Source: Paenisporosarcina sp. HGH0030
GTDB lineage: Bacteria; Bacillota; Bacilli; Bacillales_A; Planococcaceae
Assembly: GCF_000411295.1 (NCBI RefSeq)
Contig: NZ_KE150421.1
Span: 1,097,645 to 1,161,644 of the forward strand
DNA: 64,000 nt
Direction of reading: 5' to 3'
Positions 1 through 64,000 of this stretch are shown here, piece by piece. Position 1 is the first letter of the stretch, and every line of letters starts with the position of its first letter. The position numbers and the translations under genes were made by a program. The notes beneath the pieces were generated by a model that made no database searches, was not told where the DNA came from, and saw only the letters and a list, made by a program, of their open reading frames with translations.

Positions 1-517
1 GTTGTGCAATTTTTTGCATCGCTTGTGCAATCTCTGCACGACTTCCATAATTCAAAGCAAAGTTCAATATTAGTCCCGTATTATCTTTAGTTGCTTCCAT
101 TGCTTTGCGAACAGCATTATGTGTATGTCGAGGTAATGTTTCACTTTCACCCATCATGACCACACGCACATTTTGTTCGATCAGCTCGGGTAGATAAGTA
201 CCTAAAAACTCTTCGGGTAATCGCATAATAAAATCAACTTCAAGTTTTGGTCGTTTCCAATTCTCAGTCGAAAATGCATATACGGTTAATACGCCTACAC
301 CTAAATCATTGGCAAGTCGAGTAATTTTCCGAACCGTTTTCATACCTTCATGATGACCGGCTACTCGTGGAAGAGCCCGTTTCTTCGCCCATCTCCCATT
401 GCCATCCATAATAATCGCAATGTGTTCAGGTATTTGTTCTTTTTTAGAATGCGAAATACGCTCCGCCAGCGATTGATTTTGTCGTTCGGGTTTTCTCCGA
501 ATGAGTTTATGTAACAT
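1..517 (-). CDS. uppS: Isoprenyl (undecaprenyl) diphosphate synthase, partial
   Basis: Cis-prenyltransferase that builds undecaprenyl diphosphate, the lipid carrier for peptidoglycan precursors. The first 172 codons are visible; the 3' end lies outside the window. After a basic N-terminus comes the family signature IIMDGNGRWAKKR with the catalytic Asp, then VAGHHEGMKTVR and FSTENWKRP, all typical of UppS. The ATG at 515-517 follows a GGAGG Shine-Dalgarno. It is last in the rpsB-tsf-pyrH-frr-uppS order, and a terminator separates it from frr. Confidence 0.96.
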   Translation of the reverse strand, partial: MLHKLIRRKPERQNQSLAERISHSKKEQIPEHIAIIMDGNGRWAKKRALPRVAGHHEGMKTVRKITRLANDLGVGVLTVYAFSTENWKRPKLEVDFIMRLPEEFLGTYLPELIEQNVRVVMMGESETLPRHTHNAVRKAMEATKDNTGLILNFALNYGSRAEIAQAMQKIAQ

Positions 518-599
518 GCTGAATCCTCCACTTTACTCGCTTATCGGAATGTCGTCTTTCCTATCATATCAAAAATCGATGGAATTTACTTCTTTCCCA

Positions 600-634
600 T
601 AAAAAAAGACGTCCTATGAAATAGGAACGTCTTA
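600..634 (-). terminator. Rho-independent terminator after frr
   Basis: A stem AAGACGT(T)CCTAT / ATAGGACGTCTT is followed on the minus strand by eight T residues. It lies between frr and uppS, so uppS probably depends on read-through or its own promoter. Confidence 0.85.
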
Positions 635-655
635 ATCGAAAAAAAGTTCAAAAAC

Positions 656-1213
656 TTAAACTTCCAAAATTTCTTTCTCTTTATCTTTGGCAACTTGGTC
701 AATTTGAACAATATAATCATCAGTTAGTTTTTGAACATTTTCAGAAAATCCGCGCAAATCGTCTTCTGTGATTTCGCTTTTCTTCTCTAATTTTTTCAAT
801 TCATCATTCGCATCACGGCGGATGTTACGAATGCCGACTTTTGCTTCTTCTGCTTCTTTTTTGACTAATTTCACTAAGTCTTTACGACGTTCTTCTGTCA
901 AAGCTGGTATAGCAATACGGATTAATGTACCATCATTTGATGGGGAAATCCCTAAATCTGATTTTTGAATTGCTTTTTCGATGTCACCAAGAGCAGTCTT
1001 GTCATAAGGTTGAATTGTCAGTAAACGTGCTTCAGGTGTCGCGATTCCGGCAATCTGGTTGATTGGCGTCGGTGCACCATAATAATCAACAAAGATTTTA
1101 TCCAATAAAGAAGCACTCGCACGACCCGCACGAATTGTTGAAAGTTCACGACTTAAAGCTTGAATCGCTTTTGTCATTCTTTCTTTTGTTTGATCAATCA
1201 CTTGTTTTGACAT
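656..1213 (-). CDS. frr: Ribosome recycling factor
   Basis: With EF-G, splits the post-termination ribosome. The protein is 185 aa, the usual RRF length, with the conserved RAGRA segment near residue 28 and the C-terminal helical [10 protein letters not shown] region. Its ATG overlaps the pyrH stop by one base (TAATG). Its Shine-Dalgarno (AGGAGG) is formed by the two AGG arginine codons near the pyrH end, so translation is probably coupled. Confidence 0.98.
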
Positions 1214-1938
1214 TACGTATTCCTCCTAACGATCGTACCAATTGTTTCACCTAAAACGGCACGTTTAATATTTCCATTCTCCATAATTGAGAATACTATG
1301 AGAGGGATATCATTGTCCATACATAGTGTTGAAGCAGTCGAATCCATTACTTGCAAGCCTTGTTGAATGACATCGAGGAATGAAAGAGTGTCATACTTAA
1401 TGGCATCGCTATTTGTTTTTGGATCAGCTGAGTAGACGCCATCCACATTGTTTTTGCCCATTAAAATAACATCTGCCTCAATTTCTGCAGCACGCAGCGC
1501 AGCTGTCGTATCAGTAGAGAAGTAAGGATTCCCTGTTCCAGCAGCAAAAATAACGACTCTTTTCTTCTCTAAATGGCGGATTGCTTTTCTACGAATATAA
1601 GGTTCAGCTACTTGACGCATTTCAATTGATGATTGAACGCGTGTTTCAATGCCTGATTTTTCAAGTGAATCTTGCAGTGCTAAAGAATTCATAACAGTAG
1701 CTAACATGCCCATATAGTCCGCAGTTGCACGGTCCATACCCATTTCACTACCTACTTTACCGCGCCAGATATTTCCGCCGCCAACTACAACAGCAACTTC
1801 AACACCTAACTCTACAACTTCTTTCACTTGATCAGCTACGGATTTAATGATTTGAGGAGAAAGTCCAAAACCTTGTTCTCCTGCTAAAGCTTCTCCGCTT
1901 AATTTTAACACGACTCGATTGTATTTAGTCTCGCTCAT
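1213..1938 (-). CDS. pyrH: UMP kinase
   Basis: Phosphorylates UMP to UDP in pyrimidine nucleotide synthesis. It is 241 aa with the amino-acid-kinase fold: KLSGEAL near residue 12, the glycine-rich [11 protein letters not shown] near 50-60, the [13 protein letters not shown] loop, and the [15 protein letters not shown] nucleotide-binding segment. It lies between tsf and frr as in most Bacillales. Confidence 0.98.
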
Positions 1939-2021
1939 GGGTAGCCTCCATTACACTTTTTTCTCGAAAAATAGGGAACACAAAATCGTGCTCCCCGGAG
2001 TAATAATATATTCGTTTAGTA

Positions 2022-2906
2022 TTAACCTTTGTTAACTTGGCTCATAACTTCTTCAGCAAAGTTATCTTGGCGTTTTTCGATTCCTTCACCAACAGCGTAA
2101 CGTACGAATTCAGTAACAGTACCGCCCGTAGATTTCACGAACTCACGAACTTTTTGATCTGAATTTTTAACGAATGATTGGTCAAGCAAACAAACGTCTT
2201 CGAAATATTTACCAAGGCGGCCTTCAACCATTTTAGCTACGATGTTTTCTGGTTTGCCTTCGTTTAGAGCTTGCTCAGTCAAGATTTTACGCTCGCGGTC
2301 AACTTCTTCTTCAGACACTTCGTCACGAGAAATATAAGTTGGGTTTAAAGCTGCAACGTGCATTGCAACATCTTTAGCTGCTTGAGCATCAGTAGATCCT
2401 TCAAGAGTTACAAGTACGCCAATGCGGCCACCCATGTGTAGGTAAGGACCAAAAGCATCGTTGTCTGTTTTTGTGCGAACAACAAAACGACGTAATGTAA
2501 TTTTTTCACCGATTTTTGCAATCGCATTTGAAATGTGATCTGCAACAGTTAAACCGTTAGACATTGTAGAAGCATTTGCTACTTCAACTGTTTCTGGTTT
2601 AGTAGCAAGCAAGTGCTCAGCCAATTCTTTAACTAATGTTTGGAAACCTTCGTTTTTAGCAACGAAATCTGTTTCAGCATTAACTTCAAGAAGAACAGCG
2701 TCATTACCTTGCTCTAAAATGTAAGTAGTACCTTCTGCAGCGATACGATCAGCTTTTTTAGCTGCGCTAGAAAGACCTTTTTCACGTAAAAAGTCTACTG
2801 CTGCATCGATATCTCCGTTTACTTCTACTAACGCTTTTTTACAGTCCATCATACCTGCGCCTGTTTTTTCGCGTAATTCTTTAACCATTTGTGCTGTAAC
2901 TGCCAT
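2022..2906 (-). CDS. tsf: Elongation factor Ts
   Basis: Guanine nucleotide exchange factor for EF-Tu. It is 294 aa. The N-terminal UBA-like domain is followed by the TDFVAKNE motif that contacts EF-Tu. The ATG has a strong AGGAGG site. It is downstream of rpsB, separated by a hairpin that may attenuate transcription. Confidence 0.98.
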
Positions 2907-2948
2907 TGTTGTTTCCTCCTATTCAAGTATCAACTCTGTGTTATTTCT

Positions 2949-2986
2949 CAAAAAAAGGTGATAAGGGGTTTAGCCACTTATCACCT
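2949..2986 (-). terminator. rpsB-tsf intercistronic terminator or attenuator
   Basis: A ten-base stem (AGGTGATAAG / CTTATCACCT) with a short loop runs into seven T residues on the minus strand. It is well formed but lies inside the rpsB-tsf operon, so partial termination that sets the S2:EF-Ts ratio is plausible (inference). Confidence 0.75.
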
Positions 2987-3002
2987 GTAACATACGTGGG
3001 GA

Positions 3003-3716
3003 TTACTCAGCAGCTTCAGCTGGAGTTAGATCTTCACCTTGTTTTGACTCAAGTAACGCATCAGCCATTTTACCAGTTAATAATTTAACGGCACGAATAG
3101 CATCGTCGTTTGCAGGAATTACATAGTCGATTTCATCTGGGTCACAGTTTGTATCAACGATTCCAACTAGAGGGATGTTTAATTTAATAGCTTCTGCAAC
3201 AGCAATACGCTCTTTACGAGGGTCTACTACGAACATTACGTCCGGTACACCTTTCATGTCGCGAATACCGCCTAAGAATTTAACAAGACGTTCGTGTTCT
3301 TTTTTAAGTTGAACAACTTCTTTTTTAGGAAGCACAGTGAAAGTACCGTCTTCTTCCATTTTTTCGATCGCTTTCAAACGGTTTACACGTTTTTGGATCG
3401 TACCGAAGTTTGTTAATGTACCACCTAACCAACGTTGGTTAACATAGTACATACCTGAGCGTTCTGCTTCTTCTTTGATAGCTTCTTGTGCTTGTTTTTT
3501 CGTACCAACGAAAAGAACTTTACCACCGTCTGCTCCAACTTGGCGCATGAAGTCATATGCTTCTTCTAACTTCTTAACCGTTTTTTGTAGATCGATGATG
3601 TAGATTCCGTTACGTTCCACAAAAATGTATTTCTTCATTTTCGGGTTCCAACGGCGAGTTTGGTGACCAAAGTGTACACCAGCTTCAAGTAATTGTTTCA
3701 TAGAAATTACTGACAT
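3003..3716 (-). CDS. rpsB: 30S ribosomal protein S2
   Basis: Structural protein of the small subunit. The protein starts [19 protein letters not shown] and is 237 aa, standard for S2. An in-frame ATG 45 bases upstream would add [16 protein letters not shown] reject it because AGGAGG is correctly placed for the ATG at 3714-3716 and family members begin there. Confidence 0.98.
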
Positions 3717-3774
3717 GTTTTGTTTCCTCCTGATATGGTTTTTTTCCTCCGCATTCTTCAACTAGAGCTCAAGA

Positions 3775-3865
3775 CCTTAACTTTGTTAAGGACCACTTGT
3801 CACTATCCAAATGCGTGTGTGATAACACCATTTGATAATATACCATATCTAGACTAACCTCGCAA
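3775..3865 (-). promoter_or_regulatory. rpsB promoter and leader
   Basis: A sigma-A promoter reads TTGCGA (3860-3865), 17 bp, TATATT (3837-3842) on the minus strand. The leader to the start at 3716 is over 100 nt and contains a perfect hairpin CCTTAAC-aaa-GTTAAGG (3775-3791), a possible site for autogenous control by S2 (inference). Confidence 0.75.
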
Positions 3866-3962
3866 GTGTTTCTAACAAAAATCTACAAACAATAATAGTT
3901 CGGCTTACTAATCGCAGTTTTTTTGAATACAGTTAGAGTCTGACGTAGGCTCGATTTTATCG

Positions 3963-4047
3963 TTTTCCAACTAAGGTTGCTATTTTCCCAATTAAACTTT
4001 CATATTTTCCATCTAAGCCTTCAATTATTCCAACTAAACTTCTACTC
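3963..4047. repeat. Degenerate ~21-bp tandem repeat between codY and rpsB
   Basis: About four imperfect copies of TTTTCCAACTAA plus 8-9 variable bases start near 3963, 3983, 4005 and 4025. They occupy most of the non-genic stretch where B. subtilis carries its fla/che operon. There is no coding potential; origin unknown. Confidence 0.6.
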
Positions 4048-4065
4048 ACCTTTAAAGCTAGAAAA

Positions 4066-4098
4066 AACGACCACAAAGGCTGAGCCTTTGTGGTCGTT
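4066..4098 (-). terminator. codY terminator
   Basis: A perfect 15-bp stem (AACGACCACAAAGGC and its complement) with a 3-base loop leads into a T-run on the minus strand, 10 bp after the codY stop. It insulates codY from rpsB. Confidence 0.92.
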
Positions 4099-4107
4099 TG
4101 GTTTTAC

Positions 4108-4887
4108 TTATTTTAATTTTAATTGAGCTAATTCGTTCAAGAATTTATCGTTCAATACTTTGATGTATGTTCCTTTCATTCCTAAAGAACGAGATTCGAT
4201 AACACCAGCACTTTCCAATTTACGTAAAGCATTAACGATTACAGAACGAGTAATACCGACGCGGTCAGCAATTTTTGATGCTACAAGCAAACCTTCATTT
4301 CCGTCAAGTTCTTCGAAAATATGTTCAATAGCTTCTAATTCACTGTATGACAAAGAGTTAATCGCCATTTGTACGACTGCTTTGCTGCGAGCTTCTACTT
4401 CAATTTGTTCTGATTTTTCACGTAGGATTTCCATCCCAACAACAGTTGCACCGTATTCACCAAGAATTAAATCATCATCATGGAATTCAGCTTTCAAACG
4501 TCCAAGAATTAATGTTCCAAGACGTTCCCCACCACCGATGATTGGAACGATTGTAGTTAAACCTTCTTTGAATAACTCACGATTCTCAACAGGGAAAACT
4601 GTATGTTCGCTGTACACATCCAAGTTAGAAGATGTTTCATTTACGTTAAAAAGGTTTTTCGTATATTCTTCAGGGAATTGACGCTCTTCCATCATTTTGA
4701 TCATGCGCTCGTTCTCAATTTGTTGATTGATGTCGAATCCTAGGAGCTTTCCTTTACGGCTAACGATAAACACGTTACATTCGATTACATTGCTAAGAGT
4801 TGTTGCCATTTCTTTAAAGTTTACTGGCTTCCCAGCAGACGCTTGAAGCATCGAGTTAATTTTTCTTGTTTTTCCTAATAAATTCAT
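4108..4887 (-). CDS. codY: GTP- and branched-chain-amino-acid-sensing regulator CodY
   Basis: Global repressor of nutrient-limitation genes in Firmicutes; DNA binding is stimulated by isoleucine/valine and GTP. At 259 aa it is full length. The N-terminal GAF domain covers about residues 1-155. The C-terminal winged helix includes [21 protein letters not shown] at about 203-223, the conserved recognition segment. It is the last gene of the xerC-hslV-hslU-codY order. Confidence 0.98.
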
Positions 4888-4924
4888 TAATGTGGCCTCC
4901 TATATTGGGTACTGCTATTTATTA

Positions 4925-4939
4925 AATATTCTAAAGGTT
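4925..4939 (-). promoter_or_regulatory. Possible CodY box upstream of codY
   Basis: On the minus strand AACCTTTAGAATATT matches the CodY consensus AATTTTCWGAAAATT at 11 of 15 positions, in the short hslU-codY gap. codY autoregulation is known in other Firmicutes, but four mismatches make this a weak candidate. Confidence 0.3.
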
Positions 4940-4971
4940 TTTAATTGTTTTGGGAATAGATATAACTTACA

Positions 4972-6366
4972 TTACAAAATAAATTGTGACAAATCTTTGT
5001 TTTTTACGATATTTCCAAGTTTTTGGTCGACATATGCAGGAGTTATGTCGATATGCGCGGGAGCAATGTCAGAAGCCTCATAAGAAAGCTCTTCAAGTAA
5101 CTTCTCCAAAATCGTATGCAATCGACGTGCACCTATATTATCGGACTCTTGATTCACTTCTGTTGCAATTTCAGCAATTCGCTCAATTGCACTGTCAGTA
5201 AATTCAAGCGTTACCCCTTCAGTTTCCAGCAAAGATTTGTACTGGCGTATCAATGAATGATCTGGTTCTTTCAAAATACGAACAAAATCATCTTTTGATA
5301 ATTTTTCAAGTTCCACACGGACGGGGAAGCGTCCTTGTAGTTCCGGTATTAAATCCGAAGGCTTTGCTGTGTGAAATGCTCCAGCAGCTACGAAAAGCAT
5401 GTAGTCAGTTTTGACTGCACCATACTTCGTCTGAACGGTCGATCCTTCTACAATCGGTAATATATCACGTTGTACACCTTCACGCGAAACATCCGCAGAT
5501 GAACCGTTGCCCCCCTTGCTCGCAATCTTATCGATTTCATCAATAAAAATGATTCCCGTTTGCTCGGCACGTTCGATGGATTTTTGAGCTACTTCCTCTG
5601 AGTCGATAAGCTTGTGAGCTTCTTCTAGAGTTAAGACTCGTCGTGCATCTTTCACTTGCAAGCGGCGCTTTTTCTTTTTCTTCGGCATCAGGTTAGATAA
5701 TGCATCTTGCATATTCTGCCCCATACTTTCCATCCCAGAGCCTTGGAAGGCATCAAACATGGAAGGAGCCTGTTCTGTAACTTCTACGTTTACCCATTCA
5801 TCTTCCAATTTCCCGTCTCTTAAGTCTTCGGCAATTTGGGAGCGTTTTAAACGAATGTCTGTATCGTCATTTGCAGGTTCTTCCTGTTCTGCTTTTTGAC
5901 CAAATAACATTTCAAATGGATTTTGCGTATTATGTTTCTTTTTCAAGGATGGTACGAGAAGACGGACGATGGCATCATTCGCCAATCGCTCAGCTTGTGC
6001 TTTTACGCCTTCAGTCATTTCTTCTTTGACTATACGTACAGCCGCTTCTGTTAAATCACGAACCATTGATTCCACGTCACGGCCAACATAGCCAACTTCT
6101 GTAAACTTGGTGGCTTCTACTTTGATAAACGGTGCGTTCGTAAGTTTAGCTATTCTTCTCGCAATTTCCGTTTTACCGACACCAGTAGGACCAATCATCA
6201 GTATATTTTTCGGTATAACTTCATTTTTCATCTCATCAGACAACAAACTTCTACGATAGCGATTTCGCAACGCTACAGCTACTGATTTTTTAGCTTCTTT
6301 TTGTCCGACAATAAAACGGTCTAAGTGCTCGGTTATTTGTTTTGGTGTTAACTGTTGTTTAATCAT
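4972..6366 (-). CDS. hslU: HslUV protease ATPase subunit
   Basis: AAA+ unfoldase that feeds substrates to HslV. It is 464 aa: Walker [10 protein letters not shown] near residue 60, the GYVGRDVES pore loop near 90, the variable I-domain in the middle (EEPANDDTD region), and Walker [12 protein letters not shown] near 275. The C-terminal tail SQFIL is the HslV-docking type. It overlaps hslV by four bases. Confidence 0.98.
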
Positions 6367-6911
6367 TCACTTAACGCCTCCACAATAATTTGATGATTGG
6401 TAAATACACAAATATCAGCTGCAGTTGTAAGTGCTGCTTTGGCAATTTCGGTGGCATTCAATGTTTCACCAGCATATTGTTTCAGTGCACGTCCTGCTGC
6501 CAATGCAAAATTCCCACCAGAACCGATTGCTAAAATGCCATCATCGGGTTCAATTACTTCACCAGTACCTGAAACCAATAAAAGTGTTTCTTTATTCATC
6601 ACGAGCAACATCGCTTCAAGTCTTCGTAACATTTTGTCGCCTCTCCATTGTTGGGCAAGTTCGACTGCAGCTCTTTGTAAGTTGCCATCGTATTCCATCA
6701 ATTTCGCTTCAAACATTTCAAATAACGTAAAAGCGTCTGCCACTGATCCAGCAAAACCTGCAAGCACTCGACCGTTGTATAAGCGTCTTACTTTTTTTGC
6801 TGTATGCTTCATGACAACTTGATTTCCTAAAGTAACTTGACCATCGCCAGACATTGCAGATTTTCCTTTATGCTGAATCGCAAAAATCGTGGTTGCATGT
6901 ATTTCTCCCAT
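6363..6911 (-). CDS. hslV: HslUV protease peptidase subunit
   Basis: Threonine-type proteasome-like peptidase (CodW/ClpQ). I choose the ATG at 6909-6911 ([13 protein letters not shown]), with AGAGGTGA five to eight bases before it. An in-frame GTG at 6920 lies inside that ribosome-binding site. The core [20 protein letters not shown] and AIGSGGNFA motifs are intact. Odd point: the Thr-Thr pair homologous to the E. coli N-terminal nucleophile is preceded by GEIHA, and residue 2 is Gly, not the Ser reported for B. subtilis CodW. Confidence 0.96.
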
Positions 6912-6942
6912 GAAGTTCACCTCTCGTTTAGCTCATCCTTCA

Positions 6943-7836
6943 TTATGCTCTAGGATGTGCATTCATATAAGTTCTTCGCAAATGTTCTTTCGTTACGTGT
7001 GTATAAACTTGTGTCGAAGACAAATGACTATGCCCAAGTAATTCTTGGACAGTACGCAAGTCGGCTCCATTGTTCAGTAAATGTGTTGCAAATGTATGCC
7101 GCAACATATGCGGATAGATTTTAGTATGCAATGCTGCTTTTTCCACTAAGTCGCTCAGTATATATCTAACACCACGCGGAGTCAAAGGCTGACCACGCAT
7201 ATTTGTAAATACAAAATTGTGTTTAGCTTGTTTCATTAATTTAGGACGCGCTTCGTCCATATAGAGTTCCAACGCATCTTGAGCAAACTGACCAAACGGT
7301 ACATATCTCTCTTTTCTGCCTTTACCCATTACTCTCATGATGCCGAGACGCTTATCAATATCGCGTTCTTCCAAAGATGTTAACTCGCTTACCCGAATTC
7401 CGGTTGCATACAACATTTCAAGGATTGCCCGATTACGAAGCACCATGGGTTCTTCGCCTTCAGTTGCCTGGAATAGTTGTTGTAACTCTTCTTCATAAAA
7501 AAAATGAGGAAGTCGTTCCTCTTTTTTGGGATGATATAACGAGCGAAATGCATCTTCTTTTAAACCGAATTCCCGGTTGCCAAACTTGAAGAAAGAACGG
7601 ATCGCAGATATTTTTCTGGAAATCGAAGTACGTGAAAGTGATTCATCGTACAGTTTTGTCACATACAGTCTAGCGTGAATATATTCGACATCATGTAAGC
7701 TTGTAATACCTTCTGATTGTAAAAAATCAAAAAAGTACAGTAAGTCTGATTCGTATTCTCGAACAGTGTGTTCTGAATAGTTCTTTTCAAGCTGGATATA
7801 GCTTTTAAATTGAGACAAAGCTTCTAACGGAGTCAT
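6943..7836 (-). CDS. xerC: Tyrosine recombinase XerC
   Basis: Resolves chromosome dimers at dif with XerD. The chosen ATG (7834-7836) follows GGAGGTG; a 27-residue in-frame extension lacks such a site. Catalytic residues are visible: Arg in YATGIRVSEL, Lys in MGKGRKERY, HMLRH, and LGHSHLSSTQVYTHV with the nucleophilic Tyr. First gene of xerC-hslV-hslU-codY. Confidence 0.97.
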   Translation of the reverse strand: MTPLEALSQFKSYIQLEKNYSEHTVREYESDLLYFFDFLQSEGITSLHDVEYIHARLYVTKLYDESLSRTSISRKISAIRSFFKFGNREFGLKEDAFRSLYHPKKEERLPHFFYEEELQQLFQATEGEEPMVLRNRAILEMLYATGIRVSELTSLEERDIDKRLGIMRVMGKGRKERYVPFGQFAQDALELYMDEARPKLMKQAKHNFVFTNMRGQPLTPRGVRYILSDLVEKAALHTKIYPHMLRHTFATHLLNNGADLRTVQELLGHSHLSSTQVYTHVTKEHLRRTYMNAHPRA

Positions 7837-7861
7837 AGGTGTCTGCACCTCCAAATAGTTA

Positions 7862-7880
7862 AAGCGCCAGGAACCGTCCC
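7862..7880. repeat. REP-like fragment
   Basis: AGCGCCAGGAACCGTCCCG resembles the short GGGACGGTTCCTG-type intergenic repeats seen in many Bacillales genomes. It lies in the xerC leader, in a patch richer in G+C than its surroundings. Recognition is from memory of the motif only. Confidence 0.3.
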
Positions 7881-7928
7881 GTCTTGAAACAGCCGGAGCA
7901 GCTGGATGGCAAAACACGTGAAAAATGA

Positions 7929-7956
7929 ATTGTATACGAATTTATAAATATGACAA
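7929..7956 (-). promoter_or_regulatory. xerC operon promoter
   Basis: TTGTCA (7951-7956), 16 bp, TACAAT (7929-7934) on the minus strand, immediately after the trmFO terminator. It would drive xerC-hslV-hslU-codY. Confidence 0.7.
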
Positions 7957-7960
7957 AGTA

Positions 7961-7997
7961 AAAAGCCTCTAAATTATAACAATAATTAGAGGCTTTC
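7961..7997 (-). terminator. trmFO terminator
   Basis: The stem AAAGCCTCTAA / TTAGAGGCTTT, extended by A-T pairs, is followed by TTTTTAC on the minus strand just after the trmFO stop. Confidence 0.88.
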
Positions 7998-8002
7998 AGC
8001 AA

Positions 8003-9310
8003 TTAAATCGAATATGAATTCATAAAATTTTGAATTGTGCCGAGTGCACGTTCAGCTTGCTTCTCTCCACGCTTTTCTTTCGTTTTGTACCGTTGCGGCA
8101 AAGCAGGGAATAAACCAAAGTTGACGTTCATCGGTTGGAAGTTTTTCGGATCAGCTTCTGTAATATAGCGAGCCATACTGCCTAGTGCGGTAGCTTCAGG
8201 GAACACAAGCAATTCTTCCCCCAAAGCTAATCTTGCAGCGTTTATCCCTGCTATCAAGCCACTTCCGGCTGATTCAACATATCCTTCAACACCTGTCATT
8301 TGTCCCGCAAAGAACAATTGATCATTTGTCTTTAGTTGATATGTAGGTTTCAAAACTCTTGGTGAATTGATGAACGTATTACGGTGCATCACTCCGTAGC
8401 GGACGATTTCCACATCTTCCAAACCTGGAATTAACTGCAAAACTTGTTTTTGTGGACCCCATTTTAAATGTGTCTGAAATCCGACAATGTTGTACAAAGT
8501 GCCTGCTGCATCATCTTGTCTCAACTGTACAACGGCAAAAGGAACCTTACCAGTTTTCGGATCTTCCAGTCCAACTGGCTTCATTGGACCGAATAATAAA
8601 GTCTTTTTCCCACGTTCAGCCATCACTTCGAACGGCATACAACCTTCGAAATAAATTTCTTTTTCGAATTCTTTCAAAGGCACTACTTCAGCAGAAATCA
8701 GAGCTTCATAAAAACGGTCAAACTCTTCTTCCGTCATCGGACAATTGATGTATGCTGCTTCCCCTTTATCATAACGGGATTTCACATAAACCTTGTCCAT
8801 GTTAATACTGTCTTTTTCAACTATTGGGGCAGCTGCATCATAAAAGTATAAATAATCCTGACCAGTCAGTTGTTGTATCTTTTCAGCCAAAGCCTGAGAA
8901 GTTAATGGTCCTGTAGCAATAATGGTAATGCCTTCAGGAATTTCAGTTACTTCCTCATTGATGACTTCAACAAGAGGATGATTTTTCACTTTTTCTGTTA
9001 CATACCCCGCAAATTCATGACGATCTACCGCAAGAGCGCCGCCCGCAGGGACAGCACATTGATCTGCAGCACCCATTATAACGGAGTCCAGCATTCTCAT
9101 TTCTTCTTTAATGACGCCGACAGCATTAGTTAATGTGTTCGCACGTAAAGAATTTGAACATACTAACTCTGCGAATTTATCCGTGTGATGAGCAGCTGTT
9201 TGTTTAACCGGGCGCATTTCGTACAATCGAACCCGTACACCTCTTTTGGCGATTTGCCACGCAGCTTCACTTCCTGCAAGACCTGCTCCAATTACATTGA
9301 CGATTGTCAA
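8003..9310 (-). CDS. trmFO: tRNA uridine-54 C5-methyltransferase (folate/FAD)
   Basis: Makes ribothymidine-54 in tRNA using methylenetetrahydrofolate and FADH2. It is 435 aa with the FAD-binding [14 protein letters not shown] at residues 6-19, the [11 protein letters not shown] segment, and the C-terminal [20 protein letters not shown]. The start is TTG at 9308-9310: no ATG is available, an in-frame TAG lies just upstream, and a weak GTAGGA precedes it. Confidence 0.97.
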
Positions 9311-9400
9311 TTCCTACACCAACCTTTTCTATACAATCTGAGAAAAATAGAAACTTTCACAGATTTTTATTTCTTTTTTTCTATGTACAGCTCCAAACAT

Positions 9401-9435
9401 CAGTCCAGTTAGCCCACTAAGGACCAACTGGACTG
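9401..9435 (-). other. 15-bp hairpin between topA and trmFO
   Basis: As minus-strand RNA this folds CAGUCCAGUUGGUCC / GGGCUAACUGGACUG around a 5-nt loop, using two G-U pairs that would be A-C mismatches on the plus strand. There is no U-tract, so it looks like a transcript processing or stability element rather than a terminator. Confidence 0.6.
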
Positions 9436-9455
9436 ACACTTGTTGCTTATCTTTT

Positions 9456-11531
9456 TTATGCTTGTGTATCTTCCTTGTAATCACAAGAAGTACACTGGAT
9501 TTGAATACCTTTTTTCAGTTTTTTCTCTACTAGCAATTCGCTACATTTCGGACATGGGCGGCTGATTGGCTTGTCCCATGAAACGAATTCACAAGTTGGA
9601 TAGCGATCGCATCCATAAAAAATACGTTTCGATTTACTTTTACGTTCAACGACTTCGCCTTCCTTACAGCTTGGACACGTCACTCCGATATTTTTAACGA
9701 TTGCTTTTGTATTACGGCAATCCGGGAAGTTGCTACATGCCATGAATTTTCCATATCTGCCTAATTTAAAGACCATTGGAGATTCACATTTTTCGCAATT
9801 TTCTCCTGCCGGCTCATCCTTGATTACGACTTTCTCCATCTCTTTGTCTGCGTGTGTTACATGCTTTTCAAAGTCTCTGTAGAACTTATCAATGATGTGA
9901 ACCCATTTTTCCTGTCCTTCTTCGACACTGTCCAAATCTTTTTCCATCTGGGCAGTAAACTCGATGTCAATAATGTCCGGGAAAAACTCCAACACGAGCT
10001 GATGGACAATGCCACCAAGTTCAGTTGGCACAAAACGCTTTGCATCGAGTGATACATATCCGCGCTTTTGTATTGTATCAAGCGTAGGTGCATATGTCGA
10101 AGGACGGCCTATCCCAAGCTCTTCAAGCGTTTTAACAAGTCGGGCCTCCGAATAACGTGGTGGTGGTTGTGTGAAATGTTGCTTCGGCTCAATTTCAAGC
10201 TTCTTCACAAAATCGCCTTTTTCCATTTCCGGTAATATACGATCTTTTTCTTCTACTTGATCATCGTTGCCTTCTACATATAATTTCATGAAACCAGGGA
10301 ATTTCACTTGTGAACCATTCGCACGGAATACAACATTTTCATTTGTTAAATCAACCGTCACAGTATCTAATACTGCTGAAGACATCTGGCTCGCCAAGAA
10401 ACGTTCCCAAATCAACTTGTAGAGACGGAATAAATCTTTTGAAAGAATTGATTTCAGCTGATCAGGAGATCTCAATACGCTCGTAGGACGAATCGCTTCA
10501 TGGGCATCCTGAGATTTGCTCGATTGTTTAGTCGGTCCTGTTGAAGTGGTGACATATTCCTTGCCATATTCCCCTTCTATAAAACTGTGTGCATCTTTCT
10601 TCGCTGTATCGGAAATTCGGGTAGAATCTGTACGCATATACGTAATCAAACCGACAGTACCTTCTTTTCCAACATTCAAACCTTCATATAGCTGTTGAGC
10701 AAGCATCATTGTTTTTCGTGCTCGGAAGTTTAACTTGCGTGCCGCTTCCTGTTGAAGGGATGATGTAGTAAACGATGGCGCTGGGTTACGTTTACGTTCT
10801 TTTTTAACAACGCTCGTGACTTCGAACTTGTCGCCTTTAAGTTGTTTCAAGATTTCTTTTACTTGGCCTTCGTTTGTCAACTTGACCTTTTCATTTCCAT
10901 TGCCGAAGTACATCGCGTCAAATGATTTTTTGCCTTTTTCAAAGCTACCTTCGATTGACCAGTATTCTTCAGGCTGGAAATTCTTAATCTCATTCTCACG
11001 GTCAATGATTAGTCTTAACGCAACGGATTGCACGCGACCTGCAGATAGACCTTTTTTGACTTTCTTCCATAGAATCGGACTGATGTTATAACCAACCAAC
11101 CTATCCAAAATACGACGGGCTTGTTGTGCATCTACCAAGTCCATATCAATGGGACGGGGGTTTTTAAACGATTCTTTAATTGCGTCTTTTGTAATTTCAT
11201 TAAAAACGACGCGACAATCTGATTCAATATCAATGTTCAATGAATTCGCTAGATGCCAAGCAATTGCTTCGCCTTCGCGATCGGGGTCAGCCGCGAGATA
11301 AATTTTCTTCGCTTTTTTGGCTGCTGATTTCAGATCCTGCATAACTGGGCCTTTACCACGAATCGTGATGTACTTTGGTGTGTATTCATTTTCTACGTCT
11401 ACACCCATTTGACTACGTGGCAAATCACGAACATGACCAAGTGATGCTTTTACTTTGTACTTTTTGCCAAGATAACGTTCAATCGTTTTCGCTTTGGCTG
11501 GCGATTCCACAATCACTAAAAAATCCGACAT
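9456..11531 (-). CDS. topA: DNA topoisomerase I
   Basis: Type IA topoisomerase relaxing negative supercoils. It is 691 aa: the N-terminal TOPRIM domain ([31 protein letters not shown]), the active-site Tyr in [10 protein letters not shown] near residue 300, and three C-terminal four-cysteine zinc ribbons ([39 protein letters not shown]). The ATG at 11529-11531 follows GAGGAGG. The prophage begins 70 bp upstream of the start. Confidence 0.98.
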
Positions 11532-11588
11532 GTATGTGCCTCCTCATAGAGGTTCCTAATAAATCAATAAAAGAAATACCTGTTGCAA

Positions 11589-11617
11589 AATGTATAACAG
11601 ATTTTACTATAATGCAA
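11589..11617 (-). promoter_or_regulatory. Putative topA promoter overlapping attL
   Basis: On the minus strand TTGCAT (11612-11617), 17 bp, TACATT (11589-11594). The -35 hexamer is the end of the att core repeat, so prophage integration regenerates it rather than destroying it. Confidence 0.5.
11602..11617. other. attL core
   Basis: TTTTACTATAATGCAA, identical to 58499-58514. It lies between topA and the first prophage gene. Confidence 0.8.
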
Positions 11618-11735
11618 GCGTGACTTTATTGGGGTACAAAAAAATTCAAAATGATTAATTTAGCGAACTTTGACACCTTCTTTACTTTTTCTTGCTTTAT
11701 TACAATAGAAGGAACTATATCTAAATTCATTATGT

Positions 11736-11755
11736 TGGTCACTATTTGGTCACTC
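11736..11755. other. Left integrase arm-type sites (putative)
   Basis: TGGTCACTATTTGGTCACTC holds two TGGTCAC copies 11 bp apart. A 19/20 match in the same orientation lies at 58397-58416. Both pairs are inside the att cores, as expected for arm sites flanking attP. Confidence 0.5.
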
Positions 11756-11783
11756 GGTGACGGTTAAATACAAAATAAAAAAC

Positions 11784-11810
11784 GCCCTTCCACACAAACT
11801 GTGGAGGGGC
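11784..11810 (-). terminator. Terminator of the actin operon
   Basis: GCCCCTCCACA / TGTGGAAGGGC with a 5-nt loop then GTTTTTT on the minus strand, just after the 118-aa gene. Confidence 0.88.
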
Positions 11811-11817
11811 TTTAGTT

Positions 11818-12174
11818 TTAATCCTGCATTAAATAAACTTCAAGAAGTTCCTCTGTTCGATTACGCAAACGAACATTAAGGTACCGCCTATTTTGCTCGT
11901 ATCCCCCATAAAAAAACGTATACTCGGTGGTCGTTTCATCACGCCCTACACGCAGAAGTTTCATTTTGTTCTCACGTAAATACTGTTTCGTTTCCTTTAA
12001 ATCATTTCGCACTGCCTTGATTGCCTTTTCGACTACTGCAATATACGGCCGTCCTAATTTGAATGCCCCTTTTTCAAAAACTTCTCTATCCCGTTCCAGA
12101 ATAATGAGCACCATTGGCAAATAAATCATGTTTTCAAATTGCGGTAAACTCTCAGCTGGTATTATGGCCGTCAT
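11818..12174 (-). CDS. Third protein of the actin operon, unknown
   Basis: 118 aa, no family recognised. It is soluble, with a hydrophobic segment YLPMVLIILERD near residues 18-29, a basic helical middle (AIKAVRNDLKETKQYLRENKMK) and aromatic/basic residues toward the C-terminus. Its start overlaps the ParR-like stop by four bases, so it is probably translationally coupled to the parR/parM pair and works with them. Known ParMRC loci have only two proteins, so this may be an accessory factor. Confidence 0.7.
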   Translation of the reverse strand: MTAIIPAESLPQFENMIYLPMVLIILERDREVFEKGAFKLGRPYIAVVEKAIKAVRNDLKETKQYLRENKMKLLRVGRDETTTEYTFFYGGYEQNRRYLNVRLRNRTEELLEVYLMQD

Positions 12175-12443
12175 AAGAATGACCCCATTGCTTCCATTGT
12201 ATATGCATCGGGTCGGTCATCAACAGGAGACTCCTTAGATGTTTTTTCAAAATTGAATGTGCCTCCAGAGCCTTCAAATTTCTCACGTCTAATATCTTCT
12301 TCGATTAGCTTCTTCACATATTTGCTGAAATTACGTTTCTTATTTGAAATTGGATTCAACTTTTCTGCATGTTCCAGCATCTTGATATCCAGTTCGTCCG
12401 TTAAGTTAAAACTGACAGTCTTGTTCATCCTGGTGCTACTCAT
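12171..12443 (-). CDS. ParR-like ribbon-helix-helix adaptor
   Basis: 90 aa. Residues about 8-55 fit a ribbon-helix-helix: a beta strand (KTVSFNLTDE), a helix, then NFSKYVKKLIEEDI as the second helix. A flexible acidic linker leads to the tail DAYTMEAMGSFL. ParR proteins combine N-terminal DNA binding with a C-terminal tail that caps ParM filaments. That layout, the position directly after the actin gene and the 4-bp overlaps support the role. It could be only a repressor of the operon. Confidence 0.65.
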   Translation of the reverse strand: MSSTRMNKTVSFNLTDELDIKMLEHAEKLNPISNKKRNFSKYVKKLIEEDIRREKFEGSGGTFNFEKTSKESPVDDRPDAYTMEAMGSFL

Positions 12444-13303
12444 CCACTATATGCTCCTTTCGCTAGTTCATAAAATCCAACCGCATTGGCATAGACGGGA
12501 TGAAGTTTGGCAAAACCATCACCTCGATTCATGCCAGGCACTAAAATTTCTGCGTTTGTATAATGTTCGCTCAAGTAAGGCGCAATTCCTTCCGAAATTC
12601 CTCCGCAGATATAAACTTTGTCATTTTTATGCCATTTCAATTTGGTCGTGTTTCGGATGATTCCTCGAGCAATTGAAGCCAAATCCTCTTTATTCTTCAC
12701 AGTTTCCATACCGAAATTAAATGTATCGCTGGCATTGTTGATATGTTTTTTATCCATAATTGTGGCAGCATTCACGGTTCCACTGCCAATATCAATGATA
12801 CGGACAGTACCCATTGTTGGATTGCTCCAAAATGCTCCGCTACCTTCTGGAGCCACCCCGACTTTATCAATCGTAATCTTCCGGTGAGTCCCATTTACCG
12901 TTATCGTATGAGTACCTTCGAGCATGTCGCATATGGCATTCTTCTCAGCGGGTTTATGGCGTTTAATTGGTTGGCCTGTCACAATAGCCACGTTTTCAAA
13001 GTGTGGACAATAGCGATTCAGGTAACGATTAATTCCCAGTAGAACGCGGATTTTAGTATCTTCATGGGCTTTGCTATCGCCGTACATCGTGCCGTTCCCA
13101 AAATCATCTTCGTATTCCGCAATGGATCCAGCATAGCCTCTCCGTCCATCGATTTCAAACTCCATATCGTCAGATCCAAACTGTTCCTCTACATCACGTT
13201 CAAACCAGTCGCAGATATTCGTCTTAAATTCATCAGTTCCGAACGGTCCCACCACTTTCCCTTTATGATTACCCGCATCGAACCCCAATACTAATCTTCT
13301 CAT
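12440..13303 (-). CDS. ParM/StbA-like actin-family ATPase
   Basis: 287 aa with actin-fold nucleotide motifs: phosphate-1 VLGFDAGNHKGK (residues 5-16), phosphate-2 RIIDIGSGTVNAATI (168-182) and the adenosine motif KVYICGGISEGI (229-240). VAIVTGQPIKRHK (105-117) also fits plasmid ParM relatives. Such proteins form filaments that move plasmid or phage DNA bound by an adaptor. It leads an operon with the ParR-like gene and sits next to attL, so it adjoins the integrase in the circular phage form. Length is slightly short of R1 ParM (320 aa). Confidence 0.85.
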   Translation of the reverse strand: MRRLVLGFDAGNHKGKVVGPFGTDEFKTNICDWFERDVEEQFGSDDMEFEIDGRRGYAGSIAEYEDDFGNGTMYGDSKAHEDTKIRVLLGINRYLNRYCPHFENVAIVTGQPIKRHKPAEKNAICDMLEGTHTITVNGTHRKITIDKVGVAPEGSGAFWSNPTMGTVRIIDIGSGTVNAATIMDKKHINNASDTFNFGMETVKNKEDLASIARGIIRNTTKLKWHKNDKVYICGGISEGIAPYLSEHYTNAEILVPGMNRGDGFAKLHPVYANAVGFYELAKGAYSG

Positions 13304-13324
13304 TTGAACCCATCCTTTCGTTTT

Positions 13325-13384
13325 TCCCTACATTTGCCCTACTATTCTATAAATCTGACGTGTTGTTTATGACAAATGTAGGGA
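13325..13384. promoter_or_regulatory. Actin-operon promoter with iterons (parC-like)
   Basis: The minus-strand promoter TTGTCA (13370-13375), 18 bp, TATAGA (13346-13351) is enclosed by a perfect 12-bp inverted repeat, TCCCTACATTTG (13325-13336) and CAAATGTAGGGA (13373-13384). CCCTAC occurs at 13326 and again at 13337, an 11-bp period, plus the inverted copy at 13379. ParR binds 10-11-bp iterons overlapping its own promoter in known systems, so this may be both operator and centromere. Confidence 0.6.
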
Positions 13385-13500
13385 ACTTTTTCCGCGGGGT
13401 TCTAACCCTCTCCCCCACCGCGTATACTGATTTATCTTTAGGAATTTAATTACCCGTAGGAATTATTCCCACAGAAAACACACAAAAATGGAGGTTGAGT

Positions 13501-14010
13501 ATGGAAAGAGGGAAGGGGACAGTGAGAAAGGTGAGATCAGACAAGAAAGTGGATGTGAAACCAACGATGTCGGTCGAATTAAAAAACCAACTTTACACGT
13601 TTTCGTATCTGTGCGAACTGCCAGTGAAGGATGTAGCTGAACGACTTTGTGAAATGGCCACAACATCCGAGTACATTATAGAAGATATCCGCCAGTGGTT
13701 TAGACGGGAATATCGATTTAAAAACCATATCACCAGTGGTTACCTGGAACGTCCTCGATTGAAGCTGATATTTAAGGGAGAGACAGGGAAAGTAACTATT
13801 AAATTTAAACAAGAAGCTTTTGACGCTCTTAGTTTACTCGCATTTTCACTTGACCTCCCTCCTACCACCACAGCAACCGTATTAATCAAACGTACTCTCT
13901 TCCATCGAGAATTCATGGAGCAATTCATTCATTCGGAACTACGTCATTTAAACGATCAACAAAGAAACAAAGTAAAGCTTTATTTAAGACAAATTTGGGG
14001 GTTTAGATAA
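13501..14010 (+). CDS. Unknown protein with two RHH-like repeats, divergent from parM-like gene
   Basis: 169 aa, very basic N-terminus. Start ATG 13501 follows GGAGG; an in-frame TTG two codons earlier is less likely. Two segments look alike: VKPTMSVELKNQLYTFSYLCELPVKDVAE and VTIKFKQEAFDALSLLAFSLDLPPTTTA, each a short strand then helices, suggesting tandem DNA-binding units. It is transcribed away from the actin operon across the shared iteron region. Function not recognised; a regulator or DNA-binding partner is plausible. Confidence 0.7.
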   Translation: MERGKGTVRKVRSDKKVDVKPTMSVELKNQLYTFSYLCELPVKDVAERLCEMATTSEYIIEDIRQWFRREYRFKNHITSGYLERPRLKLIFKGETGKVTIKFKQEAFDALSLLAFSLDLPPTTTATVLIKRTLFHREFMEQFIHSELRHLNDQQRNKVKLYLRQIWGFR

Positions 14011-14414
14011 TGAGTATTAGTATTGGGGTGGTTTTCCCAGTCCTGGCAATCTCTTATTGTGCAGCGGTCGCTACGATAGGATTTAAGAGTGTGTATGACG
14101 ATTCCAAACGGGATATTGATGAGCCGTTCGATGAAGCGTTACCCGAACATCGTTTTTTACTTGGCGATACGTTAGGTTTGGGAATGGCGGCCACGGGATA
14201 CGGTCTTGCCTGCGCGGATGATATGACCGATAAATTATTTGATTCCACTTTCATGCAACGACTAATAAACAAATGCCGAAAATTGCAGATTCGACCTGAC
14301 GGGGAATACTTCGAGTTTAAATATGGGGAAAGGCATGACAACGGCTGGAATGGATATACTACCGATAAAGACATACCGAAATACAAACCGGGTAAATTTG
14401 AAATGGAGGTATAG
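14010..14414 (+). CDS. Unknown protein with N-terminal hydrophobic segment
   Basis: 134 aa. Residues 3-24 (ISIGVVFPVLAISYCAAVATIG) could be a membrane anchor; the rest is soluble and acidic (DDSKRDIDEPFDEALPEH), ending in aromatic/glycine-rich sequence. The ATG overlaps the preceding stop by one base (TAATG). Middle gene of a three-gene plus-strand operon. No family recognised. Confidence 0.65.
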   Translation: MSISIGVVFPVLAISYCAAVATIGFKSVYDDSKRDIDEPFDEALPEHRFLLGDTLGLGMAATGYGLACADDMTDKLFDSTFMQRLINKCRKLQIRPDGEYFEFKYGERHDNGWNGYTTDKDIPKYKPGKFEMEV

Positions 14415-14416
14415 GT

Positions 14417-14575
14417 GTGGAAGAACACATTGACTACCTAAAAAGCCAACTCGACCAAACGCAACGATGGTTAGAAAATGAATCAGAATTACGATCGGCA
14501 AACGTGGTCAATATGATAATAAAAGGCATGATTGAGACGGAACGACAAATAGAAGAAATGGAGGGGAAGGCATAA
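14417..14575 (+). CDS. Small 52-aa helical protein
   Basis: GTG start at 14417, six bases after GGAGGT, two bases past the previous stop. The product (MEEHIDYLKSQLDQTQRWLE...) is almost entirely helical and charged, likely a coiled coil. It ends right at a terminator. Function unknown. Confidence 0.6.
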   Translation: MEEHIDYLKSQLDQTQRWLENESELRSANVVNMIIKGMIETERQIEEMEGKA

Positions 14576-14590
14576 GCCTTTCTCTTTTTT
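14567..14590 (+). terminator. Terminator of the plus-strand operon
   Basis: AAGGC-ataa-GCCTT followed by TCTCTTTTTTT; overlaps the stop of the 52-aa gene. Confidence 0.8.
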
Positions 14591-14603
14591 TGTGCAAATA
14601 AAA

Positions 14604-14631
14604 AAGCCCCACCTGTTGAAGAGTGAGACTT
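14604..14631 (-). terminator. Terminator facing the previous one
   Basis: As minus-strand RNA AAGUCUCAC / GUGGGGCUU pairs with two G-U pairs and runs into UUUUUAUUU. It closes the 14643-15120 gene pair. Confidence 0.7.
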
Positions 14632-14642
14632 GTCCTAATTTT

Positions 14643-14855
14643 TCAGGGTGTTATTTGAAGTACTGAGAGTAAAACGTTCATATATGTTGAAGGATTTAAT
14701 TCGATACCAATGAAAAGTACAGATAATACTAATAACAGCCCAATAAAAGAATTAGTCAATTTTTTAATTACAATACCAGCCATTGAAAAAATCACTACAA
14801 TCATTATAAATTGTGTAAGCATTTCCTGGATTGGTTCCAAAGAAATATTAATCAT
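14643..14855 (-). CDS. Small two-helix membrane protein
   Basis: 70 aa with two hydrophobic helices (about 13-30 and 36-52) after an amphipathic N-terminus. Size and topology are holin-like, but a holin is already present beside the endolysin. It overlaps the upstream 90-aa gene by eight bases. Could be a membrane partner of that gene. Confidence 0.55.
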   Translation of the reverse strand: MINISLEPIQEMLTQFIMIVVIFSMAGIVIKKLTNSFIGLLLVLSVLFIGIELNPSTYMNVLLSVLQITP

Positions 14856-15120
14856 TCTGTTCTCCTTTCTGAGGATAGATCCTTCTCATTCGAGTAAGAA
14901 ATCCTCGCTCTCTTATTCGTTTTACTGCAGTTATCCTAGTCTTTAATACGAGTACTTCGGTTTCTTCCCATGATGAATCTGTAATCACGGCAAGCCAATT
15001 TTCATTGGCACATTCAGCGAGATAGGCTCGTACATAGCCGATGACAATGGACTTCTCTCGTTTTAGACAGGACCACACTCGCTGGACTTGATGTTCGTTC
15101 ATTAACTCATTTGAAATCAT
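14848..15120 (-). CDS. Unknown 90-aa protein
   Basis: Soluble, mixed alpha/beta (IVIGYVRAYLAE, WLAVITDSSWEETEVLVLKTRITAVKRI) with a very basic C-terminus (RERGFLTRMRRIYPQK), suggesting nucleic-acid contact. No family recognised. Pairs with the downstream membrane protein. Confidence 0.5.
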   Translation of the reverse strand: MISNELMNEHQVQRVWSCLKREKSIVIGYVRAYLAECANENWLAVITDSSWEETEVLVLKTRITAVKRIRERGFLTRMRRIYPQKGEQND

Positions 15121-15220
15121 AATGTTTGTTTAATACCTTTTTAAACTTACTATACTAGAAAATTGGTTATTTTTGGAGGTTTTTCTTTCGTCAAGTTTCG
15201 ACATTTGGGCAAATAAAAAA

Positions 15221-15238
15221 GCACCTGTTTAAAGGTGC
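15221..15238 (-). terminator. Terminator of the 99-aa gene
   Basis: GCACCT / AGGTGC stem followed by TTTTTTATTT on the minus strand. Confidence 0.75.
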
Positions 15239-15244
15239 AGACTA

Positions 15245-15544
15245 CTAGAATTCTATAACAAAGCTAACATCCGAACTTTCGATCGCATACTTTCTGGCCT
15301 CTTCATTAGAAACACCCATTTTAGTTAAAGCGTAAACTAGTCCATTAGGACCTTCACCACCATAACCAGAGGAAAACCCTCCACTTAATAACATAGTCTC
15401 CTCTGTGCCTTCTATAATAGTTTCATATTCTACACTTTGACCGTCTCTTTTATGTGTTACGCGTTTTATGTCTCCTAATTTCCCTAAGTTTTCATCAAAA
15501 AACTCTTTTTGCTGACGAGTATTTCCATTAAAATTGCGAATCAT
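15245..15544 (-). CDS. Unknown 99-aa protein
   Basis: Start ATG at 15542-15544 (MIRNFNGNTRQQKEFF), with GGAGTGG upstream; a longer frame to 15595 lacks a site. Mixed charge, a glycine-rich centre (LLSGGFSSGYGGEGPNG) and a helical region with EEARKYAIESS. It is a single gene with its own terminator in the accessory end of the prophage. Confidence 0.6.
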   Translation of the reverse strand: MIRNFNGNTRQQKEFFDENLGKLGDIKRVTHKRDGQSVEYETIIEGTEETMLLSGGFSSGYGGEGPNGLVYALTKMGVSNEEARKYAIESSDVSFVIEF

Positions 15545-15630
15545 AATTACCACTCCTAATAGTTGATAAGTATATGATTCGACATACATTTCCAAAAACC
15601 TCTTTAATTAGGAAAATCACACAATCAAAA

Positions 15631-15652
15631 AAGCACCTGGTTAGAGGTGCTT
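15631..15652 (-). terminator. Terminator of the two-gene cassette
   Basis: Perfect AAGCACCT / AGGTGCTT stem with a 6-nt loop, then TTTTTTG on the minus strand. Confidence 0.85.
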
Positions 15653-15658
15653 GAGTAG

Positions 15659-16027
15659 TTAATTCCAAATAGCTATGACGGCAACTATGACCCCTGCGAG
15701 TGCAAGAGCAGTAGTTACATAAAATTTTCGATCTTCTTTCCTTGCAGCATTAATTTTATTTTCGTAATCAGAGAATTTGTCACCAATTGTTTTCTCAATC
15801 TTCGTGTGAAGGTGATCAATTTTTTCAGAAAGAAGTTTTTCCTGAGATTCTAAACGGATTTCCATTGTTTTTTCGAGCGTGTCAATTTTTCCGTCTATAT
15901 ACTCTTTTGGATTGATTTCCATTTGGTCACCTCTTTCATTACTCATACTCCAAGTATCTTCAATCTTATGTCCTTTAAATTTATTTGAAGCAGTAAGTTC
16001 TATTACATTAGAGCTTGATTCGCTCAT
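15659..16027 (-). CDS. Tail-anchored coiled-coil membrane protein
   Basis: 122 aa. Residues about 45-100 form a charged coiled coil (DGKIDTLEKTMEIRLESQEKL...), then one C-terminal membrane helix (FYVTTALALAGVIVAVIAIW) ending two residues later. The shape resembles XhlA-type lysis accessory proteins. However, it is coupled (4-bp overlap) to the 159-aa gene and has its own promoter, so a separate effector role is as likely. Confidence 0.65.
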   Translation of the reverse strand: MSESSSNVIELTASNKFKGHKIEDTWSMSNERGDQMEINPKEYIDGKIDTLEKTMEIRLESQEKLLSEKIDHLHTKIEKTIGDKFSDYENKINAARKEDRKFYVTTALALAGVIVAVIAIWN

Positions 16028-16503
16028 AACTTTATATCCAACTTCTTAAAAGCTAATTTTGTTTTAATCAGCTTATTGTGATCATGATTGTATAAGAAGT
16101 TTAAGTCACTACCATCTTCCACTTCATTTTCTGAAAAGGCTATTTCAAGGAAGTAATAATCTTCAATGAAATCACCTATATAATCTGATTCAGCATCGAT
16201 AGCTAAGGGACATAGGAAGTTAAAGGAATCCTTACTTTGTAAATCTTCACTGCAATGAAAAAAAGCAGTTGATACAACTTCGGAACTAATCCCTCCAAGA
16301 TGTTTGAAAAGATTTACATAAATATAAAAGTCTTTTGGGAAACTGTAAAAAGAGCTTTTAAGCTGATTTAACCCAGTTAACGTAAATTCCACATGGATAT
16401 CAGTTTTACCATGTGGATTGTATTCTATGTATCCAGTTTCCTTTGAGTTGGGGCTGTATACTGAAAAATTTGATATTCCCGGCAGAAAATTTACATCACT
16501 CAT
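16024..16503 (-). CDS. Unknown 159-aa protein, first gene of accessory cassette
   Basis: Beta-rich soluble sequence (FSVYSPNSKETGYIEYNPHGKTDIHVEFTL...), acidic toward the C-terminus. No domain recognised. Starts after AAGGGTGATG. With the coiled-coil membrane protein it forms a two-gene unit between the endolysin terminator and its own terminator, typical of a moron. Confidence 0.65.
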   Translation of the reverse strand: MSDVNFLPGISNFSVYSPNSKETGYIEYNPHGKTDIHVEFTLTGLNQLKSSFYSFPKDFYIYVNLFKHLGGISSEVVSTAFFHCSEDLQSKDSFNFLCPLAIDAESDYIGDFIEDYYFLEIAFSENEVEDGSDLNFLYNHDHNKLIKTKLAFKKLDIKL

Positions 16504-16541
16504 TTTTCATCACCCTTAATAAATATTTTTTAATTATTGTC

Positions 16542-16571
16542 ATTATACCTCATATTATTAAACTCCTTCAA
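16542..16571 (-). promoter_or_regulatory. Cassette promoter
   Basis: TTGAAG (16566-16571), 18 bp, TATAAT (16542-16547) on the minus strand. A near-consensus sigma-A promoter just after the endolysin terminator, so the pair can be expressed in the lysogen. Confidence 0.7.
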
Positions 16572-16581
16572 ATATATATAT

Positions 16582-16610
16582 AAGCCCCACTCCATTAAGA
16601 GTAGGGCCTT
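16582..16610 (-). terminator. Late operon/endolysin terminator
   Basis: AAGGCCCUACUC / GAGUGGGGCUU with one bulged G and one G-U pair, on the minus strand eight bases after the endolysin stop. The downstream tract is UAUAUAUA rather than pure U. Confidence 0.65.
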
Positions 16611-16618
16611 GGTTTTTC

Positions 16619-17431
16619 TCATTCAGTTTTCCCAGTAATGTATCCACGATCGATTGCCACCCACAACACTTCATGAGAGTCTGCTTCAGTAAATGTTCCG
16701 GATTCGACTTTTTCACGCCATGTTTTAGCGAGAGCAGGATTCTTCTGTTCGAATCGTTTAAGCACACGAAGAATTGCATTCTTTCCTTCATTCGTAGAAA
16801 ACTTCAGTATCTTTGTCACTGTGATTTCCTCCTCTTCTTTTTCAATTGGTTTGGATACACCTTTGACATCTTGAGTGCACGCTTGCAACTCTTTTTCTAC
16901 ATCCTGAATAAACGACTGTAGGTCCTTTCCAACAGCAGCCAATCCTTTTTTGGGATCAATCTTTCGGCCAGGATCCAAAATGTAATGTGCAGTAATATGT
17001 TTTCGTGGATTCAGATAATATGTGTAGCAAAGATATGCGTTGTACCACACGTACTTCTCGTAAGCTTTTATGTTATTAATTTTTCCGCCATAGCAAAGCT
17101 CGACACCGGCGGCTGCACGGTTTGCGTCATGGCCATATAGCGTATTGTCTACTTTCGTACCGAATAATACATGGTAAGCGATCTCGTCCAGGGGTACACA
17201 CTCTATGATTTCAATATCATCGATAAATGTATGGGCTGAGGAGACCTGCAACAACGGCACTGAATTAGCCGTACTATCCATCCATCCAACATTACCGCGA
17301 GCTGAGGATCCTGGATTTCCGGAGTCGTGATCTACGATAAAGAAAACGCCCAGGTTTTTTAAACCTGGACGTCTGCGGGATTTATTCGGTAAATATTTTC
17401 GTGTAATTGGGAATTTCATAAGGAATGTCAT
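16619..17431 (-). CDS. Endolysin, N-acetylmuramoyl-L-alanine amidase (Amidase_2)
   Basis: 270 aa. The N-terminal ~165 residues fit the zinc amidase fold: metal-ligand His in FIVDHDSGNPGS, AHTFIDD, ECVPLDEIAYHV, GVELCYGG, and ITAHYILDPGRKIDP. A Glu/Lys linker (~200-212) leads to a C-terminal ~60-residue domain, presumably wall-binding. Start ATG after GGAGG. Directly follows the holin gene by one base. It cuts the amide bond between MurNAc and the stem peptide. Confidence 0.92.
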   Translation of the reverse strand: MTFLMKFPITRKYLPNKSRRRPGLKNLGVFFIVDHDSGNPGSSARGNVGWMDSTANSVPLLQVSSAHTFIDDIEIIECVPLDEIAYHVLFGTKVDNTLYGHDANRAAAGVELCYGGKINNIKAYEKYVWYNAYLCYTYYLNPRKHITAHYILDPGRKIDPKKGLAAVGKDLQSFIQDVEKELQACTQDVKGVSKPIEKEEEEITVTKILKFSTNEGKNAILRVLKRFEQKNPALAKTWREKVESGTFTEADSHEVLWVAIDRGYITGKTE

Positions 17432-17432
17432 T

Positions 17433-17921
17433 TTATTTTTCCTCCAATTCTGTTTCCTTTAGTTCCACGTCTACTTTCGTCCCGATTAGTTCTTCTCCGA
17501 TTTGTTTCTGTAGCCTTGTAGGGATGCTTGGACTCGAGTCTATTACTTTTAGTTTTTCAGCAAGATTTGTAGGAACCAGCACATCTAATTGTGCTAAGTT
17601 TTCTAAAATCGACAATCCCTCATTCGCGATATAAAAAATGACGGTCGCATAAGTAACTGCGCCGCCCATACCAAGTATTTGATCAATTACATTTGCAAGG
17701 ATTATTACTCCGAAGACTAATATCTTGCGAGCATATCCAAACAAACTTTTCCGACTCCACAAGTTGCCGTTTTTTATGGCTTTTGCAATTCCGGTCAAAA
17801 TGTCAACAAACATAAGTAATGCCAATAAGTGAAGGAACTTCACGTCACCGAATAAGTAAAATCGCACAACATCCAAATGTTCCAAACTGAATCCTCCAGC
17901 GTTCAATAATAAAGTACTCAT
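17433..17921 (-). CDS. Phage holin (TcdE/phi-LC3 type)
   Basis: 162 aa. Several hydrophobic helices between residues 20 and 110 (FLHLLALLMFVDILTGIAKAI; KILVFGVIILANVIDQIL; ATVIFYIANEGLSILENLAQL) match the Holin_4/toxin-secretion holin family, whose FYIxNEGLSILEN motif is diagnostic. The C-terminal tail is charged and cytoplasmic. Forms membrane lesions that release the endolysin. Confidence 0.93.
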   Translation of the reverse strand: MSTLLLNAGGFSLEHLDVVRFYLFGDVKFLHLLALLMFVDILTGIAKAIKNGNLWSRKSLFGYARKILVFGVIILANVIDQILGMGGAVTYATVIFYIANEGLSILENLAQLDVLVPTNLAEKLKVIDSSPSIPTRLQKQIGEELIGTKVDVELKETELEEK

Positions 17922-17956
17922 TTCTCAATCATCCCTTCGTTTTTGAATAAACAAAA

Positions 17957-17978
17957 AGAACGCCCGGATGGACGTTCT
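17957..17978 (-). terminator. Terminator of HEPN gene
   Basis: AGAACGUCC / GGGCGUUCU with one G-U pair, then UUUUUG on the minus strand, 11 bases after the HEPN stop. It isolates that gene from the holin. Confidence 0.8.
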
Positions 17979-17989
17979 ATTTAAAGTTA

Positions 17990-18559
17990 TTATATTTGTT
18001 GAGATTTTATTATCGTTATACGTCTATCAGTTTCAATTGACTTATGTTCAATTAGTAATTCTTCCATTCTCAAATGTAATGTCAGATTGTTTAACTTTAT
18101 AGATAAATATATAAACGATAATGTTATTCTTACTTTTGTTATAAAGTCGTCACTTGTTCCAAGACCGTAAAATGCGTAATCTTTTTCTAATTCAGTTTTT
18201 TCCTCTTTGGATAGAGGTGATACAATCTCATTTAATTCTTTCTCTGTGAAATTGAAATCAAGTTGATGTGCATATTTGTTCCGAAAATCATTTAATTTCA
18301 TGATGGAGGAAAATAATCCTTGTTCAATTAATCCCAATGAATAAGCAAGTTTCAATTTATCTGAAAGATATCGGACATTTAATTTTTCTGGGTATTTCAT
18401 ACACTTATTTATTAGTAGATATAGTTCTTGTTCAATGTAAATATGTGCACGTAGTACAATTACAAGTAAGTCTTGATGATTTGTTTCATCCATAAATCTC
18501 TGTCTAGATTGACTGAAATCTTTTACATCATTTTGTTTTATTAATTCTTCTAAATCCAT
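17990..18559 (-). CDS. HEPN-like domain protein
   Basis: 189 aa from the ATG at 18557-18559, placed after GAGGAGTGG; a 22-codon upstream extension lacks support. All-helical. The segment LKLAYSLGLIEQGLFSSIMKLNDFRNKYAHQLDF carries R93-N-K-Y-A-H98, the R-x4-H motif of HEPN ribonucleases, and resembles MtlR-like HEPN proteins. HEPN proteins often act in abortive infection or toxin systems. No nucleotidyltransferase partner is adjacent. Located between fibre and holin genes as a moron. Confidence 0.7.
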   Translation of the reverse strand: MDLEELIKQNDVKDFSQSRQRFMDETNHQDLLVIVLRAHIYIEQELYLLINKCMKYPEKLNVRYLSDKLKLAYSLGLIEQGLFSSIMKLNDFRNKYAHQLDFNFTEKELNEIVSPLSKEEKTELEKDYAFYGLGTSDDFITKVRITLSFIYLSIKLNNLTLHLRMEELLIEHKSIETDRRITIIKSQQI

Positions 18560-18632
18560 AAGAATTCCACTCCTCTTTTCATCCAATATTCGACAAAAGA
18601 GGAAGGAATCCTTTTTCGAAGACATAAAAAAT

Positions 18633-18648
18633 ACACCTCAATGGGTGT
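18633..18648 (-). terminator. Terminator after tail-fibre genes
   Basis: ACACC / GGTGT stem with a 6-nt loop followed by ATTTTTTATG on the minus strand; separates the fibre operon from the HEPN gene. Confidence 0.6.
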
Positions 18649-18705
18649 TATTGATGTTTCGTTTAATGATCCTGAATTTCTTCAATCCATAAAGAATACA
18701 CCTTA

Positions 18706-18960
18706 CTATTCTGAAGGTGCCTCTTCCTGTACCGGTATTCCATTAGGATACTTGATTGATAGCGTTTCTGCGGATTCCGTTTCGGTAATCCAGCCCTTCG
18801 CTAACGCATTAATAATTTGAGCCTCTGTAAAATTAGTTGCTGCATACGTTTTAATTTCTACATGATAACTTTCATTTGTTGCCTCAAAAGTTCTCATGCC
18901 ATCGATGTAAATCGAATATGAATACCCTCGTACTAATCGTTGTCTTAGTGTCTCTGCCAT
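18706..18960 (-). CDS. XkdX-like small tail protein
   Basis: 84 aa from ATG 18958-18960. The segment FTEAQIINALAKGWITETESAETL resembles XkdX proteins, small products encoded next to tail fibre genes in PBSX-like phages. Four bases separate it from the upstream gene's stop. Confidence 0.6.
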   Translation of the reverse strand: MAETLRQRLVRGYSYSIYIDGMRTFEATNESYHVEIKTYAATNFTEAQIINALAKGWITETESAETLSIKYPNGIPVQEEAPSE

Positions 18961-18964
18961 TTTC

Positions 18965-19372
18965 TTATGCCCCCAATGTCTCAAATATGAAATTTATATC
19001 ATCTTGCATTCCTGCATCCCTTGCCTTTAAAATCTCGTTTTCTGCTTCTAATTCCGAAATTTTCACACTAAACGGTTTTTCCGGAACAATTTCATTTCCT
19101 GGATCAGTCGGATCTGGATAACTAAACTCCAATTCCTTCGTAACCACATTCACACGATAACCTGTACACTCAGCAAAATCCTGTGCAAACGATCCGAATG
19201 GTAATTCGAGAACGTCGAATGTGTCACGGTTACGTTCGGAAAGTGCTTTATGAATTAAAACATCTTCTTCAACCGTTGTTTCTCTAATACCAAAAGCATT
19301 TTGTACAGGTAAGATATGCAAAATCACTTGACCTGTTAATTTATCAAAGTAAAGTTTTCTTGGTAAGTTCAA
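18965..19372 (-). CDS. XkdW-position tail protein
   Basis: 135 aa from a TTG at 19370-19372, seven bases after AGGAGG; its ribosome-binding site lies in the end of the fibre gene. The N-terminus reads LPRKLYFDKLTGQVILHIL, common among fibre-associated phage proteins. A C-terminal coiled coil (VKISELEAENEILKARD) may trimerise. Role inferred from position. Confidence 0.65.
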   Translation of the reverse strand: MNLPRKLYFDKLTGQVILHILPVQNAFGIRETTVEEDVLIHKALSERNRDTFDVLELPFGSFAQDFAECTGYRVNVVTKELEFSYPDPTDPGNEIVPEKPFSVKISELEAENEILKARDAGMQDDINFIFETLGA

Positions 19373-19383
19373 CGTATTACCTC

Positions 19384-21753
19384 CTATTCTTCTGCATCCC
19401 AAATCATTGTTCCCGTACTAAAAGCTTGTACAGTGAATCCGTTGGCGGTAAACCCTGTAATAGTAGGAAAGTTTGAGTTAGTTAGTAGCACATCTTTCAT
19501 AGCAACCTCAAAACCATTCACTGTAATTCTTGAATGGAGACCTGTACCGTAAACCCCAACGGATGAATGAGCATGAACATTTCTAGGCTTAAAAGGTAGA
19601 CCAGAAATTGTATTAACTCCCGAAACTAGAGACACTGTTCCACCAGCTACCTGTTTAACAGGCAACGTAGAAACTGCACTCGCCATAACCTCAAACGTAT
19701 CTGCATCATTCACCGCCCCACCTTTAGCACGAATAGCCGTACCTAACTTACTCTTAACCGCAGGTATATACGTTGTCTGCACGTCCTGTGTCGCTTTCAC
19801 GGCACTCAATACGTCAGCATCGGTTGCAAGTCGTTTTTCGAATGTGTAAGTGAATACTTCGCTACCCATTTCTATAGTCAAGGTATTCTCAGATATACTT
19901 TCTACATACGGATATTTAGCGGCTATGTCCTGCGCAACGGATAACGTTACGCCTGTTGTAAAACCGTCATATTCTGCTTTTGAAATCTTGTATGTTCTGA
20001 AACCACTTACTTCTAATTTATCTCCTGCGGCTCCTTGATACGCCAATTGGGAACTGTATAATCCAGTCGTAGGCGTACCCACTACTTTTAATGCGCTAAT
20101 AATTGGTATCGTTGTACCAACATTAGCAACGCTATAACCACCTGTTTTCGCGGTTATTTTTTTCGATGATGATACACCGCCATAAGACTGCGCCATTTCT
20201 AATCCTGCGGGTGTGTTTTTCGCTTTTACGTCTACAATGGATATGAAATATGTTTCTGCTAACTCCTTGATGGCAGATTTTGGCGTTACATATATACCGG
20301 ATGCATTATTGGCCGTAAGTTCCACTAATCCTTTAGATAGGAAATTTTTTGTAGGCAAATTGGAAACTGTGAAATTCTGATTAAACTCCGCTAACGTAGA
20401 AAACGCGCTTAAGCTACCTATCAAATTCACAATATTGTATTTCCCATGCTTCACATCATCCCATTGCGCTTGCGTCAATCCTGCGGTTAAACTCTGACCA
20501 CTCGTTGCGGTTTTCGTGCCGATTGTAACACCGTTCACTTTTTCGGTAATTGTGGACATCGCACCGTCTGTCGTGATTGCGTAGGCGAGTATGTTTGATG
20601 GTGTCGTTTTCTGACCGATTGAGCCTTGCGGTACGGAAATTGTCGTGACCGTCCATGTTCCGCTAAATAATACGCTTGTAGCACCTTTTCGGATTGTCAA
20701 CGGCACTGACATATTCATCGTTAAATCGAATAAGGAGGACGGATTCGTCCCTGTACCTACCGTAATTGGCAAACCCCATGTATCACCATTATTCGTTGAT
20801 TCGATGCGTTTCGTAGTACCTGCATCATCGTAAGTAATGAACAATTTACCCGATTTATTTGTGGTCAATGACCCGTTGATACCAGGAACAAGTTTCTGCA
20901 TCGCTGACCACGAAACACCGCCATCAAATGATTTACTGAAACGGATATATTTTGTTGTCGGATGAGTTGCATCGAATCCATCCCACACATCGGCAATAAG
21001 ACCATTCGATAATCCGTTGATGGATTGCGGTACGAATATCGCTGATGGGTTGGATTGGATATAGGATTCAGATAATTGGTATATAATAGTTTCCGAAATC
21101 CATGCACTTCCTGTATACCTGTCACAACTGATAACACTTCCAGAAGTATAGACTTTCTGGAGTGTAATAATTGGTAAACCATCCTTTACTACAACACTCG
21201 GATTGGATGAATTAATCGAAGTGGAATTATCGAAAGTTCTTTGTTCAACTACACCCCACGCAACGCTACCGTCTGTGGCAATCGTTCCTTTTGCGTATCT
21301 GATGTTGAATGAGTTGGCGTAGGTTGCGTTTTTACTCGCCCATGTTGCGTGTAGTTCTGTGCCTGCTTCGTTCTTTTCAATCGAAATTCCACTAAACGCC
21401 GTCTGCGCAATATCTATCGTAATATTAGGTGACGATATATCAACATCGGTTTGCGTAGTCGCTTCAATCGTTTTGGTATAAACCGCGGTAGCAGCTGCAA
21501 ATGTAAAAATTACATGAATTTTCGTTCCTACGCTTGTAAGCGACCATTGAGCATTCGCTTGGCTTAGGGATATATAACAAAGTCGTGACCACGTTGAACC
21601 GTTATTTTGTGATTTGTAAAAATGAATCCCCGTGCCACTTTGCCATACTGCGTTTATCAGCCACCCATTACTCAACCGAACGAGTTTACGTCCTCCATTT
21701 TCACTCGTATCATCTGCTCTAGCAACCACCGTTGCATCTAAAACTGTTGGCAT
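19384..21753 (-). CDS. Receptor-binding tail protein with BNR/Asp-box repeats
   Basis: 789 aa. The N-terminal ~370 residues contain sialidase-type Asp-boxes (SQNNGSTW, SFDGGVSW, STNNGDTW), indicating a beta-propeller. The rest is Ser/Thr/Gly-rich fibre sequence, ending in a compact beta domain. Likely the adhesin that binds host wall glycans. Catalytic residues of a true sialidase cannot be shown from this view. Confidence 0.8.
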   Translation of the reverse strand: MPTVLDATVVARADDTSENGGRKLVRLSNGWLINAVWQSGTGIHFYKSQNNGSTWSRLCYISLSQANAQWSLTSVGTKIHVIFTFAAATAVYTKTIEATTQTDVDISSPNITIDIAQTAFSGISIEKNEAGTELHATWASKNATYANSFNIRYAKGTIATDGSVAWGVVEQRTFDNSTSINSSNPSVVVKDGLPIITLQKVYTSGSVISCDRYTGSAWISETIIYQLSESYIQSNPSAIFVPQSINGLSNGLIADVWDGFDATHPTTKYIRFSKSFDGGVSWSAMQKLVPGINGSLTTNKSGKLFITYDDAGTTKRIESTNNGDTWGLPITVGTGTNPSSLFDLTMNMSVPLTIRKGATSVLFSGTWTVTTISVPQGSIGQKTTPSNILAYAITTDGAMSTITEKVNGVTIGTKTATSGQSLTAGLTQAQWDDVKHGKYNIVNLIGSLSAFSTLAEFNQNFTVSNLPTKNFLSKGLVELTANNASGIYVTPKSAIKELAETYFISIVDVKAKNTPAGLEMAQSYGGVSSSKKITAKTGGYSVANVGTTIPIISALKVVGTPTTGLYSSQLAYQGAAGDKLEVSGFRTYKISKAEYDGFTTGVTLSVAQDIAAKYPYVESISENTLTIEMGSEVFTYTFEKRLATDADVLSAVKATQDVQTTYIPAVKSKLGTAIRAKGGAVNDADTFEVMASAVSTLPVKQVAGGTVSLVSGVNTISGLPFKPRNVHAHSSVGVYGTGLHSRITVNGFEVAMKDVLLTNSNFPTITGFTANGFTVQAFSTGTMIWDAEE

Positions 21754-21764
21754 TTATTCACCTC

Positions 21765-22265
21765 CTAAGCTCCTAAAATCGTGTTAACGCTTGAAACTAA
21801 ATTACCTCTAGCACCGTTGAATGCTAATCCAATTTCTTGCAACGCACCTTCTGTGTTGGGTGACGTATAGTAGTTTCCAGCATCGGTAATTGACAGCTGA
21901 CTCGCGTTTGATGGAATCGTAGGCTTGTTTGTTAAATCTGTGTAACTACCGCTGAAGCTTGATTTGCCATTAGCTAAATCATATGCGGCTTTCACGCTTT
22001 TTGCCGTTGCTGCCTTCGCGACCGATGAACTTGATGTGGAGTCTTCCAACATCACAATCCCTTTTACTGTTGTGGAAGCGTCAGAAGGTGATTGAGCATT
22101 TTCTTGTCCAGGTAACAATTTACCTGTTAATGGATCTATAAGAGCAACGTTTTCGTCAATCTTTCGAAAGTTTTCGTTCAACATCGTTTCTATATTGAAT
22201 GTATCCGCGCCATCCATTAAGGGATTCTTTAGATACAAATCAAGATTAGTTGTGTTTTCTGGCAT
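21765..22265 (-). CDS. Tail fibre protein (XkdV N-terminal type)
   Basis: 166 aa. Starts MPENTTNLDLYLKNPLMDGADTFNIETMLNENFRKID, typical of fibre N-termini that dock on the baseplate, and has a STTVKGIVMLEDS...AATAKSVKAAYDL fibre repeat near residues 63-100. Probably connects the baseplate to the BNR protein encoded next. Confidence 0.85.
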   Translation of the reverse strand: MPENTTNLDLYLKNPLMDGADTFNIETMLNENFRKIDENVALIDPLTGKLLPGQENAQSPSDASTTVKGIVMLEDSTSSSSVAKAATAKSVKAAYDLANGKSSFSGSYTDLTNKPTIPSNASQLSITDAGNYYTSPNTEGALQEIGLAFNGARGNLVSSVNTILGA

Positions 22266-22820
22266 CTATACTGCACCTCCTGCGAATTTATTGAGTGTTA
22301 ATGTTTCTACCTCAGCGAGTGTCATGACGTTGTTTATGTCCTGAATTAGGAGATATTTAAAGAAGTATTCAATGACCAGGTGAGCAGGAATGATCTCTCG
22401 TAAAGCGTTCTGCACATCAGTAAGATTTGAAGGAATACCTAAATTTGAATTAAAACGGATTCCAACTACACCTGGCCCATCTGTGACCTCAATGTCCCCG
22501 TTATACCAGGACTCCGCGACATTCTTTACAAGGGTTGCAGTTGTGACACCAGTTCCCCTTACCTTTGATTTCAATACAGAACGACGTTGATCGATAGGCT
22601 TTGTGGAATCTACGAAAATACCGAAAGTTTTTTCCCATCTTTCTAGACCCCAAGTGGCGGTGTCTAGAAAGAACTGTTCGAGCACGCCATCAACCGAATT
22701 TTCAATGTCTGTCATGACCACCGTATCCGCATGCACCAGCTGCACAAAATCTTCAATCTGCTTATAGAATGAAGGGAGCTCTTTCCAAAGCTCCTCTTTA
22801 ACCTCTTCTACAGTCTTCAT
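22266..22820 (-). CDS. XkdU-like baseplate protein (DUF2313/YmfQ)
   Basis: 184 aa. Begins MKTVEEVKEELWKELPSFYKQIEDF and contains LERWEKTFGIFVDSTKPIDQRRSVLKSKVRGTGV, the YmfQ-family signature. Baseplate wedge component between gpJ and the fibre. Overlaps the gpJ gene by four bases. Confidence 0.9.
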   Translation of the reverse strand: MKTVEEVKEELWKELPSFYKQIEDFVQLVHADTVVMTDIENSVDGVLEQFFLDTATWGLERWEKTFGIFVDSTKPIDQRRSVLKSKVRGTGVTTATLVKNVAESWYNGDIEVTDGPGVVGIRFNSNLGIPSNLTDVQNALREIIPAHLVIEYFFKYLLIQDINNVMTLAEVETLTLNKFAGGAV

Positions 22821-23872
22821 GTGAAACTCACCACGCCTGCTACTCCCACTTCTTCAAAGGTAGGTTGAATATTGGCTGTACTACCATTGACCAGAAGGTT
22901 TGCGAAATCAATGATTGGTGGAAGATCTAAAAGAATATTCGCTATCCGTGTATAACGGATTAGTTCAGGTGCTCCGGTCACTTCGTTTGTGACAAAGGCT
23001 ACTGATTTTAAATACTCTTCAAGCCCTTCAGTAAACTGAGCTATTACGTCCCCTAACGTTGCGCCAGGAGCCAGTGTCAATGTAGCGGAAACATTGATGA
23101 GTTTTGTTGTTGCTGAGGTAACAGTCACCTCGGCTCCAATCGGTCTTTCACTCTCGATTAAATCCCTTGCTGCCGTTACAACAGAACCGTCAACAGGTGT
23201 GCGTTCTTCGCCTAATAAAATAACCTTTACTGTGTTCGGTCCATTCCACAAAGGAACGACTTTTGCAGCGCCTACACCTGGAACAGATAGGGCCCATTGT
23301 TCATAATGGAAAGCGTTGCCGCTTGTCGCTTGTTTCTGTACACGGATAGTAAGTCGATTTCGTAAGCTTTCATCTGATTCGGTATCAATCGCTGTAGTCT
23401 GTACCCCCGCCAGAGTGACTGAACCTAAGTTCTCTATCGGCTCTAAAGGAAGAAGCTCTCCCATAACGTTATTACTTTCCGTTCCTGTCTGTTCTGCCAA
23501 AAGTTGATAATATCCTACAGAAGTTCGTGCAGTTGAGGTGAATATCAAATTATTAATAGTGAATCTGGTACCTATTGGTATATCTAAACGTGCTCCTGTT
23601 GCATCTTCAATAATTGCAAAACGGACTGCAGACGTGGCAATCTTTCGGTAGACACCAAACTCTGCGGCACGTCTTGTTAGATTTTCGCCTACCGCTGTAT
23701 CAGCAAAGGTAAGATTCATGAATACGTCTAGGTACGAATAGAGCTCTGCCATTTTTGGAGCGATGTAAACCGTAGCCGAATAAATGACCGACCCTTCTCT
23801 CTTATCCAGCGTGTCTGGAATAAGTTCGAGTATTTCATCTCTAATGGCTTCAAATGTTCTTTCCTCAAACAA
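22817..23872 (-). CDS. Baseplate J-like protein (XkdT)
   Basis: 351 aa. N-terminal FEAIRDEILELIPDTLDKREGSVIYSATVYIAPKMAELY and AAEFGVYRK motifs are characteristic of baseplate J/gp47 proteins that form the wedge ring of contractile tails. Overlaps its neighbours on both sides by 4-8 bases. Confidence 0.93.
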   Translation of the reverse strand: MFEERTFEAIRDEILELIPDTLDKREGSVIYSATVYIAPKMAELYSYLDVFMNLTFADTAVGENLTRRAAEFGVYRKIATSAVRFAIIEDATGARLDIPIGTRFTINNLIFTSTARTSVGYYQLLAEQTGTESNNVMGELLPLEPIENLGSVTLAGVQTTAIDTESDESLRNRLTIRVQKQATSGNAFHYEQWALSVPGVGAAKVVPLWNGPNTVKVILLGEERTPVDGSVVTAARDLIESERPIGAEVTVTSATTKLINVSATLTLAPGATLGDVIAQFTEGLEEYLKSVAFVTNEVTGAPELIRYTRIANILLDLPPIIDFANLLVNGSTANIQPTFEEVGVAGVVSFT

Positions 23873-24278
23873 TCGTAATGCCTCCTTTCAGTACTTCAAC
23901 ATCTCCATAAATCGTGATAGCTGTAAATGATACGGTTGCGTTATCTCCATCAAACTCCAAAACGAAATTCTCAATATCTGTTATCCGTTCATCTTGAAGC
24001 ACCGTCTCTTTAATTCTCCTTGGAAGTTCACCAGCTACGAAAAGCCTTTCACGACCTATCATGTTTTCAAATCCAAAATCTTCAGAGTAAATTAAATGAG
24101 CAAAACGATCTGTGCTTAATGACACTAATATAGATTGTTCAATGGCTTGTCTTCCATCAATGAATCCTGTAATTCTGCCTTTGATCAAATCAATCTTGTA
24201 AGTTCTAGTGGGTAAGGAAGATTCATCTAACACTTCAACTTCTTCGTTAATTGAAAACTCTCCTAAAGGAAGAACCAT
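23865..24278 (-). CDS. XkdS-like baseplate protein (DUF2634/gp25-like)
   Basis: 137 aa. The segment GRITGFIDGRQAIEQSILVSLSTDRFAHLIYSEDFGFEN matches DUF2634, the Firmicute counterpart of the gp25 sheath-initiator. Overlaps gpJ by eight bases. Confidence 0.9.
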   Translation of the reverse strand: MVLPLGEFSINEEVEVLDESSLPTRTYKIDLIKGRITGFIDGRQAIEQSILVSLSTDRFAHLIYSEDFGFENMIGRERLFVAGELPRRIKETVLQDERITDIENFVLEFDGDNATVSFTAITIYGDVEVLKGGITIV

Positions 24279-24598
24279 TATTCCACCACCTTATCTAAGA
24301 CTACAAATTGATGGCCACCTTGAACGCGAAGTAATACCACTTTGTCACCTTTTTTTAAACCGGTTCGAACTGGTGTTTTCGCTGAAAGTGCTGAAGAACC
24401 ACCATGATCATGCTCTAAATCAACCTCATATTTTGTTACTCGTTCCGTCATTATCAAGAATTCTTTTGTAAGCTTTAGCTTCTGATGAATCTCTATTTCT
24501 ATTGGATTGTCTTTTGAAACCGTACCAATTAACACGTTAACTGGATTACTAGCATTAAATGCATTCAAGGCTATTCTTTTTATAACATCAATATTCAC
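24278..24598 (-). CDS. XkdR-like protein (DUF2577)
   Basis: 106 aa starting at GTG 24596-24598, four bases after AAGGTGA. The GTG shares one base with the preceding TAG. A frame extending to 24646 has no site. C-terminal LKKGDKVVLLRVQGGHQFVVLDKVV is the DUF2577 core. Baseplate hub component. Confidence 0.88.
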   Translation of the reverse strand: MNIDVIKRIALNAFNASNPVNVLIGTVSKDNPIEIEIHQKLKLTKEFLIMTERVTKYEVDLEHDHGGSSALSAKTPVRTGLKKGDKVVLLRVQGGHQFVVLDKVVE

Positions 24599-25557
24599 TA
24601 AATCACCTTCACTTCTAAAGACATCGTGTGGACTCCGGCACTCCATTTATGCGAACATTCATTTACCAAGAAATACTCTTTAATCCCTAATTTTTCAATG
24701 TAAATTAGAATAAAGCTACCAGCACGAACTTTCCAATGTCCCAAACAATCTACACTTAATGATTTGGTTTCACGATTGCGAAGCTTTATAAAGCGATCTA
24801 AGAGGTCTTTGATTTGCGCTTCAGTCATGTTCTCATCGACCTTCTGAAACACTTGCAATCTACCCCATTTCGCAATGTTCGCACTGTCTTGTGCGATATA
24901 CACTTCACGTTTACCTGTTTTCTTGTTGTCATGTACAAGTTTCACTCGGTTATATGTTTCTTCATCAATTGATTTTTTATAATTAAAATCAAAAAGCAGA
25001 CTACCCTCTCCGATAAAGAAGTCGTCTGCTGCAATTTTCATATTATTGATGTTTCGTAAATCTAAAGCACCAAAATTATCAAACAAAACAAAGTTTCGAT
25101 TGGTTGCAATCAATGTTGAATCGAGAAACTTTGTAGCGACATCTAATGCTTTTTTATCATCCTCAATTATTCCAGGTACTTTATAACCTGTATCTTCTAG
25201 TATTCCGATTTTTAATTTGGCATCAGACGCAATTTTTTTAATAGCAGTTGTAGCAGTAGTCGATGGGAATACAAAAGTGTCGTTATACATTAGGTACTTT
25301 AATTGGTCATATGCTTTAACGCTCACTGCGCCTTCTTTTTTGAAGCTAACTTCAAACACGTAACCATAAAAAACTTTTTCTTTTCCATCCATAACACGGA
25401 TTACGTCACCACTATTTACAGGATGCTTTAATGGTTCAGTTAATATTAGGTCTACATTTAGAGCCCCAACTTTACCAATACGCGCCGTTTTCCATTCAAC
25501 AGAAGATACAGGCATATCCCAAACCGTACCATTGCGATTATCAATTAATACTTCCAT
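24598..25557 (-). CDS. XkdQ/YqbQ-like tail hub protein
   Basis: 319 aa. MEVLIDNRNGTVWDMPVSSVEWKTARIGKVGALNVDL and the VYGYV/AYDQLKYLMYNDT segments fit the gp27-like hub family in PBSX phages. Despite older annotation of homologues as hydrolases, I see no catalytic motif. Confidence 0.9.
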   Translation of the reverse strand: MEVLIDNRNGTVWDMPVSSVEWKTARIGKVGALNVDLILTEPLKHPVNSGDVIRVMDGKEKVFYGYVFEVSFKKEGAVSVKAYDQLKYLMYNDTFVFPSTTATTAIKKIASDAKLKIGILEDTGYKVPGIIEDDKKALDVATKFLDSTLIATNRNFVLFDNFGALDLRNINNMKIAADDFFIGEGSLLFDFNYKKSIDEETYNRVKLVHDNKKTGKREVYIAQDSANIAKWGRLQVFQKVDENMTEAQIKDLLDRFIKLRNRETKSLSVDCLGHWKVRAGSFILIYIEKLGIKEYFLVNECSHKWSAGVHTMSLEVKVI

Positions 25558-25567
25558 TGATCACTCC

Positions 25568-26236
25568 TCATTTCGGTGGGAGTTTAAGTTTCAAACCAAT
25601 CGGTAACGACCTAAACTGACTATCTTTGATTCCATTTAAATTGGCTATTTCTCGGAATCGAGAGCCATTACCAAGAAACTTTTGAGCAACCTTCCAAAGA
25701 CTATCCCCTTTAACAAGAGAGTACGTTTTCGGCTGCGGTTTAGTATTCTGTCTTGCCGGTGTTGTTTTATTTATAACCTGTGTTTTAGATGTTGCAGACT
25801 TTTTCACAACTTTCATCTTTTGTGGAGAAAAGGAGACATATTTTAAAAGTGACAGTGTGAAATTCACATCAGCACTTCCACCAGTCTCGTCATAGTCGAA
25901 TTTTTCAATTGTCACTAATTCATTAATTGAAAATGAGCCATCTACATAAATGTACCTAACAGGCATTTTATTCAGTTGCCATCTTTTTATCGTGTCGATA
26001 TAGTATTGCGGATCGCGATAAGCGGATGATGAATATTGAGAGTCATCAGATGGAAAGTAAGATACTAATTCGAAACTTTCAAGCTGAACATCTTTTGGAA
26101 CATTAATTTTTCCGGCCTTGGATATTGAAAACTTTTCACCATCACCTGAAATTGAACCACCAACCTTTTCAGGATTAATCGGTAGTCGGAAGCCTTCCTG
26201 ATCATTGTTGGCACTGAAATAAATACCATGCGCCAT
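25568..26236 (-). CDS. XkdP-like LysM tail protein
   Basis: 222 aa. N-terminal tail domain, a Lys/Thr/Gln-rich linker (~150-172), then a C-terminal LysM motif (YSLVKGDSLWKVAQKFLGNGSRF..., residues ~173-222) that binds peptidoglycan. gp53-type spike or inner baseplate protein next to the tape measure. Confidence 0.92.
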   Translation of the reverse strand: MAHGIYFSANNDQEGFRLPINPEKVGGSISGDGEKFSISKAGKINVPKDVQLESFELVSYFPSDDSQYSSSAYRDPQYYIDTIKRWQLNKMPVRYIYVDGSFSINELVTIEKFDYDETGGSADVNFTLSLLKYVSFSPQKMKVVKKSATSKTQVINKTTPARQNTKPQPKTYSLVKGDSLWKVAQKFLGNGSRFREIANLNGIKDSQFRSLPIGLKLKLPPK

Positions 26237-28404
26237 TATGCATAAGCCCCCTCTACCGATTCATTCATACTGTTTGTAAGACTTTCGTTTATCTTACTAA
26301 GAAGCTTGTCGATATCAGCTTCTTCACGAATGTTCATATCGCCAAAAGTAACTGAAGGTTGGAGTGTTACGAAGTTCTGAATAGAACGAATATCCGCCAA
26401 CTCTTTCAAAAGCTTCAAATCTTCATCGGAAATACTAATATCATCATCAATTTTTCCAATAGAGTCCAATTTACCGCCAGTCGGATTCTTTCCTTTTGCC
26501 CCGCCGTCAGCCCCTAATAGGTTGCTCGGAATTGCTTTTAAATTTGGCATAGCTGTATTATCTGATGACTTGGGTGTAGAAAAACTAGGCATCTTTAAAT
26601 TAGACCCTGCAGTTTGCCCAGCTTTATAAGCTCCTGGTAGGCTCTTTAAATCCATGCGCGAAATACTAACTACATCTTTACTGCTAATTGGAGCTTTTAA
26701 ATTACCTGCCAGTGATTTAAGACCATTAGATACTACACTACTCGCTCCGGCACTCAACTTGCCGATTTTTCCTATTTCAACACCTGGAATGAGATTCAAC
26801 GCTGCTGAAATCCCGTTAATGGCACTGATTGCAATGTTTGCCCCATTCACAAATGCCTGTCCTAATGCATTTGCCACATTATCAAACGAACCTCCTATTG
26901 CGACCATGTGATTAATCACAGACATGGCTAAATCATAGAATAATTTTTGGACTGCATACGTTGGATCTATAAATACATTCACCAAAAACTCAGCAAATGT
27001 TGCAATTGCATTCCATGTTATTGCGATGATGTTCCAAATTACCGCTCCCAGCGCGTAGAATAGACCTCCTACAAAACCGAGAATTTGTTCTGTGGTCACA
27101 CCGAAGTACATGAGAATCCCGATTAAAGCAATTACGGCAAGGATTACTAATGTGATTGGCCAATAAGCAATTGCCCATGCAGCTGCTTGTGCAAGAATGG
27201 GTTCGAGCATCAACCAAAGTTTTATTAACATGAAGTTAAAATAACCAATAATCACAGGGAAATAGACGGCAATTAATATAGCTAAACCTGCTGCTATTAC
27301 TGGCCAATATTCTGCCACTGCATTAAACGCAGTGTAAATGTAGCCCATGAAGTCAAGCAAAATCATTAACCCCGCCACGCTCAATGTGACGAAGCTCATA
27401 ACTTGACCTGAAAGAGTAGTGAATGTATCCGAATTTACAAAGTCATTGAAACGAACAAACAAAGGTTCAAAAGCAACTTTTGTTTTGTTTGACATTGAAT
27501 TCATCGCCTGTCCAAATGTTAATGGCATGGATTCGAATTTTTTGTTTGTTTCATCTGCTGCTGCAAACATCGCATTTTTGATTACTGCAGCAGTAATCTT
27601 TCCTTCTGAAGCCATCTTCTTAATACTACCTACAGGAACCTTCATGTAATCTGCAATATTTTGGACGATTGGCTGCGCATTATCGAGAACAGCATTCAAT
27701 TCTTCGCCCTGAAGCTTACCTGCTGCCATCGCTTGGGTTAATTGAAGCATTACAGAGCTAACACCTTCCGCGGAAGTACCAGCAATTACAAACGTCTTGT
27801 TAATTTGTTCGCTGAAATTGATTAAGTCCTGATTTGATGAAAAAGCGGCAGAGGCTTGCATGCCCAATTTCGATACAGAATCCGCTGTTAACTGATAGAC
27901 GCCTCGAGAACGCTGAGCTGATTGGAAAATCATATCCTGCAATTGCTTTGTTGTTTGTAAACCATCATTCATGAGATCTAAACGAGCCTTAGTTGAAACA
28001 GCTTCATCCGCAGTTCCTATGAATTTCTTAAACCCTTCAGTTAAGCTTTGGAGCGAAATATAAGCTGCTGCGGCCCCGGCAAAACTCGCGAAAAAGGTTT
28101 TTACTGAACCTGTCGCATGGTAGGCGGGGCCTGAAAGATTAGCCAAATTATTACTGAGCGAATTTACACCATTCTGTCCTGCTGAACTCGTAGCTGATTG
28201 AAAACGGGCCATATCAGCCGAAGCTGAATTAATTGATTTTCGCGCTTGAGCCAGTCCCTTTGTATCTAAGTTACTAGCTGAACTATCCATTTTCTCCATT
28301 ACTCTGACGGTTTGATCCATAGCTCGCATCATTTTCATTAAAGGGCCTGTTAGTTTATCTTGAAGCGCCAGAGAGGTTTGTACTCCCGACATATCTCTCA
28401 CCAC
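26236..28404 (-). CDS. Tail tape measure protein
   Basis: 722 aa. Residues ~90-300 match the tape-measure N-terminal domain (ADEAVSTKARLDLMNDGLQT...; GEELNAVLDNAQPIVQNIADYM). A long hydrophobic region with several membrane-spanning candidates spans ~335-470. At about 1.5 A per residue this predicts a tail near 110 nm (inference). Overlaps the LysM gene by one base. Confidence 0.95.
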   Translation of the reverse strand: MVRDMSGVQTSLALQDKLTGPLMKMMRAMDQTVRVMEKMDSSASNLDTKGLAQARKSINSASADMARFQSATSSAGQNGVNSLSNNLANLSGPAYHATGSVKTFFASFAGAAAAYISLQSLTEGFKKFIGTADEAVSTKARLDLMNDGLQTTKQLQDMIFQSAQRSRGVYQLTADSVSKLGMQASAAFSSNQDLINFSEQINKTFVIAGTSAEGVSSVMLQLTQAMAAGKLQGEELNAVLDNAQPIVQNIADYMKVPVGSIKKMASEGKITAAVIKNAMFAAADETNKKFESMPLTFGQAMNSMSNKTKVAFEPLFVRFNDFVNSDTFTTLSGQVMSFVTLSVAGLMILLDFMGYIYTAFNAVAEYWPVIAAGLAILIAVYFPVIIGYFNFMLIKLWLMLEPILAQAAAWAIAYWPITLVILAVIALIGILMYFGVTTEQILGFVGGLFYALGAVIWNIIAITWNAIATFAEFLVNVFIDPTYAVQKLFYDLAMSVINHMVAIGGSFDNVANALGQAFVNGANIAISAINGISAALNLIPGVEIGKIGKLSAGASSVVSNGLKSLAGNLKAPISSKDVVSISRMDLKSLPGAYKAGQTAGSNLKMPSFSTPKSSDNTAMPNLKAIPSNLLGADGGAKGKNPTGGKLDSIGKIDDDISISDEDLKLLKELADIRSIQNFVTLQPSVTFGDMNIREEADIDKLLSKINESLTNSMNESVEGAYA

Positions 28405-28418
28405 CTTTTTTTATACAA

Positions 28419-28446
28419 AAAAAGAACACCATAAAAGGCGTTCTTT
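28419..28446 (-). terminator. Terminator of the 168-aa moron
   Basis: AAAGAACGCC / GGTGTTCTTT stem (one G-T pair) followed by TTTTTTT on the minus strand, between the moron and the tape-measure gene. Confidence 0.85.
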
Positions 28447-28462
28447 TGATTTATCGTATAAT

Positions 28463-28969
28463 TTATAAATTGAATTCTTTTTGTGGTTCTTGGTTTCTGT
28501 AGTCAAACACAAGATCGTTTGGAGTTGTCGCTTTCAATTTTTTGTGAAGTTGATCATCGAACTTTTTGGTTACACCGGTCATCAAAGAAGGCATTGAGAA
28601 TGTTATGTTTTTTAATTGCATATCTGAAGATACATATGACACCACATATAAATGTGATTTTTTAGTAGACTTCTTATTCCCAATACCGGATAAACCACCA
28701 AGAATCAATCCCGCTGGTCCAAATAACAATCCACCAGCAGCGCCGCGACCAATTACACTCTTGCTTTTTTCTACAAATTCCTCTTCTGTTGTCTGTAAAG
28801 TATCAATAATGTTAGTAAGCGGAATTGTAAAGGTTGAAGCGGCAATTTTTTTGAAACCGCTGAATCCTTTTTCAACAATAATGAAATTTTGGTCATCAAA
28901 CGTCAATTCTATTTGAGCATTCAGGTCTTTCAATGGCAAACCATCAATTAAACTAACTATTGCTTTCAT
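28463..28969 (-). CDS. Moron: beta-rich protein with glycine-zipper segment
   Basis: 168 aa from ATG 28967-28969, six bases after GGAGGG. N- and C-terminal beta-rich parts (AQIELTFDDQNFIIVEKG; SHLYVVSYVSSDMQLKNITF), possibly a PH-like fold, flank a glycine-rich hydrophobic stretch IGRGAAGGLLFGPAGLILGGLSGIG (~93-117). It interrupts the conserved tail-chaperone to tape-measure order and has its own promoter, operator-like repeat and terminator. Confidence 0.75.
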   Translation of the reverse strand: MKAIVSLIDGLPLKDLNAQIELTFDDQNFIIVEKGFSGFKKIAASTFTIPLTNIIDTLQTTEEEFVEKSKSVIGRGAAGGLLFGPAGLILGGLSGIGNKKSTKKSHLYVVSYVSSDMQLKNITFSMPSLMTGVTKKFDDQLHKKLKATTPNDLVFDYRNQEPQKEFNL

Positions 28970-28982
28970 ATATTTCCCTCCA

Positions 28983-29015
28983 ATTGTTACCATACACACA
29001 TTATACGGTAACAAT
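28983..29015 (-). promoter_or_regulatory. Moron promoter inside a 33-bp inverted repeat
   Basis: ATTGTTACC (28983-28991) and GGTAACAAT (29007-29015) are perfect inverted arms around 15 bp that contain TATAAT on the minus strand (29000-29005). The -35 is weak. Layout suggests a repressor operator over the -10. Confidence 0.65.
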
Positions 29016-29032
29016 GGTGGTTATATACTATA

Positions 29033-29221
29033 TTATCGTCTAGGAATTTTAGCGGCTTCTGCTTTTTCTTTTTCCAATTGGACTTTAATACTCGCAATGA
29101 CGAATGCTTTTTCTTTTCGAGGGAGATCCGCAAATTCTTGTGGAAACTTATTGAACCTGTGGAGAGCATAGTGAGCGTAGACGGCTTCACTGTCCAGTTC
29201 ACCATCCTCTCCATCAATTAG
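29033..29221 (-). CDS. Tail assembly chaperone, -1 frameshift extension
   Basis: Open frame with no good start of its own, in the -1 frame of the upstream chaperone. It encodes 62 residues from the slippery site: LIDGEDGELDSEAVYAHYALH... ending EAAKIPRR. It would be made only as a fusion of about 195 aa. Such long/short chaperone pairs coat the tape measure during tail assembly (gpG/gpGT of lambda). Confidence 0.85.
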   Translation of the reverse strand, partial: LIDGEDGELDSEAVYAHYALHRFNKFPQEFADLPRKEKAFVIASIKVQLEKEKAEAAKIPRR

Positions 29222-29619
29222 TTTTTTGCTTCTTCGATTTCCTCATCCAAAGATGTATCAAGACCGCTAATCTCGATAACTTTTTCGAGGATTTGATTTG
29301 CTTCACCTACATAAAACAATTTGCCGTATAAGTTATCAGAACCCAATACTCCATATGAATCCTGTAGTTCCTTATCGTTTAAGTCAGGGTGTACAACCGA
29401 TGCAATGCATAACTCTCGATTGTATTTTGTGACATCAAAAACGCGCTCCTGTTTACCTTTTCTTCCGGCTTTGTTTTTAAAGCAGCGCTCATTGATTTTA
29501 TCAGCTTCCTCAGAAGGTACCGCACGCAATACAATCGCTTCCTCGAAACGATCAAGTTTCAGTGATTCATTTTCGATTTCTTTTACATTACCTTTTAAAA
29601 ATGATTTAAATTTGCTCAT
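29218..29619 (-). CDS. Tail assembly chaperone (XkdN-like), short form
   Basis: 133 aa. MSKFKSFLKGNVKEIENESLKLDRF and VFDVTKYNRELCIASVVHPDLNDKELQDSYGVLG match the XkdN-like chaperone family. Its last codons GCA AAA AAC TAA contain the frameshift heptamer. Lies between the tail tube and tape-measure genes as expected. Confidence 0.92.
   Translation of the reverse strand: MSKFKSFLKGNVKEIENESLKLDRFEEAIVLRAVPSEEADKINERCFKNKAGRKGKQERVFDVTKYNRELCIASVVHPDLNDKELQDSYGVLGSDNLYGKLFYVGEANQILEKVIEISGLDTSLDEEIEEAKN
29221..29227 (-). other. Programmed -1 frameshift site A_AAA_AAC
   Basis: Canonical X_XXY_YYZ heptamer in the zero frame, one codon before the stop. Slipping back one base continues as CTA-ATT-GAT-GGA into the 62-codon extension. 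Confidence 0.88.
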
Positions 29620-29635
29620 GTTGATGTTCCCCCTA

Positions 29636-30100
29636 TTAGTTCGTTACTTTGAATTGATTTAAGAAATCGAAGTCGTCGTACGTAAACGGAATTTCTTCTT
29701 TTAAAACGTCGTCTGCTTCACCATCAAGAAGTGCAATAGTAGCACTATCCGGGACGATGTTTTTAATAATCGTAGTCTGCTTTCCTGCAGCACTTGTTAC
29801 ATCGTCATTAACAACCATTGCGTCAAACATAGGTGATTTCCCGGTACGCAAATATTCAAGAGCCATCGCACGCATTTCTGGACGATGGTAGTAGACAGTC
29901 ATGCTTCCAGTACCCTTCGCCCCTACAATCTTGCTACCGTCCATGCGAGCCCCAACTCGTTTTACATCTGCTTTGGTGTATTCAATTTTTGCATCGAACT
30001 TTGTAATCTCCGCATATTCCAAGGACAGACCGTTGATTGTTAAATAAAGAGTACCTTCTTTACCGCTTACTGCGTTTTCTGTGTGCATGATTCTCGTCAT
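29636..30100 (-). CDS. Tail tube protein (XkdM)
   Basis: 154 aa, starting MTRIMHTENAVSGKEGTLYLTINGLSLEYAEITKFDAKIEYTK, the DUF2001/XkdM signature. Forms the inner tube inside the contractile sheath; immediately follows the sheath gene. Confidence 0.93.
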   Translation of the reverse strand: MTRIMHTENAVSGKEGTLYLTINGLSLEYAEITKFDAKIEYTKADVKRVGARMDGSKIVGAKGTGSMTVYYHRPEMRAMALEYLRTGKSPMFDAMVVNDDVTSAAGKQTTIIKNIVPDSATIALLDGEADDVLKEEIPFTYDDFDFLNQFKVTN

Positions 30101-30116
30101 TTTTAAGCACCTCCCA

Positions 30117-31412
30117 TTATTTACACGCTACAGTCATGTAGAGTTTTTCCATTGCGTCATTAAACTCGATTCCCATGTTAACTACTACGGCATCTTTGTC
30201 ATTACCTTCGAAAATGGCAATGTCTTCAGTTACGTAATCGATTGAAGCACTTTGAACTAATGGGTCTAAAACAACTTTCATCAATTGTTGTTTAAACAAA
30301 TCTCGTCCATTTGCATCATTTGTCACTTTTCCGATAAAGAAAGTGGAAAATACATGCTGAGTATTATTCGAGATAATATCCATGGCACGCACAATTTTGT
30401 TTTTTCGGAAATCCTTGCTCTTTTCTTGAGTGAAGGAACGGAATGTATTAATATCCTGTTCAACAACTACACTCCCGTTGTTGAATGTATAAACGATGTG
30501 GCCATCTTGCAAAGCTTGAACAATTTCATCATGCGTTTTACGTTCAGAATCAATCGCACCAGGGTATTCAACATATGTTAGTGAGTTAGTAGTAGCGTTA
30601 GCATAAGCACCTGCATAGAAGTAAAGTGACTCTTTTGCAGTTAACACTTCATTACCTTCAAGCGTCACACCATTAAGGACAGAATTTACACCTTCATGAT
30701 CTGCAGAGTTGAAATTGTTAGTTACCAACGTTACATTTTTCCCTTGCTGTTCACGCCACTCTTTTACTTTCAACGCGTACAAAAGTTTAATCGTATCGTC
30801 GGTAGTCCCGACAGCAACCACTTTAAAGTCCTGTGTATCCAAACCAGAAACGGCCGTCGCATGTGATTCATTTGTTGCTGTTACAGTCGTACCACCCGCA
30901 AGAGTTAAAGTAGCATCTGCAACTGGTAATGCACCTGTATATGAAACGAATGCATTAGGTACCAATTCAGAAGTGTTTGCTACAACTTGAGAATCGACTT
31001 GATCACCATCATAAAAGGTCTTAACTGTTGAAGTACCGCCTAAACCAACCGTTACAGTAACGCGAATTTTATTACCATCAACACCGCCATGTTTTGCTGT
31101 GGTCACGAATGTTCCACTAGTCGCCGTTGCCTTTGAACCTACACCATTTAGGTTATAAACAATTACTTGTCCAGTAGCTTTAAATGCTTCGCGAATTGGT
31201 GTAATATCCCCTAGACTTTTACCAAACAACTCTTTGAATTTCGAGTTAGATGTCACTTTAATGAATTTACCAACTTCGCCCCAATCAAGAGCGAGAGGGA
31301 TAACAACAGGACCCGCTGAATCCAAACCTGCGGCAACTAGATCGTTTGTTTCGAAGTTAATGTACGCACCTGGACGTACTTTGTTTTGAGTTTCCCAATT
31401 ACCACCTGCCAT
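30117..31412 (-). CDS. Tail sheath protein (XkdK)
   Basis: 431 aa. MAGGNWETQNKVRPGAYINFET is the typical sheath N-terminus. A variable beta insertion (~100-200) precedes the conserved C-terminal domain (VVEQDINTFRSFTQEKSKDFRKNKIVRAMDII...). Establishes the phage as contractile (myovirus morphology). Confidence 0.96.
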   Translation of the reverse strand: MAGGNWETQNKVRPGAYINFETNDLVAAGLDSAGPVVIPLALDWGEVGKFIKVTSNSKFKELFGKSLGDITPIREAFKATGQVIVYNLNGVGSKATATSGTFVTTAKHGGVDGNKIRVTVTVGLGGTSTVKTFYDGDQVDSQVVANTSELVPNAFVSYTGALPVADATLTLAGGTTVTATNESHATAVSGLDTQDFKVVAVGTTDDTIKLLYALKVKEWREQQGKNVTLVTNNFNSADHEGVNSVLNGVTLEGNEVLTAKESLYFYAGAYANATTNSLTYVEYPGAIDSERKTHDEIVQALQDGHIVYTFNNGSVVVEQDINTFRSFTQEKSKDFRKNKIVRAMDIISNNTQHVFSTFFIGKVTNDANGRDLFKQQLMKVVLDPLVQSASIDYVTEDIAIFEGNDKDAVVVNMGIEFNDAMEKLYMTVACK

Positions 31413-31414
31413 TA

Positions 31415-31633
31415 TTATTTATCCTCCTTCGGTTTTAAATCCTTCAATTCCTTTGATTTCCAGTCTTTTAATGTCGTAGCAACATGTTCTTTTGAATATG
31501 ACTGTCCATCTATTAGTAAAACATTGAGTAATAAGCGCTCATTTGAATCTTTAGAAGCATCCAAAAAAGCTTCTTTGCTGTACTTGACAACAACCTCTTC
31601 TGTTTTCTCAACGATTTGTTTATTTTTGGTCAA
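31415..31633 (-). CDS. Small conserved tail-region protein
   Basis: 72 aa, TTG start after GGAGGTG and overlapping the upstream gene by 14 bases. Helical and Lys/Glu-rich (EAFLDASKDSNERLLLNVLLIDGQSYSKEHV). Short proteins of this kind precede the sheath gene in PBSX-like phages; function unknown. Confidence 0.75.
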   Translation of the reverse strand: MTKNKQIVEKTEEVVVKYSKEAFLDASKDSNERLLLNVLLIDGQSYSKEHVATTLKDWKSKELKDLKPKEDK

Positions 31634-32027
31634 CGGTCACACCTCCTAATGATTGCATTGCTGTTTCGTCTACAACTTCACGTAGCAAGGCTTTAACTGT
31701 AAATGTGATAACTAACACATCATCTACAACTTGACCTTCTATTTGGTGAGTATGGTGCTTGTCAGCAATAAGTTGAAACTCAGTCTGGAACGTCTCAAGA
31801 ACTAAATCACATTCACTTCTACGGTCTTCTGAAAGAGGAAAGTAGGTGACATTGATTGAGTAGGTTCGCGCGACTTGTTTACCCAGTAGTTTTTCTTGAG
31901 CGTTATTAAAAATGAGTACCAAAAAAGCAGGAGTTATTAACCCCTGCCGAATTGGTTCATCGTATACTTTTAGATTTCCAAACACTAACTTGATCTGTTG
32001 GATAATGAGAGATTTTAAATTATTCAC
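31620..32027 (-). CDS. YqbJ/XkdJ-like tail terminator family protein
   Basis: About 135 aa from GTG 32025-32027 (a TTG one codon earlier is possible). VNNLKSLIIQQIKLVFGNLKVYDEPI...YSINVTYFPLSEDRRSECD fits the DUF6838 phage tail terminator family, which caps the tube at the head-proximal end. Confidence 0.8.
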   Translation of the reverse strand: MNNLKSLIIQQIKLVFGNLKVYDEPIRQGLITPAFLVLIFNNAQEKLLGKQVARTYSINVTYFPLSEDRRSECDLVLETFQTEFQLIADKHHTHQIEGQVVDDVLVITFTVKALLREVVDETAMQSLGGVTVDQK

Positions 32028-32418
32028 CAAAGATTCGTCTCATCTCCTTTTCAACTTCCTTTTTCCACATGTTAGGTGCAATACGATCCATTTCATCTTT
32101 CGTCAATTTCAACATGAACCTTCCTTCTACCCAACCAATCGTTTTGCCAAAACGAACAATACGATGACCATTTTCAACGAATGAAGCGTATTCCAATTGG
32201 TTGTATATAAGAATGGTGTACGTATCGCCCTTTTTAACAATGTGGTACTTCCAGTTGTTACGTAAGTCACCCGTTTCTACAGGCGACATTTTTTTCACTT
32301 TACGAATAGCTAATTGAGCAATACGTTTAGCAACCTTCAAGTGTATCTCGTGTGAAGCTTTGTTTAATTCAATAAGATTCTGTTTCATGAGTTTCATTTC
32401 ACTGAATTCAAAACCCAT
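32020..32418 (-). CDS. HK97 gp10-like protein (XkdI)
   Basis: 132 aa. AKRIAQLAIRKVKKMSPVETGDLRNNWKYHIV is the diagnostic HK97-gp10 segment; ENGHRIV follows near residue 83. Neck component between head and tail. Overlaps the flanking genes. Confidence 0.92.
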   Translation of the reverse strand: MGFEFSEMKLMKQNLIELNKASHEIHLKVAKRIAQLAIRKVKKMSPVETGDLRNNWKYHIVKKGDTYTILIYNQLEYASFVENGHRIVRFGKTIGWVEGRFMLKLTKDEMDRIAPNMWKKEVEKEMRRIFGE

Positions 32419-32774
32419 TACGCAAACGCCTTTCGGATTAAAAGCACTTCCTGGTGAGATACATAAACAAATGGCTCTTTTGCTGATTCGTATTTAGTAC
32501 CATTAATGATGAAACCATCACCTGCAAGCACGTCATACGCTGGTGAAAGAAATAGCTTCACGTCATACTCAATCAGATTCGCATCACCTTGAGTTGAAGT
32601 GTTGAGTGTTGTGGAAGATGTGCGACACGGTACGTCAATGTGCTTTGTAACCCATTGCATACCATCAGCACCACTGGGTTTCGTGTATGGCTCATATCGC
32701 TTAATCTCTGCGGTCTTATCATACATATACTCAACAGCTTTAATCGCTTTAGCCATCATGTCACGAATAGTCAT
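32418..32774 (-). CDS. XkdH/YqbH-like head-tail connector (DUF3599)
   Basis: 118 aa; KTAEIKRYEPYTKPSGADG...YDVKLFLSPAYDVLAGDGFIINGTKYE resembles DUF3599 stopper proteins. Shares one base with the downstream gene. Confidence 0.85.
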   Translation of the reverse strand: MTIRDMMAKAIKAVEYMYDKTAEIKRYEPYTKPSGADGMQWVTKHIDVPCRTSSTTLNTSTQGDANLIEYDVKLFLSPAYDVLAGDGFIINGTKYESAKEPFVYVSHQEVLLIRKAFA

Positions 32775-32775
32775 G

Positions 32776-33126
32776 CTACCACCTCATCTGGCGAAACTTA
32801 TTCAACTGGCTTTTATAATCATTGATTAATTGCTCTGTTGTCAGCTCACTAAATGATGCACTTGTAGAACCAAACGAAACTTGAACGTCACCCTCTTTAA
32901 TTGATTTAACAATTTGAGCTTCGTCTGGAGTTTGTTTCTTGATTTCGCCATTGATTAGATCAATTACCATATTCGCATGAACGAATGTTAAACCTGGAGG
33001 AACTGAAGCAATATTGCAGTAGGTGAGAATACTTTGTCCCACCTCTGCAACATGCATTGCTAACACTGTGTCGTCTGGAAGTTTATCCGCTGGCAGTTTT
33101 GCCTTAATGATTTCAAAAACATCCAT
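32776..33126 (-). CDS. YqbG-like head-tail adaptor (DUF3199)
   Basis: 116 aa; helical, with SILTYCNIASVPPGLTFVHANMVIDLINGE typical of gp15/gp6-like adaptors that extend the portal. Confidence 0.87.
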   Translation of the reverse strand: MDVFEIIKAKLPADKLPDDTVLAMHVAEVGQSILTYCNIASVPPGLTFVHANMVIDLINGEIKKQTPDEAQIVKSIKEGDVQVSFGSTSASFSELTTEQLINDYKSQLNKFRQMRW

Positions 33127-33138
33127 GATTGCCCCTCC

Positions 33139-33393
33139 TTACTCTGTTGGAGCTTCCGATAATGCCTTTACAAGAACTTCTTTTTTAGCGTCTGCTTCAT
33201 AGGAAATTTCAAGTCTATCAAGCTCTGCTTTTAATTGGTCCTTCGTCATTTTTTCGAAAGGATTAACCTCATCATCTTCAACAACTTCAACAATATTTTC
33301 GTTTACGTGTGCTTTATCCATCTCAAATTCTTCGTTAGGAGAATAAGTCTGTCCGTTATAACGAACTGGGACCTCTTTAACTTTTACTATCAT
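33139..33393 (-). CDS. YqbF-like protein with HeH/SAP-like motif
   Basis: 84 aa. N-terminal beta part (VRYNGQTYSPNEEFEM), acidic linker, then MTKDQLKAELDRLEISYEADAKKEVLVKAL, a helix-extended-helix motif. Common between capsid and connector genes; may bind DNA or head proteins. Confidence 0.8.
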   Translation of the reverse strand: MIVKVKEVPVRYNGQTYSPNEEFEMDKAHVNENIVEVVEDDEVNPFEKMTKDQLKAELDRLEISYEADAKKEVLVKALSEAPTE

Positions 33394-33411
33394 AATGATT
33401 TGGCCTCCTCT

Positions 33412-34434
33412 TTATGCGATTGGTTGTGCTTGGAATACTTCGTCAGCTGCAGGGAATGATGGAATAGCTGTTGCTACTGCTTTTGTCCAAGTCGATACTG
33501 GATCAACGTTTTCCTCATAAACCATTGCTAATACATTTCCAACTTTAGAAATATCGATAGATGGGTCACGAGTTAAGCGGATTTCTTCAGCAGTTGGACC
33601 GAATAACGTTTCACCAAGAATGCCATCTCCGAACATAACGAATGAATTGTTAGGGAAGTAGCGGTTTAGTGTATACGTACCGTTTGCAGCTTGCTTACGG
33701 AATTTCGCATCATAGACTGCAATTTGTGGTAAGTCATGTTGCGCCATGAATGCATTTAAATCTGCACGAGATGCAATACGGCCTGAACCAGTACCAAACA
33801 AAGCAGAAATCACTTTCGGATGCTTAAGCAATGAGCTAAGCACCGCATTCGATGTTAACGCACGAGTAGCTGGAGATGCTAAAGCCGACTGCCAACGAAT
33901 TAAATCATCTAATGGATCCGAAGAAGAATCAGTCCATAAATCGGTTCCTGCTAGAGCTTCTTTATTTGCTGAAGGCACCCCATAGTCAATAGCTGTGTTC
34001 AAGCCGTTCTCAGCTAGCGTTAATGTTCCTTTAGCAAGAACCTCCATACGCATTTGCTCGATACGAGCGTTAACACCAGCAACTAATGTGTCAATGTCGT
34101 TGTACACGTTTTTCATTAGATAGTTTTGTTCCGCTTGGTTACGTGGATTTTCTAATGCAATGATCTCTTTTTCAGTTACCGGGATTTTACGTTTAATTAA
34201 TGCAGCCTCTAAAGCCATTTTGCTTGCTTCACGAGAACCAATCTCTGCTTCAGTATCAAAAGCATGTACAGAAGCAACTACTGGTGTACGTCCCGCACCT
34301 TTAATCAAATCAAATTCTAATGATTGCTTTTTCACTTCCGGGAAAAGTGTTGCTCCTAAAAGTGTTGGGTATTGACGGTCTTGAAGGTAATTTAATACCT
34401 CAGCTTGTTTAAATAGATCTAATACATTCGGCAT
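33412..34434 (-). CDS. Major capsid protein (family E, XkdG)
   Basis: 340 aa. LDLFKQAEVLNYLQDRQYPTLLGATLFPEVK, and the conserved RLTRDPSIDISKVGNVLAMVYEENVDPVSTWTKAVA near the C-terminus, match phage capsid protein E. Forms the shell with the downstream-acting scaffold and decoration proteins encoded just upstream. Confidence 0.93.
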   Translation of the reverse strand: MPNVLDLFKQAEVLNYLQDRQYPTLLGATLFPEVKKQSLEFDLIKGAGRTPVVASVHAFDTEAEIGSREASKMALEAALIKRKIPVTEKEIIALENPRNQAEQNYLMKNVYNDIDTLVAGVNARIEQMRMEVLAKGTLTLAENGLNTAIDYGVPSANKEALAGTDLWTDSSSDPLDDLIRWQSALASPATRALTSNAVLSSLLKHPKVISALFGTGSGRIASRADLNAFMAQHDLPQIAVYDAKFRKQAANGTYTLNRYFPNNSFVMFGDGILGETLFGPTAEEIRLTRDPSIDISKVGNVLAMVYEENVDPVSTWTKAVATAIPSFPAADEVFQAQPIA

Positions 34435-34465
34435 AATTCATTTCCTCTTTTCTGTGGTTTTTATT

Positions 34466-34774
34466 TTATCGGAATGTGATTTTTGTTAATGCTGTTTTAG
34501 CTGCTGCTGCAGGTGCAACCGGTAATCGTAATTCAAGAATATAACCCTCTACGATTAACGCACCTGGTTGTGGCCCAGTTGTTACATCTACATCTGTTAG
34601 CAAGATACCTTTTGCAGTCGCATCATTTAAAGGCAGGATTGTTCCAGCTTTAACAATTTTACGACCATTTGCATCTGTTGCTACCCCAGCTTGTTCTACT
34701 TGAGTCGTGAACGATTGAAAATTAGCACTTGCTAAAAAATTGACTTGTGTAACTGTTTCTTTTTTGAAATACAT
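34466..34774 (-). CDS. Head decoration/fibre protein
   Basis: 102 aa; FQSFTTQVEQAGVATDANGRKIVKAGTILPLNDATAKGILLTDVDVTTGPQPGALIVEGYI is the usual decoration-protein pattern. Lies between scaffold and capsid genes, its standard place. Confidence 0.8.
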   Translation of the reverse strand: MYFKKETVTQVNFLASANFQSFTTQVEQAGVATDANGRKIVKAGTILPLNDATAKGILLTDVDVTTGPQPGALIVEGYILELRLPVAPAAAAKTALTKITFR

Positions 34775-34790
34775 TAAAATTTCTCCTCTC

Positions 34791-35387
34791 TTAACTCCAA
34801 ATTGTTGTTTCTACTGGCTTACTTTGTTCATTGGCGCTTTTAGCAAAGTTTGCACCTACACTAACAGGAGGTTCATTCCCTGGATTGCTTCCACCTGCAG
34901 GTTTAGTTCCCGCAATCTTGGCACCCGGTGTTTCTGGAACAAACAAAAAAGACTTCGATTCTTGCAGGGTTTTAATCTGCTCATCCAGTCCTTTTGTGAC
35001 GTTTCCGTCTGCGCCTAATTCAATTGTGTTCTTGTCGATAAGCGTTGCAACGAGATCAGCATCATGAACCTTTCCTGCTAATGCTAATTTAAGAGCACTA
35101 GTTAGTTGGGTTTCTTTGATTTTCGCTTCAAAGTCCTGCTTATCTTGATTGTACTTCGTTTCAAGCTCAGTGAATTTCGTTTGAAGATCCGCACTGCCCT
35201 CTGCTTGTTTCTTTAATTCTTTCAGGTCCTTATCACGTTGAGCTAGTTGAGCCTTTACATCATCCAGGCTAGTGGTTACATCGGTTAATTTCTGCTTATT
35301 CCCTTCAACCGTTTTGCCATGCTCACCCATGATTTTATCAATGGCTTCTTTCTCAAGACCTAAAGCTTCTAAAAATTCGCGTTTCAT
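34791..35387 (-). CDS. Scaffolding protein (GP20 family)
   Basis: 198 aa. Coiled-coil N-terminal half (TDVTTSLDDVKAQLAQRDKDLKELKKQ...), then KIKETQLTSALKLALAGKVHDADLVATLID, the GP20 signature, and a Gly/Pro-rich C-terminal tail. Directs procapsid assembly. Confidence 0.92.
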   Translation of the reverse strand: MKREFLEALGLEKEAIDKIMGEHGKTVEGNKQKLTDVTTSLDDVKAQLAQRDKDLKELKKQAEGSADLQTKFTELETKYNQDKQDFEAKIKETQLTSALKLALAGKVHDADLVATLIDKNTIELGADGNVTKGLDEQIKTLQESKSFLFVPETPGAKIAGTKPAGGSNPGNEPPVSVGANFAKSANEQSKPVETTIWS

Positions 35388-35518
35388 TTATCTTCCTCCT
35401 AGTGGTTTACGATTGTTTTACGTGGTTACGTCCACGAACCGCTTTGATAGTTAACGTCCACAAATGCTAAGATGACGAATTTGCTATTTAACCGATAGCT
35501 CGAAGATGATGGACCACC

Positions 35519-35719
35519 TTACCCTTTCCTGCGAGAGCGCATGAATGTATGAGTAAACCAGTGTGAATTTTTAGTTGCTCGTTTTGGCAGGTTATACAAC
35601 ACAGGTTTCCAATCTACGAAATGCTCTTGATTAGAAAATGCAGCCGGTGTCTTCGACCTACTTAACTTGTAAAGTATCTTCAAGATAATTGCTAAAATCG
35701 CTAACTGAAAGAGAATCAA
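35519..35719 (-). CDS. Small protein with N-terminal membrane segment
   Basis: 66 aa from TTG at 35717-35719 after AAGGTGGTG. Hydrophobic residues 2-17 (ILFQLAILAIILKILY), then a basic C-terminus (TFMRSRRKG). In the head gene region; no family recognised. Moderate coding support. Confidence 0.45.
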   Translation of the reverse strand: MILFQLAILAIILKILYKLSRSKTPAAFSNQEHFVDWKPVLYNLPKRATKNSHWFTHTFMRSRRKG

Positions 35720-35748
35720 TGTCCATCACCACCTTTAAGTCAATTTGT

Positions 35749-35931
35749 TTACAGGAAACCTGAAGTGATCGTCTTGTCAAATTGTTTAATGACTTTACCG
35801 ATGTCATGTACTTTTTTTGCATCTACAGTTACATGGGTAGTAGTCGAAGTAAGCCTTTGATGTTTTAACTCTTTCAAAATATCTTTCAGGGAATTGTCAA
35901 TGGACTTCAAATACTTCTCTGTTTTATCCAC
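35749..35931 (-). CDS. Small helical protein in head operon
   Basis: 60 aa from GTG 35929-35931, five bases after AAAGGAGTGG; upstream in-frame codons to 35976 have no site. KTEKYLKSIDNSLKDILKELKHQ is a coiled coil. Function unknown. Confidence 0.6.
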   Translation of the reverse strand: MDKTEKYLKSIDNSLKDILKELKHQRLTSTTTHVTVDAKKVHDIGKVIKQFDKTITSGFL

Positions 35932-36158
35932 TTGTACCACTCCTTTCGATGAATAGCGTATACATTTTCCCCACAAAATCCTGTTCGCTTACTTTTTGTA
36001 AGTTTTCGCTATGACTACGTTTCTGACTTCATACATTTTTTATACATTTCGCATAATCACATGAATAGCTGAAAGCCTTGATACGACTTATTTCTGTAAA
36101 AACTTTTAGTTTACGTAATAAGCTATTATGGGAAGCTACGATGAATAACGTATTCAAT

Positions 36159-37166
36159 CTACTCGTATTGTTCGATCCACTTTTCATAAGTTATTGAATC
36201 TATTAGACCATCTTTTGACTGGCGCTTTTCTTGCTCCATGTACTCTGATTCATCGAACCAAGGAATGGTAGTTGTACGACAACGCACATGAAACGGATTA
36301 GCATTAATACCCGGCCGATAATCTTTAACGTTGTAAATCTCACCATCTTGCTCTCTACAAACGTTTGAAGTTTTCATATCAAGTGTTGCTAGAACCTCAT
36401 ATTTCTCTAAATCAGAATCAACATAACTGTTTTGAGCAGCTAGGCCATGAAAGAAATTAGATTCTGTTCTCACCAAGGCTTCAGCACGTGAATAAACAAC
36501 GTCGGTCTTTTCCATAATCTCTTTTGTTACTCGACTAATTGAATGACCTGAAGCAAAGCTTCTCTCAAGCGCTTTACGAACACTTGCAATTGAATCGTCT
36601 TGATGTCCCCATATACGCTTGGAGAACTCTTTTCCACTCCAATTGTAAGTAAGGAGTTCTTTAATTGTTTCATTAGTTAAGATGTCCACCGTACCTGGTA
36701 CACCAGCCATTGCAAAGTCATACATGAAATGTTGATAAGAACTCTTATACACTTCAGCCAATCCTGTATATGTGTATTCCTGCAGCCCTTTTGAGCCACC
36801 ATATAGATCTAACATGGTCATTTCTATTTTAGCGTTCAGTGCTTCAAGTCTTGAGATACGAACTCGGAAACTGATTGCCTTTAATAAATTCTCATAACGA
36901 GGGTTGCCGGAAAGCGACATTTCACGAAAACGTTTAAGGTCGACTTCATTGAATTCTTTCAGTTCCTTCGATGTAAGGTACTTCCTTGCTTCGGCTAATG
37001 TAATATGGTTGTCTGTTGAATAACGAGCATAGAACGCATCAATTTGACGAATTACATCTTGTTGAGCTTGGCGCAAACTATCATCCATTCGAGCAAGATA
37101 CTTATCAGCTATGATCTGTGATTCAATCTCACGTTGTATGGCTCGTTCTTCCCAATACTTAGGCAT
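36159..37166 (-). CDS. Minor head protein (SPP1 gp7/Mu F type)
   Basis: 335 aa. C-terminal domain has the family motif TSNVCREQDGEIYNVKDYRPGINANPFHVRCRTTTIPW, with CRxxDGxxY and HxxCR(C/T). Packaged near the portal and implicated in DNA ejection or assembly. Overlaps the portal gene by eight bases. Confidence 0.93.
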   Translation of the reverse strand: MPKYWEERAIQREIESQIIADKYLARMDDSLRQAQQDVIRQIDAFYARYSTDNHITLAEARKYLTSKELKEFNEVDLKRFREMSLSGNPRYENLLKAISFRVRISRLEALNAKIEMTMLDLYGGSKGLQEYTYTGLAEVYKSSYQHFMYDFAMAGVPGTVDILTNETIKELLTYNWSGKEFSKRIWGHQDDSIASVRKALERSFASGHSISRVTKEIMEKTDVVYSRAEALVRTESNFFHGLAAQNSYVDSDLEKYEVLATLDMKTSNVCREQDGEIYNVKDYRPGINANPFHVRCRTTTIPWFDESEYMEQEKRQSKDGLIDSITYEKWIEQYE

Positions 37167-38601
37167 CAGCCTTCACATCTTTCGCCGGGACCTTATTGAA
37201 AGTATCTTGATAACCTTCAATTTCTTTTTGTTCTTCTGCCTTTTGTTTATCAATTCGTTTTTCAACTTCATCTGTGTACCAAGGATGGTTTTCTCTAATT
37301 GTTTTATCATCGAGAATACCAACTGAATTAGAACAATCAGTGATTACTTCCGATTCATTGATGATGATGTCACGATTGAAAATGATATCCGCTGATTCTT
37401 TTGTGAAGTCTACATTTTTAGTCATAAGTAAATATTGATTCACAAACCACAAGAGATGTTCAATTGATGATTGGAATTCTGACTCTAGAATATTGCAATC
37501 CATATCCAAATCAGAATAGCGATAGCGTAAAGCTACACCAGAAGCGTTTCCTAATTCAGAATCTGTAGTATCAACACCACGACCAAATTCATAAATCGAT
37601 TTACGGTCACGATCTAATTCTTTCTCAGTTGCATCAGTTTGAGGAGTAGCCTGTAGTTTATCTACATCACCATTTTCATCAAGCTTAACTGCTCTATAAC
37701 GATTTAAATCGCTAATGAATTCACTTAAACTGACTCCGCCGTAATTCACTAATTTGTAAATGAATTGAGGTATGTCGGCTAATAAATCGGCATTTGTTGA
37801 TGCTTGAGTGTTGTAGTTATCGACTAATGACTTGATCGAATCAATTAATGGCTGCTCTTCCTCGTTGTACTTAAACGGAATTAAAGGAATACGTGTCCAT
37901 AAGAAAGGTTTATCATCGATTGTGAAGTGTTGAGTTGATTCAATACCTGCTGGCACGTCTGCAATCAGTTTCACACCATCAAAGACAAAATAGTTAATTC
38001 CATTTTCATGGTGATACTCTACCTTTTCCTGAACTTCCTTTTTCCCATTCATGTATATCGTTACTTGATACACTCTCAAGAAAGATGCAATTTCTGTATG
38101 CTCATCATCTTTCCAAAACGGCAATATCTGTTCGGAAGGAAACTTCTTGAATGATAGCAGCCCTTCCTCATCGATATAGGTATACAGATACGCAATACCT
38201 TTGTTGATGGCCTCTTTACCAGTGTTCTTTAATTTCTTCAAAAACTTGCGGTTAAAAACTTCTTTTAGCTCTTTTGCATAAGCTTCATTTTCTGTAGCAA
38301 CCGTCGGCTCTTTAGATAATAAGTAACCAATCTTCTGATCTACTAATTTCTTCGCAAATCCATGTTCTAACTTAACGTTCGATTTCCAAGAAATATCCTG
38401 CACTTTATCTCTTTGGATATCTGTTTTGTTTAGGTAATAAGCTTCCCCGGCGATCATTCCTTTGCGAACATCGCTTGCTTGCCAGTCTTTTAAATCTTTT
38501 ACTAGCATCTCATTATCAGAAATAACACCATCTACCATATTTCTTACGATGTCATTTAACTGTTCGTAATAGGGCTTTCCGAAAATGTCTACAACCGTCA
38601 T
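37159..38601 (-). CDS. Portal protein (SPP1 gp6 type)
   Basis: 480 aa. GEAYYLNKTDIQRDKVQDISWKSNVKLEHGFAKKLVDQKIGYLLSKEPTV near the N-terminus and SGVALRYRYSDLDMDCNILESEFQSSIEHLLWFVNQYL later are typical of the SPP1-like portal family. Dodecameric DNA channel at one vertex. Confidence 0.95.
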   Translation of the reverse strand: MTVVDIFGKPYYEQLNDIVRNMVDGVISDNEMLVKDLKDWQASDVRKGMIAGEAYYLNKTDIQRDKVQDISWKSNVKLEHGFAKKLVDQKIGYLLSKEPTVATENEAYAKELKEVFNRKFLKKLKNTGKEAINKGIAYLYTYIDEEGLLSFKKFPSEQILPFWKDDEHTEIASFLRVYQVTIYMNGKKEVQEKVEYHHENGINYFVFDGVKLIADVPAGIESTQHFTIDDKPFLWTRIPLIPFKYNEEEQPLIDSIKSLVDNYNTQASTNADLLADIPQFIYKLVNYGGVSLSEFISDLNRYRAVKLDENGDVDKLQATPQTDATEKELDRDRKSIYEFGRGVDTTDSELGNASGVALRYRYSDLDMDCNILESEFQSSIEHLLWFVNQYLLMTKNVDFTKESADIIFNRDIIINESEVITDCSNSVGILDDKTIRENHPWYTDEVEKRIDKQKAEEQKEIEGYQDTFNKVPAKDVKADA

Positions 38602-38610
38602 CTACTCACC

Positions 38611-39879
38611 TCATTTCAATACTGAAACAGAATTGTCGTTATAAAGTATTGTGTTTACAAAATAACGATCCGCATCCATTTGATGGTCATTCTGTTTAAC
38701 TGGTTTGTCTTCTCCACGTTCCATTGCTTTCTCATCCCATACATACGATGTAATTTCACGTAACGACTCTTTGCAGCAGTCGTTGTATTTAATTAACCCG
38801 GTACTCAATGCTGTGGCCATGTTACGAATGCCTTCTAATACATCATTCTTAGCTTTTCTTACAACCCAACCACGTTTCTTTAGCAAAATAATAAAAGAAC
38901 TTGCCGATGGATCCACGACGATTACTTTCGTCAGTCCATTTACAAATTCCTCAAGATCTTTTGCATATTCATCATCTGTTTTTTGCACTTTCTTTTTGCG
39001 AGCATCGTGGTGATACTCTTTAACTTTGTACCAGGTGCCGTCATGCAATCCCCATAAACCGAATGCCATCGGGTTTTGTGTACCATAGTCACAGGAAACG
39101 TAGTACTTCGAGTATTTCCGTTCAGTCGTTTTAACTTTATTTCTGGCTTCTTCGTACATACTGAAGATGATGCCCTCGGCCATAACCCATAAGCCCAGGA
39201 TGAACCGCTGATAAAACAGACCGCTATACATACGTTTGTAACGATTCTTTGTCTTCTCATCTAGTGAGAGGTTATCATCCATCGTAAAGTGAATGTGCAG
39301 CATCTTTTTGTCTTTTCGTTGGTCTAACCACTTCTCTTTAAACCAATGATAAGGACCAGCAGGGTTACAGTTATACCAGAACTTAGCACCCTCAACAGAA
39401 CATCGAGCGGTAGCTTGAGAAACAAATGATTCAGGCATTAATGCAACTTCATCGAAGAACATACCAGCAAGTGTTATCCCTTGAATCAAGTCTTGAGAAC
39501 CTTCATCTTTTCCGCCAAACACATAGAAATGATTGGTTTTCCCTTGGAAAGACACCGTTAACATGTTATCTGCTCGATGATCTTTTACAGTGTAACCTCT
39601 CGCCTTTAACATTCGTTTAAGAGGAGTCACTACGTTACGACGAAAGGAACCAATTGTTTTACCGGCCATCCCGAAATTTTCATCTTGGAACATCTCCATT
39701 GCCCACATAACGTAGGATAGTGACATAACAACCGTTTTACCTGCACGTACTGACCCGTCGCAAATAATACCATCTTTATCTTTATGAGGTGAATTTGGTT
39801 TCCACCACGTTAATACCTTCAGTTGCTTCTTAGAGAATGGTTTGAATTTGAATGGAGCAGGTTTACGTTTCTTGCTCAT
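38611..39879 (-). CDS. Terminase large subunit (PBSX family)
   Basis: 422 aa from ATG 39877-39879, five bases after GGAGTGG. Walker A GSVRAGKTVVM near residue 39, Walker B LAGMFFDEVAL near 142, and a C-terminal RNase H-like nuclease with YYVSCDYGTQNP and VVDPSASSF. ATP-driven packaging motor and headful nuclease. Starts inside the small-subunit gene. Confidence 0.96.
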   Translation of the reverse strand: MSKKRKPAPFKFKPFSKKQLKVLTWWKPNSPHKDKDGIICDGSVRAGKTVVMSLSYVMWAMEMFQDENFGMAGKTIGSFRRNVVTPLKRMLKARGYTVKDHRADNMLTVSFQGKTNHFYVFGGKDEGSQDLIQGITLAGMFFDEVALMPESFVSQATARCSVEGAKFWYNCNPAGPYHWFKEKWLDQRKDKKMLHIHFTMDDNLSLDEKTKNRYKRMYSGLFYQRFILGLWVMAEGIIFSMYEEARNKVKTTERKYSKYYVSCDYGTQNPMAFGLWGLHDGTWYKVKEYHHDARKKKVQKTDDEYAKDLEEFVNGLTKVIVVDPSASSFIILLKKRGWVVRKAKNDVLEGIRNMATALSTGLIKYNDCCKESLREITSYVWDEKAMERGEDKPVKQNDHQMDADRYFVNTILYNDNSVSVLK

Positions 39880-40654
39880 CATCACCACTCCAAATCTCTT
39901 CAACCTTGCCGTTTAACGCTTCTATGAAACCATCATCCTCGTATTCTTCTTCCTCATCACCACTTATTTTAGTGATTTCTGCTTTTGTTCGTACAATGCC
40001 AATTTCCATTTGCTCTAGATTCAATCGGCGCTCATCATGAACATGGGCCTGCTCATCAAACTGTTTAATCAGATTCCGAAGCTCTGCCATAGCCCGGGAC
40101 TGAACGCTTAAATAGGCATAATACTGTTCATAGGCAAAAGACACTTTGTGCGACTCGCTGCCTCCTCCTTCACCCCAGCTACTTCCTGACTCTTCTTTTA
40201 AATGATCATCGCCACTAGAAACCCACATTACTTTTTGAGCACGGATTATGGCAGTGAACTGAATAACAATCTGATCCCAAATTAAATCAATTGGATCCGC
40301 CTGTCTCACTTCATCCATTATTTCCAAAAACTCTTCTGGGAGGTGCCTCGCATAGAAACCATGTTTCAGAGCATTTGAGTTTCGTTTCGGAGGAGCTGCT
40401 TTTCTGTTACCGTTGTTCCCTTTAGCATTGTCATTACCAGAAGGAGCGCCACGTTTTTGTTTAGTAACGTTACCTTTCGCAATAGTTACGTTACCTTTCA
40501 TTTGTTCATCCCATTTGTCTTGATTCTTCCACTTACGTATTTGAGTATCAGAGACATCTAATTCAGCAGCAATATCTTTTAATAATTTCTTACCATTCGA
40601 TTGCTTATAAATTTCAAATGCCTTGTCACGGACTGGACTTCTTGCTCTTGCCAT
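39863..40654 (-). CDS. Terminase small subunit
   Basis: 263 aa. N-terminal helix-turn-helix LKDIAAELDVSDTQIRKWKNQDKW (~20-43), a basic Asn/Gly/Lys-rich linker, a central helical domain and an acidic C-terminus. Matches XtmA/YqaS-type proteins that recognise the packaging site. Confidence 0.92.
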   Translation of the reverse strand: MARARSPVRDKAFEIYKQSNGKKLLKDIAAELDVSDTQIRKWKNQDKWDEQMKGNVTIAKGNVTKQKRGAPSGNDNAKGNNGNRKAAPPKRNSNALKHGFYARHLPEEFLEIMDEVRQADPIDLIWDQIVIQFTAIIRAQKVMWVSSGDDHLKEESGSSWGEGGGSESHKVSFAYEQYYAYLSVQSRAMAELRNLIKQFDEQAHVHDERRLNLEQMEIGIVRTKAEITKISGDEEEEYEDDGFIEALNGKVEEIWSGDDEQET

Positions 40655-40708
40655 TTAATTGATCACCCACCTCCGTCATGCTAAATGCTTTTTAAGACAT
40701 AACAAAAA

Positions 40709-40731
40709 GCCACACCCCGAAGGATGTGACC
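40709..40731 (-). terminator. UUCG-loop terminator before terminase genes
   Basis: GUCACAUCC-UUCG-GGGUGUGGC with two G-U pairs, then UUUUUG on the minus strand. It follows the 56-aa gene and could gate late transcription. Confidence 0.82.
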
Positions 40732-40735
40732 AAGC

Positions 40736-40906
40736 TTAATAATTTTTTATAAATACAACTGAATTTTGAGGTGCAATAAAAATTACTTCACCTAATTCAT
40801 TGTAAAAATAATATGCATCATTTAAATATACGATTTCAGAAACATTTTGAACATCTTGTGTTGATGTACCCTCTGTTCCATAACTTACTGCTACTTTATA
40901 ATTCAC
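40736..40906 (-). CDS. Small 56-aa protein
   Basis: GTG start at 40904-40906, five bases after GGAGGTGA. Product MNYKVAVSYGTEGTSTQDVQNVSEIVYLNDAYYF... is beta-rich. Stop is just before the UUCG terminator, so this is a discrete unit. No family recognised. Confidence 0.65.
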   Translation of the reverse strand: MNYKVAVSYGTEGTSTQDVQNVSEIVYLNDAYYFYNELGEVIFIAPQNSVVFIKNY

Positions 40907-40943
40907 TTATTTCACCTCCCACTGACAATATTCGCCATTAATC

Positions 40944-40993
40944 TCAGGAAGTCCTTTAATCTAACGCTATATGAAAGGAATTTCCTGATTTTT
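40944..40993. other. Imperfect 14-bp inverted repeat
   Basis: TCAGGAA-g-TCCTTT and AAAGGA-a-TTTCCTGA enclose 16 bases, with TTTTT following on the plus strand. It lies between the divergent 56-aa and KTSC genes; operator or terminator. Confidence 0.45.
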
Positions 40994-41027
40994 GTCGAAA
41001 TGTAAACTTAAAGGAGGTGAAGTTTAA

Positions 41028-41234
41028 ATGGATATGCGATATGTCAATTCCTCAAACTTGGTGAGAGTTGGATATGATGCATCAGATCAGACACTTAGAA
41101 TTGAATTTCGAAGTGGCACTTATGACTATTTTAATGTTCCTGCTCATGTCTATTCTGGTTTATTAAATGCATCTTCTCATGGAAGTTATCATGCGCAACA
41201 TATTAAAGACGTCTACGGATATAGACGCCTCTAA
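41028..41234 (+). CDS. KTSC-domain protein
   Basis: 68 aa. VNSSNLVRVGYDASDQTLRIEFRSGTYDYFNVPAHVYSGLLNAS with a C-terminal YRRL is the KTSC domain, a short fold seen beside phage and bacterial nucleic-acid enzymes. Strong AAAGGAGGTGA site. Encoded against the late operon and overlapping the convergent BC1881-like gene by four bases. Confidence 0.85.
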   Translation: MDMRYVNSSNLVRVGYDASDQTLRIEFRSGTYDYFNVPAHVYSGLLNASSHGSYHAQHIKDVYGYRRL

Positions 41235-41392
41235 TCTTGGTTTACAATAATAATTGCCGGTCCAGTGAAATGTTGTTCTCCTTGACCGGTTGTTATTGTT
41301 ACTTTCTCGTATGGTTCAATATTCAGGTGAGCTATTCCTTCTCGCTGCAATAATTCATCTGTTATATCTTTTGTAGATTTTTCCAAAGTCAT
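41231..41392 (-). CDS. BC1881-like small phage protein
   Basis: 53 aa, ATG 41390-41392 after AAGGTGG. MTLEKSTKDITDELLQREGIAHLNIEPYEK...HFTGPAIIIVNQD resembles BC1881-family phage proteins (TGPAIIIV motif). Function unknown. Confidence 0.65.
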   Translation of the reverse strand: MTLEKSTKDITDELLQREGIAHLNIEPYEKVTITTGQGEQHFTGPAIIIVNQD

Positions 41393-41462
41393 ACCACCTT
41401 TTTCTTTTTATTATGTGTACCCTAGTAAATTTTATTCACAACTCAACTCAATACCAACAGAA

Positions 41463-41492
41463 AAAACGCCCAGACGTTTGCCCAAGCGTTTT
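41463..41492 (-). terminator. Terminator after late regulator
   Basis: AAAACGC / GCGTTTT outer stem with further internal pairing and TTTTTT on the minus strand. Confidence 0.65.
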
Positions 41493-41564
41493 ATTATTTC
41501 TTATTTTGTTTTACTAACTTAGTATAACCACCAACACCACTACCCACGCGTTACTGAATACTCC

Positions 41565-41993
41565 TTATTTAAAGAGTACCACATCATGTGTCAATGGTGC
41601 GCGCATCATTTTGTCACATTTTGCAAGGATGTTTCTAATATACCCGTCCGAGTAATTAAGTTCCTTCGCAATCTCTTTTGTTCTCATGTTTTTAACGTAA
41701 CGCATGACCGTGATTTTATGATCAAGACCAGTTAGTTTGTCTAAAGTTTTTTCATAATCTTCTTTCATTTCGTTGTAATGTTCCAAACGTTTTAAAATAC
41801 CATGTTTTTTGTTATGAAGGTGCTCAATTCGCTCGATAGCTTCTTTAGAACCAAAATTGTGAGCACCAACGCTACCTAACATGATTCCACCTTTACCGAA
41901 CCAGTAATCCATGTCTGCATCGACTCTTTCTAAATCCAATTCAATCAATTCGATTTCGGTGCAAAGGTCTAGATAGTTTAATATTGCTCTCAT
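41565..41993 (-). CDS. Late transcription regulator (ArpU/sigma-region-4-like)
   Basis: 142 aa. A helical N-terminus and the C-terminal helix-turn-helix LDHKITVMRYVKNMRTKEIAKELNYSDGYIRNILAKC (~88-125) resemble sigma-70 region 4 proteins such as ArpU and Xpf that switch on phage late genes. Placed just upstream of the packaging genes, as such activators usually are. Confidence 0.8.
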   Translation of the reverse strand: MRAILNYLDLCTEIELIELDLERVDADMDYWFGKGGIMLGSVGAHNFGSKEAIERIEHLHNKKHGILKRLEHYNEMKEDYEKTLDKLTGLDHKITVMRYVKNMRTKEIAKELNYSDGYIRNILAKCDKMMRAPLTHDVVLFK

Positions 41994-42023
41994 TTTCCTA
42001 TCCCCTTTTTATGAAATAAAAAA

Positions 42024-42060
42024 GAGGACACCAAAACAGCTATGTGCTGTTGGTGTCCTC
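42024..42060 (-). terminator. Strong terminator
   Basis: GAGGACACC / GGTGTCCTC with further pairing (ACAGC / GCTGT) then TTTTTTATTT on the minus strand, after the 227-aa membrane gene. Confidence 0.88.
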
Positions 42061-42076
42061 CTGTTTACAGGTTGGA

Positions 42077-42760
42077 CTAAAATCTATATTCAAATTCACC
42101 ATTGTCGCCAACTATTATTTCTTTTTTGTACAATAACTCGGCTAAGGCTTCGCGATACAAAATAATATGATTAGGATATTTCATCTTAAAGTAATCCTTA
42201 ATTTCATTAGTTTGATGAACAGAATTACTTAAAACAAATGCTACTATTTCATTTTTGGCTCCCGAAAATTCTTTACTATTTCTCATGTTATTAAGATTTT
42301 CATTATGCGAGAAATTATTTTTCAATAATTCTTCAACTTTTTCATAGAATTCTTCAGGTTTGTCATCTGGTTTAATACCTTTCATTAATTCATGTAAAGA
42401 ACTCAACAAAGTTAAATTTTCATTATTCATTCCTTCAATCTTCGTTAAACCTGTTTCTAACTCTTCTGAGAAACTAGAAGATTTATCAACAATTTTTTTA
42501 AGTTTTTCAATTTCTTTTTTCATATCGTACACATTTTGTTTTTGCCCAGAAACATCCCAAAGTGTAATCAGAATCGCAATTATAGCAAGTACAATCGAAA
42601 GTAAAAGACTTGCATTAGAAAGACCAGTAATTGCGGTTTTTTGATTAAAAAGTGCTAGTCCCCCTACTAAACATGAAATAGCAATTAAAAATGAAATACA
42701 GTACTTAAAATGGATCTTTAATTTAATCAAGTTAATCTCATGTGTATTATCATCGTTCAA
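42077..42760 (-). CDS. Membrane-anchored coiled-coil protein, unknown
   Basis: 227 aa. Two membrane helices (~18-37 and ~48-68), then a coiled coil (VYDMKKEIEKLKKIVDKS...) and a cytoplasmic C-terminal domain that looks like a small winged helix (NEIKDYFKMKYPNHIILYREALAELLYKKEIIV). TTG start overlapping the XtrA stop (TTGA). Possible superinfection exclusion or sensor role (inference). Confidence 0.7.
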   Translation of the reverse strand: MNDDNTHEINLIKLKIHFKYCISFLIAISCLVGGLALFNQKTAITGLSNASLLLSIVLAIIAILITLWDVSGQKQNVYDMKKEIEKLKKIVDKSSSFSEELETGLTKIEGMNNENLTLLSSLHELMKGIKPDDKPEEFYEKVEELLKNNFSHNENLNNMRNSKEFSGAKNEIVAFVLSNSVHQTNEIKDYFKMKYPNHIILYREALAELLYKKEIIVGDNGEFEYRF

Positions 42761-42954
42761 AACGCTTCCCCCTCATCCCACTTAACGCGGGTCACCTTTC
42801 CTTGATGTGTGGTAATTTTCGTTTCTGCAAAAGCTGGTAGCTCAGAGATCTTCGCTTTTCCTTCTGATACAATAATCACACAATTAACAGGTAGTTCCAT
42901 TATATCAATATTTAGAAATCCCTGGGAATCTATTTTTACATCTTTCATTCTCAT
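42757..42954 (-). CDS. XtrA/YqaO family protein
   Basis: 65 aa. NIDIMELPVNCVIIVSEGKAKISELPAFAETKITTHQGKVTRVKWDEGE is the XtrA/YqaO pattern, a small conserved protein near the middle of PBSX- and skin-type prophages. GAGGAGA precedes the ATG. Function unknown. Confidence 0.85.
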   Translation of the reverse strand: MRMKDVKIDSQGFLNIDIMELPVNCVIIVSEGKAKISELPAFAETKITTHQGKVTRVKWDEGEAF

Positions 42955-43022
42955 TATTAATTCTCCTCACAATACATTTTGTAGTACTATTTAATTAGTA
43001 AATTTTACAAGGTGGTGAAATC

Positions 43023-43253
43023 GTGGAATACACGAATATGTTTGAAGGCGTAAATTTTAATCAAATGCAATTTATCTGGCCTCTTATTATCCTTTTTGTT
43101 ACTATCATGCTTTTTGCATTTATTTATAAACTTCTGTTTCAATGGATATTGCCACGCGGAATATTTAATTTCCTTATAGGTCCAATTTGTTTATTCGGCT
43201 TTTATGTTTGGTTGATTCCAATGAATTTAGGTTTTTATGAATTCTTTAAATGA
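43023..43253 (+). CDS. Small two-helix membrane protein, plus-strand moron
   Basis: 76 aa, GTG start after AAGGTGGTGA. Hydrophobic helices at ~18-40 and ~52-68. Divergent from XtrA. No family recognised; a membrane-acting accessory protein. Confidence 0.7.
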   Translation: MEYTNMFEGVNFNQMQFIWPLIILFVTIMLFAFIYKLLFQWILPRGIFNFLIGPICLFGFYVWLIPMNLGFYEFFK

Positions 43254-43408
43254 TTCACAAGGGTGCTTTTTAGTTACCCTTGATGGAAACCTTTTCGTTG
43301 ATCTGTTCGGTCATAGTTCATTTTTCTCCTTCGATATTACAATTGACTATTATGTCGAATAAAGTAGTTATTTTCATACCTTGTTCCCTACTATTACCAT
43401 TTTTGTAA

Positions 43409-43417
43409 TGTTATAAT
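43409..43417 (+). promoter_or_regulatory. Extended -10 promoter of secreted peptide
   Basis: TGTTATAAT (TGn plus consensus TATAAT at 43412-43417), about 30 bp before the start codon; no good -35 needed for this class. Confidence 0.7.
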
Positions 43418-43448
43418 AGATTAAATATTCAGAAAGGGGGATCGTAAT

Positions 43449-43598
43449 ATGAAAATGAAAATTAAACTTTTTGTATCTGCTTTATGCCTTTCAGTAGTTT
43501 TCGTTGCACCAAGCGTATCTGCAGGCGGGTTAAGTGATACAAATTTTGGGCCTTGGACAGGATGCAGTGGAAATAAGCCTTGTTATGACAATGACTAA
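43449..43598 (+). CDS. Small secreted peptide precursor
   Basis: 49 aa, ATG eight bases after AAAGGGGG. Residues 1-25 form a classic Sec signal peptide (MKMKIKLFVSALCLSVVFV-APSVSA, cleavage after SVSA likely). The predicted mature peptide of 24 residues starts GGLSDTNFG and contains WTGCSGNKPCYDND, with two Cys that could form a disulfide. It has its own promoter and terminator, so it may be expressed from the lysogen. Not recognisable as AimP or Phr; possible signal, bacteriocin or immunity peptide. Confidence 0.75.
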   Translation: MKMKIKLFVSALCLSVVFVAPSVSAGGLSDTNFGPWTGCSGNKPCYDND

Positions 43599-43631
43599 AT
43601 TGAAGATAATTTTAATTATTAGTAGAAAGAG

Positions 43632-43661
43632 CAGCCAACGTTTTATTGGCTGTTTTCTTTT
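43632..43661 (+). terminator. Terminator of secreted-peptide gene
   Basis: CAGCCAA / TTGGCTG stem with a 7-nt loop, then TTTTCTTTTATTT. Confidence 0.85.
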
Positions 43662-43791
43662 ATTTATTGACAATCTTCACTTTATTTTCTATTTTTCTTT
43701 TATATAATTTTCTCCAATATTTCGTTTCACATAATGTGTCAACGGTGCGTATGGTTGAACTACGAATTAAACTTTACTGTACATATAACTT

Positions 43792-43856
43792 AAATTTTCC
43801 ATACAGTTGAATAATCTTTTATATTCTGGACATCTTAGTTCCTGTATGGAAAATTT
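43792..43856. repeat. 15-bp perfect inverted repeat enclosing a promoter
   Basis: AAATTTTCCATACAG (43792-43806) and CTGTATGGAAAATTT (43842-43856) are exact complements 35 bp apart. They flank the sigma-G-like promoter of the DUF3231 gene. Operator pair or terminal repeats of a small insertion. Confidence 0.75.
43808..43837 (+). promoter_or_regulatory. Sigma-G-like (forespore) promoter of DUF3231 gene
   Basis: TGAATA (43808-43813), 17 bp, CATCTTA (43831-43837) fits the B. subtilis sigma-G/F consensus (TGAATA ... CATACTA). No comparable sigma-A promoter is visible here. Confidence 0.55.
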
Positions 43857-43879
43857 TTAAGTAGTTAGGGAGTGCGATT

Positions 43880-44389
43880 ATGGGAATACTAAGTGGAAAC
43901 CCAAAAGATGAACCGTTACATTATGGTGAAGTGTTTGCTATTTGGACGAATTTAGCTACAAACAACGGCTTAATTGCTGCATATCAAACATTTATTAATC
44001 ACACAGGTGATGAAGATTTAGAAAAAATCATCGAAGAATCAATTCAAGTTATGAAAGATGAAAACAAACAATTGGAAAAAATAGTTAAAATTAACGGTAT
44101 TGGACTTCCTCCCGCACCACCTGAACGACCAGTTGCGAGACTAGAGGATATTCCTATTGGAGCACGATTTAACGATCCTGAAATCAGTGCTGCACTCTCA
44201 ATGGATTGCGCAGCTGGTTTAGTCGCATGCAGTCAAGCAATGGGTCAGTGCATTAGAGAAGATATTGCTTTAATGTACGGTCAGTTCCATATGAGCAAAG
44301 CACAATTAGGAGCGAAACTATTGCGATTAAACAAAGAAAAAGGTTGGCTTGTTCCTCCACCACTACATGTAGATTTTCCGGATAAATAA
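43880..44389 (+). CDS. DUF3231 family protein (ferritin-like, spore-coat related)
   Basis: 169 aa. MGILSGNPKDEPLHYGEVFAIWTNLATNNGLIAAYQTFINHTGDEDL, LPPAPPERPVA and IREDIALMYGQFHMSKAQLGAKLLRLNKEKGWLVPPPLHV are the family hallmarks. Relatives are chromosomal genes of spore formers similar to CotF-like proteins. In the prophage it is a lysogenic-conversion candidate with its own promoter and terminator. Confidence 0.88.
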   Translation: MGILSGNPKDEPLHYGEVFAIWTNLATNNGLIAAYQTFINHTGDEDLEKIIEESIQVMKDENKQLEKIVKINGIGLPPAPPERPVARLEDIPIGARFNDPEISAALSMDCAAGLVACSQAMGQCIREDIALMYGQFHMSKAQLGAKLLRLNKEKGWLVPPPLHVDFPDK

Positions 44390-44401
44390 TATTAATTCTT
44401 G

Positions 44402-44428
44402 GAGCAATCTAATGATTGCTCTTTTTTT
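44402..44428 (+). terminator. Terminator of DUF3231 gene
   Basis: GAGCAATC-taat-GATTGCTC followed by TTTTTTT. Confidence 0.9.
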
Positions 44429-44475
44429 CTTACGACAGATAATGTATCTACTGCGTAGTATCGTTGTACTGTTGG

Positions 44476-45213
44476 TTAGATTAAATCGAATAACGTAGCT
44501 TCATGCTCCTTTGGTTGCACTGCGTTATAACCTTCTTCGACTGCATCAAATAAACGAATATAAGAGGCTTCCCGATTATTCAATTTATCCTTTGCATTTG
44601 TATAGATGGCATCTGTCTTAGCATCGTAATGAACGACTTCTAGCACTTCAAAAACTAATTCCGATAGGTCAGATTGCTCGAACTTACTATCACATTTCAA
44701 GTGCTGCCACCATCTAAATAATGGCGCATTAACTGTTTGTCCAACATAGCAACTCATAGTACGTTTATTAGTAATTTTGTAAATGTAGCCTACTAATATG
44801 CCGTTTTGTTCTTTGATACATACATGATCCTCTTTATCTATCCATTCTTGTTGCTCTTTTTGTTCACTAGCTTCTTTACAGTCCGTTGAACAAAAATCAC
44901 CGTTGCGATTTCTCAATACATTTTTTTCGCCAATAACAGTTGTTGTATTATTGCACCAGCAACACTGGACATTCACTTCACCGTATAGCCTGTTATACCA
45001 ATACTCGTCACTTTCAGTGAGATACAAGTACTGCGTTCCTGCTAGTGCGTTTTTCGGCTTACGTAATGGCAAATCGGGATATTTTTCTTTAAGATACTGC
45101 TTTGCTTCATTTCTATCTTTCGCTATAAAGACATCTTGTTCGATATTATCAATATTGTTATAGCTATATGGAGAATCAACAACCTCTTTTAATCTATAAA
45201 ACCAGTAATTCAT
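44476..45213 (-). CDS. GIY-YIG nuclease with zinc-finger region
   Basis: 245 aa. N-terminal unknown domain, a cysteine cluster (CCWCNN...FCSTDCKEA, ~84-113) and a GIY-YIG domain from ~140: GYIYKITNKRTMSCYVGQT, catalytic-type Arg in LFRWWQH, and Glu in NNREASYIRLFDAV. Could be a homing-type endonuclease or a phage DNA-processing enzyme; it lies between early and accessory genes. Confidence 0.82.
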   Translation of the reverse strand: MNYWFYRLKEVVDSPYSYNNIDNIEQDVFIAKDRNEAKQYLKEKYPDLPLRKPKNALAGTQYLYLTESDEYWYNRLYGEVNVQCCWCNNTTTVIGEKNVLRNRNGDFCSTDCKEASEQKEQQEWIDKEDHVCIKEQNGILVGYIYKITNKRTMSCYVGQTVNAPLFRWWQHLKCDSKFEQSDLSELVFEVLEVVHYDAKTDAIYTNAKDKLNNREASYIRLFDAVEEGYNAVQPKEHEATLFDLI

Positions 45214-45301
45214 GAAGCGCCTCCTTACTTCACATAATTAGTCAACGGTCCGATAACTCTGAAATTCCACAGGAACATTTTCATATTGTTGTTCCATACG
45301 A

Positions 45302-45490
45302 TCACTTCTGGTTCATGTTTTCGCGATCTACAATCGCCACGTAGAATAAAAGCATGTTTGCAACAAACAAGACAAATCCCGTTACGAACAAATATGGATT
45401 ATCAAATCCCGTGATGGCCAACACGATACCGAACATCATTGTTAACACATAAAGGACTAATGCTAAGGTGTTAAGTCGTTTATTATTAAT
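45302..45490 (-). CDS. Small two-helix membrane protein, probable ATT start
   Basis: 62 aa if started at ATT 45488-45490, eight bases after AGGAGTGG; no ATG/GTG/TTG gives both helices. Sequence NNKRLNTLALVLYVLTMMFGIVLAITGF..PYLFVTGFVLFVANMLLFYVAIVD has two membrane spans. It overlaps the end of the 53-aa gene. The rare start makes this uncertain. Confidence 0.5.
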   Translation of the reverse strand: MNNKRLNTLALVLYVLTMMFGIVLAITGFDNPYLFVTGFVLFVANMLLFYVAIVDRENMNQK

Positions 45491-45624
45491 GGCTTCTCCA
45501 CTCCTATTTTCATCTGGCTTGGATGCTGCAAAGAATATTGATGACCGTCCATACGAATAACAGTCGGCACACCTTTTTTCACATTTAAGATTTCGACCTC
45601 AACAGTAATTTTGGAGGTAGCCAT
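45463..45624 (-). CDS. Small 53-aa protein
   Basis: ATG 45622-45624. MATSKITVEVEILNVKKGVPTVIRMDGHQYSLQHPSQ..., a short beta-rich protein. Weak TAGGTAG ribosome site. Typical uncharacterised phage early gene. Confidence 0.55.
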   Translation of the reverse strand: MATSKITVEVEILNVKKGVPTVIRMDGHQYSLQHPSQMKIGVEKPLIINDLTP

Positions 45625-45636
45625 ATTGCTACCTAG

Positions 45637-45824
45637 CTACTTCTTCTGGTATAACTTTATGTTCTGATACGGATCGTCTAGACTTGTCACTCTATGATTT
45701 CGAATGTAATTATGAGAGTGGACTATTTTTTCTCGTTCAATTTCCAAGCTACTTTCAATTAGATCAATTGGTGAATGGTCCAATCAGCTTTATAAATTAG
45801 ATAAGCAATTTTTTTCTTTTTCAA
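45637..45824 (-). pseudogene. Frameshifted small early gene
   Basis: Frame A starts TTG 45822-45824 after AAAGGA and reads LKKKKIAYLIYKADWTIHQLI to a TAA at 45759. Frame B (-1) continues PIDLIESSLEIEREKIVHSHNYIRNH...LDDPYQNIKLYQKK to 45637. Joined they read as one plausible ~64-residue protein. No slippery heptamer is present, so a mutation or sequencing indel is likeliest. Confidence 0.45.
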
Positions 45825-45831
45825 GTCCTTT

Positions 45832-46086
45832 TTAGTCAGAAAGCTCCATCGCTTTATAGACTTCGTATTTGCCACTTTTCTTCAAGTTAGTAATTCTGGA
45901 AGCCAGAGTCATTTCTGTTTTTCCTAATCCTAATGACAAATCTCTTATGTTATCAATCTCCCAGAACTTGCAAAGATAAATGAGTTCATCTTCCGTAAAT
46001 CTTTTACCATGACGAGTGTGGTATTTAGGATGGTATTTCATTCGGCCCTGGTCATCATATTTAACTGATCCATCTATGAGCGACAT
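45832..46086 (-). CDS. Phage regulatory protein with SANT/HTH-like segment
   Basis: 84 aa from ATG 46084-46086 after GGAGTGG. RFTEDELIYLCKFWEIDNIRDLSLGLGKTEMTLASRITNLKKSGKYEVYKA is a Myb/SANT-type helix-turn-helix found in small Bacillus phage regulators. Confidence 0.7.
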   Translation of the reverse strand: MSLIDGSVKYDDQGRMKYHPKYHTRHGKRFTEDELIYLCKFWEIDNIRDLSLGLGKTEMTLASRITNLKKSGKYEVYKAMELSD

Positions 46087-46112
46087 ATGTTCCACTCCTG
46101 ATTCCGTTGCGA

Positions 46113-46532
46113 TTAGTATTTTATGCAAACAACGACGCGTGGTGAGAGACTGTAAAATTTTCTTACTGTGAGTTCCACAACCTGGCTATCGTCCTGCCAA
46201 ATTATTTTGTTTAGCCCGTCTTTTACGCCCTTCACATAATTATCCACGTCAGGTTTACTTGTTGGCCTTAACTCTCCATTTTCAATCAAGGCTTGTTTCG
46301 GCTTTGTCTGAAGAACTTTAGGCGTTGATCTATACACATCAATGAATAAATAAATTGGACCTTTAATTAGTTCTTTCGGTGCGTTTTGAGAGGCAACCAG
46401 TTTCACATACTGTTTAAAGTCGCGTGACTTCAAAGGGTCATACAAAACCGTTTTACCTGTGAATGTCTTACCGGCACGTGGGCGACCTTGCGCGACGGGT
46501 TCGCCCATGATTTCAAATAATATTGTTTTCAA
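46113..46532 (-). CDS. rusA: RusA family Holliday junction resolvase
   Basis: 139 aa. GEPVAQGRPRAGK at the N-terminus and KPDVDNYVKGVKDGLNKIIWQDDSQVVEL with the acidic catalytic triad (D-x2-N...D-D) identify RusA. Resolves four-way junctions made by RecT-driven recombination. TTG start; ribosome site weak. Confidence 0.93.
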   Translation of the reverse strand: MKTILFEIMGEPVAQGRPRAGKTFTGKTVLYDPLKSRDFKQYVKLVASQNAPKELIKGPIYLFIDVYRSTPKVLQTKPKQALIENGELRPTSKPDVDNYVKGVKDGLNKIIWQDDSQVVELTVRKFYSLSPRVVVCIKY

Positions 46533-46560
46533 AAAATCAATCCCATCTGCAATTTTTTAT

Positions 46561-46584
46561 AAAAATAGGGGCACCAGGCCCCTA
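46561..46584 (-). terminator. Terminator after DUF2303 gene
   Basis: TAGGGGC-ctggt-GCCCCTA followed by TTTTTA on the minus strand. Confidence 0.82.
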
Positions 46585-46588
46585 ATGA

Positions 46589-47299
46589 TTAGTCGATGAT
46601 GACTACTCTTTTTGCAATAATTTCATCAGCCAATGCATGCTCTAAGTACTCGGCAATGTTCGCCATTGCATTCAACTCCCAAGCACCTCCATCCGCTTCA
46701 AAAAGACCAACACGGCCACCATCTTTAAGTCGTAAAACGAACTCTGATTCTGGTTGTGATACTTCCGCAAATGTTCTGAATGGTTTTAAAGTGACTGGAT
46801 TCGGTACATTCACATTCCCTACAGTTGCAACGCCAGTCTTCGCGGTTACTCGTTGTGTAACTCCGTCATCTTGTGTTTGTACTGAATTTTCTTCAATGAT
46901 GGAACTGACCACTTTCAATACTTGCTCTTTATCTGTATTTGGTACAAAGCAAGCTTGCAGCATGATTTGGAATTTCTCACGGTCAACAAACTGCTCAAAA
47001 GTAATGCTTGGTAGTAATGCACCCGCCTTTACATAAGTACGACGGTCATTCACATCATTTAAAGCATCGAAAACGTTTACCTTTGTTGGGGATTCCACAT
47101 GGATCATCACTGGGCGTTCGTGGTCGAAGCTTGATTTCACATAATCCACTAGACCTGATAAGCTGCGAACATTGATTGCAGAAACTTCTTGTTCTTTGTC
47201 CAAACGGTACAATTGGTTTGTTGAGTAAACCTTTCCGGCAGCTTCGATTGTTTCAGGACGTTTTAGTTCCAATAAGTACGATACGAATTCTTTTAACAT
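46589..47299 (-). CDS. DUF2303/YfdQ-like phage protein
   Basis: 236 aa. VRSLSGLVDYVKSSFDHERPVMIHVESPTKVNVFDALNDVNDRRTYVKAGALLP, and later NPVTLKPFRTFAEVSQPESEFVLRLKDGG, match DUF2303, a conserved early phage protein of unknown activity often near recombination genes. Confidence 0.85.
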   Translation of the reverse strand: MLKEFVSYLLELKRPETIEAAGKVYSTNQLYRLDKEQEVSAINVRSLSGLVDYVKSSFDHERPVMIHVESPTKVNVFDALNDVNDRRTYVKAGALLPSITFEQFVDREKFQIMLQACFVPNTDKEQVLKVVSSIIEENSVQTQDDGVTQRVTAKTGVATVGNVNVPNPVTLKPFRTFAEVSQPESEFVLRLKDGGRVGLFEADGGAWELNAMANIAEYLEHALADEIIAKRVVIID

Positions 47300-47352
47300 T
47301 TCAATTTCCTCTTTTCGGTTTTTAGTTTTTGGGTTTGATAGATTAATAGATT

Positions 47353-47748
47353 TTATTTAAATTGGACTACTTTTTTATTTACTGGTTCTTCTGCAGGTAT
47401 TGGTTTGCCAAGATGGTCTAATACTTCACCATCATTACTGATGTAGGCTTGTCCAGGAATACCACTCTTAAGTTCTGCGCCAGTGATATCACCTTCAGGA
47501 GTGAAGTCAATAATTAATTCGGACTCAACCCCCACAGACGGTGAAAGGGCAGATTTTGCATCAACCAGGACATTTGCCAAGTTACGACGTTCATTTGCTT
47601 TGAGAGTCATCGTGATAGTTACTTTGCGAGCTTTCTTATGGTCCGTGTTTGGATCCGAAATGTTTTCAAGAACTTTTTGAAGTTCGATGTTTACTTTTTC
47701 CGCTAAAGCACCGTTTGCAAATGTATTTAAATCAATGATTTTTTTCAT
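47353..47748 (-). CDS. Phage replication-terminator-like protein
   Basis: 131 aa from ATG 47746-47748 after GGAGG. MKKIIDLNTFANGALAEKVNIELQKVLENISDPNTDHKKARKVTITMTL and AELKSGIPGQAYI match a family annotated in Firmicute phages as replication terminator; the role is unproven. Overlaps the upstream gene by 17 bases. Confidence 0.8.
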   Translation of the reverse strand: MKKIIDLNTFANGALAEKVNIELQKVLENISDPNTDHKKARKVTITMTLKANERRNLANVLVDAKSALSPSVGVESELIIDFTPEGDITGAELKSGIPGQAYISNDGEVLDHLGKPIPAEEPVNKKVVQFK

Positions 47749-47914
47749 GAGATTTCCTCCTGGTTGGTTGAATTGGTATTCCGTTTTTGTTTGTACCTGG
47801 GCGGTCGTTTCTCCACCCATTCCTTTTGTAATTGCGAATTTCATCAACACTTAAATGTCCACAAACAGTGATAATTTGGCGGTCCACGTCTTTGTAAAGC
47901 GTTGTGATGTTCAA
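47732..47914 (-). CDS. Small 60-aa early protein
   Basis: TTG start at 47912-47914 overlapping the previous TGA (TTGA). NITTLYKDVDRQIITVCGHLSVDEIRNYKRNGWRNDRPGTNKNG..., basic C-terminus. Translationally coupled chain of early genes. Function unknown. Confidence 0.6.
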   Translation of the reverse strand: MNITTLYKDVDRQIITVCGHLSVDEIRNYKRNGWRNDRPGTNKNGIPIQPTRRKSHEKNH

Positions 47915-48111
47915 TGGGTTTTCTTCCTCCCAACAAACTTCATTTGGCACCATTTATGATTTCCGTTTGTATGAACTGGACTCACTTGTTCGAATCCAGT
48001 ATCGATCATATTTCTGCGCATTTTCCGAAACTTAGCATCCGATACTCCAAATGCTTGCTTGTGTATCACGCCATTCTTTACCGTTTTGTAGGGGTTGAAG
48101 ATTAGCGTCAT
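47911..48111 (-). CDS. Small 66-aa basic protein
   Basis: MTLIFNPYKTVKNGVIHKQAFGVSDAKFRKMRRNMIDTGFEQV..., very basic, ATG overlapping the YopX stop (ATGA). Probably nucleic-acid binding; no family recognised. Confidence 0.65.
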   Translation of the reverse strand: MTLIFNPYKTVKNGVIHKQAFGVSDAKFRKMRRNMIDTGFEQVSPVHTNGNHKWCQMKFVGRKKTH

Positions 48112-48518
48112 GAGTCATCGCCTTCTAGCAAGTTAGGATGCTCGTAAATATTTCCTAACACTATTAATTCGTCAAATGGACTCCACAGTGGAACCGCATC
48201 TCTGCCGTTGTCTATCCACCAACGACCTTCGTACATTTTCACTTGACCTATGAAGTCTTCATTTATATGGATACCGATAGTGACTAGCTCTCGAAGTACG
48301 ATATCCCCTTCATAAATTTCCAAACCGTTCTTGTCGTGCAATCCTGTGAATTGACCGATAGACTCTGGATGCACTTCGAATTCTCCGTAGTTTGAAATGA
48401 TGAAATATTCGATTTTTCCATCCGTGTACTTAACGTCCATCACCCCAAAACCTTCAACCCACTGACTGTCAGCGCACAACTTTTCAACTGAGTAGCCACG
48501 AACCTTAATCTCTCGCAT
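48108..48518 (-). CDS. YopX family protein
   Basis: 136 aa from ATG 48516-48518 (AAGGGGTGG upstream). IGQFTGLHDKNGLEIYEGDIVLRE and WSPFDELIVLGNIYEHPNLL are the YopX hallmarks. Widespread in Bacillus and Lactococcus phages, function unknown. One-base overlap with the upstream stop. Confidence 0.9.
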   Translation of the reverse strand: MREIKVRGYSVEKLCADSQWVEGFGVMDVKYTDGKIEYFIISNYGEFEVHPESIGQFTGLHDKNGLEIYEGDIVLRELVTIGIHINEDFIGQVKMYEGRWWIDNGRDAVPLWSPFDELIVLGNIYEHPNLLEGDDS

Positions 48519-48880
48519 CAATGCCACCCCTTAAAACAGGAATCTAGCAAGCTATTAATATAACTAAGCTCGTCCACTCTTTTTTTAGCTGCTTGTACTG
48601 GTTTGGACAAGTCGTGCATAGACTGTCTTAAAGTATCTAAGTTTTGTTTGGCGACTATTAAAGAACGAGCAATTTCATTTCCATTTGAGCATTGCTTTCG
48701 CACCGTTAGTCTCACGCCTGCACCGCGTGATTTTGAGACGATAAATGCGTACTGGTGGCGAAACCCCTTGTCGCTTCCAACAGCCGCAACAGAGAATGTG
48801 TTGATGATGTGAGCGTTACGTTCGATTTCAGCTACGCTTTTAGAACCTGTATTCTTGTAATTTTCGCTATATCGATTCAT
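48518..48880 (-). CDS. Unknown 120-aa early protein
   Basis: Good GTAGGAGGATC ribosome site. Central VSKSRGAGVRLTVRKQCSNGNEIARSLIVAKQ is basic; C-terminal coiled coil (LDTLRQSMHDLSKPVQAAKKRVDEL). No family recognised. Confidence 0.6.
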   Translation of the reverse strand: MNRYSENYKNTGSKSVAEIERNAHIINTFSVAAVGSDKGFRHQYAFIVSKSRGAGVRLTVRKQCSNGNEIARSLIVAKQNLDTLRQSMHDLSKPVQAAKKRVDELSYINSLLDSCFKGWH

Positions 48881-48890
48881 ACGGATCCTC

Positions 48891-49064
48891 CTACTCGTAA
48901 TCTCGTTTAATGCGTTCGATGGTTACTAGATTTAATACCGAATGATAGTCCAGACTGTCTAAAGACTCGCCGTTACGACCTTCTTCGATGCCCATGGACT
49001 TTAATTCACGGATAAATGCTTGGCGCATGCCTTCTGGCGACATTGGAGCAACTTGTGGTTTCAT
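48891..49064 (-). CDS. Small 57-aa early protein
   Basis: ATG 49062-49064 after GAAGGTG. MKPQVAPMSPEGMRQAFIRELKSMGIEEGRNGESLDSLDYHSVL..., helical. Lies directly after the DnaD-like gene. Unknown. Confidence 0.65.
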   Translation of the reverse strand: MKPQVAPMSPEGMRQAFIRELKSMGIEEGRNGESLDSLDYHSVLNLVTIERIKRDYE

Positions 49065-49091
49065 TCAAACACCTTCTTTTCAGGTTTATGG

Positions 49092-50006
49092 TTATTCTTT
49101 AACACCAAGTTTTTCAAGGAGAAGCCTTCTTTGCTCTTCCATTTCTGGTGAAACAGTATTTTCTACAACAATTTCTCCAGCACGTTCTTTCTTCTGTTCA
49201 TCAAGCCACTCTGGAACTTTCTCTTCCTTTAGTGGTTTGCGATGGTGAAATGATTGTTGTTTCCGTTGTAACCTAATCGCTTCTACTTCCTCGATTGAAG
49301 AAATCTTTCGATTCGTCCAATCTCTTAAGATGGATTCCACGTAATTCCACTTCAGAACACCATTTTCAATTGCTATTTTCATAGCATGAATAATGAGCTC
49401 TTCTGATAAGTCATCAATCCAACCATTTACTTTTTCACCTACATAAGGAGTCAATGCTCCAAATCCATTTTGTTCGTAAAAGCGAAAAGGAGAAATTGGA
49501 ATTTCGAAGGATCCAGTTGATGCGTTTTTCTTTTCATTTTCTTTTTCTTTTTCCTTTTCTCTTTTCTCTTTTCTCTTTTCTCTTATATCCATACTGCTTG
49601 GATACTGTATAGATACTTTATTAAACTCAGTGTTTTCAATGCTTTCACGGTACTTTTCAATAAAAGGGGAAAACTTGACTCCCTTCAATTCATCTTCAAC
49701 TCGTTTGACTACCTTCGGACTGTTATTCCAATTGTGCTTGCTCCAGTTGAGCAGCATTACTTCTTTTGTAGGTTCGTTGTAAATGATTTTTTCATAGTCC
49801 GTAAATCGATTTAGCAACTTCTCCACCGTTTCACGGTTATAACCAGTTTCCGTTTCGATAATCCTTTTTGGCAGCTCGTATATTCCGATTTGATTTGCTT
49901 TGCTGTTGGTCATCAAGTAGATATAGAAGTACTTCTCTTCGGGTGTTAGATCCAGAACAAAAGCATCTTGCCAATAGCTAACCTGGACACTTCTGTATTT
50001 GCTCAC
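49092..50006 (-). CDS. DnaD-domain replication initiator
   Basis: 304 aa. N-terminal winged-helix-like domain (SVQVSYWQDAFVLDLTPEEKYFYIYLMT), a Lys/Glu low-complexity linker (~145-160), then a DnaD/DnaB_2 domain (FYEQNGFGALTPYVGEKVNGWIDDLSEELIIHAMKIAIENGVLKWNYVESILRDW). Recruits the host helicase machinery to the phage origin. No DnaC-like loader or helicase gene follows, unlike many related phages. Confidence 0.9.
   Translation of the reverse strand: MSKYRSVQVSYWQDAFVLDLTPEEKYFYIYLMTNSKANQIGIYELPKRIIETETGYNRETVEKLLNRFTDYEKIIYNEPTKEVMLLNWSKHNWNNSPKVVKRVEDELKGVKFSPFIEKYRESIENTEFNKVSIQYPSSMDIREKRKEKREKEKEKENEKKNASTGSFEIPISPFRFYEQNGFGALTPYVGEKVNGWIDDLSEELIIHAMKIAIENGVLKWNYVESILRDWTNRKISSIEEVEAIRLQRKQQSFHHRKPLKEEKVPEWLDEQKKERAGEIVVENTVSPEMEEQRRLLLEKLGVKE
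49525..49584. other. 60-bp homopyrimidine/homopurine tract, possible origin element
   Basis: A run of C and T on the plus strand with one purine, encoding the Lys/Glu linker of the DnaD-like protein. Phage origins often lie in the initiator gene, and such tracts unwind or form triplexes; codon bias of the linker alone could also explain it. Confidence 0.35.
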
Positions 50007-50022
50007 TTTGCAAAATCCTTTC

Positions 50023-50721
50023 TCACGGAATGTGAATCATTTTCCCGGTGACTTTTGCGACTTCATTACGAATTAGTTGCTCATTGCTATTCGAATCTGA
50101 CAGATGCAACAACCAAATTTCCTGGAGTTTGGTAAGGTCATTTGCTTTTAAGAAATCAATGACGTTTTCCAGACTGAAATGCGATTTCATCACTCGCTTC
50201 TTCATTGACTTATGCAGTCCGTTTGCGACATTTCTATTAAGAAGATCTGTGCAGTAATTGCATTCAAGCATGAGATGGGTAAGCCCCTGGAATCTGTATT
50301 TGATGTAATAAGTGTCAGTGGCGAACAGTAGCTTGTCTCCTGCAGTATTTGCAAGAAGAAAGCCGAATGGCTCTGACACGTCATGCTGCACATCAAAAGG
50401 CAATATGGTCCATGTGCCGATTTTGAATTGCGTCTTTACCTCTACACCGTGAATCCGATGATGAGTGATTCCGATGGCACTTTTTGTACCGGGTGACATG
50501 TAGCAATCAATGCCAGCCTTTAACACTTCACTCATTCCGGAACAGTGATCTTTGTGCTCATGAGTAACTAAACAGGCTGCAATGTCTGATGTTTTGAAAT
50601 TCAATTTGCGTTGTATTTGCTTGAATGAAATACCGCATTCAAGAAGCAAAGGCGTGTGACCATCCGTTATGTGATAACAATTGCCTTTGCTTCCTGTTGC
50701 GAGAGTTTGGATCGTTATCAT
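50023..50721 (-). CDS. MBL-fold metallohydrolase (YycJ-like)
   Basis: 232 aa. Metal-binding THEHKDHCSG (~53-62), later FATDTYY and a C-terminal His (LLHLSDSNS). Similar to WalJ/YycJ nucleases. Adjacent to RecT and the SbcC-like ATPase, so a nuclease partner in recombination is plausible. Shares one base with recT. Confidence 0.87.
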   Translation of the reverse strand: MITIQTLATGSKGNCYHITDGHTPLLLECGISFKQIQRKLNFKTSDIAACLVTHEHKDHCSGMSEVLKAGIDCYMSPGTKSAIGITHHRIHGVEVKTQFKIGTWTILPFDVQHDVSEPFGFLLANTAGDKLLFATDTYYIKYRFQGLTHLMLECNYCTDLLNRNVANGLHKSMKKRVMKSHFSLENVIDFLKANDLTKLQEIWLLHLSDSNSNEQLIRNEVAKVTGKMIHIP

Positions 50722-51605
50722 TACCAGTTAGGTGCGTCGTCTGTAACGACTTCTTTTTGTGATTCATCAACTTTTGTTTCTTCTAAAATCTCGCCTGTCT
50801 CATCGTCACAAGGGACTTCAATGCCTTCAACATCAATAATTTCTTGGTTTGCATTACCTTGAATCTCTTCAGCAAGTTGAGCTTCTTCTGCAACATCATC
50901 ACTTGCATGGATATGTTTCATCACGAGTGAGTTGTCGTCTGAAGCATTTAAGAACTTTTTACAAGCACGATTGATAACAGTTCGTTTCGCCATCTCTTGT
51001 GGGAATTTTTTGTGAGTCGAGCTTTCCCCTTTGGGATTCATCTTCGATTGGCCCCAAGCTTTTTCAATTTCAGCAAATGTCATAAGCTCGTTGTATACCG
51101 TTCCGTCATGTTCAATAATCGTGCAGTACGCACCAATGATAGGTTTGTCTTGATTTCCGAATTTTTGTTTGTGTTTTAACTCTGTAACTCGACCATTAAC
51201 AATCTCGTAATCTACTTCATCACCTTCATAGATAACGGATGCGTCAATCGATTTTGCGCCTGTAACTCGTTGAGTAACGGCCATTGTGCCGAAGTAAGAT
51301 CGTTGGAACGTAAGGGTCTTTCCATAAACGATGAAGTAGCCTTGTTTCTTGGCTGGATTTAGTCCCTGTACAACCATATCTAGCAAGCTATTTGCAATAC
51401 TGTCCTTGCTACATGTCTGAAGTGCAGGTGTTTGGTTACGATCCTTCACGTCTTGCAGGATTAGCCAAGCTGATTTCATAGCATTCTCAGGGCTGTAGTT
51501 TGCAGGGAAATGAAGCTCTCCACTCTCTTGGAACTGTTTTACTTTTGCTGCTACGATATCGACCGTATCTTTTTTGACCATCGCTAATTGGTTTGGGTTA
51601 CTCAT
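50721..51605 (-). CDS. recT: RecT single-strand annealing protein
   Basis: 294 aa. SPENAMKSAWLILQDVKDRNQTPALQTCSKDSIANSLLDMVVQGLNPAKKQGYFIVYGKTLTFQRSYFG is diagnostic of RecT. The C-terminus is acidic. Pairs ssDNA with complementary strands in phage recombination and replication. Confidence 0.95.
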   Translation of the reverse strand: MSNPNQLAMVKKDTVDIVAAKVKQFQESGELHFPANYSPENAMKSAWLILQDVKDRNQTPALQTCSKDSIANSLLDMVVQGLNPAKKQGYFIVYGKTLTFQRSYFGTMAVTQRVTGAKSIDASVIYEGDEVDYEIVNGRVTELKHKQKFGNQDKPIIGAYCTIIEHDGTVYNELMTFAEIEKAWGQSKMNPKGESSTHKKFPQEMAKRTVINRACKKFLNASDDNSLVMKHIHASDDVAEEAQLAEEIQGNANQEIIDVEGIEVPCDDETGEILEETKVDESQKEVVTDDAPNW

Positions 51606-51618
51606 TATTGTTTCCTCC

Positions 51619-51873
51619 TTAAATTTCTTCGAATTTTAGTTTTAGAAGACCAATTTCGTTATCTAAAATATTTATTGCAGCTTCTTTCAATTCATTTATG
51701 ACTCCTGTTTCATATGGCATTTTCGTTGCAGATGAACCAGAATCGAAACGAACAGAATCAATTTCTTTTGATTCCAAGAACAATTTCTTTTCTTCAAGTA
51801 CCTTGATTTGAGATAAAATTTTTCGACCTTTATCTACACGCTCGCCCATGTATTCAAGTGTTTTTCCGTCCAT
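51619..51873 (-). CDS. Small coiled-coil protein between ATPase and RecT
   Basis: 84 aa, two coiled-coil helices (KGRKILSQIKVLEEKKLFLE; NELKEAAINILDNEIGLLKLKFEE) around a polar linker. One-base overlap with the ATPase gene. Probably an accessory of the recombination set. Confidence 0.7.
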   Translation of the reverse strand: MDGKTLEYMGERVDKGRKILSQIKVLEEKKLFLESKEIDSVRFDSGSSATKMPYETGVINELKEAAINILDNEIGLLKLKFEEI

Positions 51874-53825
51874 TAGTTACCCTCCACTCTTAACTGCTTA
51901 TCATTCTCAGAAACTACTAAGCTGATTAACTGTGAATCAGAATCAATCAATCTAGTAACGGCTTCGGCATTGTCGACGAAAATTGGAGCACGAATGCCAT
52001 AATGAGTAGCTAAAGTATTGATGATGTCAATTCCGACATTGATTCGAGCTGCATTATTTAAGGAACTAAATGGAACACCTTTGTAAGTCGTTTCACATAC
52101 TTCTTGAAGCCCACCATTGATTTGTACAGCAAACATTTTGAAACGTGCATGCTGGAATTTTGAGTTGATACGTTCTTCCAATAGCTCTACTTTTGCTCTA
52201 ATGAATTGCTCAGTCAGGTACAAGTGGTGCTCAAGTTTTTCGAACTCACCTCCCAGCAACTTCTCCTGGTCTGATAGATCCGCAATACGTGTTTGAATGG
52301 ATTCAATATTGGCGAATTTCGCAAGTTCAACTTGAATATTTGTTTTCTCTTGTTTGAGTCCTGAAAGGGTTGTTTCAACATCACGAACCGCCTGTTGAGC
52401 GTGCTCTTTTAAGTTCTGAATCTCTTGAAGAATTGTTTGTTTACGTGATAAGAGAGATTGATAATCTGTGCTTTCAGAAACATCCTTTACAGACCGTTCT
52501 TGAGCAGAAAGTTGCTCAGTGAGCTTTTGTACTGATTTCACTTTTTCATCATAATTCGGTTGGGTCTTATCGATTTCAGCATTGTATCTTTCGATTTCTC
52601 CCAACACTTTTTCTCGTTTACCTTTAATAGCCATGCCACGATCGTTGATACTTTTTAGTTTGGAAGACTTTTCTGTGTTGAATTGTTCTAAAGCTTTTTG
52701 ACGTGCTGCACCAACTTCATCTTCCGGCAACGCTTGTCCACATGCTGGGCATTCACACGCAACTTCATGTCTAAATTCCAAAGCTTTAACATGGTTAAAG
52801 TCAGCCAGTAATTGGGTGCGTTCTTCATCTAACCGATTTAACTGTTGGTTAGCGAACGTGATTGACTGCTTGAATCCGTTAATTTCAGCACACATGATTG
52901 AGGCATTTGACTGTTCTTCTTGCAGTTTTGCGCGAATTTGGTAGACCTTTTCTTTTGAGTCTGATTCATAGTCACGTTTCATATTCAGGAAGTCATTCTC
53001 TATATTTTGAAGATCTCGTTCTTTCTCCAGAACTGTTGTGCCGTTTTTGATTTTGGCAATTAGAGAGACATTTACATCTATTTCTGTATCGATTTCAGTT
53101 ACTTTAGTTTTCAAACTATCAATGTCTACATCCATTTCTGGAATGGACTTTTGTGCTTCATCGATGCGAACCGGTATACGTTCGAGCTCGTCATTGATTT
53201 CTTTGCGACGTGATGCAAGGATTTTTCGATAATCCTCAATCTTCTTGCCTTTTAAAATAAGTGGTAATGCTTTCAATTCATTGTTCAGTTGAAACACTTC
53301 ATCGTCAGAAATGTCACCGCAGATTTGAAGCAACGTTGCTCTACGGTCCTGCCACTTCATTTGTTCATTGAAAAATGTTGGAGAAGTAAGAAGCTTGAAT
53401 ACGTCCTCTTGCACAATCGAATCCACTGTATCTGTGTATTCTTTCTTCTTACTTGGAACACCATCAACGAAGTAATCTGTCTCATGGCCAGTGAACTCTT
53501 GCGTAGCTGCACCACGTTTACGAGTCCATCTTTCTTTGTACACTTTTCGTAAAGTGACTGGTGATCCATCGACAGTGAATGATGCTTCTACTTCATGATT
53601 TAAGTTATGAATCTCTTTACCGTTTACTAGAGTTTTAATAGAAAAATCCTTTTTGTTTTGACTGTCCTTATCGAACAGCAACCAGATAAACGAATCAAAA
53701 AGTGTTGTCTTTCCTGTTTCGTTATCCCCGAATACTCTAACGTTTTTGGCACATGGTTCGAATGTGAATTGTTTAACGCCCTTAAAGTTAATTAGGTTTA
53801 AAGACAGTAGCTTTACTTCTTTCAT
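51873..53825 (-). CDS. Rad50/SbcC-like AAA ATPase
   Basis: 650 aa. Walker A RVFGDNETGKTTLFDSFIWL (~30-49), long coiled-coil arms, a zinc-hook CECPACG near residue 360, and a C-terminal region with VDNAEAVTRL near the Walker B position. SMC-like DNA end-processing ATPase; its usual SbcD nuclease is absent, and the MBL-fold protein may replace it (inference). Confidence 0.9.
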   Translation of the reverse strand: MKEVKLLSLNLINFKGVKQFTFEPCAKNVRVFGDNETGKTTLFDSFIWLLFDKDSQNKKDFSIKTLVNGKEIHNLNHEVEASFTVDGSPVTLRKVYKERWTRKRGAATQEFTGHETDYFVDGVPSKKKEYTDTVDSIVQEDVFKLLTSPTFFNEQMKWQDRRATLLQICGDISDDEVFQLNNELKALPLILKGKKIEDYRKILASRRKEINDELERIPVRIDEAQKSIPEMDVDIDSLKTKVTEIDTEIDVNVSLIAKIKNGTTVLEKERDLQNIENDFLNMKRDYESDSKEKVYQIRAKLQEEQSNASIMCAEINGFKQSITFANQQLNRLDEERTQLLADFNHVKALEFRHEVACECPACGQALPEDEVGAARQKALEQFNTEKSSKLKSINDRGMAIKGKREKVLGEIERYNAEIDKTQPNYDEKVKSVQKLTEQLSAQERSVKDVSESTDYQSLLSRKQTILQEIQNLKEHAQQAVRDVETTLSGLKQEKTNIQVELAKFANIESIQTRIADLSDQEKLLGGEFEKLEHHLYLTEQFIRAKVELLEERINSKFQHARFKMFAVQINGGLQEVCETTYKGVPFSSLNNAARINVGIDIINTLATHYGIRAPIFVDNAEAVTRLIDSDSQLISLVVSENDKQLRVEGN

Positions 53826-53918
53826 GATTGTGCCTCCCTTGATTTTTTGGAGGTCCTCGCTTATCCTGTAAGTGTGTAGTTTTGCGAGTACCGAAGTCCG
53901 TTGTTAGAGCAGCGGACT

Positions 53919-54215
53919 TTATTCATTTTCCTCATCAACTGTTTTGTTTCTTCCCCAACTCACTACTAAATTCCAACCTTTGATTGTCACGCTGTAGCCA
54001 TGTTTGAGAAATAAATCGTGAGCAGCTGTAATTGATTTGTGACCACCGAAACCACTATCACTGAACAACTTCGAAAAATTTCCTTTGTTTGCTTCAACCT
54101 GTATGTCAGCACACATCTTCGCGAATATTTCTGATTTCGCAAATTCTTCATTGAAGACTGCAGTTTTTTCTTGTGCCATCTCACGCATTAAATTAACGTT
54201 TGGAATACTAGTCAT
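53919..54215 (-). CDS. Unknown 98-aa early protein
   Basis: Start overlaps the ReoY-like stop (ATGA). MTSIPNVNLMREMAQEKTAVFNEEFAKSEIFAKMCADIQ..., helical N-terminus, then HGYSVTIKGWNLVVSW. Function unknown; co-translated with the ReoY-like gene. Confidence 0.65.
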   Translation of the reverse strand: MTSIPNVNLMREMAQEKTAVFNEEFAKSEIFAKMCADIQVEANKGNFSKLFSDSGFGGHKSITAAHDLFLKHGYSVTIKGWNLVVSWGRNKTVDEENE

Positions 54216-54748
54216 ATACTTTGCACCACCTTTTGAGTAAGTTCCATGAACCGATCTTTATCCCCCTTATCCAATGCTTCATCAATCATTTGTTCATATG
54301 AAAATTCCGCTTGAGCCTTTACCAGGTGTTGAGTAACTTGTTCTGCAAATTCACGATCTTTGTAATTAATTTGAAGATACTTTGGAATAAATGCGTTTGT
54401 TTCCAGGACATTCAAATATTCAAGTTCATTTGTTTGCGGAAAGTTCAGTTGCAAATACATATCTTCTTCAGGATTTAACCGCATATCGTGAAACGCTTTT
54501 TCAGCATTAGCAGTCATCAACTCTCCTTTATAAAAGCGAAACGGCACGCCATTTGATTCGGAAACCGACATCACCATTGCTCTCGGACAGTAATGTGCTT
54601 CTTCTACAAAATGTACATTTTTCATTATTTCGTCATGGGTTAGTAAATAAGACAGGATCCACTTGCATTCAGCGCGCTTCATTTGATAGCGTTTCAAAAG
54701 CCAACGAACAAACACTTTTTTGTCCTCTACAGAAACTGTTGAGTTCAT
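54212..54748 (-). CDS. ReoY/YpiB-like protein (UPF0302 plus IDEAL motif)
   Basis: 178 aa. STVSVEDKKVFVRWLLKRYQMKRAECKWILSYLLTHDEIM, VHFVEEAHYCPRAMVMS and VPFRFYKGELMTANAEKAFHDMRLNPEED match the UPF0302 family; residues ~157-170 read QMIDEALDKGDKDRF, the IDEAL motif. Chromosomal ReoY acts with ClpCP in MurA turnover and so tunes peptidoglycan synthesis. A phage copy in the early operon could redirect that proteolysis (inference). Confidence 0.85.
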   Translation of the reverse strand: MNSTVSVEDKKVFVRWLLKRYQMKRAECKWILSYLLTHDEIMKNVHFVEEAHYCPRAMVMSVSESNGVPFRFYKGELMTANAEKAFHDMRLNPEEDMYLQLNFPQTNELEYLNVLETNAFIPKYLQINYKDREFAEQVTQHLVKAQAEFSYEQMIDEALDKGDKDRFMELTQKVVQSI

Positions 54749-54843
54749 TTTTTAGGATTCACCTCACGCCACGTCATTCCTAGACAGAAAATCAACGGAA
54801 TCCCGACAACTGCCCATATAAATACTTGTCCTTCAAATGTCAT
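54745..54843 (-). CDS. 32-aa single-span membrane peptide
   Basis: ATG 54841-54843 overlaps the antirepressor TGA, and its TGA overlaps the ReoY-like ATG. MTFEGQVFIWAVVGIPLIFCLGMTWREVNPKK has one membrane helix. Tight coupling on both sides supports it being real. Confidence 0.65.
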   Translation of the reverse strand: MTFEGQVFIWAVVGIPLIFCLGMTWREVNPKK

Positions 54844-55565
54844 CGAATAAACTCTCCCTTCAGTAATTCCATGAGTTTAATTTGACCTTTTCCAGTGACG
54901 AGGGTTGTATTACTTTGAACATCGCCTTCTGTCCGGGAAATGATGGTTGGTGATACTTTAAACAATCCTTGCTCAATATAATTTTGTTTCGGATTATTCT
55001 TTTCACGACCTTGCTTTATCAGGTAGCCTTTATCGCGCAGCCACTGCATGAGCTTGTTGCGGCCGATGTTAATCCCGTGCTTTTCGTAAATCAGTTTTGC
55101 AAAGGCTCCTACACTAATTGCTCCATCGCTAATGGCAACCACCTTGCCGAAATCCGTATAAGGTTTTTCTTCATGTATTTGCGTTTCAAGTTGAAGAATT
55201 TTTTTCTGCTGGAAGTCCATCGCTCTTTTGATAATCATTTCAGGACTGTTCCACATTTTTTCTACTTGTAAGAAATACTGCCGTGCTTCTTTGCCTCTAA
55301 CTGACCGTTGAATCATTGCAATTTCTTTGGCCATGTCGAGTTTGATTTGGTGGTCGGTGAATTCAGTAAAAGGATTACGTGGATTATTGGTTGCTCTTTT
55401 TTGAGCGACCAATATAAAATCTATATTTTCTTGGAAACCGTACTCGACCATCCTAGGAAACCAATCTTTATAAGCCGTTTTCACTTCCAAAAACTCATGA
55501 AGTTCACGACCACTTAACGTGATATCTCCATTTTCGTTTTGTGATGTTGGGATTAGTTCGTTCAT
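54840..55565 (-). CDS. AntA-type antirepressor with C-terminal KilAC/ANT domain
   Basis: 241 aa from ATG 55563-55565 after GGAGG. N-terminal AntA/AntB domain (LSGRELHEFLEVKTAYKDWFPRMVEYGFQENIDF), a coiled-coil linker, and a C-terminal domain with SVGAFAKLIYEKHGINIGRNKLMQWLRDKGYLIK. Usually binds the repressor or operator to favour lytic growth. Confidence 0.93.
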   Translation of the reverse strand: MNELIPTSQNENGDITLSGRELHEFLEVKTAYKDWFPRMVEYGFQENIDFILVAQKRATNNPRNPFTEFTDHQIKLDMAKEIAMIQRSVRGKEARQYFLQVEKMWNSPEMIIKRAMDFQQKKILQLETQIHEEKPYTDFGKVVAISDGAISVGAFAKLIYEKHGINIGRNKLMQWLRDKGYLIKQGREKNNPKQNYIEQGLFKVSPTIISRTEGDVQSNTTLVTGKGQIKLMELLKGEFIR

Positions 55566-55753
55566 AATGAGATTTCCTCCCCTGTAATCCATTGATCAAT
55601 TGCATCCAAATCGAATATCAAAATTCTCTCAGTGGGACGAATGCATGGAATTTTTTTCTCACGCAGTAATCTAAAGATTGTTCCTTCACTCATTGGGCAG
55701 CCGATTGTATCGAGATACTTAACCAATTCTTTCGCCCCTCTAATCCTTCTCAT
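55562..55753 (-). CDS. Excisionase-like helix-turn-helix protein
   Basis: 63 aa from ATG 55751-55753 after AAGGAGTGA. RGAKELVKYLDTIGCPMSEGTIFRLLREKKIPCIRPTERILIFDLDAIDQWI is a MerR/Xis-type (HTH_17) winged helix. First gene of the early operon; may be Xis or a regulator. Confidence 0.8.
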   Translation of the reverse strand: MRRIRGAKELVKYLDTIGCPMSEGTIFRLLREKKIPCIRPTERILIFDLDAIDQWITGEEISL

Positions 55754-55851
55754 TTTCTTCACTCCTTTACATCTCACTTTCGTTCCGTCATCGGCTCGGA
55801 ACCACAGCTCACATTACATCAGGACCTTCATTGGGTAAGTGCCACACCACG

Positions 55852-55916
55852 TTTATAAATTCCGTTTATATTCTATTTCAAATGGACTTACATTCACAAA
55901 CTCTATTTAAAATGGA
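55852..55916 (-). promoter_or_regulatory. Early operon promoter with operators O1 and O2
   Basis: TTGAAA (55876-55881), 18 bp, TATAAA (55852-55857) on the minus strand. Operator O1 (ATTCTATTTCAAATGGA, 55870-55886) covers the -35; O2 (ACTCTATTTAAAATGGA, 55900-55916) lies just upstream. Drives the excisionase-like gene, antirepressor and replication genes. Confidence 0.7.
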
Positions 55917-56111
55917 ATTACTGGGTAAAAAAATATCTTCTATTTTTTTATCAAGTAATTCACTGATCATAAACATTTCGTTGGCATTGAATTGCTTCTT
56001 GCCATTTTCCTTATAAACATAAGTCGAAATGTCGATATCTAGAATTTCAGCCATTTTTTTTTGAGTAAGCCCACCTTCTTTTCGTAAGCGAATGAGTTCC
56101 CACTGTTTCAC
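55878..56111 (-). CDS. Cro-like XRE regulator
   Basis: 77 aa from GTG 56109-56111 after GAGGTGAT. LIRLRKEGGLTQKKMAEILDIDISTYVYKENGKKQF is an XRE helix-turn-helix. Divergent from the repressor across a shared operator region; its 3' end overlaps the early promoter. Confidence 0.85.
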   Translation of the reverse strand: MKQWELIRLRKEGGLTQKKMAEILDIDISTYVYKENGKKQFNANEMFMISELLDKKIEDIFLPSNSILNRVCECKSI

Positions 56112-56140
56112 TTCATCACCTCGTTTCTTTCGATAAACCA

Positions 56141-56194
56141 ATATTAATCCATTAAAAATGGAATGTCAATGAATATTTTCATTAAAAATGGAAT
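56141..56194 (-). promoter_or_regulatory. Cro-like gene promoter with operators O3 and O4
   Basis: Consensus -35 TTGACA (56164-56169), 17 bp, TAATAT (56141-56146). Operator O3 (56148-56164, minus strand ATTCCATTTTTAATGGA) fills the spacer; O4 (56178-56194, one base different) lies upstream, 30 bp away. Confidence 0.75.
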
Positions 56195-56229
56195 ATAATA
56201 ATAATTAATTGCATTTTCACCTCTAAAAC

Positions 56230-56246
56230 TTCATTATAAATAGAGT
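56230..56246 (-). promoter_or_regulatory. Operator O5 near repressor gene
   Basis: Minus strand ACTCTATTTATAATGAA, the fifth copy of the operator, about 30 bp before the repressor start; suits autoregulation. Confidence 0.65.
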
Positions 56247-56277
56247 GTGGATAGATGGAAAAGGGGGGTAAGATTAA

Positions 56278-56682
56278 TTGGGAACGGATAATTTAGACAA
56301 GTATATCGGGGGAAAGATTAAAGAGTATAGAAATAAAAAAGGCCTAACTCAGAAGGAGTTAGGTAACAAAATAGGAGTTGGACATACGACTGTTTCTGCT
56401 TACGAAAAAGGAACAATCACGCTTAATATGAATACTTTGTTTGCAATTGCTGAGGTATTAGATATCAAAGTAGACGACTTATTTCCAGAGAGAAATACTG
56501 ATGAACCATACCTTCAAAGAACAAAGGATATGTTCACAAAAAATTTAGAAGCAAAAGAAATGAATTTTTTAAAAGAGTTAATAGATAAAACTGTAGCAAT
56601 GAATGAAGATGAAAGAAGAAAATTTTTAGAAAGCATTCAGTTTACTGTCGACTACTACGACAAAATGAATAACAGTAATTAG
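56278..56682 (+). CDS. Lysogeny repressor, XRE family
   Basis: 134 aa, TTG start after AAAGGGGGG. N-terminal XRE domain (IGGKIKEYRNKKGLTQKELGNKIGVGHTTVSAYEKGTITLNMNTLFAIAEVLDIKVDDLF), then a short helical C-terminus (NEDERRKFLESIQFTVDYY). There is no S24/LexA-type autoprotease domain and no ImmA-like gene nearby, so induction must use another route, such as the antirepressor. Confidence 0.88.
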   Translation: MGTDNLDKYIGGKIKEYRNKKGLTQKELGNKIGVGHTTVSAYEKGTITLNMNTLFAIAEVLDIKVDDLFPERNTDEPYLQRTKDMFTKNLEAKEMNFLKELIDKTVAMNEDERRKFLESIQFTVDYYDKMNNSN

Positions 56683-56759
56683 GGTTTTTCTTTCGGTGGT
56701 ATCTCTTTGTTAATTAATTCAACGAACTCAACCAATAATTGTATTACATCATCTGTCAT
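56679..56759 (-). CDS. Possible 26-aa peptide antisense to repressor end
   Basis: ATG 56757-56759, AAGGTGG upstream. MTDDVIQLLVEFVELINKEIPPKEKP is amphipathic; overlaps the repressor stop by four bases. Short, so chance is possible. Confidence 0.3.
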   Translation of the reverse strand: MTDDVIQLLVEFVELINKEIPPKEKP

Positions 56760-56805
56760 TCAATATCGCCACCTTAAAAGTAAATAATGAATTGAGGGTG
56801 TCTGT

Positions 56806-57030
56806 TTGGCTTATAAAGTCGGAAGATGCCTACTTCGTGAATTATTAACAGCTGCAAAAATGGAACAAACTGATCTAGCCAGGAAGTTGAATGTGACCCC
56901 TCCGCAAATAAATAAGTACGTTAAAAATAAACAAGGGATGTCACTTCAAGTTGCCAAAAATATTGCAGCTATACTTAATTGTCATATAGACGATTTATAC
57001 GAGTGGATCGAAGTAGGCGATAATGAGTAG
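56806..57030 (+). CDS. Second XRE regulator
   Basis: 74 aa, TTG start with GAGGGTG upstream. LRELLTAAKMEQTDLARKLNVTPPQINKYVKNKQGMSLQVAKNIAAILNCHIDDLYEW is an XRE domain with no effector domain. Between repressor and integrase; may tune integrase or repressor expression. Confidence 0.8.
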   Translation: MAYKVGRCLLRELLTAAKMEQTDLARKLNVTPPQINKYVKNKQGMSLQVAKNIAAILNCHIDDLYEWIEVGDNE

Positions 57031-57199
57031 ATTTTTGCGGTCTACTCTCGACCCGGATTAGCCAAACAGCTTATTTTCAATATATCAGAAAATTATTGTC
57101 AATTGTTTGATAAGCATCACTTAATTTACTTTTTTAATGAAAAACATCACTTTCTGTCAGTAATGGATAAATAACTGAATTTATTGTACCATAAAATAG

Positions 57200-57211
57200 G
57201 AACGGATGTTC
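57200..57211. promoter_or_regulatory. LexA (DinR)-type SOS box upstream of integrase
   Basis: GAACGGATGTTC fits the Gram-positive box GAACRNRYGTTC exactly in the core, within a larger palindrome AAAATAG(G)AAC..GTTCTATTTT. 56 bp before the integrase ATG. Confidence 0.6.
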
Positions 57212-57267
57212 TATTTTCATTACAGATATTAGAAATATTATTCGCACTAAAGAAAGGAGCAGTATTC

Positions 57268-58392
57268 ATGACATCATACAAAGAAATTGAAAAAGGAAAG
57301 TACAAAGTATTTGTTGAACTTGGTTACGATGATTTTGGAAAACGAATAAGAAAAACAAAAACCATTCAGGCCACTTCCAACCGTGATCTCAACAAAAAGA
57401 TTAAAGAGTTCGAACTAAACTGTATCGCTAAATATGAAACAGGCGATATTGAGGAAATTAACTTTAATTATTGCTTCGACCGATGGTGGAAAAATCATGT
57501 ATTATTGCATTTGTCACCAGGTTCGCGTGACGGCTATTTTTATTTCATTGACGACTTAATAGCTTATTTTGGCAACATGAAAATGAAAAAAATAAAGACG
57601 TTCCATATTGAAGAATTTTTTATTGAACAGCGAGCTCATAAGAAAAAAAGCTTAAATAATAAATTGTCCATGTTGAAGAGTATTTTTCGGAAAGCACGAT
57701 ACTGGGGACTAATTGATTCCAATCCAACTATTGATTTCAAGTTGCCCAAAGAAAAAAAGATTGAACGAGAAATCTACGATAAATCCGAACTCAAAGAACT
57801 GTTTGTTGCCGTTGGGAAGTTACGAGAGCGAGATCGTATTATGATTAAGCTGGCCGCAGTTGGTGGTCTAAGACGAGGAGAAGTTTTAGGGATTGCTTTT
57901 GAAGATATTGATTTCACCCAGAATGGTATCCATATCACTAAAAGTTTAAATTATGATCGAGTGCTTAAAGAAAAGTTTATCGGCCCTACTAAGGGTCGTA
58001 AAAAAAGATTTGTGACCTTTCCTGAACAACTTATGAAAGAACTCAAAGTTTTTTATTTTAAACAACGTGAAATGAAATTGCAGATGGGATCCTTGTGGGA
58101 AACAATCGACGGTTTTGATTTAATTTTTAGGTCTAGAGATATGTCCATAATGCATCCAATCACATTCACAAACCAGTGGACAAAAGTTTGTAAGCGATTA
58201 GGTCTGAAACCCATCGCTCTACATGACCTCAGACATTCTTCAGCATCGTATTTAATCGCTGGAGGAGAACGCGTAGATGTTGTTCAAAAGCGACTCGGAC
58301 ATGCTAATTATGAGACTACAATGAACACATACAACCATACCAACAAAGACGATCAAGATAAAGCTGCGGATGTATTCGATGATGTTTTATAA
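57268..58392 (+). CDS. int: Phage tyrosine integrase
   Basis: 374 aa from ATG 57268 after AAAGGAG (a frame from 57184 has no site). N-terminal arm-binding domain (YKVFVELGYDDFGKRIRKTKTIQAT), SAM-like core-binding domain (~60-155) and catalytic domain: Arg in GGLRRGEVLG, HDLRHSSASYL, LGHANYETTMNTYNH with the Tyr nucleophile. Performs attP x attB recombination at the dprA-topA site; attR is about 105 bp downstream. Confidence 0.97.
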   Translation: MTSYKEIEKGKYKVFVELGYDDFGKRIRKTKTIQATSNRDLNKKIKEFELNCIAKYETGDIEEINFNYCFDRWWKNHVLLHLSPGSRDGYFYFIDDLIAYFGNMKMKKIKTFHIEEFFIEQRAHKKKSLNNKLSMLKSIFRKARYWGLIDSNPTIDFKLPKEKKIEREIYDKSELKELFVAVGKLRERDRIMIKLAAVGGLRRGEVLGIAFEDIDFTQNGIHITKSLNYDRVLKEKFIGPTKGRKKRFVTFPEQLMKELKVFYFKQREMKLQMGSLWETIDGFDLIFRSRDMSIMHPITFTNQWTKVCKRLGLKPIALHDLRHSSASYLIAGGERVDVVQKRLGHANYETTMNTYNHTNKDDQDKAADVFDDVL

Positions 58393-58396
58393 ATTA

Positions 58397-58416
58397 TGGT
58401 CACCATTTGGTCACTC
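58397..58416. other. Right integrase arm-type sites (putative)
   Basis: TGGTCACCATTTGGTCACTC, two TGGTCAC copies 11 bp apart, five bases after the integrase stop; same orientation as the left pair. Confidence 0.5.
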
Positions 58417-58484
58417 TTCTCTTTTTCCAGTGGAACGCTCCTATGTGAATCCCCTTATATCACTGATTTCTCTATACACTTTTT

Positions 58485-58522
58485 AAAATGGTTGCATTTT
58501 TTACTATAATGCAACCATTTTT
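58485..58522 (+). terminator. Integrase terminator hairpin containing attR
   Basis: Perfect 14-bp stem AAAATGGTTGCATT / AATGCAACCATTTT with a 9-base loop, then T. The loop and half of the right arm are the att core, so part of the stem comes from bacterial DNA. Weak T-tail. Confidence 0.6.
58499..58514. other. attR core
   Basis: TTTTACTATAATGCAA, identical to 11602-11617; 19 bp before the dprA stop. Confidence 0.8.
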
Positions 58523-58533
58523 CATTACATTGT

Positions 58534-59430
58534 TCAATTTTGAATAGACAATCCTTGAAAATCTTCTACAATTTGATAGCCATTCCAGATTGGTTTAGCC
58601 CCATCTAATAGCGACCGGTTGGGTCCGAGTGACAGCATTGAGGTGATGGGACCAGGGACACAATAGACATCTTTTCCATTGTCCAAAGCATGTTGGAGGG
58701 TACTGACTGTTCCACTTTTTTCTTTTGCCTCTGTTACAACCAGTGCTTGAGAAATACCGCTGATTAGCCGGTTTCGCATAGGAAAATACCATTTTTGCGG
58801 GGTGACGTACGGTGGATACTCCGTCAAAGTTAAATGATGCTTTTCCATGATCGTATATAACTGGTCATTCTCTTTGGGATAGCGGGTGAAGTGACCATGA
58901 CCAAGGATTCCGATGGTTTTTCCACCAAGATTATGAGTTGCCTGATGAGCCATTGCATCAGCACCTTTCGCCATGCCACTGACAATGACCATATCATACT
59001 CAATAAGTGGAGGAAGAATCAATGACATCGAAGCTCTCGAATAGTCCGTTGCGTCTCTCGCACCAACGACGGACACGTAATATTTCATCGTTAAATAATC
59101 AATATTGCCTTTCGCGTAAAGAATTGTTGGCGGGTCATAAAGTGTTCTTAATTGTTTGGGATAATTAGGATGGTTAAATGGGATTGGGGTAATGTTATTC
59201 GAGTTATATGCTTGTATAAGGGGGGTTTCAAGCACTTTTGCATATGCATCTTTAAATTTCCTGGCACGTTCAGGAGTCAGTCTCAATAATTTCGAAAGCT
59301 GATTGATATCCATTGCCTCGCATGATGCTAATTCAGAATCTACTTGAAGTAGGGGCTCCAAGCGATTTAGAGGGATTGGCAAAACGTAGTGAAGCGCCAA
59401 TAAACGATGATGAAATGATAGATTGATCAT
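58534..59430 (-). CDS. dprA: DNA-processing protein DprA
   Basis: 298 aa. Rossmann-like DprA/Smf fold: YYVSVVGARDATDYSRASM, IVSGMAKGADAMAHQATHNLGGKTIGILGHG, KSGTVSTLQHALDNGKDVYCVPGP. Loads RecA on incoming ssDNA during transformation. Normally upstream of topA; the prophage now separates them. Confidence 0.97.
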   Translation of the reverse strand: MINLSFHHRLLALHYVLPIPLNRLEPLLQVDSELASCEAMDINQLSKLLRLTPERARKFKDAYAKVLETPLIQAYNSNNITPIPFNHPNYPKQLRTLYDPPTILYAKGNIDYLTMKYYVSVVGARDATDYSRASMSLILPPLIEYDMVIVSGMAKGADAMAHQATHNLGGKTIGILGHGHFTRYPKENDQLYTIMEKHHLTLTEYPPYVTPQKWYFPMRNRLISGISQALVVTEAKEKSGTVSTLQHALDNGKDVYCVPGPITSMLSLGPNRSLLDGAKPIWNGYQIVEDFQGLSIQN

Positions 59431-59625
59431 GCATTTCCTCCTTTTTTATAGATAAAGAAGCGAAACATCCGACGATGCGTCGCTTTCTTTTATATTAATC
59501 TGTTATTTATAAATTGACCAGTTTTCGACTACTTTCGACTTCTACTTTTCTGAGTTTCTTCTATATAAATTAGATGTTAGAACCGCTTGTTATAAAGAAT
59601 TATATTATTAGACAAAATCAAAAAA

Positions 59626-59657
59626 GCCCGAAACGTTGATTTAACAACGTTTCGAGC
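59626..59657 (-). terminator. sucCD terminator
   Basis: GCTCGAAACGTTG / CAACGTTTCGGGC stem then TTTTTTG on the minus strand, after sucD. Confidence 0.9.
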
Positions 59658-59669
59658 ATTTATTTTAGA

Positions 59670-60572
59670 TTAATGTGTTTTACATTGATCGTACAAGCCT
59701 TTTTCTTTAATCACTTTGATTAAAGTTTCACCAATAACAGATGGAGTAGCTGCAACTTCCATGCCAGCTTCATTCATCGCTTTGATTTTGTCAGCAGCTG
59801 TACCTTTACCACCAGAGATAATCGCACCGGCATGGCCCATACGTTTACCTTCAGGAGCTGTTTGTCCACCAATGAATCCTACTACAGGTTTAGTCATGTT
59901 AGTTTTGATCCACTCAGCAGCTTCTTCTTCAGCTGTTCCGCCGATCTCACCAATCATTACTACTGCATACGTATCTGGATCTTCATTGAATGCAGATAAT
60001 GCATCGATGAAGTCAGTTCCGTTTACTGGGTCTCCACCAATACCTACAGCTGTACTTTGTCCAATACCTTCTTGAGAAAGTTGGTGTACTGCTTCATAAG
60101 TTAGTGTACCAGAACGAGAAACTACGCCTACATGGCCTTTTTTGTGAATGTATCCTGGCATAATACCAATTTTACATTCTTCAGGTGTAATAACACCTGG
60201 GCAGTTCGGTCCGACTAAACGAGTTTTCTTGCCTTCCATATAGCGTTTAACTTTTACCATATCAAGAACAGGAATGTGTTCAGTAATACAAATCGCCATA
60301 TCCAAGTCAGCATCTACTGCTTCAAGAATAGCATCTGCAGCGAATGGAGCTGGAACATAAATAACGGACACGTTAGCGCCAGTTGCTTTCACAGCTTCTT
60401 CTACTGTATTGAAAACGGGTACGCCTTCAGCTTCAGTTCCGCCTTTACCTGGAGTTACACCAGCGACGATTTTTGTACCATATTCAAGCATTTGCTTTGT
60501 ATGGAAAAGAGCTGTTGATCCCGTAATACCTTGCACGAGTACTTTCGTATCTTTGTTAATATAAACGCTCAT
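59670..60572 (-). CDS. sucD: Succinate-CoA ligase, alpha subunit
   Basis: TCA-cycle enzyme making succinate and nucleoside triphosphate from succinyl-CoA. It is 300 aa: CoA-binding [31 protein letters not shown], and the phosphohistidine loop [14 protein letters not shown] near residue 246. Pairs with SucC encoded just upstream. Confidence 0.98.
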
Positions 60573-60590
60573 CTTTTGTCCCTGCCTTTC

Positions 60591-61751
60591 TTAGCCTACA
60601 AGTTCAACAATTTTTTGCGCGCCATCAGCCATAGAGCCAGCCGCAATAATGTTTAAGCCAGATTCATTCAATAATTTCTTCCCAAGTTCTACGTTTGTAC
60701 CTTCCAAACGAACAACTAAAGGTACTTGCAATCCAACTTCTTTCGCAGCTGTTATTACGCCTTCAGCGATAACGTCACACTTCATGATTCCGCCAAAGAT
60801 GTTAACGAAGATCCCTTTAACATTTTTGTCTGAAAGAATGATTTTGAATGCTTCCGTTACTTTCTCAGCTGTCGCACCGCCCCCAACGTCAAGGAAGTTA
60901 GCGGGTGATCCGCCGTAGTAGCTGATTGTATCCATTGTTGCCATAGCTAGTCCAGCACCGTTAACCATACATCCGATGTTGCCATCCAATGAGATATAGC
61001 TTAAGTCATATTTAGAAGCTTCGATTTCTTTTGCATCTTCTTCGTCATAGTCGCGTAATTCCAAAATGTCTTTATGACGGTATAAAGCATTAGCGTCGAA
61101 GTTAAACTTCGCGTCAAGTGCCATAACGTCTCCACCACCTGTTACAACTAGTGGATTGATTTCAACGATTGCCGCATCTTTTTCAACAAACACTTGGTAA
61201 AGACCAAGCATGAATTTCACAGCTTTGTTTACTAGCTTAGCTGGAATGTTCATGTTGAAAGCCATACGACGAGCTTGGAAGCCTGTTAATCCAATAACTG
61301 GATCGATTACTTCTTTGAAGATTTTTTCAGGAGTTGCTTCAGCAACTTCTTCAATGTCCATTCCGCCCTCTTCAGAACCCATAAGAGTTACACGTGAAGT
61401 TGCACGGTCAAGTACTAAACCTAAGTAGTACTCTTTCTTAATGTCGCAGCCTTCTTCAACTAGAAGACGCTTGATTTCTTTTCCTTCAGGACCTGTCTGA
61501 TGAGTGACAAGGACTTTACCAAGAAGTTCCTTCGCGTATGTACGAACTTCATCCAAGTTCTTCGCGATTTTAACACCGCCAGCTTTACCACGACCACCTG
61601 CGTGGATTTGAGCTTTCACCACGACAACTTCAGTGCCTAGTTCTTTTGCAGCTTTTACTGCTTCTTCAGGAGAAAAAGCAACTAAACCGTTCGACACTGC
61701 GACACCATATTGTCTGAGGAGTTGTTTACCTTGATATTCATGGATATTCAT
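60591..61751 (-). CDS. sucC: Succinate-CoA ligase, beta subunit
   Basis: 386 aa from ATG 61749-61751 after GGAGGATG (starts [16 protein letters not shown]); an upstream in-frame TTG is rejected. ATP-grasp domain ([19 protein letters not shown]) and C-terminal CoA-ligase domain ([17 protein letters not shown]). Confidence 0.98.
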
Positions 61752-61798
61752 TTTACATCCTCCAATCAAACTTCTGTCAAGTAATTTACTACCTTAAC

Positions 61799-61828
61799 CA
61801 TTGTATAAAACCTGTCATACAATGTCCA
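61799..61828 (-). promoter_or_regulatory. sucC promoter with overlapping inverted repeat
   Basis: TGGACA (61823-61828), 17 bp, TACAAT (61800-61805) on the minus strand. An inverted repeat CATTGTAT / ATACAATG (61799-61806 and 61817-61824) covers the -10 and reaches the -35, an operator-like layout. Confidence 0.65.
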
Positions 61829-61893
61829 CACTTGTCCTTAATATTACTGAAACATCGAATATTCTGTACTTTTTTGTCGAAAAAAGAGTTTTT

Positions 61894-62178
61894 CTATTTA
61901 TTCATGCCATGCGACTTGTCAATCCGGTAAATAAATGCAAACACTTCTGCAACCGCTTGATACAACTCTTCAGGAATCGATTCATTAATATCCAATTGGC
62001 CAAGCAGCGACACTAAACTAGGATCTTCTTGTATGGGAATTTTATGTTCATGTGCTTTTTTTATTAGATTTTCAGCAATTACACCTTTGCCTTTAGCTAT
62101 GACTGTCGGGGCATTTTCTACATTCTGTTTATATGTCAATGCGACAGCTTCTTTGATGGTCTTGTTTTCTTCCCTCAT
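61894..62178 (-). CDS. ylqH: FlhB C-terminal-domain-like protein YlqH
   Basis: 94 aa from ATG 62176-62178, overlapping the YlqG stop (ATGA). AVALTYKQNVENAPTVIAKGKGVIAENLIKKAHEHKIPIQEDPSLVSLLGQLDINESIPEELYQAVAEVFAFIY matches the cytoplasmic domain of FlhB without its membrane part. The cleavage motif NPTH is replaced by NAPT. Function unknown. Confidence 0.9.
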   Translation of the reverse strand: MREENKTIKEAVALTYKQNVENAPTVIAKGKGVIAENLIKKAHEHKIPIQEDPSLVSLLGQLDINESIPEELYQAVAEVFAFIYRIDKSHGMNK

Positions 62179-64000
62179 ATTAGAACATCCACTCCCCACT
62201 TGCTTACTTGCGCCTCTGTCAATATTGGATGGGGCTCCGGTTGCTTTATATAACTTTTCATAAATACGCCTGATAATTGATAATTTAACGAGCTAAGACC
62301 TGTTTTAAGCGCTTCTCTGAACTGTTCTGCATAAGGCATTAATGCATCACTTTCGTTAAAAATATTAATTGTGATAACACGATTTTGTATTTGCATATCA
62401 ATTACAGTCTCTTTCAAAGAAGCTAAGTCCAGATAAAACATGACACGGGCATAATTGGAATCGATTTTCCCATCCTCTTTCATTTGACCATTCCATTGCA
62501 GTGAGGCATCCATGCGTTTTCCGAGAAAATCCAGTGGAACTTGCATAAGAAACTGATGTTGAGGACCATTTTCACCCGATAATATTTGCATCCCATTCAA
62601 CCGGGAAACAATCATTTCTGCTGTTTCTTTCAACGTGGTTGCAATCGCTTGATTTTGTAGTAATGCCAGCAATTGGGGTTTAAGCGAATCACTTAATTGG
62701 CTCAGATTCGCTCCTTTCGCTAATTTTGCTTCGTAAGCAAATCCGATATTGCCAAGTATTTGTTTCATTGCTTGTTCGATCGCTATGCTGTTTATTCCAG
62801 ATTGAATTGTAGCTTCTGCTGTAATAAAAGCTTGCTGAACGGGTAGTTGATTGGATTTACTAGATAGCAGTGTTAATTGTTCAAATACCTTTGCGTCCAA
62901 CTCTTTACCGTTCAAGGAAGTTAATATGGACAACACATAATCCTTTGGTGTAAACAATTTCTGGTCAGTGTGAAATGGTTGGGATTGACTTGCTTCGGCA
63001 AATGCCTTTAATACTTCATTTATTAAAGACTTTATAGCCGTATTCCATTCTCGCGTTTGAGGTGCTATCTGCACTACTTTTTGAATCAGTTGTTGGATTT
63101 CATCTTTTCCTTCCGCTGATAGAAGTTGATTCTGTTGAATCATGTTTTGAAGAAATTTCAATAGTTCCTGAGCTCGAACTGGGTTTTGCAATTGAAGAAG
63201 TAGTTGTCCAACTTGCAAACCTTGCCCATCAGCTGGTGATTCAATGGATGTTACTTGTGAACTTAACCAGTTGGCAAGTGTTGCTTGTTTTGGGACAAGT
63301 CCAACGTCTTTCAACAAATTCAACAATGCCAGCTTGTCACTTTCGCTTGTTTTCTGTGATTGTAATCGTTCAATCACTTGTCCGAGTATTGCCCCGCCAA
63401 GTTCATTTGAGAAAGGCTGAGATATTTGCGCTAATGCTTTATCAAGGTTTCCCTTTTGGCTGGATGGAATGGACGTATCATTTTGTAACGCTATATTAAA
63501 TGCATCCAATAGCTGATGTAAGCCATTCTTATCTTGTCCGCTGATTAACGTGCGAAAGTTTTCATTCGTAAATAATAAATTGAGCTCACTCAGTTTCTGA
63601 ATCGCCAACAAACCTTCTGCCATTTTAACCTGTGGTGGGATTTCTTTCAGCCATTGTTCTGCCAATAGTAACTGTTCTTTAGATAGAGGTATTTTCTCTT
63701 TGACCATCTGTTGCACAATACTCTGCATTTCGGTTGTTTTCGGCAACTGAAGAGAGTCCATTAACTGCTTCGTTTGACTGGATGTGGCTTTGGAAGAGTT
63801 TAGAGCGTCTGTCACTACCTTTAATTGCAAAGTTGCTTTATCACCTACTATTTGAAAGTAATGAGCATCTCCGGCTTTTAAAGGAACTTCTAATATCGCC
63901 ATCATTTTTTGATTTCCCACTTGAACTTCGGCTCTTTGGTCAGGAAATAATTTTTTCACACTCCCATGAACCACTTGACCGTGTTTTAACGAGAAAACCT
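62175..64000 (-). CDS. ylqG: FliK C-terminal-like protein YlqG, 5' end outside window
   Basis: Frame stays open to the window edge (608 codons); the start is missing. Long Gln/Leu/Ser-rich helical region, then a C-terminal FliK-like domain (FLMQVPLDFLGKRMDASLQWNGQMKEDGKIDSNYARVMFYLDLASLKETVIDMQIQNRVITINIFNE). Conserved upstream of ylqH-sucCD in Bacillales; role unclear. Confidence 0.85.
   Translation of the reverse strand, partial: VFSLKHGQVVHGSVKKLFPDQRAEVQVGNQKMMAILEVPLKAGDAHYFQIVGDKATLQLKVVTDALNSSKATSSQTKQLMDSLQLPKTTEMQSIVQQMVKEKIPLSKEQLLLAEQWLKEIPPQVKMAEGLLAIQKLSELNLLFTNENFRTLISGQDKNGLHQLLDAFNIALQNDTSIPSSQKGNLDKALAQISQPFSNELGGAILGQVIERLQSQKTSESDKLALLNLLKDVGLVPKQATLANWLSSQVTSIESPADGQGLQVGQLLLQLQNPVRAQELLKFLQNMIQQNQLLSAEGKDEIQQLIQKVVQIAPQTREWNTAIKSLINEVLKAFAEASQSQPFHTDQKLFTPKDYVLSILTSLNGKELDAKVFEQLTLLSSKSNQLPVQQAFITAEATIQSGINSIAIEQAMKQILGNIGFAYEAKLAKGANLSQLSDSLKPQLLALLQNQAIATTLKETAEMIVSRLNGMQILSGENGPQHQFLMQVPLDFLGKRMDASLQWNGQMKEDGKIDSNYARVMFYLDLASLKETVIDMQIQNRVITINIFNESDALMPYAEQFREALKTGLSSLNYQLSGVFMKSYIKQPEPHPILTEAQVSKWGVDVLI

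Follow-up and report, generated by a model that had tools for sequence, protein, structure and literature searches.

Actin-adaptor pairs encoded by phages have already been published, one of them in an integrated prophage, CGP3 of Corynebacterium glutamicum (PMC4446434, PMC5539076). The AlpAC system of CGP3 combines an actin with a small DNA-binding adaptor, carries adaptor sites upstream of its operon, and is proposed to move excised phage DNA (PMC4446434). Pairs of a ParM-like protein followed by an RHH protein are also described for the Bacillus phages B83, IEBH, and Thrax1-5; B83 and IEBH are plasmid prophages, and the Thrax phages have plasmid-like genes (PMC6669507, PMC8026635, PMC9703825). 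Repeats lie upstream of the B83 pair (PMC6669507, PMC8026635), and a possible integrase and a putative attP are listed for the Thrax phages (PMC9703825). Chromosomal ParMs such as Dh-cParM1 likewise join a ParM with an adaptor predicted to be RHH, and a role beyond plasmids has been proposed for them in a report whose accessible text nowhere names phages (PMC12270681). Our literature search for such actins in integrating phages, mostly outside subscription journals, yielded CGP3, the plasmid prophages, the Thrax phages, and the chromosomal ParMs. An initial sequence-only reading of the locus described here compared it with AlpC of CGP3 and considered a similar DNA-transport role with an extra third component to be novel.

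The present cassette lies near one end of a prophage in a window of 64,000 nucleotides, which is the whole stretch of Paenisporosarcina sp. HGH0030 DNA that was analyzed. A 16-bp core, TTTTACTATAATGCAA, stands at the topA-side end of the prophage (attL, 11602..11617) and is directly repeated at the dprA-side end (attR, 58499..58514), and in a genome of the same species (G075, locus L241) both flanks join at a single copy of the att core, with 100% identity over the stretch read. The att repeats and this empty site therefore indicate insertion between topA and dprA, in agreement with the integrated prophage proposed in the sequence-only reading. In another genome (G127), the actin gene is likewise about 0.9 kb from topA. 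Among 40 prophage proteins compared with PHROGs, the matches included integrase, repressor, anti-repressor, RecT, SbcC-like, and DnaD-like initiator proteins, together with terminase, portal, capsid, tail sheath, tape measure, baseplate, holin, and endolysin; judged by this gene content, the prophage is complete-looking and has a contractile tail. The replication label among the 40 proteins was DnaD-like/replisome organizer, with weaker matches to phage "replication initiation protein" families; none but the actin drew a partition label, and none was labeled a relaxase. The prophage integrase ORF (57184..58392, plus strand) would lie about 1 kb from the actin gene on the excised circle, as calculated from the coordinates.

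The operon consists of three minus-strand ORFs, each overlapping its neighbor by 4 bp, an arrangement noted earlier and borne out by the coordinates. It is followed at its 3' side by an intrinsic-terminator-like hairpin (11784..11810), which was scored on the plus strand and has a T run on the minus strand as well, in a scan for which shuffles average 1.8 such hairpins. The first gene (12440..13303, minus strand) encodes a ParM/AlfA-type actin-like protein of 287 aa, identified by Pfam (ALP_N, 3.9e-15), PHROGs (phrog_691, "partition protein," 1.2e-41), profile searches, and residue conservation. In an alignment of 33 rows (A1), D9, G11, P112, E153, D171, G173, S174, T176, G234, and G235 were invariant in all rows, and D9, G11, E153, D171, G173, G234, and G235 were invariant in all 34 rows of a viral alignment (A6). 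We take these residues, by assignment from ParM, to form the phosphate, catalytic, and adenosine motifs; the earlier description of an actin-family protein with intact nucleotide motifs is thus sustained as a prediction, and the protein can be placed in the ParM/Alp class on the same grounds. Searched against solved structures, the A1 profile matched 15 sequences, with AlfA best (1.8e-21) and CorM, ALP12, Cbc-ParM, and R1 ParM following, and A6 agreed with this result. Dh-cParM1 matched A1 weakly (9e-4) and A6 better (1.3e-8). Homologues of the actin were found in 21 of 261 family genomes at E up to 1e-5 (own genome counted, two of them partial) and, by profile, in 23 of 261 at 1e-10. Further relatives came from 12 phage records, 10 plasmid records, and viral contigs, of which 80 were kept out of 87 confirmed. 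In Alicyclobacillus phage MMB025 (L006 3061-3814), the annotation splits the actin into two partition-protein ORFs.

Downstream of the actin, an RHH-type adaptor of 90 aa is encoded (12171..12443, minus strand), with a flexible linker and a C-terminal helix ending in ...AMGSFL, as expected from the hydrophobic tail noted earlier. An adaptor-like gene, identified by position plus HMM, follows the actin in all 108 testable loci, which is the gene order of ParMRC, and the RHH fold is moderately supported. An aromatic-hydrophobic pair at the C-terminal end was present in 63 of 85 distinct partners and in 19 of 1198 control ORFs, and this end of the adaptor is likely the hook that would catch a filament. 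The adaptor was modeled with moderate confidence (pLDDT 77.6, pTM 0.49); compared with solved folds, the only match listed, and a weak one, was ParR of pB171, and the adaptor profile found no credible sequence match among solved proteins. Seven loci (L002, L003, L078, L086, L087, L149, and L152) have a second adaptor-like gene a few hundred bases 3' of the first. In the distant relatives L189, L197, L203, and L003 (6887-9145), the actin-adaptor pair is followed by an ATPase that by eye looks like FtsK/HerA or by an annotated type IV transfer protein; in L189, the adaptor and the gene that follows it run together as one ORF, and the L003 6887-9145 protein had no credible match in Pfam.

The region upstream of the actin holds a paired element. 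Two operator- or centromere-like sites, inverted relative to each other, are centered about 31 bp (proximal, 13326..13342) and about 74 bp (distal, 13369..13385) 5' of the actin ATG, and a promoter-like TTGTCA-18-TATAGA (13346..13375, minus strand), read by eye, overlaps the distal site and the stretch separating it from the proximal one; the promoter scanner reported nothing at the actin promoter. In the window, the sites form an inverted repeat with 18-nt arms (16 of 18 positions complementary) spaced 26 nt apart; when the 191-bp intergenic region was dinucleotide-shuffled 200 times, no shuffle did as well. When dyad symmetry was averaged over close relatives (26 distinct control regions, from 27 with one identical, against mononucleotide shuffles), it showed one peak 26-28 bp upstream of the actin start (z up to 9.5) and another at 66-72 bp (z 4.4 to 5.9); the letters of the half-sites vary among loci, and symmetry and spacing are kept. 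Tested singly with 8-nt arms, 13 of the 26 control regions reach p<=0.05, and the window's own sites are poor palindromes (p=0.97). A wider test used 63 of the 72 viral loci collected later, which dereplication reduced to 55; none had the divergent gene described below, and gene starts were approximated by alignment starts. Here the proximal peak persisted (z 6.0), the averaged distal dyad was not significant, and the paired sites resembled each other at 13.1 of 18 matches versus 11.4 in shuffles. Given the proximal peak and the paired similarity in these 55 loci, the element therefore seems to travel with the actin plus adaptor. In its own genome, the site pattern is matched exactly at these two sites only, with three one-mismatch matches elsewhere versus two for a reversed control.

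Across this control region, on the plus strand, lies a gene that the sequence-only reading did not list and that is a conserved neighbor of the actin, in 18 of 20 close loci (13495..14010; TTG start, with an ATG at 13501 possible). Its product, of up to 171 aa, is modeled as two RHH units in one chain, resembling TraY of the F plasmid (PMC12117103). It is 14% identical to that protein. It further differs in that its gene is divergent from the actin operon, in a prophage with no relaxase label among the 40 scanned proteins. No credible relative was found by sequence among solved proteins, and the adaptor profile matched neither half of the protein (probability 2.0 and 1.6). The gene is preceded by a palindrome-like sequence, TGGGAATAATTCCTACG on the minus strand (13455..13471), separate from the actin sites and likely the gene's own operator. 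By eye, a C-rich box resembling CTCCCCCACCG recurs near this palindrome upstream of the gene in both linked and orphan loci, and a basic microprotein of about 30 aa (MTKxExxxLAxxIxxxGxKYGIPxKKKPKK-like, by eye) lies on either strand between the actin and the divergent gene in loci of the long type (intergenic regions of L072, L073, L074, L075, L076, L077, and L135, and ORF33 of L001). An A1-type actin accompanied 0 of 20 orphan copies of the divergent gene. One orphan locus, L123 (8214-9990), has a weak ParM-like match (401 aa; ALP_N 21.9 bits, under the Pfam cut-off) with a possible RHH protein upstream. Searched against plasmids, the L077 copy matched 72 records, including the actin-linked pSP10-266k. 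Six plasmid regions around a homologue showed no actin in their annotation, and no single partner recurred in all six; two had a VirD4-like/type IV transfer gene nearby, and two had an upstream gene pair in common. In the Bacillus plasmids L272 and L273, the TraY-like gene is at most about 2 kb from a VirD4-like/type IV transfer gene, a hint of conjugation.

Compared with the described systems, the cassette shares with AlpAC an actin and adaptor in an integrated prophage with sites upstream of the operon, here recognized by sequence; it differs in that the actin gene comes first, whereas the adaptor gene precedes it in CGP3 (PMC4446434), and in the presence of the divergent TraY-like gene. With ParMRC and AlfAB it shares a single operon in which the actin gene precedes that of an RHH-type adaptor, candidate adaptor sites near the promoter, and AlfA as the best solved match of the actin. 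The differences from these systems are the short adaptor with an aromatic-hydrophobic end, an integrated phage in this assembly in place of an autonomously replicating replicon, and two sites only, conserved in position. Classical parC arrays hold more than two sites. In contrast to B83, IEBH, and the Thrax phages, the present prophage is integrated, and no plasmid-type label other than the actin was noticed in it.

Taken together, this anatomy does not fit plasmid inheritance of the integrated prophage and fits a mover with ParMR gene order. We consider it probable that the module is of the actin type (type II partition-like), resembles AlpAC and ParMRC, and moves the excised circular DNA of an integrating temperate phage. 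In this model, the short RHH-type adaptor would bind both sites flanking the actin promoter, thereby shutting down the operon and forming a centromere-like complex, and its aromatic-hydrophobic C-terminal tail would catch the polymerizing actin. Following excision or infection, the circular phage genome would hold the sole exact copies of the sites, so that filaments would serve to position this circle or to distribute it, presumably while the phage replicates or ahead of its integration, in line with the proposal for AlpAC of CGP3. The TraY-like tandem-RHH protein would bind its own nearby site and probably co-regulate the common 191-bp control region. AlpAC-like movement of DNA, already suggested in the sequence-only reading, accordingly stands as the best interpretation; the extra third component in that suggestion does not, as discussed below.

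The lifestyle of related phages bears on whether the cassette could instead serve classical plasmid partition, with the phage or a recent ancestor being a low-copy plasmid prophage that the cassette segregates in the lysogen. Recombinases were sought in 50 records picked mainly by length (47 of the 80 viral contigs and 3 of the 12 phage records; some long records, such as L201, L204, and L209, were left out). PF00589 was matched in 33 and PF00239 in 15, one of the latter a broken fragment, giving at least one recombinase match in 45 of the 50. Since PF00589 also covers the Xer recombinases of plasmid prophages, these counts support integration and do not prove it. Psychrobacillus phage PVJ1 is a firm case of an integrating phage with the cassette: its record contains the actin, adaptor-like genes, and the divergent gene, and the phage is inducible with mitomycin C and integrates at deoD, in a report whose accessible text nowhere mentions ParM (PMC8779076). 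The 5 records without a recombinase match, the 10 plasmid records with actin relatives, and the ParM-RHH pairs known from the plasmid prophages B83 and IEBH (PMC8026635, PMC6669507) would suit plasmid partition; it is nevertheless unlikely in view of the att-site integration, integrase ORF, and empty site in a same-species genome, the DnaD-like/replisome organizer label in a set of 40 proteins with no relaxase and no partition label besides the actin, and the recombinase matches in most related records.

Alternatively, the cassette may be lysogen cargo, that is, an autoregulated exclusion, incompatibility, or regulatory locus directed at elements with the same sites and not a mover of its own genome. 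Its position past the lysis genes at the att end and its own control region are compatible with cargo, as is its placement in relatives: in 28 of the 45 records, no more than 6 kb of the circle separates the actin from a recombinase, versus 12.2 expected by random placement, and in 17 the distance is greater. Still, the widespread adaptor tail and the centromere-like sites better suit DNA movement, and no conserved effector-like neighbor was noticed among the neighbors of 21 loci, making cargo very unlikely in our view.

The third gene (11818..12174, minus strand; 118 aa) was assigned by homologue survey and neighborhood comparison to a family that neighbors comK. Its product, earlier called unrecognized, had no match in Pfam or NCBIfam at E up to 1 and matched only phrog_34234, of unknown function (1.7e-11), and, more weakly, other PHROGs. 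The gene's best matches sit beside a single gene cluster in 26 of the 29 loci examined, and the one member of that cluster tested was ComK (Pfam, 9e-24). A competence-linked function of the family is possible; up to 8 matches per genome were found, with extra copies in some genomes. Most other actin loci with a homologue have it upstream of the actin. L087 and L139 each have a weak one on the opposite strand, about 0.7 kb past the actin. A three-component module proper, with the 118-aa protein working alongside the actin and adaptor, would agree with the overlapping genes of one operon, the terminator-like hairpin at its end, and homologues around 14 of 110 actin loci (window included), but it is most improbable and was rejected, since the gene follows the adaptor on the same strand in 1 of the 110 loci, the window itself, and its comK-linked family occurs in 210 of the 261 genomes versus 21 for the actin. 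The gene is best read, from this distribution, as cargo in the operon and not as a conserved part of the module.

With the movement of excised phage DNA as the preferred interpretation, what looks new is how widely the cassette occurs among recombinase-bearing phages, together with its two-site element, the adaptor tail motif, and its TraY-like neighbor. A wider proposition, which we regard as rather doubtful at present, is that Gram-positive integrating phages own a dedicated family of actins for DNA transport, with a two-site centromere and an aromatic-hydrophobic C-terminal hook, distinct from plasmid partition, and that one clade has enlisted a pseudo-dimeric RHH protein resembling TraY as a second architectural component that binds DNA and gives shape to the segrosome or gates it. 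Partition actins are usually credited to plasmid inheritance, of which an integrated prophage has no need. The tail motif and the two-site element make the interpretation as a DNA mover directly testable, and if cassettes of this kind prove common in phages that integrate, actin-based positioning of phage DNA would be a wider step of the temperate cycle and not an oddity of CGP3.
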